From Anaerolineae bacterium (lineage in GTDB: Bacteria > Chloroflexota > Anaerolineae > Aggregatilineales > Ch27): a DNA stretch of 34,471 bases. The position numbers and the translations under genes are program-made. Of the stretch, positions 1-34,471 are shown in pieces (the first letter of the stretch is position 1; every line of letters starts with the position of its first letter). The DNA is taken from positions 1-34,471 of the forward strand of contig JABLXG010000035.1 of assembly GCA_013178165.1 (NCBI GenBank), given 5' to 3'. The notes under the pieces are model-generated. The model made no database searches, was not told the origin of the DNA, and saw only the letters and a list, made by a program, of their open reading frames with translations.

Positions 1-2
1 CG

Positions 3-197
3 CTTCGCCAGGCCACCAATCCCCGTCGCTTACGCCAGCGCATCTATGACCTGCTCGACCAGCTTTTTGCCTTGCCGCTCGCCGCTCCCGGCGATACCCA
101 GAACGTCTACTTGACCCTATTCGCTCCCCAACACTCCCAGAAAGGAGAGGACAGCCCGGTAACATTATCAAATGAACGAACCGTCTCCGCTCGGTAA
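3..197 (+). pseudogene. C-terminal end of a probable transposase (cut by window edge)
   Basis: An open frame enters from the left edge and runs 64 codons to a TAA at 195-197. Its start lies outside the window, so whether the whole gene is intact cannot be judged. The visible part starts with a stretch like LRQATNPRRLRQRIYDLL, a basic helix followed by a Leu-rich segment. This resembles the C-termini of DDE integrase-type transposases, but no catalytic residue is visible. Support comes mainly from context: the frame is followed immediately by two copies of a short direct repeat and by a TTGACA end, the arrangement of an IS terminus. It lies just downstream of the last gene of the CODH/ACS operon, which reads towards it. 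It could instead be an unrelated hypothetical protein. Confidence 0.4.
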
Positions 198-217
198 CAT
201 TATCTTTTGATTTGACA
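157..217. repeat. Tandem terminal repeats, probable IS end
   Basis: The 12-mer CGGTAACATTAT occurs at 157-168 and again at 192-203, 35 bp apart in direct orientation. Each copy is followed by an A/T-rich tail. About 12 bp further on the sequence reads TTGACA (212-217), consistent with an element that ends in CA. Multiple direct repeats inside each terminus are known from IS21/Tn7/Mu-like DDE elements, where they bind transposase. The family assignment is inference; the opposite end is outside the window. Confidence 0.45.
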
Positions 218-232
218 GGGGCGGGAGGGAAC

Positions 233-1021
233 CTACAGAATCCGGCGCAGCATATCCGCCACACTGCGATAGACCGGCGACTCATCGCTCAGGTTGACCA
301 GTGGCTGCCCGCTGAACTCCAGCTCGCTCAGCCCGGCGTCATAAGGCACTGCGCCCAGGAAGGGTACACCCAGGCTGTCGATCTGGGCCTGCAATGGTGC
401 GGGGATCGTCTCCCCCCGCAGACCGTTGACGATCAGGTAGCTGCGCTCGATGTGGATGTCCATCTCGCGCTGAAACGCGGCGATGCGCCCGGCGGCGACC
501 AGGCCGCGCTGGGTGGGATCGGTGACAATCAGCAGAATCTGTACGTCACGGGTGGTGCGGCGGCTGAGATGCTCCATACCGGCCTCGTTGTCGATGACCA
601 CGTAGCGGTAATGGCGGCTGATGCCGTCAATGACCTCGCGCAGGTTGTGGTTGACGGCGCAGTAGCAGCCGGGACCTTCCGGGCGACCCATGGCGATCAG
701 GTCGACGCGGTCGCCTTCAGCCAGGGCAGAACGGATCTCGCGGTCCAGATAGTCACGTTTGTTCAGGCCGCCGGGCAGCGCGCCCATCGCCGCGCCGCCG
801 GCCGTCAGCGATTCTTTGACCTGCGCGAGCATGTCCTCGCGGATATCGCCTACCGTCCATTCCAGCGGCAGGCCGAGCACCATGTTGAGGTTGCTGGAAG
901 GGTCGGCGTCGATGGCCAGGATGGGGCCGGGCTGGCTCTGGGCCAGGTACTTGATCACCATCCCGGCGATGGTGGTCTTGCCGACCCCGCCTTTGCCAGC
1001 GAGTGCGATGGTGGTGGTCAT
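233..1021 (-). CDS. cooC: CooC/AcsF-type nickel-insertion ATPase (copy 1)
   Basis: A 262-residue MinD/ParA-like ATPase of the CooC family, which drives ATP-dependent nickel insertion into CODH or ACS. The deviant Walker A motif GKGGVGKT is at residues 9-16. A CXC pair (C119, C121, in GPGCYC) matches the metal-binding, dimer-bridging motif of CooC. The Walker B-like segment is YVVIDNEAG. I place the start at the ATG at 1021, because the P-loop follows directly and AGGAG lies just upstream. An upstream in-frame start (1105) would add 28 unconserved residues and overlap the previous gene. It is the last gene of the CODH/ACS operon, 80 bp after a second cooC. One copy may serve the C-cluster of CooS and the other (AcsF-like) the A-cluster of AcsB; which is which cannot be told here. 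Confidence 0.9.
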   Translation of the reverse strand: MTTTIALAGKGGVGKTTIAGMVIKYLAQSQPGPILAIDADPSSNLNMVLGLPLEWTVGDIREDMLAQVKESLTAGGAAMGALPGGLNKRDYLDREIRSALAEGDRVDLIAMGRPEGPGCYCAVNHNLREVIDGISRHYRYVVIDNEAGMEHLSRRTTRDVQILLIVTDPTQRGLVAAGRIAAFQREMDIHIERSYLIVNGLRGETIPAPLQAQIDSLGVPFLGAVPYDAGLSELEFSGQPLVNLSDESPVYRSVADMLRRIL

Positions 1022-1101
1022 GGTTGGCTTCTCCTGAGGGCCATAGATAGCTACAGAGTATGCGACGTTGCAGTGACTATACCACGCGCCGGGGAGGCCG
1101 G

Positions 1102-1872
1102 TCACCCGCGACTCAGCCGGTCGGCCATTTCCGTCGCTGCCGCACGCAGGGCCGGGACGTGGTCGTATACGGCCACGCCCAGCCGGTCGGCTTCCTGAAC
1201 CGCCAGGTCGGCGGGCAGCATCCCCAGCAGCGGGATACCGGGCGTTTCCGCCTGAACAAAGGCGCGCTCGTCGTCATCCCGCACCTTGTTGGCGACCAGC
1301 CACAGGCGCTGCAGGCCGATGTCGTTCGCCAGTTTCTTGATCTGCGCGGCGGTGCCCAGGCTGCGCCGGGTCGGTTCCACGACGATGATCATGGCGTCGA
1401 CGAAGTCCACAGTGGCCCGCCCCAGGTGCTCCACCCCGGCGTACATATCCAGGATCAGGACGTCATCCTGGCGGAAGAGCAGGTGGGTGAACAGCGTCTT
1501 GAGCATGGCGCTTTCCGGGCAGATGCAGCCTGAGCCGCCTGTATCGACCCCGCCCATTTCCAGCAGGCGCACGCCGCGATGGACGACACTGAAGCGCTCC
1601 GGCAGGTCGTCGACGCGCGGGTTGAGCGTGAAGAATCCGCCGATCGTGCCCGGTTTGGCGCCGGTACGCTCCTCGATCAGGTCGTCCATTTCGGCGATCG
1701 GGCGCAGCCGGGCGCGCAGTTCCGGTGGGAAGCCCAGCGCCCCGGCCAGGCACGGGGCGGGGTCGGCGTCAACGGCCAGGACATCACGCCCGGCATCGGC
1801 GTAAGCCTGGGCCAGCAGGGCGGCCAGGGTCGTCTTGCCCACGCCGCCTTTGCCGCTGATGGCGAGTTTCAT
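1102..1872 (-). CDS. cooC: CooC-type nickel-insertion ATPase (copy 2)
   Basis: A 256-residue paralogue of the neighbouring CooC. GKGGVGKT is at residues 7-14, DADPAP follows strand 2, and the CooC-specific CXC pair is C116/C118 (GSGCICPE). The Walker B-like segment is VLILDMYAGVEHLG, very close to characterised CooC1 proteins. The family hydrolyses ATP to load Ni(II) into the active-site cluster of apo-CODH. It lies about 97 bp after the metV-metF fusion and before the other cooC on the same strand. The two copies differ widely outside the motifs, so this is an old paralogy rather than a recent duplication. Confidence 0.92.
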   Translation of the reverse strand: MKLAISGKGGVGKTTLAALLAQAYADAGRDVLAVDADPAPCLAGALGFPPELRARLRPIAEMDDLIEERTGAKPGTIGGFFTLNPRVDDLPERFSVVHRGVRLLEMGGVDTGGSGCICPESAMLKTLFTHLLFRQDDVLILDMYAGVEHLGRATVDFVDAMIIVVEPTRRSLGTAAQIKKLANDIGLQRLWLVANKVRDDDERAFVQAETPGIPLLGMLPADLAVQEADRLGVAVYDHVPALRAAATEMADRLSRG

Positions 1873-1969
1873 GGTATGCCCGTCCTTGCGCTCAAGGGGC
1901 GCGTATGGACCCTCGACGTCTGTCCTCGCGCCCCCCTGAATAACAATGTTGGCGCCGCGGCGCCCGGCC

Positions 1970-3457
1970 TCAGGCCTGCGGCATGTCCGCTGTCACAGCC
2001 CGCTCCGGCTCCACAAAGTCCGGTGGCAGCAGCCCGGCCTCGCGCACAATGCGCGGCACGATCTCCTCCCAGCCCACGGCCATCAGGTGGATGCCATGGA
2101 CGCCCTGCTTGCCTTTGATCGCCTCGATCAGCTCCAGCGCGATCTGAACGCCTTCCTCCTCCACACCGTCGCCGGCTGCTTCCAGCCGCTTGAGCAGGCG
2201 CTCCGGGATGACGACGCCGGGCACGTCGTGGTGCATATACTGGGCCATCTTCAGGCTCTTGAGCGGGGTGATCCCGACCAGGATGTAGACCTTGTCCAGG
2301 ATGTTGCGCTGGGCCAGGGCGTTCAGCCAGACCTCAAAGCCATCCGGGTCGTAGACCAGGTTGGTCTGGAAGAACTGCGCCCCGGCGTTGACCTTCTTGT
2401 GTTCGCGCAGGGCCTGGAAGCGCGGCTCCGAGGCAAAGGGCGCCGCCGCCGCGCCCAGGAAGTACTGCGGCGGGTTCTTGATCTGGCGGCCATCCAGGTA
2501 AATGCCCTCGTCGCGCATCCGGCGCAGAATCCAGAGCATCTGCACCGCATCGATGTCAACGACATCCGAACGGCCAACCGGCGCCGGCCCCATGCGGGCA
2601 TGATCGCCGGAGAGGCACAGGATGTTGCGCACGCCCAGCGCACTGGCCCCGATAACTTCCGATTGCAGGCCCATCCGCGTCCGGTCGCGGGCGGCGATCT
2701 GCATGACTGGCTCCGCGCCATGTTGCAAGGCCAGCATGCTGCAGGCCAGGCTGGACATGCGCGGTGTAGCCGAGGGGTTATCGGTGAAATTGACGGCGGC
2801 TACATAGGGGCGGATCAGTTCCACATTGCGGCAGAGCTTGCCGGTGGCCGTGCTCATCGGTGGGGCAACCTCCGCCGTCACGACGAACTCCCCGGCCCGC
2901 AGGCGGCGCTCCAGGTTGGAGACTGGCTCGGTGTAGGCGGGCGGGTGATATTGATCATCGCCGCCCCACCAATCCGGCTGGCGCACCGGGCGGAAGATCG
3001 CATCCCAGGTGACGGCCCGTGTGCCGGGGTCGCGGCTGGTCAGGCCACGAGCAACCCTGCCTACGCCCAGCTTGCGAACCTGAACAACAACATCCCCCCA
3101 GGTCTCGCCGCCGACCTTATCCCAGTCCAGGGGTGGCAGGACTTCCAGCAGCTTGTCCTCGCGACCCATGCGGAAAGAGCGGTCGTAGATCTTGTACCAG
3201 ATGCAGGGGCGCGTCTCATCGACGTAGCAATGTTCCGGCGTGGAGCCGCCACAGGGGCCATTGCGCAGGCCCTTGGGGCACTCCATTGGACAGATGAAAG
3301 CTGTCTCCTGCAGCAGGCAGTTGCCGCACATGCGGCACCCGAACAGCGGCCCCTTGACCCAGCGTTCCAGCTGGGCCAGCATCCGGCGGCCAAATGGCTC
3401 GCGCTTGAAGGGGTAGAAGGGCGGCTGCCAGCGGCGGCCGGGAGTGAAACCAGGCAT
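1970..3457 (-). CDS. metF: Methylenetetrahydrofolate reductase, MetV-MetF fusion
   Basis: A 495-residue two-domain protein. Residues 1 to about 100 form a cysteine-rich MetV-like zinc/Fe-S domain with Cys at 41, 44, 47, 56, 60, 69, 77 and 85 (pattern CRMCGNC...CPMECPKG...GPCGG). Residues from about 180 to 480 form the TIM-barrel MTHFR (MetF) domain, beginning near FVVTAEVAPP with the catalytic-type Glu196. The enzyme reduces 5,10-methylene- to 5-methyl-tetrahydrofolate, the last step before methyl transfer to the corrinoid protein. In well-studied acetogens MetV and MetF are separate subunits; here MetV is fused at the N-terminus. MetV-type subunits are thought to take electrons from partners such as Hdr/MvhD modules, and hdrABC-mvhDGA lie just across the divergent promoter. 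Start: the ATG at 3457, 29 bp after acsE. Confidence 0.92.
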   Translation of the reverse strand: MPGFTPGRRWQPPFYPFKREPFGRRMLAQLERWVKGPLFGCRMCGNCLLQETAFICPMECPKGLRNGPCGGSTPEHCYVDETRPCIWYKIYDRSFRMGREDKLLEVLPPLDWDKVGGETWGDVVVQVRKLGVGRVARGLTSRDPGTRAVTWDAIFRPVRQPDWWGGDDQYHPPAYTEPVSNLERRLRAGEFVVTAEVAPPMSTATGKLCRNVELIRPYVAAVNFTDNPSATPRMSSLACSMLALQHGAEPVMQIAARDRTRMGLQSEVIGASALGVRNILCLSGDHARMGPAPVGRSDVVDIDAVQMLWILRRMRDEGIYLDGRQIKNPPQYFLGAAAAPFASEPRFQALREHKKVNAGAQFFQTNLVYDPDGFEVWLNALAQRNILDKVYILVGITPLKSLKMAQYMHHDVPGVVIPERLLKRLEAAGDGVEEEGVQIALELIEAIKGKQGVHGIHLMAVGWEEIVPRIVREAGLLPPDFVEPERAVTADMPQA

Positions 3458-3486
3458 GGTGCGCCTCCTGTGTACGGTTGTGGCAG

Positions 3487-4422
3487 CTAGGCTGTGGTGG
3501 CCTGCTGCAAGTACGAGTCGGCGTAGATCACCTTGTTAAGCAGGATCTGCACCGTTTTCCAGATGGCGACCTGCTCAGGATCGCTCATATCGACATCGTC
3601 AACAGTCAATTCTTCCCCGGCGGCGACACGGTCGTGCAGGGTCAGGTACAGGCGGCCAACCGGCGTGCTGGCGTCGCGCTGTTCGACAATCCGGATCGCC
3701 TCTTTCAGCAGAACATCTAATGGATCGGCGATCATCATCTTCAGGCCGACACCCATCAGCATCACACAGTAGACGCGGTTGATCAGCGGCCGGTTCTCCC
3801 GCGGGACGGCGTTCGACACATTCGACAGCCCGACCGAGATCGGCGGCGGCGGATCCCAGGCGAACTGCAGGGTGCGGATAGCCTCGATCAGCTCCGGGCA
3901 GTATTCCTGACAACCGGAGACGGTCAGCACCAGCGGGTCGATGATCAGGTCGGAGATGGGGAAGTCGATCTCCAGGGCGCGGGGGATCAGCTTCTCCAGC
4001 GCGATGTTGACCCGCTCGTCGGCGCTCACCGGGATGCCACTCTTGCCCATCGTCAACGCGATCAGGCGCGTATTATACCGCTTGGCGACCAGCGGTACCT
4101 TCTCCAGTCGCTCTTCTTCCGCCGAGGTGGAGTTAATGATCGGCTGGGCCTTGGTAACCTTCTTCAGCCCGGCCTCGATGCCTTCCAGGTTGGTGCTGTC
4201 AAAGCTGAGGGGGACATCGACGACCGCTTCGATGGTTTCCACCATCCAGGGGAAGACTTCAGTGCCATCCTTTTTGCGCGGGCCGAGGTTGATGTCCAAG
4301 GCCTGGGCCCCGGCTTCCACCTGTTGGACGGCCAGCTCCTGGAAGAAGCGGGCATCCTTGGCGGCCAGCGCATCTTTGACGCGCTGGGAGATGATGTGGA
4401 TGTTCTCACCAATGATATACAT
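3487..4422 (-). CDS. acsE: Methyl-tetrahydrofolate:corrinoid iron-sulfur protein methyltransferase
   Basis: A 311-residue pterin-binding TIM-barrel protein that moves the methyl group from CH3-H4folate to Co(I) of AcsCD. Family features are MYIIGENIHIIS at the N-terminus, GAQALDINLGPRKKDG, PLSFDSTN, and GLSNVSNAVP, which carries the Asn expected to hold N5 of the pterin. It is about 50 residues longer than the Moorella enzyme. The extra C-terminal segment, from about residue 250 (DASTPVGRLYLTLHD onwards), is helical and acidic. I start at ATG 4422 because AAAGGA is well spaced before it. An alternative ATG at 4437 overlaps the upstream stop codon (ATGA arrangement) and would add MKGTA. Translational coupling to the upstream activator gene is likely either way. 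Confidence 0.93.
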   Translation of the reverse strand: MYIIGENIHIISQRVKDALAAKDARFFQELAVQQVEAGAQALDINLGPRKKDGTEVFPWMVETIEAVVDVPLSFDSTNLEGIEAGLKKVTKAQPIINSTSAEEERLEKVPLVAKRYNTRLIALTMGKSGIPVSADERVNIALEKLIPRALEIDFPISDLIIDPLVLTVSGCQEYCPELIEAIRTLQFAWDPPPPISVGLSNVSNAVPRENRPLINRVYCVMLMGVGLKMMIADPLDVLLKEAIRIVEQRDASTPVGRLYLTLHDRVAAGEELTVDDVDMSDPEQVAIWKTVQILLNKVIYADSYLQQATTA

Positions 4423-4433
4423 GGCCGTTCCTT

Positions 4434-6335
4434 TCATGTCGCCCTGGCTGCCTGCACCGTCGGGAAGCGGGAGAGGTCGGTGTGGGGCAGGAACAGCGCG
4501 GAAGTAAACGCTTCGTAAAAGCGGTTATCAGCGGAAAGCTCGATATAGGTCAGGCGGCTGGCAATGGACCGCACCCGCTCGCGAGCAGCGCGGTCCAGTA
4601 GAGCCAGGTATGCGCCGCGCACAGCAGTGTTGCCCAGGAAGCTAAAGCGCTCCCAGGGGATATCCGGCAGCAGGCCGATCTCAACCGCCTTTTCTACATT
4701 GATGTACTGGCCAAAGGAACCGCCAACCAGCACCCGGTCAACGTCGACCAGCGGCATGCCGACGCTATCCGCCAGCACGCTGAACCCGGCGTAAATGGCA
4801 GCTTTGGCCCGCAGCAGGTTGTCGATATCCACGGCGGTGATGACGATGTCGTTGCCGGTGGCCGATTCCGCCGCCCAGGCGACCACATACTCCGGCCCGT
4901 GATCGCCGACACGGACTCGGGGCGTGGGCAGGGTGGTATTGATGTGCCCGCCTTTGTCAACGACGCCGGTCAGGAACATCTCCGCCAGCAGACTGATCAG
5001 CCCGCTGCCGCACAGCCCGCGTGGCGGGACGCCCCCGATCACGCGGAAGGTTGGCTCGTAGCTGGCCCCGTTGATCCAGACCTCTTCGATCGCGCCACGG
5101 GTGGCGCGCATGCCGTGTAATACCCCTGCCCCCTCAAAGGCCGGGCCGGCGGAGCAGGCGCAGGTCAGCAGCCACTCGCGGTTGCCCAGCACGGTCTCCC
5201 CGTTGGTTCCGATGTCGATGAACAGCGTGGCAGCTTCTGCGTCGTCCAGGCCGGAGGAAAGCACACCGGCGGTGATATCCGCGCCGACATAGCTGGCCAC
5301 GCCTGGCAGGCAATCCACTGCCGCTGCCGGGTGGATCGGCAGCCCGATCTCGCGCCCGGTCAGCGGTGGCACGTGGTTGACGGCTGTCACAAACGGCATC
5401 AGGCGGATGCTTTCCGCCGGGATGCCCAGTAGCAGGTGGATCATGGTGCTGTTGCCCGCGAAGGTGGCTTTGACCACCTCGGACGGGCTGGCCCCGACGC
5501 GGGCACAGGCGGCTTCCAGCAGGGCGGTGATCGTCTCCAGCACCAGCTGCTGCAGCTCCTGCCCGCCGTTGTTCTTGCTGGCGTAAATAATGCGCGAGAT
5601 TACGTCCTCGCCGCGGGCGATCTGGCCGTTGTACTCGGCAACCTGGGCGGCCACCCGGCCAGTCAGCAGGTCGACCAGCCACAGGGTGACGGTGGTCGTG
5701 CCGATGTCGATCGCTGCGCCCCACAGCGGCGTATCTTCCGGCGTGTGGCCGGGGCGCAGGTCGATCAGACGGGCCTCCGCCGGGCCGTCCTCTACCACTG
5801 CTGTAACCCGCCACTCGCCATCGCGCAGGATACGCCCCAGCCGACGCAGCAGGTCCAGTTCGAGACGGCTGACGGCGAGGCCGGCTTCCTGGCGGATGAC
5901 CGTCTGCAGGCGGCTCCAGTCGTCGGTCTGGTCGTCCAGGCTGGGCGGTGGCAGAGTCAGGTTCAGGCGGCGGACGGTCTGGTCACGGGCCGGGTTGTAG
6001 CCGGGCGGCACCTCAACTTCGCGGGCGGTGCGGTCGGTGGTCAGGCGGCGCTCAATGGCTTCCTGGGGCGGGACGGCGACAGTTACATCGCCCTCGACGA
6101 CCGTCTGGCAGGCCAGCGCCCAGCCAGCGGCGATATCCTCAGCGCTCAGGCGCAGGCTGCTGCGACGGCGGGCAGTCCCGGCGGTGATCCGGACGGCGCA
6201 GCGCCCGCAGCGGCCCTGCCCGCCGCAGGGCTGCATCAGATTCAGCCCGGCCAGGCGCGCCGCTTCGGAGAGCAGAGTGCCGGTCGGGACGCGCACTGGC
6301 TCCGGCGCGGCATCGAAGGTGACAAGATGGGTCAT
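4434..6335 (-). CDS. acsV: RACo-type reductive activator of the corrinoid Fe-S protein
   Basis: A 633-residue protein with an N-terminal plant-type [2Fe-2S] ferredoxin domain (C37, C43, C46, C76 in PCGGQGRCGRC...ACQT). A linker of about 110 residues follows, then an ASKHA-type ATPase domain starting at WGAAIDIGTTT (210-215), with phosphate-binding segments such as LFIDIGTNGE and VLVGGSFGQY. This is the layout of RACo, which uses ATP to push electrons uphill and return inactive Co(II) of AcsCD to Co(I). It sits between acsC and acsE, overlapping the latter's first possible start codon. The start ATG (6335) puts the ferredoxin strand MTHLVTFDA at the N-terminus, as expected. An 82-bp gap separates it from acsC. 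Confidence 0.93.
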   Translation of the reverse strand: MTHLVTFDAAPEPVRVPTGTLLSEAARLAGLNLMQPCGGQGRCGRCAVRITAGTARRRSSLRLSAEDIAAGWALACQTVVEGDVTVAVPPQEAIERRLTTDRTAREVEVPPGYNPARDQTVRRLNLTLPPPSLDDQTDDWSRLQTVIRQEAGLAVSRLELDLLRRLGRILRDGEWRVTAVVEDGPAEARLIDLRPGHTPEDTPLWGAAIDIGTTTVTLWLVDLLTGRVAAQVAEYNGQIARGEDVISRIIYASKNNGGQELQQLVLETITALLEAACARVGASPSEVVKATFAGNSTMIHLLLGIPAESIRLMPFVTAVNHVPPLTGREIGLPIHPAAAVDCLPGVASYVGADITAGVLSSGLDDAEAATLFIDIGTNGETVLGNREWLLTCACSAGPAFEGAGVLHGMRATRGAIEEVWINGASYEPTFRVIGGVPPRGLCGSGLISLLAEMFLTGVVDKGGHINTTLPTPRVRVGDHGPEYVVAWAAESATGNDIVITAVDIDNLLRAKAAIYAGFSVLADSVGMPLVDVDRVLVGGSFGQYINVEKAVEIGLLPDIPWERFSFLGNTAVRGAYLALLDRAARERVRSIASRLTYIELSADNRFYEAFTSALFLPHTDLSRFPTVQAARAT

Positions 6336-6417
6336 GGGCGACGTTGTCCTTATTGCAGGTTCCCATCCAATCGGGGCGGGGGCAGTGCCTCAGGCCAGCA
6401 GATGCACCCCCGCCCGG

Positions 6418-7755
6418 CTAAAGCGCCTGTTTCATAAAGGCGGGCAGGTCAACCGCCTCCCGCGGGCCGACGCGGATCTCCCAGTCCGGCAGTTCTTCCT
6501 CCAGTTCGCCGGAAAGGACGGCCACATGGCCGGGCAGGACCAGGCGCTTGCGGCTGACTTTGTCGGCGACGTTGAAGCCTTTGACCGCTTTGGCGATGCG
6601 CTCAGCGTCGAACTTGCCCGCTGCCCAGGCGGTCAGGACACTCATGCCTTCCGCGTCGGTGACCAGCAACCAGGCAGGCAGCCCGCTGCTTTCCACTTCG
6701 TTGGCCACGCTGAAGTATGTGATGCTGAAGTTGGTGGTAACAAGCACCGGGGCTTCCGGCGAAGGATTGTTGATCTCATACAGGGCCGGCTGCACCTGGA
6801 TCGGCTTCTGTGGATCGGTGTAGATGTTCTCCCGCAGCACCAGCAGCGGGTAGACCGTCTCCGGGGCAAAGGAGTCCAGGACGACGAAGCCCGCATATTT
6901 AGCGATGGCCTGGGCGGCCATGACCGCCTGGCCGCCGGGCGCGTCGTTCCCCGCGAAAGCGATGATCGGGAAGCCCAGCGGGCGGAAGTTTTGCTTCAGC
7001 GCCAGGCGGCGAATCTGAGTCTGGCGGATCAGGGCGGCGCCCATGCTGCGTGCGCCGTGATCGAGCACCAGGTCCCTGACGCCCGTTTCCTTGATTTTTT
7101 CGGTCAATTCGGCCAGTTCATCCAGCGAGTTGCCCAGCACGGCCAGCGGTGCGTTGTGCTGGCGGGCGAGGTCAGCCATGGCCTGCCAGTTGGCGGAGTC
7201 CGCGCCGTAGATCAGCGGACTTTCGCCGTCGATGGCACGCAGACCAGCGGCCATTACCGCCGGGTCGCGGCTCATCAGAATCAGCGGGCGGGCGCTGGCG
7301 GCGCGTACCGCACTGACCGCGGCAGCGAAGGTTCCAGCATCGTTGCTTTCCGCCTCCACCGCGAAGCCATCCAGCGTGAGCGCCATACCTACATAGCTGA
7401 CCCGGTAACTATCGGCGGCGGCGACCTGCGCCCGGATGGTCTCGGCGGGGTCAGTGTCACACACGCGGATGAACAGGCCGGGCTTGTTGAAGAACTTCTT
7501 TTCGTGGCGGAAGAGCACGGTCTCATTGCCGACTTTGATTTCATGACCGTCCGCCTGCAGCGTGACCAGGCGGATGGGTGGCTCAGCGGCCTCGGAGAGC
7601 TGGGCTTTGGCCTCCTCGCTGACATGCGGGCAGGCGGATAGCTCAGCCTGTTTGGCCGCCAGCTTCATGGCGAAGGCGAGACAGGTGGGATACCCGCAGT
7701 CCTTACAGTTGGTCTGCGGCAGCAGCTTGTAGATTTGAATGCCTGAGAGTGCCAT
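6418..7755 (-). CDS. acsC: Corrinoid iron-sulfur protein, large (gamma) subunit
   Basis: A 445-residue subunit of the methyl carrier CFeSP. The N-terminal [4Fe-4S] domain has C17, C20, C25 and C42 (TNCKDCGYPTC...ACPHV), the low-potential cluster that helps reduce cobalt. It is followed by a TIM barrel and a C-terminal B12-binding Rossmann-like domain (ILVLR/VLPGHVAVLSGELEEELPDWEIRVGPREA region). The length matches the roughly 445-residue family. It pairs with AcsD, encoded 19 bp upstream on the same strand, and takes the methyl group from AcsE for delivery to AcsB. Confidence 0.95.
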   Translation of the reverse strand: MALSGIQIYKLLPQTNCKDCGYPTCLAFAMKLAAKQAELSACPHVSEEAKAQLSEAAEPPIRLVTLQADGHEIKVGNETVLFRHEKKFFNKPGLFIRVCDTDPAETIRAQVAAADSYRVSYVGMALTLDGFAVEAESNDAGTFAAAVSAVRAASARPLILMSRDPAVMAAGLRAIDGESPLIYGADSANWQAMADLARQHNAPLAVLGNSLDELAELTEKIKETGVRDLVLDHGARSMGAALIRQTQIRRLALKQNFRPLGFPIIAFAGNDAPGGQAVMAAQAIAKYAGFVVLDSFAPETVYPLLVLRENIYTDPQKPIQVQPALYEINNPSPEAPVLVTTNFSITYFSVANEVESSGLPAWLLVTDAEGMSVLTAWAAGKFDAERIAKAVKGFNVADKVSRKRLVLPGHVAVLSGELEEELPDWEIRVGPREAVDLPAFMKQAL

Positions 7756-7774
7756 TGCGCTATTCTCCTCGCCT

Positions 7775-8749
7775 TCAAGCGGTGACCGGCGCCGTCATCA
7801 GATCGTCGATGGCCGCACGTACGCGGCGCAGGCTCTCCGGGTGGCGCAGGACGACGATATCTGCGCCGGATTCAAGCAGGGTGATGGCGGTCAGGGTCTC
7901 CCACGTGATGGCCCGCTCCCGCCAGTCGCCCCATTCGGCGGGTACACCCTGGCCGACCTTGGCCTCTTTAGCCTTCCAGGCTTCAAAGCCAGGGGTGACG
8001 ATCATGGGGAACTGGGTCATGGCGTCGCCCTGCAGCGCAGCCAGGCGCAGACGCTCCATGACCGAGTAGCCGTACTCGATCCCGTAGCCGAGCGCGCCGG
8101 TGGTGGGGTCCATCAGGATACGATCCAGCGGCAGACCCATGTCGCTGATCAGGATGTTAAGCTGCTTGGCCAGGTTGACATCCATTGGCGTGCGGGCGGT
8201 GACCAGGTGGTCGTTGGCCAGCGCGGCGGCAACGATGGTACGGTAGTTCTTATCCTCGCAGATGCCCAGGGCCAGGCGTTCGCCCTTGGTCGCTTCTGCC
8301 ACGGCCAGCAACAGGGTGTTGTCGGCCTCGGCCTGGCCGGGGCCAAAAACGATCAGTGGCAGGCCGCTGGCCGCCAGCACAGCCTTCGCCGCTGCAACGG
8401 CGGCTGCCGGGGTGGTCGGCTGGCCATCCGCACCGGTCAGGCTGAGCGCCAGCACCAGCAGGTCAGCGCCAGCGGTTTCGGCGGCCTTTGCCCAGGCTGC
8501 AGGATCATTGGCGGCTTCGCCCCATTCTTCCAGCAACAGGGGCGACCAGTCATCGGGGCGGCGATCCTTGATCTCCAGCGCAATGACCGGCCGGTACGGC
8601 ATTTCCGCTTCAAAGTGCATATAGGGCAGGGCTTTTTCCCCGCCGACGGTGACCGTCCTGGCCCGCGTGCCGCCTTCAGCGGGGGTGGCGCCAAGAGTGA
8701 TGGTGCGGACGGCGCCGGGCCATTTGTCCTTGGGAATATCTACAGGCAT
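7775..8749 (-). CDS. acsD: Corrinoid iron-sulfur protein, small (delta/beta) subunit
   Basis: A 324-residue TIM-barrel subunit of CFeSP. Characteristic segments are MPVDIPKDKWPGAVRTITLG at the N-terminus, GICEDKNYRTIVAAALANDH, NILISDMGLPLDRILMDPTTGALGYGIEY, and VVLRHPESL near the C-terminus. It has no cluster-binding cysteines, as expected; it caps the cobamide held by AcsC. I chose ATG 8749, preceded by GAGGAG at good spacing. An upstream in-frame start (8791) would add 14 unconserved residues and overlap the CBS gene. The gap to the CBS stop codon is only 4 bp. Confidence 0.94.
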   Translation of the reverse strand: MPVDIPKDKWPGAVRTITLGATPAEGGTRARTVTVGGEKALPYMHFEAEMPYRPVIALEIKDRRPDDWSPLLLEEWGEAANDPAAWAKAAETAGADLLVLALSLTGADGQPTTPAAAVAAAKAVLAASGLPLIVFGPGQAEADNTLLLAVAEATKGERLALGICEDKNYRTIVAAALANDHLVTARTPMDVNLAKQLNILISDMGLPLDRILMDPTTGALGYGIEYGYSVMERLRLAALQGDAMTQFPMIVTPGFEAWKAKEAKVGQGVPAEWGDWRERAITWETLTAITLLESGADIVVLRHPESLRRVRAAIDDLMTAPVTA

Positions 8750-8753
8750 AGAA

Positions 8754-9260
8754 TCACTCCTCTGCAGGATGGGAGCGGCGGCGGGCAGCATCCCGCCGCT
8801 GCTTGAATGAATCGAGCGGCGGCTGGCGATCTCTGCGGATGCCGAGATCGCTCAGTTCATCGTCGTCCTGGGCGCAGAGATGGCGCAGGAGATGGGTATA
8901 GGTCAGCATGGCTGCCGGATACGTGATGCCGCCGGCGTGATGCATCAGGAAGACCGCGCGGATGCCACGATCCCGCATGATCTGGGCGGCGGCGGTTAAG
9001 GGGATGTCCGGCGGGACCTGCGGCACACCGTCGGTCATGATCGCTTCGGCGGTCAGCGAGCGGCAGTCGTCGCGCGTATAAGCGCGCACCAGATCGTCGC
9101 GGCTGACCACACCGACGGCGTGCCCGTCAGACCCGAGGACAACAATTGCTTCCAGATCCAGCTCCAGCATCAAGCGAGCCAGGTCGACGATGGGCGTTGT
9201 CGGCGTGCATGTCTTGACGCCCACCGTCATCAAATCGCGAACCAGCACACGTTCGGTCAT
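8754..9260 (-). CDS. Two-CBS-domain protein in the CODH/ACS operon
   Basis: A 168-residue soluble protein with two CBS motifs. The first is at about residues 8-62 (VRDLMTVGVKTCTPTTPIVDLARLMLE...AVGVVSRDDLVRAY) and the second at about 70-128 (AEAIMTDGVPQVPPDIPLTAAAQIMRDRGIRAVFL). The C-terminal 35 residues are charged and probably disordered. CBS pairs bind adenine nucleotides or S-adenosyl ligands and usually regulate a partner enzyme. It lies between acsB (27 bp) and acsD (4 bp), in the same transcription unit. It has no fused catalytic domain, so a role as an energy or nucleotide sensor of the ACS/CFeSP machinery is inference from position only. Confidence 0.85.
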   Translation of the reverse strand: MTERVLVRDLMTVGVKTCTPTTPIVDLARLMLELDLEAIVVLGSDGHAVGVVSRDDLVRAYTRDDCRSLTAEAIMTDGVPQVPPDIPLTAAAQIMRDRGIRAVFLMHHAGGITYPAAMLTYTHLLRHLCAQDDDELSDLGIRRDRQPPLDSFKQRRDAARRRSHPAEE

Positions 9261-9287
9261 CCGTGTCAGCTTCTCCGGGTGTGCGCT

Positions 9288-11579
9288 CTAAAAGATCGGG
9301 GCCATGACCAGGGCCGGATGGTTGTGCTCCTCCAGCCAGGCCAGCAGTTCCTCGACCGTCGTCACATGGCGCTCGTCGGCGATCTTGGCGATCAGGTCCG
9401 GGTCACCTTCGCGTTCTGCGGCGGCCTGCAGTTCTTCGGCCATGGTTTCCTTCAGGACACTGCTCATCCAGACGACGCGCTTCAGCCCGCCATCGGCGGA
9501 GATGAACTTGGGGCTGACCAGGTAGTACTTGCCAACGCCCATCACGCCCGGCGTCTGCAACCCGCCACCCGCCATGCCGGCCAGTGTGCTGAAGGTCATG
9601 CCCGCCGGGGTCATGCTGGGGTCTTCCCGGCTGACAACCATCACACCATTGGCCTCAGGGATGAGCATCACGATGCACTCAAAGCAGCCGCAGGCCGTCA
9701 TCGGATTCTCCATGATCGAGTACATGGAGACTTCCTGAACGGCGCCATGCGACCCGATCTTGGCGTAGGCATTGGTGCCTTCCCAGTAACCTTTGACCGG
9801 GTCCAGCACCTTGCCCAGCTTGATCGGCTGGTTGGGGCCGGTGGGGTTGATGCTGTAGGAGGCCTTGCAGTCCAGCCAGTTGTACGCGCCGCACAGCCCC
9901 AGCCGCTCCGGGCTGACGATGCAGACGTGATCCGGGGCGAAAGACTGGCATAGCGTGCACGAATAAAACTCCTCAACCCGGTCATCGGTCAGGTCGGCCA
10001 GGCGCTTGTTGCGGTAGTCATAGGCTTCGCGGGCCTTGGCCAGCCACTGCTGTAACAGCTCCGGATCGGTCAGGATCGTCACCTGCACCTTGTCCACGAT
10101 AGCGCCGAAGTCGGCGTGGAAGCGGGCATGCAGAATTTTGCCGAAGTGCTCCAGGTTGAAGCCTTTGTCAGCCGCAGCCTTGGAGATGCGGATCCAGGCG
10201 ATATCGCGCTGGCCGATGTGCTGGATGCCCGATGCACCGTTGATAAAATAATGGATCTGTCGCTCCAGGACGGGTTCGAAGTCCTCCTGCATCTGCCGCC
10301 CGGCGACCTCCACCAAGATGCCCATGTCCATGTGGCCCTGCTCTTCGATGTGGTCGAAGGTGGGGCCGATGATCTCGATCCGGCCATCGACCACTTCGTC
10401 CAGGCTGGCCATCCGCAGGTATTCGAAGCAACGGGAGTACTTGCCGCCGAACTCGACGCGCATATCGGCCCGGCGTACGACTTCGCCCTCAAAGGCTGAA
10501 CCGTAGGGCACCGGCACGGGCACGTCAGTCACCTGGATCTTGACGCCGCGCACCTCGATGCATTTCTGCACCAGCCGCTCGGCACGTTCCAGATCGTCCT
10601 TGCCTTCGATCTCGTTGAAGGGCATGCTGACCACGTGCTCGTAAGTGGTCACGCCGGTCGGCAGGATTTCCGGGATGACAGTATCGGCGATGACGGGGAA
10701 GCCGAAGTTAATCGCGCCCGCCGCCGCCGCATACTTGAGATCATCGACTTCGCCCAGCGCCAGCACGAAGGCGAAGACGCGCTCCTTGTTATAGAGCAGG
10801 ATTTCGCGCGCCTGACCGCCTTTTAGCCCGCCGAAGGTCAGGGCCGAACGCACGGCGAAGCCCAGGGCGTAGATGGCGCTGATCGTGTCTGTACCGAAGG
10901 GGACAGTGTAGGTGTCGTAGCCCAGTTCTACACCTTCCTCGATCAACTGGTGGATGATGCTACGCCCGTTAACGTTGCCGGAGAGGAAACAGAGGATATT
11001 ACGGCGTTGCAGTTCCCGCACGATCTTGACGGCGACTTCATTGGACTTGGCCGCCCCGACGATCGCCGCAAAGCCGGGCATACGCCCGTCCACCAGCTGG
11101 ATGCCCCAGGAACGCAGCTGGATATCGTCGATCGGCCCGTTCAGATGTCCAGCCAGGTCACCCGGGCCGGCAAGATGGTTGTCCGGGCTGGTGAAGGCTG
11201 TGCCCCCGGCCAGGTGAAAACCGGGCATACGCTCCGGCTGGAGACCGTAAGCGAAGCGGATGGCCTCGATGGCTTCTGCGGCAAGCAGCGTTGCCATGCC
11301 ACTATCCAGTGTCTCCCCCAGGTAAGGCGTCCAGTGGCGGGAGGAGGGCAAGGGGTGCAGTAACTGGCGAGCATGGGCCAGCACCGGCTGCAGCCCGCCG
11401 AGCGTTTCCACGGCCTGGCCGGTCATGCCGTAGATCAACGGCAGGTAGTAGGCCGTGTTGGGGAAGGCCACCGGTGTATCCGGGCCTTTTTCCGCCAGCG
11501 CTCGCTCCAGCATGGCTTCCGCTTCGGAGACGAGCAGGTTGGCGCCGCGAATGGCGCGGGTAGCAATATAGCGAGACAT
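9288..11579 (-). CDS. acsB: Acetyl-CoA synthase (CODH/ACS alpha subunit), bacterial full-length type
   Basis: A 763-residue enzyme that joins CO, the corrinoid methyl group and CoA into acetyl-CoA. The A-cluster ligands are all present: C541, C544, C553 and C563 for the [4Fe-4S] cluster, and C630-G-C632 for the distal nickel. Their spacing (3, 9, 10 and 67 residues) equals that of Moorella C506/C509/C518/C528 and C595/C597. The N-terminal domain of about 300 residues, which docks to CODH and forms the CO tunnel, is complete; archaeal CdhC lacks it. The final 40 residues (from about 724) form a charged helix-rich tail slightly longer than in Moorella. It lies 11 bp after cooS, so expression is coupled. 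Confidence 0.97.
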   Translation of the reverse strand: MSRYIATRAIRGANLLVSEAEAMLERALAEKGPDTPVAFPNTAYYLPLIYGMTGQAVETLGGLQPVLAHARQLLHPLPSSRHWTPYLGETLDSGMATLLAAEAIEAIRFAYGLQPERMPGFHLAGGTAFTSPDNHLAGPGDLAGHLNGPIDDIQLRSWGIQLVDGRMPGFAAIVGAAKSNEVAVKIVRELQRRNILCFLSGNVNGRSIIHQLIEEGVELGYDTYTVPFGTDTISAIYALGFAVRSALTFGGLKGGQAREILLYNKERVFAFVLALGEVDDLKYAAAAGAINFGFPVIADTVIPEILPTGVTTYEHVVSMPFNEIEGKDDLERAERLVQKCIEVRGVKIQVTDVPVPVPYGSAFEGEVVRRADMRVEFGGKYSRCFEYLRMASLDEVVDGRIEIIGPTFDHIEEQGHMDMGILVEVAGRQMQEDFEPVLERQIHYFINGASGIQHIGQRDIAWIRISKAAADKGFNLEHFGKILHARFHADFGAIVDKVQVTILTDPELLQQWLAKAREAYDYRNKRLADLTDDRVEEFYSCTLCQSFAPDHVCIVSPERLGLCGAYNWLDCKASYSINPTGPNQPIKLGKVLDPVKGYWEGTNAYAKIGSHGAVQEVSMYSIMENPMTACGCFECIVMLIPEANGVMVVSREDPSMTPAGMTFSTLAGMAGGGLQTPGVMGVGKYYLVSPKFISADGGLKRVVWMSSVLKETMAEELQAAAEREGDPDLIAKIADERHVTTVEELLAWLEEHNHPALVMAPIF

Positions 11580-11590
11580 AACCCCCCTCC

Positions 11591-13606
11591 TTAGCGGTTT
11601 GACGCGCCGTATAGCGCGGCCTGGCGTTCGGCCAGCGGCAGCTTTTCCAGCTCCAGCATCCGCGCATCGCCACTGCGCCCGAAGCGGGTTGGATCGTAGG
11701 CGGGCAGGCCCAGGGCGGCACGCTTCTTGTCGATATGAGCCAGGGTGCGGCGGATCATCTCATCCGGGTCGGGGACAAACTCCAGTTTGCCGCCGTAGGC
11801 TTTCTCCCAGCCCTCGCTGATGTAGTGGGCCACGATGTCGCTGTCGGCAACACGATCGGGCATCCCGCTGACTGGCGATGAGCCGCCGAAGATCACATAG
11901 GCGCCGGAAGCCACGCAGTACGTGCCGATGGCCAGGGCCTTCTCGCTCATCCATTCGGGAGCCAGGCCGACCGCCGGAATCTGGTCGATGTCATCGCCCA
12001 GACCGCCTTCCTCCACCATCTGGGTCAGGACGGTGAGGATACGGCTGTTATCTACGCAGGAACCCATGTGCAGCACGGGCGGGATGCCGACTGTCTCGCA
12101 CACTTCCCGCAGGCCCGGCCCGACCTGATCCAATCCGGCTTCTCCCAGCAACAGACCAAGCTTGGCGCTGGCAATCGCCCCGCAGCCGGTCTGCACGATC
12201 AGTACGTCCTGCCTGAGCAGTTCGCGCGTTACCTTGGTGTGCAGGTAGTCCTGGGAACTGCGCGGGTTGTTGCAGCCGACGATGGCCGCTACCCCACGGA
12301 TACGCCCGGCCATGATCGCGTCGTTCAGCGGGCGGAAGGAAGCGCGGTAGCTGCCCCCCAGCATATAGTTGATGTACTCGTGCGAGAAGCCGGGAATCAG
12401 GCTCTCACGGACATCGGGGATGTGTGTTTCGCCGCGATTCTTGAAGTTGTCAATGGCCGCTTTCAGGATTTGCTTGGCGACAGTCAGCGCTTTGTGTTCG
12501 TCGAACTCGATGTGCAGGGCGCCCTTGATCTGCACCTTGGGCGAGGTGGTGATGATTCTGGTATGGAAGTTCTGCGCCAGCCCAACCAGAGCCTGCATGA
12601 TGCACTGCACATCAACGACCATGGCTTCCACTGCGCCGGTCAGGATGGCCAGTTCCTGGTGCAGGAAGTTGCCAGCGGCGGGGATGCCCTGGCGCATCAG
12701 GATTTCATTGGCGGTGCAGCAGATTCCGGAGAGGTTGACGCCATTCGCCCCCGCTGCCCGCGCGTAGGCGATGATCTCCGGATCCTGCGAGGCAGCGACA
12801 ATCATCTCGCTGAGGCTGGGTTCGTGGCCGTGCACAACCACGTTGACCATATCCTTCTTGAGCACGCCCAGGTTGGCCTGGCCAAGGATCGGGGCCGGCG
12901 TGCCGAAGAGAATATCCGAGATATCAGTCGCCATCATGCTACCACCCCAGCCGTCGGCCAGCGCGGTGCGGATGGCATGTTCAAGGATGTGTTCCGCATT
13001 CTGGTCATCGCCGATGTGGGTGCGGTGTAGCGCCTCGACGACTTCGCGATCGACACCGCGTGGGATCACCCCGCGCTTCTTCCAGAGCTGCTGGCGCTTT
13101 TCCGGCGCGCGGATGATTGGCGCCACCTGGCCATGCTGCTGGCCGAACTGAGAAATGTACAGCTCGGCCAGGTCTTTGGCGATGTCCTGTGGCGAGCGAT
13201 TCTCGGTGTAGATGTGGTAGTGGGCAGCGACAGTACGCAGCTTGGCCACATCACGAATGGTATAGCCTTCCGCTTCATTGTTGGCGACGGCTTTAAGCAG
13301 GAAGGCCATATCGCGACCATGGTCGGAGTGGGCGGCGGCGCCAGCGGCGATCGCTCTGGTCAGGTTGCGGGCCTGGATGGTGTCGATGGTTGCGCCGCAG
13401 ACGCCGGTCTGCCCTTCTTTGGTCAGGCGGCAGGGACCCATCCCACACATTTTGCAACACATCCCCGCTGAGCCGATGTTACAGGGAGCCATGTCGTCGG
13501 CGCGGCTGAAGGCTGTGCCAAGCCCCAGCTGCTCGGCGCGGATCAGCATTTGCTGTGCGGCGGGATCAATGGAGTGTTCCTCAGGGCTGCGTTTGTCTTT
13601 GGCCAT
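11591..13606 (-). CDS. cooS: Carbon monoxide dehydrogenase, Ni-Fe catalytic subunit
   Basis: A 671-residue homodimeric CODH that interconverts CO and CO2. C42 and C50 fit the intersubunit D-cluster; C51, C54, C59 and C70 fit the B-cluster. C-cluster ligands are visible as H261 (VHGHEPS), C297 (GICCTANE), C335 (VDVQCIMQ), C445 (VGCNNPR), C475 (QTGCGA) and C517 (MGSCVDNSR), in order and spacing close to Carboxydothermus CODH-II. A Lys in SEKALAIGTY is the expected general acid. It is followed by acsB, so this is the ACS-associated CODH supplying CO internally rather than a respiratory enzyme. The start ATG 13606 lies 12 bp after the upstream HMA-like gene. Confidence 0.97.
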   Translation of the reverse strand: MAKDKRSPEEHSIDPAAQQMLIRAEQLGLGTAFSRADDMAPCNIGSAGMCCKMCGMGPCRLTKEGQTGVCGATIDTIQARNLTRAIAAGAAAHSDHGRDMAFLLKAVANNEAEGYTIRDVAKLRTVAAHYHIYTENRSPQDIAKDLAELYISQFGQQHGQVAPIIRAPEKRQQLWKKRGVIPRGVDREVVEALHRTHIGDDQNAEHILEHAIRTALADGWGGSMMATDISDILFGTPAPILGQANLGVLKKDMVNVVVHGHEPSLSEMIVAASQDPEIIAYARAAGANGVNLSGICCTANEILMRQGIPAAGNFLHQELAILTGAVEAMVVDVQCIMQALVGLAQNFHTRIITTSPKVQIKGALHIEFDEHKALTVAKQILKAAIDNFKNRGETHIPDVRESLIPGFSHEYINYMLGGSYRASFRPLNDAIMAGRIRGVAAIVGCNNPRSSQDYLHTKVTRELLRQDVLIVQTGCGAIASAKLGLLLGEAGLDQVGPGLREVCETVGIPPVLHMGSCVDNSRILTVLTQMVEEGGLGDDIDQIPAVGLAPEWMSEKALAIGTYCVASGAYVIFGGSSPVSGMPDRVADSDIVAHYISEGWEKAYGGKLEFVPDPDEMIRRTLAHIDKKRAALGLPAYDPTRFGRSGDARMLELEKLPLAERQAALYGASNR

Positions 13607-13618
13607 GGTCAGTGTCCC

Positions 13619-14011
13619 CTATTCCTCGTTTGTCCGGCGAACGACCCCAATCCCCGGACACGGCCAGAGAGGGCGCGCCGGGGTGGGGGTTTGCTGGGCA
13701 AAGCCGACCACTTTGTGGGTCTGCTGGTAGGCGGCAGTGTGGCGGAAGAACGTCGTGTCGTCGTCGCGCCCGTAAGGGGCTTGGTCAAGCTCCGCAGGAA
13801 TTTCGGGGGCCTGCAGGTAACCGGCCTCTTCCAGCGCGGCGGTGATCACCGCCTCCGTCACCGCCTCCGGGTCGTAATCCACTTCAACCAGTTGAAAGCA
13901 ACTGCTGGCGTACACACGGTGGATACCGGGGAGCGCCAGCAGAATGCGTCGCACTTCGGTGACATGGTGATCACCATACATGGCGGGCAGGGAAAGGGTC
14001 AGTTGAGTCAT
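13619..14011 (-). CDS. Small HMA-like protein leading the CODH/ACS operon
   Basis: A 130-residue protein. Residues 2-65 follow the beta-alpha-beta-beta-alpha-beta pattern of heavy-metal-associated (HMA) domains (LTLSLPAMYGDHHVTEVRRILLAL...VEVDYDPEAVTEAVITAALEEAGY). However, the usual metal-binding MXCXXC loop reads MYGDHH, with no cysteine and two histidines. The C-terminal half (66-130) is a low-complexity linker with a final Cys (WPCPG). The start is ATG 14011; the frame is open further upstream, but that part is proline/arginine-rich and unconserved. It is the first gene of the operon, 12 bp before cooS. A role in nickel handling or CODH assembly is inference; a degenerate, non-metal HMA fold is equally possible. 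Confidence 0.75.
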   Translation of the reverse strand: MTQLTLSLPAMYGDHHVTEVRRILLALPGIHRVYASSCFQLVEVDYDPEAVTEAVITAALEEAGYLQAPEIPAELDQAPYGRDDDTTFFRHTAAYQQTHKVVGFAQQTPTPARPLWPCPGIGVVRRTNEE

Positions 14012-14218
14012 GGGCGCTTGCTTTCTGTACTCACTTGGCGGTCGATACATTCTGGCGGAAAGCGGGCAGACCGGTCGTGACAGGTTGCCCTGGACGCTGA
14101 GACTACGGGACGATAACAACAGACGGCGGTCTGGCTGCGGTGGAGGGGGCGGTGAACCGTCGGGTAGCACTGGGTTTGCGGTTTTTTATATGTTCCTTTT
14201 TTTTGACCGGTGCTGTCA

Positions 14219-14234
14219 AGTGAAAAATATCACG
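14219..14234. promoter_or_regulatory. CRP/FNR-like operator upstream of the CODH/ACS operon
   Basis: The site reads AGTGA-AAAATA-TCACG, so the core GTGA-N6-TCAC is perfect and each outer base departs from TGTGA-N6-TCACA. It lies about 210 bp upstream of the first gene of the minus-strand operon. On that strand TTGACA overlaps its edge (14219-14214). CATATA/TATAAA hexamers lie at 14192-14185, but the spacing to TTGACA (21 bp or more) is poor, so the exact promoter is uncertain. Confidence 0.5.
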
Positions 14235-14501
14235 TCAAAATCGGCCCGAAATGGCGCCTGATGCAGGTGGCGTCGGGCAGGCTTCAGCCGGGAGATCTGG
14301 TCGCGGGTAGGGGGCGGTGAGCCTGTTTATCGCCTCGGAGCAACCTTTTGCATAGGAATAGATTATCATTATACTCATAATATATTATATTATATTATGT
14401 GTTAATTTATATAATTTGCCCAGATATGCTCACTAGAAGGGTGATTCTGGCACAAATGCTTATTGTACAATATATACAAAATCTCATCGAATATGGCATG
14501 A

Positions 14502-14521
14502 ATTGTGAATGCATTCACAAT
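14502..14521. promoter_or_regulatory. Perfect CRP/FNR-superfamily operator upstream of hdrC
   Basis: A perfect 20-bp palindrome containing TTGTGA-N6-TCACAA (core TGTGA at 14504-14508, TCACA at 14515-14519). This equals the E. coli CRP consensus and also the HcpR type of CRP/FNR-family sites. Its centre (14511.5) is about 41 bp upstream of the start point predicted from the TATAAT at 14540, the class II activator position. Confidence 0.7.
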
Positions 14522-14539
14522 CTTTTACCTTTTTACTCC

Positions 14540-14545
14540 TATAAT
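14540..14545 (+). promoter_or_regulatory. -10 element (TATAAT) of the hdr-mvh promoter
   Basis: A consensus TATAAT, giving a likely transcription start near 14552. No good -35 hexamer sits 17 bp upstream; that place is taken by the right half of the CRP-like palindrome. This is typical of activator-dependent class II promoters. The transcript would have a leader of about 320 nt before hdrC. Confidence 0.5.
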
Positions 14546-14601
14546 GGGAATGAGTGTGTCAGCCATAGCAATGTGTGTAGACCGTTTCACCAGCGTCGGG
14601 A

Positions 14602-14616
14602 CAGGAGTTCCTCCTG
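14602..14616 (+). other. Small perfect hairpin in the hdr leader
   Basis: CAGGAG-TTC-CTCCTG forms a 6-bp stem with a 3-nt loop. The left arm contains an AGGAG Shine-Dalgarno-like sequence that the right arm would sequester. No start codon follows at suitable distance with a convincing frame, so a function is not shown. Confidence 0.3.
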
Positions 14617-14870
14617 CTCATCGCTTCATTGCCGCCGCCATTGCCCTCCTCGCAGCGGTTTGTCGTCACGTAGGCCCGCTTTGGACAGGCTAACTGAATA
14701 CCAGCCATCCTTCGCTGTCCCTTTGCCGCCACGGTTGGTGATCACGCTGGCCTTAGGGACTACGGTTTCGCCCCCGGGCACCACCCGGTTGAAGCTGTGG
14801 TCGGGTGCGCCCAAGGTCTTCCGGCCCCTGGGCAGGGAATAGCCGGGAAGCAACAGAAGGAGGCTGCCAC

Positions 14871-15440
14871 ATGCCCGAAGGACCCAACGGCAGGACGTTT
14901 TACCAGCGTGTGGTGAATGCCACGCCAGGAGGGAAGAGCCTGGCGCAGTGCCTGCAGTGCGGTTCCTGCGGCGGATCGTGTCCGTCCGGCCCGGACATGG
15001 AACACACTCCCCGCCAGTTGTTTGCCATGATCATGGCCGGCATGGAAGACGAGGTGCTCAGCAGCAATACACCCTGGCACTGCGTCTCCTGCTACTACTG
15101 CACCGTGCGCTGCCCCCAGCAAATCCCCATCACCGACCTGATGTATACGCTCAAACAGATGGCTATTGCGCGCGGCAAGTACCGGGAAAGCGGCCATGTC
15201 GATTTTTCCAGCAGCTTTATCGGGATGGTAGAACGCTTTGGGCGCAGCTTTGAGCTTGGCCTGGCGACGCGCTACCACCTGACCCACAACCCGCTGAAGA
15301 TGGTCAGCAAGGGCAGCCTGGGTTTGCAGATGATGCTCAAGGGGCGGCTCAGCCCGCTGCCGGAATCCATCCGCAACATGCCGCAACTCACAGCCATCCT
15401 CACCGAGGCCAAGCGCATCGCTGCGCAGCAGGAGGTGTGA
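14871..15440 (+). CDS. hdrC: Heterodisulfide reductase-like subunit C
   Basis: A 189-residue iron-sulfur protein with two [4Fe-4S] motifs: C27, C30, C33, C37 (CLQCGSCGGSCP) and C71, C74, C77, C81 (CVSCYYCTVRCP). A helical C-terminal half carries no cofactors. It wires electrons from the flavin subunit HdrA to HdrB. The start is ATG 14871, preceded by AAGGAGG at 14857-14863; an earlier in-frame start at 14805 would add 22 unconserved residues. It is the first gene of an eight-gene operon. In bacteria without coenzyme M such Hdr complexes use other acceptors, so the disulfide substrate implied by the name should not be assumed. Confidence 0.94.
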   Translation: MPEGPNGRTFYQRVVNATPGGKSLAQCLQCGSCGGSCPSGPDMEHTPRQLFAMIMAGMEDEVLSSNTPWHCVSCYYCTVRCPQQIPITDLMYTLKQMAIARGKYRESGHVDFSSSFIGMVERFGRSFELGLATRYHLTHNPLKMVSKGSLGLQMMLKGRLSPLPESIRNMPQLTAILTEAKRIAAQQEV

Positions 15441-15441
15441 G

Positions 15442-16407
15442 GTGACACCACCGAATGGACAGTACGCTTATTATCCTGGCTGCTCGTTGAAAGCCTCGGC
15501 AGGGGCGTATGAGCGCTCGGCCATGGCCGTGATTGAGCGCCTGGGGTTGCATTTTGTGGAAGTCGACGACTGGAACTGCTGCGGCGCGACTGAGTACTTC
15601 AGCCTGAACAAGTTACCAGCCTATAGCCTGGTGGCTCGTAACCTGGCCATTGCTGCTGCACAGCCGACACACGAACTGGTTGCCCCCTGCAGCGCGTGTT
15701 ACCTGAACCTGCGCAAAACCGATGACCACATGCGCCTGGAGCCAAAGCTCAAGGAACAGGTAAACCGGGCGCTGGCGGCCGGGGGGTTGCACTACGAGCC
15801 AGGGACGCTGCACGTCCGCCACCTGCTCGATGTCATCATTGATGACGTCGGCTACGAGGCGATCGCGGCCAGGGTTACCCGCCCGCTGGCCGGGCTGCGC
15901 GTGGCGCCCTACTACGGCTGCCTGATCGTGCGCCCGTTTGGCGATAACGATCCGGAGTATCCAACGCACATGGATCAGTTGCTGGAAGTGCTGGGAGCAA
16001 CGGTGGTGGACTTTCCCATGAAGTCCCACTGCTGCGGCGGGCACATGACCCAGATCAGCGAGGAGACGGCGTTTGAACTGCTCCGCCAGATCCTGGACAA
16101 CGCCGCTGCTTACCAGACCGATGTGATTGTCACGGTGTGCCCAATGTGCCAGCTTAACCTGGATGCCTACCAGGGCAATGTCAATCGCCGGTTCGGGACG
16201 GCCTTTAACCTGCCGATTCTGTACTTCACCCAGATGATGGGCCTGGCCTTTGGCCTGCAGCCGGAGGCGCTGGGCATTGGCAGCGAGATCGTGCCGGCGC
16301 AGGCCGCGCTGAACAAGATCGGCCAGGTACCGGCGGAGGCGCCCAGGCATACGCCCAAGCGACGCGACAAAGACGCCCTGCCGATGCCTTCGCGGCAGCG
16401 TCGCTGA
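15442..16407 (+). CDS. hdrB: Heterodisulfide reductase-like subunit B (CCG-domain protein)
   Basis: A 321-residue protein with two CCG cysteine-rich repeats that hold the noncubane [4Fe-4S] clusters of HdrB. The first has C14, C46-C47, C83 and C86 (YPGCS...NCCG...CSACY). The second has C160, C197-C198, C233 and C236 (YYGC...HCCGGH...CPMCQ). In characterised complexes this is the site of substrate (disulfide) reduction. It starts with GTG at 15442, one base after the hdrC stop codon, with GGAGGT upstream. The last 45 residues or so are a proline- and charge-rich tail not needed for the fold. Its acceptor here is unknown. Confidence 0.93.
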   Translation: MTPPNGQYAYYPGCSLKASAGAYERSAMAVIERLGLHFVEVDDWNCCGATEYFSLNKLPAYSLVARNLAIAAAQPTHELVAPCSACYLNLRKTDDHMRLEPKLKEQVNRALAAGGLHYEPGTLHVRHLLDVIIDDVGYEAIAARVTRPLAGLRVAPYYGCLIVRPFGDNDPEYPTHMDQLLEVLGATVVDFPMKSHCCGGHMTQISEETAFELLRQILDNAAAYQTDVIVTVCPMCQLNLDAYQGNVNRRFGTAFNLPILYFTQMMGLAFGLQPEALGIGSEIVPAQAALNKIGQVPAEAPRHTPKRRDKDALPMPSRQRR

Positions 16408-16433
16408 GGTAAGGGTGGAAAGGACGTAAAACC

Positions 16434-18464
16434 ATGACTGAAGAGCGTGTTGGCGTTTACGTCTGCCACTGCGGCCATAACATCGCCGGGACGGTGGACG
16501 TGGAAGCGGTCGCTCAATGGGCACAGACTTTGCCCTATGTGGCGGTCGCCCGCGATTACAGATTCATGTGCTCCAGCCTGGGCCAGGAGCTGATCGAGAA
16601 AGACATCAAGGAATTGGGCTTGACACGGGTGGTGGTGGCGGCCTGTTCCCCCCACATGCACGAGCCAACCTTCCGGGGGGTCTCGGCCCGCGCCGGCCTG
16701 AACCCCTACCTGATGGAGATGGCCAACATCCGCGAACATGCCAGTTGGGTTCACCGCGACGACATGGCAGCGGCCACCGACAAAGCTAAGGCGCTGGTGG
16801 CCGGGGCTGTGCGGCGTGCGTTGGAACTGAAACCGCTGGAACCGTTTAAGGCGGCCATCAAGGAGACGACGCTGGTGGTTGGCGGTGGCATCGCCGGGAT
16901 CACTGCGGCGTTGGAGATCGCCAACTCGGGTTACCCGGTGATAATGGTCGAGCGAGAGCCGAGCATCGGCGGGCACATGGCCCAGCTGGACAAGACCTTC
17001 CCCACGCTGGACTGCTCCGCCTGCATCCTGACTCCTAAGATGTTCGACGTGGGCACTCATCCCAACATCACCCTGCTGACCTACAGCGAAGTGGAGCAGG
17101 TTGACGGCTACATTGGTAACTTCACCGTGCGTGTGCGTAAGAAGGCCCGCAAGATCAACACCGATGTATGCACCGGCTGCGGCGACTGCTGGTCGCGCTG
17201 TCCGGCCAAGGTGGTGGACGAGGGCTTTGAGGCCGGTCTGGGCTACCGGACGGCAGTGTACCGACCCTTTCCGCAGGCAGTGCCTAAATACCCGGTGATC
17301 GATGTTGAAAATTGCATCTACTTCCAAAAGGGCACCTGCCGCGCTTGCGAGAAGTTCTGCCCGACCGGCGCGATCAGCTTTGACCAGGAAGATGAAATCC
17401 TCGTTCTCAGCGTTGGCAACATCGTCCTGGCGACTGGCTATAAGACGTTCGATCCCCGCCAGATTCCGCAGTATGGATATGGACGGCTGGCCAATGTCTT
17501 CACCAGTATGGAGTTCGAGCGAATGGTCAACGCCGCTGGCCCCACCGGTGGCAAGGTGGTCCTGCGCGATGGCGTGACCACGCCCAAGAGCGTGGGCATC
17601 ATCCATTGCGTTGGTAGCCGCGATCATCGCTTTAACCGCTACTGCTCGGCGACTTGCTGCATGGCTGCGCTCAAGTTTGCCCACCTGGTCAAGGAGCGCA
17701 CCGAGGCTGAGGTGTACCAGTTCTATATCGATATGCGCGCCAGCTTCAAGGACTACGAGGAGTTTTATGTGCGTATCCTGGAGGAAGGCGCGCACATGGT
17801 GCGCGGGCGCGTGGCCGAGGTAACGGATGCGGCCCGTCAGCCGGGCGAAGAGGGCAAGCTGATCATTCAGGTGGAAGACACCCTGATCGGTCGGCAGCGG
17901 CGCATCCCGGTGGATATGGTGATTCTGATGGTGGCCATGGAGCCGCAGGAAGATGCGGTGGAAATCGCCCATCGGTTCGGGATCGGCTGTTCCAACGCTG
18001 GCTTCTTCATCGAGCGGCATCCCAAGCTTGACCCAGTGGCGACCATGACCGACGGCATCTTCATCGCCGGGGCCTGCCAGGGACCAAAGGACATCCCGGA
18101 AAGTGTTGGCCAGGGGGCAGCGACGGCGGCCCGCGTGTTGAGCCTGATCGGCCAGAAAGAAGTGGAGATCGAACCGATCCGTGCCCAGATCGACGAGTCG
18201 CGCTGCTCCGGCTGCCGGGTGTGCAATACCATGTGTCCTTACAGTGCGATCGACTACATCGAGGACCTGGGGGTCAGCCGCGTCAATCCGGCGCTGTGCA
18301 AAGGCTGCGGAACCTGTGTGGCAGCCTGCCCCAGCCAGGTGATCAGCGGCCAGCACTTCACGTATGAGGCGATCATGGCTCAAATCGAAGGGCTGCTCTA
18401 CGACGTGCACGCCGGGAATGGCCATGTGACAGTCGTTGAGCCGCAGCCGGTTGAAGTGGCCTAG
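16434..18464 (+). CDS. hdrA: Heterodisulfide reductase-like subunit A, electron-bifurcating flavoprotein
   Basis: A 676-residue FAD protein. It starts with the HdrA N-terminal domain (VYVCHCGHNI, C11/C13, plus C46 and C71). The Rossmann motif VVGGGIAGITAALEIANSGY begins near residue 148, and CSAC (194-197) contributes to the inserted cluster region. Two ferredoxin motifs follow at 246-256 (CTGCGDCWSRCP) and 294-309 (C...CRACEKFCP). The C-terminus has a further two-cluster ferredoxin domain (CSGCRVCNTMCP and CKGCGTCVAACP). This set matches HdrA of the Mvh-Hdr complex, where FAD splits electron pairs from hydrogenase between ferredoxin and HdrBC. It lies 26 bp after hdrB and 12 bp before mvhD. 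Confidence 0.95.
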   Translation: MTEERVGVYVCHCGHNIAGTVDVEAVAQWAQTLPYVAVARDYRFMCSSLGQELIEKDIKELGLTRVVVAACSPHMHEPTFRGVSARAGLNPYLMEMANIREHASWVHRDDMAAATDKAKALVAGAVRRALELKPLEPFKAAIKETTLVVGGGIAGITAALEIANSGYPVIMVEREPSIGGHMAQLDKTFPTLDCSACILTPKMFDVGTHPNITLLTYSEVEQVDGYIGNFTVRVRKKARKINTDVCTGCGDCWSRCPAKVVDEGFEAGLGYRTAVYRPFPQAVPKYPVIDVENCIYFQKGTCRACEKFCPTGAISFDQEDEILVLSVGNIVLATGYKTFDPRQIPQYGYGRLANVFTSMEFERMVNAAGPTGGKVVLRDGVTTPKSVGIIHCVGSRDHRFNRYCSATCCMAALKFAHLVKERTEAEVYQFYIDMRASFKDYEEFYVRILEEGAHMVRGRVAEVTDAARQPGEEGKLIIQVEDTLIGRQRRIPVDMVILMVAMEPQEDAVEIAHRFGIGCSNAGFFIERHPKLDPVATMTDGIFIAGACQGPKDIPESVGQGAATAARVLSLIGQKEVEIEPIRAQIDESRCSGCRVCNTMCPYSAIDYIEDLGVSRVNPALCKGCGTCVAACPSQVISGQHFTYEAIMAQIEGLLYDVHAGNGHVTVVEPQPVEVA

Positions 18465-18476
18465 GAGGGTGATGAT

Positions 18477-18983
18477 ATGGGCAAGACGAACTTCAGTGAA
18501 CTCAATCCCGCCTGGGGCGATCGGCAGCCGATCATCGTCGGCTTCCTGTGTAATTGGTGTTCCTACCGGGCGGCGGACCTGGCCGGGACCAGCCGTCTGG
18601 GCTATCCCTCCACCCTGCGCGACATCCGGATCATGTGCACCGGCCGCCTGGACCCGGCGTTTGTGCTCAAGGCGCTGCGGGAAGGGGCTGATGGCGTTCT
18701 GGTCATGGGTTGCCACCCCGGTCAGTGCCACTACCAGGAAGGCAACTACAAAGCCATGCGCCGGATGGCGCTGTTGCGGCGGACGCTGGCCCAACTCGGC
18801 GTCCACCCGGATCGCGTCCAGCTAGCCTGGGCGTCGGCGGCGCAGGGGACCATCTTCGCCGAGAAGGTGGCAGCCATGACGGAAATGGTGGGTCGGCTGG
18901 GGCCGCTGGAATGGCGCGACACGGTCGAAGATCCCGTGCCGCAGATGAAGGTGCTATCGCTTGAGGAGGTCGCACATGGCTAG
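18477..18983 (+). CDS. mvhD: F420-non-reducing hydrogenase iron-sulfur subunit D
   Basis: A 168-residue [2Fe-2S] protein connecting hydrogenase MvhAG to HdrA. Conserved cysteines are C25 and C28 (FLCNWCSY), C54 (IMCTGR), and C79 and C84 (GCHPGQCHY). FLCNWCSYRAADLAG and GADGVLVMGCHPGQCHY are near-identical to the family consensus. The gene begins 12 bp after hdrA and its last 8 bp overlap the start of mvhG. Its placement between hdrA and the hydrogenase subunits mirrors the methanogen Mvh-Hdr complex and supports a physical HdrABC-MvhAGD assembly. Confidence 0.94.
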   Translation: MGKTNFSELNPAWGDRQPIIVGFLCNWCSYRAADLAGTSRLGYPSTLRDIRIMCTGRLDPAFVLKALREGADGVLVMGCHPGQCHYQEGNYKAMRRMALLRRTLAQLGVHPDRVQLAWASAAQGTIFAEKVAAMTEMVGRLGPLEWRDTVEDPVPQMKVLSLEEVAHG

Positions 18984-20013
18984 TACCAATGGCAAACCCA
19001 AGCTGGCTCTGTACTGGGCGTCCTCCTGCGGAGGTTGCGAGATCGCGGTACTGGCCACCCACGAAAAGCTACTCGATGTGGCGGAGGCTTTTGACATTGT
19101 CTTCTGGCCGTGCGCGATGGACTTCAAGCAGGCGGAGGTGGAGGCGATGGCCGATGGCGAGATCGACGTCTGCCTGTTCAATGGCGCGATCCGCAACGAC
19201 CATAACGCCCATATGGCCCATCTGCTGCGCCAGAAGAGCAAAGTGCTGGTGGCCTTTGGTAGTTGCGCCAATGAAGGGTGCATGCCCGGCCTGGCCAACT
19301 TCACCGATCGCGAGCATATCCTGCGCTTCATCTACCAGGATTCGCCCAGCACCGATAACCCCCAGGGCGTGAGGCCGCAACTCCGGACGGAAGTGCCGGA
19401 AGGCACACTGGAACTGCCGGAATTCTGGAATACGGTCAAGACGCTCGATCAGGTTGTGCCGGTCGACTACTATCTGCCTGGCTGCCCGCCGGAGGCCAAG
19501 TGGGTCGTCGCCGCGGTGGAAGCCATTCTGACCAACAAGCTGCCACCGCCCGGCTCGGTGATCGGCATGGATGTAGCCGTCTGTGATGAGTGTCCGCGCA
19601 AGCGTGACGTCAAAAAGATCACCCGCTTCTACCGACCCCAAGAGATCGTCCCCGATCCGGAGATTTGCCTGTTGGAACAGGGACTGTTCTGCGCCGGGAT
19701 CGCCACGCGGGCCGGTTGCGGGGCGCTGTGCCCGTCGGTCAACATGGGCTGCCGGGGCTGCTACGGCCCGGTGGAGGGCGTGGAGGATATCGGCGCGCGG
19801 TTGATCAGTGCTGTTGCGTCGGTCATCGAGGCCAAGACGCCGGAGGAGATCGACGCCGTGCTCGATACGCTGCCCGACCCGGCGGGGTACTTCTACCGCT
19901 TCAGCCTGGCGCGTTCCTTCCTGCGGCGGACGCGGATGGGCCAGCAGGATGGGCGCCGGGTCGCCGAGCCAATCGCAGAAGTCCCGCGCCTTGAGCCTGA
20001 ACTGGCGGATTAG
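18976..20013 (+). CDS. mvhG: [NiFe] hydrogenase small subunit (MvhG type)
   Basis: A 345-residue electron-transfer subunit of group 3 [NiFe] hydrogenase. The proximal-cluster motif SSCGGCE (C18, C21) lies at the N-terminus, with FGSCANEGC and LPGCPPEAKW further on. Medial/distal cluster cysteines are in a C-terminal stretch (CDECPRKR, GLFCAGIATRAGCGALCPSVNMGCRGCYGP). There is no Tat signal, so it is cytoplasmic. The start is ATG 18976, with GAGGAGG seven bases upstream and inside the end of mvhD. The alternative TTG at 18961 overlaps that Shine-Dalgarno and is unlikely. Confidence 0.94.
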   Translation: MASTNGKPKLALYWASSCGGCEIAVLATHEKLLDVAEAFDIVFWPCAMDFKQAEVEAMADGEIDVCLFNGAIRNDHNAHMAHLLRQKSKVLVAFGSCANEGCMPGLANFTDREHILRFIYQDSPSTDNPQGVRPQLRTEVPEGTLELPEFWNTVKTLDQVVPVDYYLPGCPPEAKWVVAAVEAILTNKLPPPGSVIGMDVAVCDECPRKRDVKKITRFYRPQEIVPDPEICLLEQGLFCAGIATRAGCGALCPSVNMGCRGCYGPVEGVEDIGARLISAVASVIEAKTPEEIDAVLDTLPDPAGYFYRFSLARSFLRRTRMGQQDGRRVAEPIAEVPRLEPELAD

Positions 20014-20023
20014 GAGGCCGACG

Positions 20024-21490
20024 ATGAAACAAATCACCATTGACCCCATCACCCGCCTGGAAGGGCACGGCAAGATCGAGATCTTCCTGGATGACGCCGG
20101 CGAGGTCGCCAATACCTACTTCCAGGTGCCGGAGTTACGCGGCTTTGAAGTGTTTTGCCTGGGGCGACCGGCGGAAGAGATGCCCCGGCTGACCAACCGC
20201 ATTTGCGGTGTCTGTCCGGAAGCGCATCACATGGCAGCGGCCAAGGCGCTCGACGCGCTCTATCATGTCGATCCGCCGCCCGCTGGCAAGAAGCTGCGCG
20301 AGTTGTTCTACTCGGCCTTTTACGTCACCGACCACACCACGCACTTCTACGCCCTGGGCGGGCCGGATTTCGTCGTCGGGCCAGATGCGCCCGCTGCCCA
20401 GCGCAACATCCTGGGGGTGATCGCCGCCGCGGGCAAAGAGGCCGGTCTGCGCGTGATCAACACGCGCAAGAAGAATCATGAAGTGATCAAGATCATCGGC
20501 GGGCGGGCCATCCACCCGGTGGCAGCCCTGCCCGGCGGCATGAGCAAGGCCATCAACGAGGCGGAGCGCCAGTTCATCGAGCAGGTGGCGCGGGAAAATG
20601 TGGAGTTCGCCCTGTGGTCGCTGGAACTGTTCGACCAGATCGTGCTCAAGAACAGCGGCTATGTCGACCTGATCGTCAGCGATGCTTATACCCAGAAGAC
20701 CTACTATATGGGCCTGCTGGACGAGAACAACCATGTCAACTTCTACGATGGCATGATCGCCGTGGTCGATCCTGAGGGCAAGATGTTCGCCCGCTTTGAG
20801 CCGCGCGACTACACCAAACACATCGCCGAGCATGTTGAGCCGTACAGCTACCTCAAGTATCCGTACCTGAAGAACGTGGGCTGGAAGGGCTTTGTTGACG
20901 GCAAAGACTCCGGCATGTACGCCTGCACGCCGCTCAGCCGCCTGAATGTTGCCGACGGTATGGCTACCCCCAAGGCTCAGGAGGCCTACGAGAAGTTCTA
21001 CGCCACTCTGGGCGGCAAGCCGGTGCATCATACTTTAGCGACCCACTGGGCGCGTCTGGTTGAACTGCTCTATGCCGCCGAGCGGATGCTGGAACTGGCC
21101 ACTGACCCGGAGATCACCAGCCCCAACGTACGCAAGATTCCAACGGAAAAACCGGATGTTGGCATCGGCACGGTGGAGGCCCCGCGCGGTACGCTGACAC
21201 ACCACTACGAAACTGACGAGAAAGGCATCCTGACCCGTGTCAACCTGATCGTCGGTACGACCAACAACAACGCGCCTATCACCTACAGCATCAAGAAGGC
21301 GGCCAAAGCCATGATCCGGGGCGGGGTGGTCAATGATGGCATCCTCAACCGGATCGAGATGGCCTTCCGCAGCTATGACCCGTGCCTGAGCTGCGCCACA
21401 CATTCCCTGCCGGGGCAGATGCCGCTGGAGGTGCTCGTCTACGATTCGTCCGGTGCGCTGGTGGAGCGCCGCGCGCAGTATGTCGACTGA
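20024..21490 (+). CDS. mvhA: [NiFe] hydrogenase large subunit (MvhA type)
   Basis: A 488-residue catalytic subunit that oxidises H2. Nickel ligands are in RICGVCPEAHH (C61, C64) and DPCLSCATH (C454, C457, ending at H460). RLEGHGK, near residue 11, is the L0 motif. The chain continues 28 residues past His460; this tail is the peptide normally removed by the maturation protease, encoded immediately downstream. The start is ATG 20024 with TAGGAGG upstream. A longer open frame from 19808 is an out-of-frame shadow of mvhG. It lacks a signal peptide and so works in the cytoplasm, feeding electrons via MvhG and MvhD to HdrA. Confidence 0.95.
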   Translation: MKQITIDPITRLEGHGKIEIFLDDAGEVANTYFQVPELRGFEVFCLGRPAEEMPRLTNRICGVCPEAHHMAAAKALDALYHVDPPPAGKKLRELFYSAFYVTDHTTHFYALGGPDFVVGPDAPAAQRNILGVIAAAGKEAGLRVINTRKKNHEVIKIIGGRAIHPVAALPGGMSKAINEAERQFIEQVARENVEFALWSLELFDQIVLKNSGYVDLIVSDAYTQKTYYMGLLDENNHVNFYDGMIAVVDPEGKMFARFEPRDYTKHIAEHVEPYSYLKYPYLKNVGWKGFVDGKDSGMYACTPLSRLNVADGMATPKAQEAYEKFYATLGGKPVHHTLATHWARLVELLYAAERMLELATDPEITSPNVRKIPTEKPDVGIGTVEAPRGTLTHHYETDEKGILTRVNLIVGTTNNNAPITYSIKKAAKAMIRGGVVNDGILNRIEMAFRSYDPCLSCATHSLPGQMPLEVLVYDSSGALVERRAQYVD

Positions 21491-22046
21491 TCGCCACCCG
21501 GACGCCGCCACACCACTGGCAGGCGTCCGGGTGATCGGGCTGGGCAATCCGATCCTGACTGATGACGGCGTCGGCATCTACGTTGCCCGGCTGGTGCGGC
21601 GGTTGCTGCCTGCCGGGATGAACGTAGAAGTGGTCGAACTGGCGACGGGTGGGCTGGGGCTGATGGAGGCCATGATCGGCTGCGAACGGGTGATCCTGAT
21701 CGACGCGATCTGGTTGCCGGAAGAAGCGCCGGGGCGTGTATTGCACTTCACGGCGGAAGCCCTGCCGGTGACGTTGAACAGCGCCGCCGCCCATGACATC
21801 GACCTGCCCGGCGCCCTGGCAGCGGGGCGGCGGCTGGGCGTGCCGCTGCCGACCGATGACGCCATCCTGATCGTGGCGGTGACGGCGCGGGAAGTGTTGA
21901 CCTTCGGCGAGCGTCCCACGCCGCCGGTGCTGGCTGCCATCCCGCAGGCAGCGGTGACCGTGCTGGAAGCGCTGGGCTGCCCGCCGGACGCTGTCCCCCC
22001 GGTACTGAACGAGTCGATGCTGGGAGGCTACGATGATATCGCCTGA
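21480..22046 (+). CDS. [NiFe] hydrogenase maturation endopeptidase
   Basis: A 188-residue HyaD/HycI/FrcD-type protease that removes the C-terminal tail of the large subunit after nickel insertion. The signature GLGNPILTDDGVG covers residues 20-32. Asp75 (ILIDAIWLP) and His105 (AAAHDIDLPGAL) fit the other two nickel-sensing ligands. Its ATG (21480) lies inside the end of mvhA, an 11-bp overlap, so the two are translationally coupled. The mvhA product, with its 28-residue tail, is its evident substrate. Confidence 0.9.
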   Translation: MSTDRHPDAATPLAGVRVIGLGNPILTDDGVGIYVARLVRRLLPAGMNVEVVELATGGLGLMEAMIGCERVILIDAIWLPEEAPGRVLHFTAEALPVTLNSAAAHDIDLPGALAAGRRLGVPLPTDDAILIVAVTAREVLTFGERPTPPVLAAIPQAAVTVLEALGCPPDAVPPVLNESMLGGYDDIA

Positions 22047-22485
22047 GATTCTGCGCCGGTATCCTTTCTTTGCTGGACTTGATGACGCCTTTCTCACTGC
22101 GCTGGCCATGATCAGCGACGAGGTGGTCCTGGCCGACGGGGTGTGGCTGTTCCATGAGGAAGACAGCGCCGACGCCTTCTACCTGGTGTTGCGCGGGACG
22201 ATCCAGTTGCGGGCGCGGTTGCCGCGCAATGCCTACGCCGACCTGGATCAACTGGTGGAGGGGGATATCGTTGGCTGGTCGGCCATCTGCAAGCCAGCGG
22301 TGTACACGCTGGGCGCCTACACGCCAACAGGCGCGCGGCTGATCCGCTTTGAGGGCGCGGCGATGCGCAAGTTGATGGAAGAGCGGCCCGAAATGGGCTA
22401 TGTGCTGATGTGCCGGGTGGCCCAGGAGATCGGCAACCGCCTGGCCGACCTGCGCAATCGCTTTGTCAGCATTGCCACTCCCTGA
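22033..22485 (+). CDS. Stand-alone cyclic-nucleotide-binding-fold protein
   Basis: A 150-residue protein made of one cNMP-binding (cupin-like) beta-barrel and its flanking helices. RYPFFAGLDDAFLTALAMISDEVVLADGVWLFHEEDSADAFYLVLRGTIQL is typical of the CRP/FNR sensor domain. The phosphate-binding cassette, normally GE...RXA, reads GDIVGWSAI...AVYTLGAY, lacking the key Glu and Arg. Binding of cAMP or cGMP is therefore doubtful. There is no C-terminal helix-turn-helix, so it is not itself a DNA-binding regulator. It overlaps the maturation protease gene by 14 bp and closes the operon. It may sense a ligand or redox state for the Hdr-Mvh complex; this is inference. Confidence 0.8.
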   Translation: MISPEILRRYPFFAGLDDAFLTALAMISDEVVLADGVWLFHEEDSADAFYLVLRGTIQLRARLPRNAYADLDQLVEGDIVGWSAICKPAVYTLGAYTPTGARLIRFEGAAMRKLMEERPEMGYVLMCRVAQEIGNRLADLRNRFVSIATP

Positions 22486-22508
22486 GCATCCCATACTGCC
22501 AGAGAGAC

Positions 22509-22539
22509 ACGGAGGCCAGCGGCAAAGGCTGGCCTCCGT
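22509..22539. terminator. Bidirectional terminator between convergent operons
   Basis: A perfect 12-bp stem (ACGGAGGCCAGC paired with GCTGGCCTCCGT) with a 7-nt loop, followed on the plus strand by TGTTT. It lies between the last hdr/mvh-operon gene and the end of livF on the opposite strand, so it probably serves both. Confidence 0.8.
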
Positions 22540-22562
22540 TGTTTCCTGGCGGGGGCAAACGT

Positions 22563-23267
22563 TCAGCCGCCGAGGTAGGCTTTTTGCACTTCAGGATTGG
22601 CGGCCAGTTCGGCGCTGGTGCCGGCCAGCACAATGCTGCCGGTTTCCAGCACATAGCCGCGGTGAGCCAGCTTGAGGGCCATGTGCGCGTTTTGCTCCAC
22701 GAGCAGGATGGTGGTGCCCTGCGCGTTGATCTCCTGCAGGATGGCGAAGATCTGCTGCACCAGGATCGGAGCCAGGCCCATCGATGGCTCGTCCAAGAGC
22801 ATCAGCTTGCCGCCGGTAACCAGCGCCCGCCCAACGGCCAGCATCTGCTGTTCACCGCCGGAGAGCGTATCGCCAAGCTGGTTGCGGCGCTCACCCAGGC
22901 GTTCGAAAATCTCAAAGACGCGCCGGATGCGGCGATCCAGTTCGCTGCCGGAGAGTTGAAACCCGGCCAGACGCAGGTTCTCATAAACGGTCAGGTTGCC
23001 AAAGATTCGCCGCCCTTCAGGGACAAGAGCCAGCCCGCGCTGTACCACCCGGTGTGCTTCCAGGTGGGTGATGTCCTCGCCCTCGTAGATCACCTGGCCC
23101 TGGCGCGGGGAAAGCAAACCGGCGATCGTGTTGAGGATGGTGGATTTGCCCGCCCCGTTAGCGCCAATGAGGGTGACGATCTCGCCCTCCTCAACGTCGA
23201 ACGATACCCCGTGAACAGCCTGGATGTTACCGTAGGAGACGAAGAGATCCCTGACACTCAGCAGCAT
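22563..23267 (-). CDS. livF: HAAT-family ABC transporter ATPase LivF
   Basis: A 234-residue ATPase of the branched-chain amino acid (HAAT) transporter family. Walker A GANGAGKS is at 35-42, the signature LSGGEQ at 135-140, and Walker B LMLLDEP at 155-161. PEGRRIFGNLTVYENL is a LivF hallmark. It pairs with LivG to power LivHM. Its ATG overlaps the stop codon of livG (ATGA). It is the last gene of the five-gene operon. Confidence 0.95.
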   Translation of the reverse strand: MLLSVRDLFVSYGNIQAVHGVSFDVEEGEIVTLIGANGAGKSTILNTIAGLLSPRQGQVIYEGEDITHLEAHRVVQRGLALVPEGRRIFGNLTVYENLRLAGFQLSGSELDRRIRRVFEIFERLGERRNQLGDTLSGGEQQMLAVGRALVTGGKLMLLDEPSMGLAPILVQQIFAILQEINAQGTTILLVEQNAHMALKLAHRGYVLETGSIVLAGTSAELAANPEVQKAYLGG

Positions 23268-24040
23268 CAGACCTTTTCTCCTTGCTCGCCCAGGTAGGCT
23301 TCAATCACCCGGGGGTCGTTCTGAATCTCGTCCGGCGTGCCTTCGGCAATGGTGACGCCGAAATCGATGACCTTGATCCGCTCGCAGATGTTCATCACCA
23401 GGCGCATCTGGTGTTCGATCAGCCAGATGGTCAGCTTGAACTCGTCGCGGATCCAGTGGATGAAGTCCATCAACTCGCCGATTTCCTGGGGGTTCATACC
23501 CGCCGCCGGCTCATCCAGCAACAGCAGCTTGGGTCGGGAGGCCAGGGCGCGCACGATCTCGACGCGGCGTTGCATGCCATACGGCAGACTGCTGGCCAGA
23601 TCGTCCGCATGCCCTTCCAGGCGGAAGAGCCGCAGCAATGCCATTGCCTGATCCCGGAATTCCTGTTCCTGGCGACGGTAGCGCGGCGTCTGCAGGAAGG
23701 CGTCGGCCAGGCGGTAAGTGATCCGGTGATGGTTGGCCACCAGGATGTTATCCAGCACGCTCATCTGGTTCCACAGGCGGATGGTCTGGAAGGTGCGGCT
23801 GATGCCCAGCGCATTGATGGCATGGGGGGGCATGCCGACCAGGTCCTGGCCGTTGAACAGGATGCGCCCTCTGGAGGGCCGGTAGGCGCCGGTGACCAGG
23901 TTGAAGACGGTGGTCTTGCCCGCCCCGTTGGGGCCGATCAGGCCGATCAACTCACCTTCTTCCAGCTGCAGGTTGAAGTCGCCGACCGCCCGTAGACCGC
24001 CGAAGTAGTGTGTGAGATCCTCAATCTGTAGCAGTGGCAT
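23267..24040 (-). CDS. livG: HAAT-family ABC transporter ATPase LivG
   Basis: A 257-residue ATPase. Walker A GPNGAGKT is at 36-43, the family-type signature LPYGMQRR at 152-159, and Walker B LLLLDEP at 172-178. The extended C-terminus (IWLIEHQMRLVMNICERIKVIDFG...EAYLGE) is typical of LivG. It begins inside the end of livM (20-bp overlap) and ends in an ATGA overlap with livF, which implies tight translational coupling. Confidence 0.95.
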   Translation of the reverse strand: MPLLQIEDLTHYFGGLRAVGDFNLQLEEGELIGLIGPNGAGKTTVFNLVTGAYRPSRGRILFNGQDLVGMPPHAINALGISRTFQTIRLWNQMSVLDNILVANHHRITYRLADAFLQTPRYRRQEQEFRDQAMALLRLFRLEGHADDLASSLPYGMQRRVEIVRALASRPKLLLLDEPAAGMNPQEIGELMDFIHWIRDEFKLTIWLIEHQMRLVMNICERIKVIDFGVTIAEGTPDEIQNDPRVIEAYLGEQGEKV

Positions 24041-25553
24041 CGCGCGCCTCCTTGACCGGAGCGACCGGAGCAGAGCCTTCCTGCCGCAGGCCCAGGTTGA
24101 GCCTGACCTCGCGGAAGCCGAACAGACCCTGCGGGCGGAAGAGCATCAGAGTGATCAGGATCAGGGGGACGACAACCCACTTGAGGACGGCCAGCGGACG
24201 CAGCGCCTCGATCAGCACCGTGAAAATCGCTGCGGCGACGATCGATCCGCTGATGCTGCCCATGCCGCCCAGGTAGACCATCACCAGCGCCTCGGTGGAT
24301 TTGAGGATGCCAAAGTTGCCGGGGTTGACATACGCCAGGTAATGGGCGAACAGGCCGCCCGCGACGCCGGCAATAAACGACGATACCAGGAAGGCCACCA
24401 GCTTCAGGTGGCGGGTATTGACGCCCATCAGGCTTGCCGAGATTTCGTCCTCCCGGATGGCGATGATCCCTTTGCCCAGCGTGGACTTGACCAGGTTGTG
24501 AATGGCGATCACGGAAAGGAGGGCGAACAGGAAGATCCAGGTCAGGTTGGTCCACAGCGGGACGCCGTTTAGCCCGCGCGCGCCGCCGATCGCTTCCATA
24601 TTATTGATCACGCCCTGGACAATGAAGTTGACCGCCAGCGTCACGATAGCCAGGTAGTCGCCGCGTGTCTTGAAGGAAGGGAAGGCGACCAGCAGCCCGA
24701 CCAGCGCTGCCGCCATCCCTCCCGCAAGCAGGGCCAGGATGAAACCGAACGGCATCCCCCATTCCGCCGGCAGTACCGCCGGCCCGAAGACACGCTCATC
24801 CGTGAAGAGCCACATGGTCAGGATGGCGGAGACATAAGCGCCAACCGCCATGAAGCCAGCATGGCCGACCGAGAACTCGCCCATGTAGCCGTTGACCAGG
24901 TTGAGGCTGATGGCCAGCATGATGTTGATGCCCATGTAGATCAGGATCAACTCGCGGCTGCCGCCATCAGCGCCCCAGAGCATGACGATGACATAAAGGG
25001 CAGCAATGTGCAGGAACAGACCCAGCCAGCGGGGGATGCTCTGCAGGAAGCGGGCGATGGGTCGCCGCAGCAACAGGGCTATCAGGATTGTGGGGATGAT
25101 CAGCATCACCACGTCGTAGATCGTCACGCGGATCAGGACGTCAAAGAAGCCCGGCTCGCGCGGCCCCTGGTAGAACAGAGCTTTGACGAATGTGCTCAGC
25201 AGATCGCCGATGGCCTGGCCGGATTGTTGCAGTGGAGCCTCGACCGTCATAGTCGGCGAAGGGAAAAATAGAGCCAGGATGCTGGAGAAATCCAGCTTGG
25301 AAAACGGCTCAAAGATATCCACCAGGCCAAAGAACTTGGGGATCTTGCGGAAGCCGAGCACGCCGGCAAACGCATCCCCCAGCCCTTCTTCCAGGAAGCG
25401 GATGCCTCCGACATCCCTGGCGACGTTGCGCAGCCCGTTTTCCAGGATCACCGCCGCCAGGAAGCCCACCTGAAAGGCGAATACGGTTGTGTCACGCAGC
25501 CGCTCCCGGAGCGGGGCAATCAGCCGGGCCAGCCTTCCGCGAAGTTCGCGCAT
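24021..25553 (-). CDS. livM: HAAT-family ABC transporter permease LivM with N-terminal extension
   Basis: A 510-residue inner-membrane permease. The conserved LivM core runs from about residue 190 to 480 (INIMLAISLNLVNGYMGEFSVGHAGFMAVGAY, TRGDYLAIVTLAVNFIVQG, GIIAIREDEISASLMGVN, LGGMGSISGSIVAAAIF). In front lies about 170 unusual residues. These include amphipathic segments and one or two hydrophobic spans (DVVMLIIPTILIALLL, GLFLHIAALYVIVML) before the core. Typical LivM is about 300-430 residues, so this is long. I start at ATG 25553, seven bases after AGGAGGG; a GTG at 25559 is too close to that site. A short C-terminal tail (from about 480) is charged. Confidence 0.92.
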   Translation of the reverse strand: MRELRGRLARLIAPLRERLRDTTVFAFQVGFLAAVILENGLRNVARDVGGIRFLEEGLGDAFAGVLGFRKIPKFFGLVDIFEPFSKLDFSSILALFFPSPTMTVEAPLQQSGQAIGDLLSTFVKALFYQGPREPGFFDVLIRVTIYDVVMLIIPTILIALLLRRPIARFLQSIPRWLGLFLHIAALYVIVMLWGADGGSRELILIYMGINIMLAISLNLVNGYMGEFSVGHAGFMAVGAYVSAILTMWLFTDERVFGPAVLPAEWGMPFGFILALLAGGMAAALVGLLVAFPSFKTRGDYLAIVTLAVNFIVQGVINNMEAIGGARGLNGVPLWTNLTWIFLFALLSVIAIHNLVKSTLGKGIIAIREDEISASLMGVNTRHLKLVAFLVSSFIAGVAGGLFAHYLAYVNPGNFGILKSTEALVMVYLGGMGSISGSIVAAAIFTVLIEALRPLAVLKWVVVPLILITLMLFRPQGLFGFREVRLNLGLRQEGSAPVAPVKEARDATATD

Positions 25554-25565
25554 GGACACACCCTC

Positions 25566-26468
25566 CTATACTTTCTGGCGGCGGGCCACGCCGAACAGGC
25601 CGGTGGGCCGGACGACCAGGATGAGCAGCAGCAGGGCAAAGGCGATCGGATCGCGCCAGGTAGAGGAAATGCCAAATGGTTCCCCCAGAGCGACGACAAA
25701 GATCTCCACAAAGCCCAGCAGCAACCCTCCCACAAAGGCCCCACGGATGTCCCCGATGCCGCCGACTACCGCGGCGATGAACGCCTTCCAGCCCACCCGC
25801 AGGCCCATGTACGGGTTGAGGACGGGGAAGGCAACGCCCCACAGGATGCCACCAGCGGCGCCCAGGCCCGTGCCGAGCATGAAGGTCAGCGAGATGATCT
25901 GATCCTGGGAGACGCCCATCAGCGGCACGGCGAATTTGTCGTAGGAAATGGCCCGCATGGCCATACCCCACTTGGTGCGTTGCACGATCAGGTACAGGCC
26001 CAGGAAGAGCAGCAGGGCCAGCACGATGATGATGATCTTGACGTTGGTGATGCTGAAGCCGCCGATGGTGTACACCTCCGACACAATGAAGTTCTGGGGG
26101 TAGTTGCGCGGGTCGGCGCCGGTCAGGGCCAGCATGCCATTTTCCAGCAGCAGCCCGACGCCTAGGGCGGTGATCACGACCGACAGGCGCGACGCCCGGC
26201 GCAGGGGCTTGTAGGCCACGCGCTCAATGGTAACGCCCAGCAGCGCGGTCAGCACCATGGACAGGATCAGGGTCGGGATGAACGGCAGCTTCAACACCAT
26301 CGAGCCGAAGACGCCGAGGAATGCCCCGAACATGAAGATGTCGCCGTGCGCGAAGTTGATGAGCAGCAGCACGCCATAGACCATCGAGTAACCCAGGGCG
26401 ACCAGGGCATAGAGGCTGCCCAGCTGGAGGGCGTTGACGAACTGCTGAAGCAAAAAGGTCAGGTCCAT
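25566..26468 (-). CDS. livH: HAAT-family ABC transporter permease LivH
   Basis: A 300-residue membrane protein of the LivH family with about eight hydrophobic spans. Family stretches are FVNALQLGSLYALVALGYSMVYGVLLLINFAHGDIFMFGAF, LRRASRLSVVITALGVGLLLEN, and GWKAFIAAVVGGIGDIRGAFVGGLLLG. The start is ATG 26468 (MDLTFLLQQFVNAL). An upstream in-frame start at 26558 would add 30 non-hydrophobic residues and run through the livK-livH hairpin. It forms the translocation pore with LivM. Confidence 0.94.
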   Translation of the reverse strand: MDLTFLLQQFVNALQLGSLYALVALGYSMVYGVLLLINFAHGDIFMFGAFLGVFGSMVLKLPFIPTLILSMVLTALLGVTIERVAYKPLRRASRLSVVITALGVGLLLENGMLALTGADPRNYPQNFIVSEVYTIGGFSITNVKIIIIVLALLLFLGLYLIVQRTKWGMAMRAISYDKFAVPLMGVSQDQIISLTFMLGTGLGAAGGILWGVAFPVLNPYMGLRVGWKAFIAAVVGGIGDIRGAFVGGLLLGFVEIFVVALGEPFGISSTWRDPIAFALLLLILVVRPTGLFGVARRQKV

Positions 26469-26546
26469 CGCGATTCTCCGGTTGGCTGGATGTGCCGCGG
26501 CGATCAGAAGCCGGCCACCGCCTAGCGGCGCTGCCGGAACGGAAGA

Positions 26547-26576
26547 CGAGCGCCCCACCAGGCAGCGGGGCGCTCG
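26547..26576 (-). terminator. Strong stem-loop between livK and livH
   Basis: A perfect 10-bp stem (CGAGCGCCCC with GGGGCGCTCG) and a 10-nt loop lie in the 121-bp gap after livK. On the minus strand it is followed by a pyrimidine-rich run but no clean U-tract. It may partly terminate or stabilise the livK 3' end, raising binding protein over permease; this is inference. Confidence 0.55.
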
Positions 26577-26589
26577 CCGTGAGTGGCCG

Positions 26590-27792
26590 TTACGAGCTGG
26601 TTTCTACCGTCTCAGGTGGGAAGCCAGCCGGGCAGGCGGTGTCGTAGTAGGTGAAGGCGCCATCCTTGATCTGGATGATCACCGCGCACTTGATCGGATC
26701 GCCCTGCTCGTCGAAGCTCATCAGGCCGGTGACGCCCTCAAACAGTTCGATGGAGGCCAGGGCTTCACGCACGTCCTCGCGCTCCAGCGACTGGGCGTTA
26801 GTGATGGCCATAAAGAGCATCTGGAAGGCGTCATAGGTCAGCGCGGCCACGTCATCCGGCTTGGCACCGTACAGCTCTTCGTAGCGGCTGATGAAAGCCT
26901 GGGCGACATCGGTGGCGATGTCCGGCGCGTAATGGGTGCTGAAGAACAGCCCCTCACAGGCTTCGCCGCACAGCGTGAGCAGGTCGGGCGTGCCCCAGCT
27001 GTCGCTGCCGACGATCGGGCCTTCATAGCCCAGCTGGCGGGCCTGCTGGACGATCAGCGGCACCTCGTTGTAGTACTGCGGGGTGAAGATCACATCCGGG
27101 TTGGCGCGGATGATGTTGGTGAGCTGCGAGCTGAAGTCCGTGTCGCCAGTGGTGAAGCTCTCAAAAGCGACGATTTCGATCCCGGCCTCAACTGCCGCAT
27201 CGCGGAAGTTCTCTGCCAGACCCTTGGGGTAGTCGCTGGCGATGTCATAGAGCACGGCGGCCGTCTTGGCCTCGAACTCCTTGGAGACAAAACCAGCTAC
27301 CACCGGCCCCTGGAAGGGGTCAAGGAAGGCAGCGCGGAAGACCCAGGGCCGATCCAGGGTGGTGTTGGGGTTGGTCGACCACGGGCTGATCATCGGCGTC
27401 TCACGGTCATTGGCCACCTGGCCGGCGGGCACGGCTTCCACGCTGGCCTGCGGGCCGATGATGGCCAGCACCTCTTCATCGACGATCAGACGGGTAGCGG
27501 CGGCTACCGCCGACTCGCCCTTAGATTCGCTGTCTTCCACAAGAATGACTACTTCGTAGTTTTCGTCATTGATCTTCAGGCCGCAGGCGGCGTTGATCTC
27601 ATCTACCACCATTTCGGCTGCTTCAACGGTGCTCTGCCCCACTTTGGGCCGGTCGCCCGTCAGCGAGGCAATCACCCCAATAACCACTTCGCCAACAAAA
27701 TTACACTCCTCCTGGGCCGCCAGAGGCAGGCCGCCGAAAGCGGTGACGACCACCGCTACCAACAGAGCAAGGGTGACGAGACGCTTGGGCAT
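26590..27792 (-). CDS. livK: HAAT-family periplasmic substrate-binding protein
   Basis: A 400-residue exported type I periplasmic-binding protein. Residues 1-25 are a classic Sec signal (MPKRLVTLALLVAVVVTAFGG, then LPLAAQ). The mature part shows the two-lobe family pattern: VVIGVIASLTGDRPKVGQSTVEAAEMVVDEINAACG, EVLAIIGPQASVEAVPAGQVANDRETPMISPWSTNP, and KTAAVLYDIASDYPKGLAENF. Substrate is branched-chain amino acids by family default, but urea, amides or aromatic acids are also possible and cannot be told from sequence alone. The signal peptidase site (LAAQ-EE) lacks a lipobox cysteine, so the protein is soluble or wall-retained. It is the first gene of the operon. Confidence 0.92.
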   Translation of the reverse strand: MPKRLVTLALLVAVVVTAFGGLPLAAQEECNFVGEVVIGVIASLTGDRPKVGQSTVEAAEMVVDEINAACGLKINDENYEVVILVEDSESKGESAVAAATRLIVDEEVLAIIGPQASVEAVPAGQVANDRETPMISPWSTNPNTTLDRPWVFRAAFLDPFQGPVVAGFVSKEFEAKTAAVLYDIASDYPKGLAENFRDAAVEAGIEIVAFESFTTGDTDFSSQLTNIIRANPDVIFTPQYYNEVPLIVQQARQLGYEGPIVGSDSWGTPDLLTLCGEACEGLFFSTHYAPDIATDVAQAFISRYEELYGAKPDDVAALTYDAFQMLFMAITNAQSLEREDVREALASIELFEGVTGLMSFDEQGDPIKCAVIIQIKDGAFTYYDTACPAGFPPETVETSS

Positions 27793-28212
27793 AGTGTTTT
27801 CTTCTCCCTTCTGCTGGTGTTTGTAATGCTTGATCTATTTGACTGCGGTGAAGCGCATTCAGTTACCCTGACAAAAGCAATAGGCAATCTCCTTTGCCGA
27901 GCACGGCGCAAAGACCTCAACTGGGGCAGGTCGCAGGCGGAAGCAAGGCCAGAACAAGAGCGCCAGACTCCGCACCGCGAACGGCCCTTGAACGGATCGG
28001 AAATGGATCGCCCTGCCGCCCCGGAGAACCGGTGTCCGGCAAGTAGGCTGGAGCGTCCCGCTCATGACAGGACAGGCGGGCATCCATTTCCTGCAGTTTT
28101 GGCTATGCTTAGTGTACAGGAATTTTGTGTGCGTCAAAACGGGTTTTGCCGGTTCCGGCGGGGTGATGATCGCTTTGCATGCCGTATTCTACTACCGGGC
28201 AGGTGGGACATT
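27793..28212. other. Divergent intergenic region livK / alr, 420 bp
   Basis: The region separates minus-strand livK from plus-strand alr. I see no coding region: plus-strand frames across it are continuations of antisense shadow of livK. It must hold two promoters. Weak candidates are TATTCT near 28188 for alr and a TTCACC/CATTAC pair (18-bp spacing) for livK, neither convincing. No CRP-like box of the type found at 14502 or 29471 is present. Confidence 0.6.
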
Positions 28213-29394
28213 ATGCCTGAATCAACGTTCTTTTCACCGTCTATAGCAGCTCCGCTAACTTTCATCGAGGTCGATCTGGATGCTATTGTGCGTAATCTGC
28301 GGGCGATCAAAGCCCATATTGACCCATCGGTACAGATTGTCGCCGTCGTCAAGGCCAATGCCTACGGGCATGGTGCGGTGGCGGTGGCGCGGGCGGCACT
28401 GTTCGCCGGGGCATCGTGTCTGGCCGTCGCCCGGGTGATGGAAGGGGTGCAATTGCGCCAGGAAGGCATTACCGCCCCGATCCTGGTGCTGGGTTACACC
28501 ATGCCCGCCGAGGCAATCGTCGGCGTGGATCATAATCTGACTTTGACCGTCACCGAGGCGCATATCGCCGAACAGGTATCGGCGCGGGCGGTCGCCAGCG
28601 GGCGGTTGGCCGCCGTGCATGTCAAAGTCGATACAGGCATGGGGCGTTTTGGCCTGTTGCCGGAAGAGGTGGTTCCTTTTTTGCGGCGGCTCGCCGCTCT
28701 GCCCGGCCTGCGGCTGCAAGGCATCTTCACCCACTTTGCGGCGGCGGATGCCGCCGACCAGACGTATACGCGTCGTCAGTTTGCCGTGTTCCAGGAGGTG
28801 CTGCAGGCGGCTCAGGCGGCGGGGATCGCCTTCCCGTTGCGACATGCTGCCAACAGCGCCGCCGCGTTGAGCCTGCCGGAAACACACCTGGACGCTGTAC
28901 GGATCGGCCTTGCCATGTACGGTTTGCGCCCCTCCGCTGAAGTGGAGCCGCCCGTTGCTCTGCAGCCGGTGCTGACGCTCCACAGCCATGTAGCCCGCGT
29001 GCGCGTCCTGCCAGCGGGCGCGAGCATCGGCTATGGCTGCGCGTATACCACGCCGCGCGCGATGCCGGTGGCCCTGGTTCCTGTTGGTTACGGGGATGGG
29101 TATCACCGCGTTCTTTCCAACCGGGGTAGTGTCCTGATCAATGGCTGCCGCTGCCCGATCCTGGGGCGGGTGAGCATGGATCAGATCGTGGTCGATGTCT
29201 CGGAAGCCGGGGCAGTGGCGGTTGAAGATGAAGTGGTGTTGATCGGGCAACAGGGCGCGGCCCGCATCGACGCGGAAGAGGTGGCGCAATTGGCGGACAC
29301 GATCAACTACGAGGTCGTGACGGCGCTGACCGCCCGTGTGCCGCGCCTGTACCGGACGGACGATCCGGCGCTGCGGGCCGCGCTGGGGCGGTAG
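28213..29394 (+). CDS. alr: Alanine racemase
   Basis: A 393-residue fold-type III PLP enzyme that makes D-alanine for peptidoglycan. Lys47 in VVKANAYGHG carries PLP, and Tyr278 in SIGYGCAYT is the opposing catalytic base. HVKVDTGMGRFG, HAANSAA and VPVGYGDGY are further family motifs. The frame is open far upstream (to 26482), but the family N-terminus starts at ATG 28213, with AGGTGG just upstream. Everything before is antisense to livK. It stands alone between the liv and sulfur operons. Its presence suggests D-Ala-containing peptidoglycan, which is informative if the host belongs to the Chloroflexota. Confidence 0.95.
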   Translation: MPESTFFSPSIAAPLTFIEVDLDAIVRNLRAIKAHIDPSVQIVAVVKANAYGHGAVAVARAALFAGASCLAVARVMEGVQLRQEGITAPILVLGYTMPAEAIVGVDHNLTLTVTEAHIAEQVSARAVASGRLAAVHVKVDTGMGRFGLLPEEVVPFLRRLAALPGLRLQGIFTHFAAADAADQTYTRRQFAVFQEVLQAAQAAGIAFPLRHAANSAAALSLPETHLDAVRIGLAMYGLRPSAEVEPPVALQPVLTLHSHVARVRVLPAGASIGYGCAYTTPRAMPVALVPVGYGDGYHRVLSNRGSVLINGCRCPILGRVSMDQIVVDVSEAGAVAVEDEVVLIGQQGAARIDAEEVAQLADTINYEVVTALTARVPRLYRTDDPALRAALGR

Positions 29395-29470
29395 GGGCGG
29401 GCGACGGGGCTGCGAGCGGCAGGTGAAAACAGGCAGAGATATATTCCGATAATTCCGACCATTAAACTTA

Positions 29471-29486
29471 TGTGACATTTGTCACA
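29471..29486. promoter_or_regulatory. CRP/FNR-like operator, distal of tandem pair
   Basis: TGTGA-CATTTG-TCACA: both half-sites match the CRP-type consensus exactly. It lies about 93 bp upstream of the ArsR-gene start codon and 23 bp (centre to centre) from a second copy. Confidence 0.6.
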
Positions 29487-29493
29487 AGCTTTC

Positions 29494-29509
29494 TGTGAAA
29501 TTCCTCACA
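29494..29509. promoter_or_regulatory. CRP/FNR-like operator, proximal of tandem pair
   Basis: TGTGA-AATTCC-TCACA, again with exact half-sites. Its centre is 23 bp, about two helical turns, from the neighbouring site, so two dimers could bind the same face of the DNA upstream of the sulfur operon. Confidence 0.6.
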
Positions 29510-29526
29510 CGGCAGCGCCCAAAAAC

Positions 29527-29544
29527 TATTCGACAATCCGAATA
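29527..29544. promoter_or_regulatory. Inverted repeat, candidate ArsR-family operator
   Basis: TATTCG-N6-CGAATA is a perfect inverted repeat about 35 bp upstream of the ArsR-type gene. ArsR-family repressors commonly bind such ATTC/GAAT-type palindromes overlapping their own promoter. Related direct repeats, ATCCGA at 29536 and 29544 and ATTCCGA at 29443 and 29452, lie on either side. Confidence 0.45.
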
Positions 29545-29578
29545 TCCGATTATGTGAACAAGAGCCAGGGGGTAGCCT

Positions 29579-29938
29579 ATGGATTCCCAGCTGGTGCAGG
29601 AAGTTGAATTGCTTTACAGGCAGGTGTGCCATGCCATGGGCGACCCCAAGCGTCTGATGATCCTGTACGCGCTGGCTGGTGGGCAGCGACGTTATGTCAG
29701 CGAGCTGGCCGAGGAGCTGGGCATGCCCCAGCCGACCGTCTCCCGTCACCTCAAAATCCTGCGCGATCGATGCCTGGTCACGGCTACCCGCGACGGTGCA
29801 ACGGTGTATTACACCCTCAAGGATGAGCGCATCATTCAGGCGTTGGATCTGCTGCGGGCCATGCTACGCGATCGCCTGGCCGAGCAGGCGCAACTGGCTG
29901 AGTTCAACGCGCTCAGTGCCGGGCTGGATAACACCTGA
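29579..29938 (+). CDS. ArsR-family transcriptional regulator
   Basis: A 119-residue winged-helix protein. The helix-turn-helix spans about residues 38-61 (RYVSELAEELGMPQPTVSRHLKIL) and the wing is DRCLVTATRDGATVYYTL. The classic metal-binding ELCVCDL motif is replaced by SELAEELG, so it is not an arsenic or cadmium sensor of that type. Two cysteines exist (C17 and C65). Sulfide/persulfide sensors of the SqrR/BigR type also use a Cys pair, but at other positions, so the match is only suggestive. It opens an operon of sulfur-related genes and has a candidate self-operator at 29527-29544. It probably represses the operon. Confidence 0.88.
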   Translation: MDSQLVQEVELLYRQVCHAMGDPKRLMILYALAGGQRRYVSELAEELGMPQPTVSRHLKILRDRCLVTATRDGATVYYTLKDERIIQALDLLRAMLRDRLAEQAQLAEFNALSAGLDNT

Positions 29939-29977
29939 CCTTTCGCTGTTTCAGGGCCATAGATAAGGAGTCAATTT

Positions 29978-31024
29978 ATGAGAAGAGCGAAGCCGTTGAT
30001 ATGGCTCCTGCTCTTGACGGGGGGGATGGCGCTGATCACGCTGACGCTGCTGGTCACAGCAGCCCCGGCTGCGGCGCAGTGTGGCTCCTCGGCGACCTCA
30101 TGCAAGAACTGCCATGAGGTCAACGCTGAATACCCCGTCAACGGGTCAGGAGACTGGCACATCAGTCACGCTTTCGGTGACTTTTGCGCCTTTTGCCACG
30201 CGGGCAACATCCAGGCGACAGCGATGGATGCTGCCCACGAAGGCATGGTCTACCCGCTGGCCGATCCACAGGCTTCCTGTCAGGCCTGCCATCCGGCGGA
30301 CTACATGGATCAGGCCGGGATCTATGCCGTGGCGCTGGGGGTTGACCTGAGTGCGGGAGTATCCGGCGAGGCATCTGGTGGCGGGGGCAGTGCAAGTGGG
30401 GGTGGCGGCGCGACAACCAACCCCGCCGATATCCCGCCGCAGCCGATCGCGCCGCCGGGCGAGCGGCACGCCAGCGGTGCGCTGATCGACTACAACCGCC
30501 GTTATGAGATTGAAGTGCTGGGCAAGCTTGATACATCGCAGGTCGGCAACCTGATCCTGGCGGTGATGGCTGTGCTGCTGCTGGGCGTTGGCGCGGCGCT
30601 GGTCTGGCGCTTTGAGGGGTTGGGGGAAGCCTGGCGCAGGGCGCGCGCCGTCCCGCCGGAGTCAGATTGGCGGCGGCTGGCAGCCAGCGGCGCTTACACC
30701 GGGCGTATGCCCCTGACGGCCCAGATGCGTGCTGCCAGCGTTCAGGTGCCGGTGGTAGTTGCGCCGATCGCCCCGACTCCGGTCGCCTCACCGCCGGCAC
30801 CTGTTGCTCCGACCGCCGGGGTGGTTGATCTGGATCGGCTTGACGCGCCGACCCGTCGGGCACTGGAGACGCTGCTGGCCGACTCACGGCACGGTGGAGC
30901 AATCCTGCGGGCGCTCAGCCGTCTGGACCCGGCCCTGATCAACAGCCTGTCCGGTCTGTCGCGCCAGGATCGTATGCTGCTGCTGGCCGTTGTTGAGCAG
31001 CTAGGGGGAGAGTCTGAGGCATGA
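29978..31024 (+). CDS. Membrane-anchored triheme cytochrome c
   Basis: A 348-residue protein. Residues 1-33 form an export signal (LIWLLLLTGGMALITLTLLV...AAAQ). Three CXXCH heme sites follow: C42-H46 (CKNCH), C70-H74 (CAFCH) and C101-H105 (CQACH). Residues 130-165 are a Gly/Ser/Pro-rich linker, and 190-211 a single transmembrane span (GNLILAVMAVLLLGVGAALVW). A cytoplasmic tail of about 135 residues has an Ala/Pro-rich stretch and a helical end (DLDRLDAPTRRALETLLADSR). It is likely an electron carrier between the membrane and the exported molybdoenzyme encoded downstream. The tail is not recognised. The start ATG 29978 follows AAGGAG. Its stop overlaps the next start (ATGA). Confidence 0.85.
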   Translation: MRRAKPLIWLLLLTGGMALITLTLLVTAAPAAAQCGSSATSCKNCHEVNAEYPVNGSGDWHISHAFGDFCAFCHAGNIQATAMDAAHEGMVYPLADPQASCQACHPADYMDQAGIYAVALGVDLSAGVSGEASGGGGSASGGGGATTNPADIPPQPIAPPGERHASGALIDYNRRYEIEVLGKLDTSQVGNLILAVMAVLLLGVGAALVWRFEGLGEAWRRARAVPPESDWRRLAASGAYTGRMPLTAQMRAASVQVPVVVAPIAPTPVASPPAPVAPTAGVVDLDRLDAPTRRALETLLADSRHGGAILRALSRLDPALINSLSGLSRQDRMLLLAVVEQLGGESEA

Positions 31025-31563
31025 AGTGGCTGCTGAAGCAATTGCGCAAGGATCTGTGGTCGCCGGAAGTAGCCGGGGTAGGGCTGGGACTGGTGTACGT
31101 CTTTGCCCTGTGGTTCGCACACCGCGCTCCCGGTGCATCCGGTACGTTCTTCAATGCGGCGGCGATCGTTGGTAAGCCGCTAACGGCTTCGGACCCGGCC
31201 AACCAGTTCTTTGTGGTGACCTTCCCACCGCTGACCGAGGGGCTGGGCTGGCAGTTCTGGATGCTGGTCGGCATCTTCCTGGGGGCGCTGGCTTCGGTGC
31301 TGATCGCCGGGAAGTTCAAATGGACGCTGGTGCCCCTTGAGCAGTGGAAAGATGTTTTCGGACCGTCGGTACGCAAGCGCTGGATCGTGGCCTTTGTCGG
31401 CGGCATCTTCCTGCAGATCGGGGCGGGGATTGCTGGCGGTTGCACCAGTGGCCTGGCCCTGGCGGGTGGCGTCCAGCTCAGCCCGGCGGCGTTTCTGTTC
31501 ATCCCCGGCATCTTCATTAGCGGGGCGCTTGTACAGCTGCTCGTTTACCGGGAACGGTATTAG
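31021..31563 (+). CDS. YeeE/YedE (DUF395) family transporter, first half
   Basis: A 180-residue membrane protein with about four hydrophobic spans. It carries the YeeE/YedE motif GAGIAGGCTSGLALAGG (Cys141), one of the cysteines on the sulfur-conducting path of the thiosulfate importer family. Full-length YeeE has two such motifs in one chain; here, as in PmpA/PmpB-type pairs, the two halves are separate genes, and the second follows 18 bp later. Likely substrate is thiosulfate or another reactive sulfur (or selenium) species. Its ATG overlaps the cytochrome gene's stop codon. Confidence 0.88.
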   Translation: MKWLLKQLRKDLWSPEVAGVGLGLVYVFALWFAHRAPGASGTFFNAAAIVGKPLTASDPANQFFVVTFPPLTEGLGWQFWMLVGIFLGALASVLIAGKFKWTLVPLEQWKDVFGPSVRKRWIVAFVGGIFLQIGAGIAGGCTSGLALAGGVQLSPAAFLFIPGIFISGALVQLLVYRERY

Positions 31564-31581
31564 ACAGGGGGCGCATAAACT

Positions 31582-32226
31582 ATGTCTGTCGGCGATATTC
31601 TGCTTGCTTTGGCGCTCGGCTTTGTCTTTGGCTGGGTGCTGGATAAAGGCGGCCTGAACCGCTACTACAAGATCGCCAACGTCTTCCGCTTCACCGATCT
31701 GACCGTGCTGCGCTTTATGATGATGGGCATGGCAGTCGGAATGGTCGGCATCTATACCCTCAAGTACTTCGGGCTGGCGGATCTGACCGCTGTCTCGGCG
31801 ACGGTACTGGCCGGGAACCTGATCGGTGGCGCTATCTTTGGCGTGGGGATGTCCCTCTCCGGGTTCTGACCGGGCACCTGCATCGCGGGCGGTGCTCGCG
31901 GCCAATTGGATTACCTTATTCCGGGTTTGCTCGGTTTCCTCACTGGCGGCCTGATCTTCGGCCTGATTTACCGTACTGATCTGATTCAGTGGCTCCTGAC
32001 GGCCGGGCGACCGGAACTGGCCTATGCCAAGCTGCCGGACCTGCTCGGCGTGGATCCGCTGCTGCTCACCTTCGTGTTCGCCGAGGCTATCCTGCTCTTG
32101 CTGTACGTGCTGGGCAAGACCCGGGCGCGGCGGCGGGACGTGCTGGAAGCGGCGGTCGAGCGGGAACGGCTTGAGGCCGGCCTGATCGACGCTGCTGAGG
32201 CGCAGACCCAGGGCACGGGCGACTAG
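31582..32226 (+). CDS. YeeE/YedE family transporter, second half; probable selenoprotein (in-frame TGA at 31867)
   Basis: Read through the TGA at 31867-31869, this is a 214-residue membrane protein. Residues 1-95 end in the family motif GVGMSLSGF. The next codon is TGA (position 96), followed directly by PGTCIAGGARGQLDYLIPGLLGFLTGG, the normal continuation of the family (consensus SGxCPGT). The TGA thus replaces the conserved, substrate-contacting cysteine, and the frame stays open for 118 more codons to TAG at 32224. The two parts together equal one complete half-transporter; neither would on its own. A hairpin follows the TGA. Selenocysteine insertion is the best reading. A stop, a sequencing error (TGC or TGT to TGA) or a recent pseudogene remain possible. 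It pairs with the gene 18 bp upstream. Confidence 0.8.
31867..31901 (+). promoter_or_regulatory. Candidate bacterial SECIS element
   Basis: Two alternative hairpins lie just 3' of the TGA. The first pairs 31871-31878 (CGGGCACC) with 31891-31898 (GGTGCTCG), 8 bp with one G-U. A bulged U (31879) and a further GC/GC pair then lead to a 7-nt loop, as in E. coli fdhF. Its loop starts 12 nt after the TGA, which is short. The second pairs 31883-31887 with 31897-31901 and opens its loop 18 nt after the TGA with GG, within the usual spacing and with the required loop G. The two are mutually exclusive. Confidence 0.5.
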
Positions 32227-32239
32227 GGGAGAGGATCGC

Positions 32240-34456
32240 ATGACCGATCAAGAACGCAAAAGGCGACACCTGCCGCTGACCCGGCGGCAGTTCATCAAAG
32301 GGGCGACGCTGGCCGGGACAGGCGCAGCGATGGCCAAGGCCGGCGTCTTTGACCTGGGTACAGCCCACGCTCAGGGGGTTGGTACGACGCACTTTCTGCC
32401 GGGGCCAACGGCTGATTATCAGGTGCCGACCCTGTGCGAGATGTGCGTCTGGCGCTGCGGCGTGATCGCCAAGGTGCGCAACGGCGTCATCGAAAAGCTG
32501 GATGGCAACCCTGATCACCCGCATTCGCTGGGCAACCTGTGCGCGCGCGGGCAAAGCGGCCTGATGATGACCTACGATCCCGATCGCGTGCTTTACCCCC
32601 TGATGCGTGTCGGGGAACGGGGCAGTGGGCGCTTCCGCCGGGCCACCTGGGACGAGGCGCTGGACTTCACCGCCGAGCAGATGTTGCATATCCGCGACAC
32701 CTACGGCCCGGAGGCGATGATCTTCTCCAGCACACACAACCTGAGCCAGCCGCTGTTTGAGAATCTACTCAACGCCTATGGCAGCCCCAACTATGGCACA
32801 CAGCGCAGCCTGTGCTTCAATGCCATGATCACCGCCCACCTGTTGACGCTGGGCATCCAGGAGCCAGCCCGCCGCTACGATGGCATGAATTACATCATCC
32901 TGGTGGGCCGTAACCTGTTCGAGGGTATCAGCACCAGCGAGAGCAGGCAGCTCATGGAGCGCATTGCAGCGGGCGCGCACGTGGTTGCCCTGGACCCGCG
33001 CTTCACCAAGACTGCGGCTCACGCCAGCGAATGGCTGCCGATCAAGCCGGGCACCGATCTGGCCTTCCTGCTGGCGCTGATCAACGTGATCATCAGCGAA
33101 GGGCTGTACGACAGCTGGTTTGTCGAGCGGTACACCGTTGGCTTTGAGGAACTGGCGGCGGAGACAGTACAATATACGCCGCGCTGGGCTGCTGCCATCT
33201 GCGAGATTCCGGAAGCGACGATCTACCGTATCGCCCACGAATTTGCGGCGGCTAAACCTTACGCCTTCGTTCACCCTGGTTGGCGCACCAGTAACTTCAT
33301 CAACAGCTTCCAGACGGAGCGAGCTATCGCCGTGCTCAACGCCCTGATCGGCATCTGCCCGGAGCAGGGCGATTGCATCTTCGCTGATGAGTCTGCGGTG
33401 ACGGTCGGCGTCCCGCCGCAGCCACCCTACCCGCGCGTTACCGCCCTGCGGCTGGATGGCGTGCCGTGGAAGTACCCGCTGGTGCCGCTCAAGCTGGGCG
33501 TGTTCCAGGAAATCCGCGACGCCGTGCTCAGCGGGGAGCCGTACCAGGCGCGCGGGTGGTTCTTCTCCCGCCAGAACCCGATCATGAGCATCCCTGACCG
33601 TGCCAGGACGATCGAGGCTTTCAAGAAGCTGGAGTTCATCGTTTCCATCGACATCATCCTCAACGACTCGTCCTGGTACGCGGATGTCATCCTGCCGGAA
33701 GCTACATATCTGGAGCGGTACGATCCGGTGCATCCGGTGGGCAACCGCGTTTACCTCCGCCAGCCAGTCGTGGAGCCGCTGGGCGAGGCCCGTTCCGCGC
33801 TGTGGATCTACCGCGAACTGGGGAAGCGGCTGGGGCTGGGGGATTACTTCCAGTATGTGGATGAGGAAGACTACATCCGCCAGCAGATCGCGCCGTTTAA
33901 TATCTCTCTGGAACAGTTTAAACAGGTTGGCTACTTCGAGGTAGAGCTGCCGGAAGAGAGCGGCGAGCGCCGCTGGAACACGCCCAGCGGCAAAGTGGAA
34001 CTGGCCTCGGAGACGTTGCGTAATGCCGGGTTCCCCGCCGTGCCGGTCTGGGAAGCGCCGCCGGAGCCGCCCGCCGGGCGCTTTTACCTGCTGACCGGCA
34101 AGGTCGGCCAGCATACCCAGTTCGCCACGCAGAACAACGCTTACCTGACTCAGGTCGATTACCACACTCAGGACCTGTGGCTGCACCCCGCGGCGGCAGC
34201 CGAGCGCGGGATCGCTGACGGCGACCTGGTGCGCGTCACCAGCGATGTGGGCCAGGTGGAAGTGCGCGTGTGGCTGACGGAGGGCATCCGGCCCGACTGC
34301 GTGTACCTGGCGCCGGGCTTTGGCCACCGTAGCCGCGGCCTGAAGGTTGCCTATGACCGGGGCGTCAGCTCCAGCGATCTGCACGTGACCTACACTGACC
34401 CGGTCAGCGGCAGCCAGGCGCTCGCGCAGACGTTTGTCACGGTAGAAAGGGCCTAA
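32240..34456 (+). CDS. Tat-exported molybdopterin oxidoreductase, PhsA/PsrA type
   Basis: A 738-residue Mo/W-bisPGD enzyme of the DMSO-reductase superfamily. A Tat signal is at the N-terminus (LTRRQFIKG, Arg15-Arg16). The [4Fe-4S] site follows with C66, C69, C73 and C101 (CEMCVWRC...NLCARG), and Cys192 (RSLCFNA) is the likely metal ligand. The C-terminal pterin domain starts near residue 610 (FYLLTGKVGQHTQFATQNN). The best family fit is thiosulfate or polysulfide reductase catalytic subunit, in keeping with the YeeE-type transporter and cytochrome in the same operon. Other members (tetrathionate, arsenate) cannot be ruled out. It begins 13 bp after the transporter gene and is followed at 34460 by a new start codon. 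Confidence 0.88.
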   Translation: MTDQERKRRHLPLTRRQFIKGATLAGTGAAMAKAGVFDLGTAHAQGVGTTHFLPGPTADYQVPTLCEMCVWRCGVIAKVRNGVIEKLDGNPDHPHSLGNLCARGQSGLMMTYDPDRVLYPLMRVGERGSGRFRRATWDEALDFTAEQMLHIRDTYGPEAMIFSSTHNLSQPLFENLLNAYGSPNYGTQRSLCFNAMITAHLLTLGIQEPARRYDGMNYIILVGRNLFEGISTSESRQLMERIAAGAHVVALDPRFTKTAAHASEWLPIKPGTDLAFLLALINVIISEGLYDSWFVERYTVGFEELAAETVQYTPRWAAAICEIPEATIYRIAHEFAAAKPYAFVHPGWRTSNFINSFQTERAIAVLNALIGICPEQGDCIFADESAVTVGVPPQPPYPRVTALRLDGVPWKYPLVPLKLGVFQEIRDAVLSGEPYQARGWFFSRQNPIMSIPDRARTIEAFKKLEFIVSIDIILNDSSWYADVILPEATYLERYDPVHPVGNRVYLRQPVVEPLGEARSALWIYRELGKRLGLGDYFQYVDEEDYIRQQIAPFNISLEQFKQVGYFEVELPEESGERRWNTPSGKVELASETLRNAGFPAVPVWEAPPEPPAGRFYLLTGKVGQHTQFATQNNAYLTQVDYHTQDLWLHPAAAAERGIADGDLVRVTSDVGQVEVRVWLTEGIRPDCVYLAPGFGHRSRGLKVAYDRGVSSSDLHVTYTDPVSGSQALAQTFVTVERA

Positions 34457-34459
34457 GCC

Positions 34460-34471
34460 ATGGCAGAGAAG
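34460..34471 (+). CDS. Start of the next operon gene (cut by window edge)
   Basis: An ATG three bases after the molybdoenzyme's stop codon begins MAEK before the window ends. By analogy with phs/psr operons it would be the iron-sulfur electron-transfer subunit (PhsB/PsrB), but only four codons are visible. Confidence 0.35.

Follow-up and report, generated by a model that had tools for sequence, protein, structure and literature searches.

Does the TGA codon that interrupts a reading frame in this DNA mark a broken gene, or does it encode selenocysteine (Sec) in a membrane transporter? The window, meaning the whole 34,471-nucleotide stretch of an Anaerolineae contig that was analyzed, contains at 31582-32226 a frame that a standard listing reports as two separate ORFs (31582-31869 and 31906-32226). 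This is the miscall that an earlier note on the DNA had anticipated when it placed a single TGA on a conserved cysteine of a split YeeE/YedE transporter. On the evidence presented here, one joint reading is very probably correct: the frame is an intact selenoprotein gene, its product is a PmpB-type half-transporter, and Sec96 of this product would act as a sulfur relay with Cys100 as its candidate partner.

The internal TGA falls on a conserved cysteine position

The gene and its internal codon are assigned as follows.

31582..32226, + strand: 214-aa pmpB-like half of a split YeeE/YedE transporter, containing one predicted Sec codon (PF04143, homologues, dN/dS)
31867..31869, + strand: predicted Sec codon TGA, residue 96, equivalent to Cys91 of Spirochaeta thermophila YeeE (6LEO/6LEP alignment, relatives, more than 30 TGA loci)

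The TGA is codon 96 of 214 and the only internal stop in the frame. It lies in the sequence SGF-TGA-PGTCIAGGARG, which would be read as SGF-U-PGTC. The read-through product matches PF04143 (Sulf_transp) across residues 31-184 and profile positions 10-156, with 69.6 bits (E 4.5e-19) against a Pfam cut-off of 27 bits. The closest named relatives are from Chloroflexota/Anaerolineae MAGs, and the plasmid collection contained a single weak relative.

Alignment with homologues across the TGA confirmed that the frame is family-like on both sides and that the TGA matches a Cys codon of the relatives; among 17 aligned relatives, this cysteine is invariant. Codon 96 also aligns with Cys91 of S. thermophila YeeE, with a weak sequence score of 26 bits. 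The PDB entry 6LEP is titled ‘inactive mutant C91A’ of YeeE. A Foldseek search of the PDB returned a weak match to the same entry (E 0.72, probability 0.92) from a query model with a pLDDT of 69, and is treated as supporting only.

Recurrence and selection

The genomes searched numbered 400 for the phylum, 396 for the class, and 95 for the phylum to which the genome of locus L026 belongs. An internal TGA was found in more than 30 homologous loci, always and only at this codon, while about 30 others have TGC or TGT. Both states occur among close relatives: L019, L021, L025, and L026 have TGA, whereas L020, L022, L023, and more distant relatives have TGC or TGT. Since more than 30 related bacteria share the TGA at the same position, the apparent break is predicted to be one intact selenoprotein gene rather than a broken one. 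The TAA and TAG codons returned by the class search were rejected as other Sec codons, being terminal stops or, once (L094), located upstream of the gene.

The earlier note had named gene decay as a finding that would speak against its proposal. No decay was observed: every pair tested, those of the window included, gave a dN/dS of about 0.25 or less on either side of the TGA, which argues for translation past the codon. A nonsense mutation or sequencing error is therefore scarcely credible. Errors can produce a lone TGA in a draft genome, but this one recurs in more than 30 assemblies from several lineages, none with a further internal stop, is followed by sequence with a similarly low dN/dS, and is retained in a genome of the same genus (G679) despite an upstream dS of 0.4.

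A tree was built from 63 homologues (32 Sec and 31 Cys forms) with the Sec column masked and L103 left out. The Sec/Cys label changes nine times on the best tree and at least five times on well supported branches. In one case, a TGT form (L084) and a TGA form (L088) are sisters with a protein distance near zero, and the 57 bases after the codon are identical in the two.

Several variants were observed beside the main set. L026, L101, and L102 form a separate second Sec clade of CPGT-type half-transporters in another phylum, with a SECIS-like loop 24 nt downstream of the TGA; the cytochrome and PhsA-like genes described below were not found near them in the stretches examined. The distant homologue L103 has TGA at the site, followed by PGSS (UPGSS), and is without the cysteine at +4. 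L116, L117, and L122 have GVCAAPI/V in place of the Cys-PGT motif; in the L117 locus, read at greater length as L140, the pmpA-like half and the start of a Tat molybdoenzyme are still present. Two full-length YeeE-type genes from one genus (L136 and L137, in genomes G528 and G441) have an in-frame TGA at the equivalent of Cys22 (SQRGRF-TGA-MLSAFFEV), which is possibly another Sec position in the YeeE family. Their Cys91-equivalent codon is TGC, the hairpin near the TGA is weak, and the ATG directly after the TGA would conceal it from annotation.

Selenocysteine machinery of the host genome

All four genes that the earlier note had listed for checking, selA, selB, selC, and selD, were found in the genome of the window (G000; 4.19 Mb, 98.6% complete), the tRNA-Sec having a UCA anticodon. 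In this genome, selD itself contains an in-frame TGA (SCAG-U-ASKLGP), as does the formate dehydrogenase gene fdhA (DHCARL-U-HSS). Selenoprotein members of both families have long been known. Of 10 TGA genomes tested, 9 have SelA; none was identified in the draft genome of L021. Because many genomes with Cys forms also have SelA, its presence is a necessary condition and not a correlate of the Sec state. It was not found in the genome of L020, which is a Cys form.

These data also bear on whether a different amino acid is inserted at the TGA, through an altered code or a suppressor tRNA, or the codon separates two proteins. The second ORF does have a potential TTG start at 31906, but its product would be without the CPGT motif. 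TGA serves as an ordinary stop elsewhere in the window, for example at 31022-31024 where it ends a normal gene, a tRNA-Sec with the matching UCA anticodon exists, and at this codon PGT-motif homologues encode Cys, never Trp or Gly. We consider both possibilities very improbable.

A predicted SECIS hairpin downstream of the TGA

The earlier note had also described a hairpin after the TGA. One was located by published bacterial SECIS rules.

31883..31901, + strand: predicted bacterial SECIS hairpin with an 8 bp stem and the loop GGU (31891-31893)

The hairpin, TCGCGGGC-GGT-GCTCGCGG, has a predicted energy of -10.8 kcal/mol, with competing folds, and its loop lies 21 nt after the TGA. This level is attained by 5% of synonymous shuffles. 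The claim thus stands as a rule-based hairpin at 31883-31901 and fails as a generic one, as the fold of the whole region 31860-31910 is no better than that of shuffled sequence (z = 0.69). Within the clade of the window, the minimum-energy fold differs from the SECIS-like hairpin and variation is too low for a test of covariation. Because generic folding is at chance level and another fold has lower energy, the case for the hairpin in this clade comes from the rules and from analogous hairpins of relatives.

The informative test was the rule-based one, applied with Cys forms and synonymous shuffles for comparison. A strict hairpin was defined as a perfect stem with a loop of at most 4 nt starting with GG or GU and an energy of -6 or lower. 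This was present in 30 of 32 Sec forms versus 2 of 31 Cys forms. Both Cys forms with the hairpin (L084, L090) are from a clade that mixes the two states. The hairpin of L084 looks like a leftover SECIS, since L084 is the sister of the Sec form L088; that of L090 is harder to read, as L080, its direct sister, is a Cys form as well.

Covariation was observed in the 19 Sec forms with a loop 18 nt downstream of the TGA, in which 99.1% of pair cells are paired. Their closing pair is C-G in 11, U-A in six, and A-U in one, and the encoded residue varies between Gly, Ser, and Cys along with the pair. Support for the hairpin comes from this covariation and from the difference between Sec and Cys forms, not from the shuffles of single genes, which gave modest probabilities (0.01-0.9). 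On phylogenetically independent pairs, the association of hairpin and Sec did not reach significance because only five supported pairs were available; at most four of these differ, in all but rare cases in the expected direction.

Taken together, alignment, sel genes, the SECIS-like hairpin, and the lack of decay support the proposed insertion of Sec at the cysteine position, as far as sequence data can.

A cysteine four residues after the predicted Sec codon

A second residue of interest follows the motif.

31879..31881, + strand: codon TGC for Cys100, at +4 from Sec96, candidate Sec partner; Cys at +4 occurs in Sec forms

Cys stands at this position (U-PGT-C) in every one of the 32 Sec forms in the tree, compared with 10 of 31 Cys forms, which suggests a Sec-Cys pair. 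With phylogeny taken into account, the association appears suggestive and is not significant on independent pairs. In the AlphaFold model (pLDDT 69), a helix begins at residue 97, which would place residues 96 and 100 about one helical turn apart. We hypothesize that the two residues form a redox pair.

Operon organization

The gene is located in an operon, and four further features were assigned in and upstream of it.

29579..29938, + strand: ArsR/SmtB-family regulator upstream of the operon (NF033788, over cut-off)
29978..31024, + strand: protein resembling c-type cytochromes, with a membrane segment at its C-terminus, in the same operon (CxxxxCH/CxxCH match weak and below cut-off)
31021..31563, + strand: pmpA-like half (C-terminal half of YeeE), 180 aa, with TGC for the Cys293-equivalent in GGCTSG (PF04143 positions 169-308)
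32240..34456, + strand: Tat-exported molybdopterin oxidoreductase, nearest to thiosulfate reductase PhsA (PF00384, PF01568)

The product of 31021-31563 scores 59.5 bits against PF04143, likewise above the cut-off, and matches the other half of the profile. The two genes thus constitute a split YeeE/YedE pair in which the C-terminal half is encoded first. In the operon-type Sec loci read, the partner half retains TGC in GGCTSG. The molybdoenzyme scores 590.7 bits with the PhsA model NF012032, under its cut-off of 694. For the regulator, the TsoR and BigR models scored below their cut-offs. The name TsoR and others from NCBIfam were rejected on account of such sub-threshold scores. The cytochrome-like protein contains CKNCHE, CAFCH, and CQACH and a long C-terminal tail, and has no good family model.

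Gene order is conserved in a 41-member clade that includes the window and reaches a Neomarinimicrobiota MAG (L024) and a Hainich bacterium (L025). Where the stretch is long enough, the order is cytochrome, pmpA-like, pmpB-like, PhsA-like molybdoenzyme, the cytochrome-like gene being conserved upstream of pmpA across the clade. The exceptions are L021, without a detectable PhsA downstream, and L113, with no match in a short downstream stretch. In the longer loci, genes for c-type cytochromes, a TtrB-like Fe-S protein, and NrfD or a cytochrome b561-type subunit follow farther downstream. At the other end, the window and its nearest relatives have an ArsR-family regulator ahead of the operon. The Cys-only clade (CPGTI and similar) gave no match for the cytochrome or for the PhsA-like gene within the stretches examined.

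Relationship to known systems

A similar architecture is that of PmpA and PmpB from Serratia and others, in which two short genes encode the C- and N-terminal halves of YeeE with one conserved cysteine each (PMC11582611). The single cysteine of PmpB corresponds to Cys91 and that of PmpA to Cys293, both of which are indispensable in TsuA (PMC11582611). Compared with PmpA and PmpB (about 130 aa), the halves in the window are longer (180 and 214 aa) and have the CPGT motif, the predicted Sec, and an extra cysteine. In S. thermophila YeeE/TsuA (6LEO, 6LEP, 8J4C, 8K1R), Cys91 aligns with residue 96 and Cys293 has its equivalent in the partner half. The protein is, however, a single chain without Sec and has Cys22, which has no equivalent in the two-gene form of the window. 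Hence, the three cysteines (22, 91, 293) of full-length TsuA/SoxT are not all found here: 91 is replaced by the predicted Sec, 293 is in the partner, and 22 is absent. PmpAB members likewise are without Cys22 (PMC11582611). The TsuA model (NF052577) gave 39 bits against a 400-bit cut-off, with each half scored alone against a full-length model.

A YeeE/YedE thiosulfate transporter selenoprotein with the motif GUxSG (WP_012471001.1) has been predicted and is already listed in reviews (PMC13188914, PMC9312934). It has in common with the present gene the PF04143 family and a predicted Sec. The window differs in its motif, GF/Y-U-PGT-C (here GFUPGTC), its two-gene transporter, and its operon with a PhsA-like enzyme. 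From its sequence, the split GF/Y-U-PGT-C form is a distinct, widespread variant; no description of it was found in the literature searched, which lay outside subscription journals and preprints. The neighbouring PhsA-like, TtrB-like Fe-S, and NrfD or cytochrome b subunits resemble PhsABC/polysulfide reductase, from which the window differs in having an enzyme below the PhsA cut-off and a transporter and cytochromes alongside.

Two further readings accept the Sec and assign the protein another role. If it were a selenium-handling transporter of the YedE/FdhT type, its weak similarity to the YedE/FdhT model (NF033796) and the candidacy of YedE as a selenium transporter (PMC9312934) would fit. 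The score of 34 bits, from setting each half alone against this full-length model, is however far under the curated 350-bit cut-off, the neighbours form a PhsA-like reductase operon rather than sel genes, and the Cys form L020 occurs in a genome where SelA was not found. This assignment is unlikely. It is doubtful, too, that the two halves serve a PhsA-like respiratory complex as a redox or sensor subunit instead of forming a transporter. The conserved position of the split protein between cytochrome and molybdoenzyme and the resemblance of Sec and the +4 cysteine to a redox pair favour such a role, but jointly the halves span the greater part of the YeeE profile, and the positions of Cys91 and Cys293 are both retained.

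Proposed mechanism and significance

Under the preferred reading of a Sec-containing sulfur transporter, SelB and tRNA-Sec would decode the UGA at 31867 as Sec, aided by the hairpin 21 nt downstream. The product would be the N-terminal PmpB-type half and would pair with the PmpA-type half, the product of the preceding gene. In YeeE, thiosulfate is proposed to meet conserved cysteines in succession across the membrane (PMC11073785), and Sec96 would stand where Cys91 meets the passing sulfur compound. The substrate and redox role are proposed from the neighbours and the family. Sec96 probably relays a sulfane-sulfur species, such as thiosulfate or polysulfide, across the membrane beside the PhsA-like molybdoenzyme. 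It would be expected to have a lower pKa and faster exchange with persulfide or thiosulfate. The role of Cys100 is probably to make a selenenylsulfide with Sec96 or else to resolve a selenopersulfide. As a tentative and rather doubtful extension, Sec96 and Cys100 may constitute a selenenylsulfide/selenopersulfide center within a split membrane channel, be reduced by the cytochrome or quinol side of the operon, and thereby couple sulfur import to the PhsA-like respiratory enzyme. If true, this would be a selenium-based redox transporter instead of a passive thiol relay.

Most Sec residues studied to date belong to enzymes. In the present family, the predicted substrate-contacting residue of a sulfur transporter alternates repeatedly between Cys and Sec across more than 30 species-level genomes, and the hairpin appears and fades together with the Sec state. 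Genes of this kind are split into two fragments by standard ORF calling. With TGT in one, TGA in the other, and the same hairpin in both, L084 and L088 constitute a natural single-codon experiment on Sec in a transporter.
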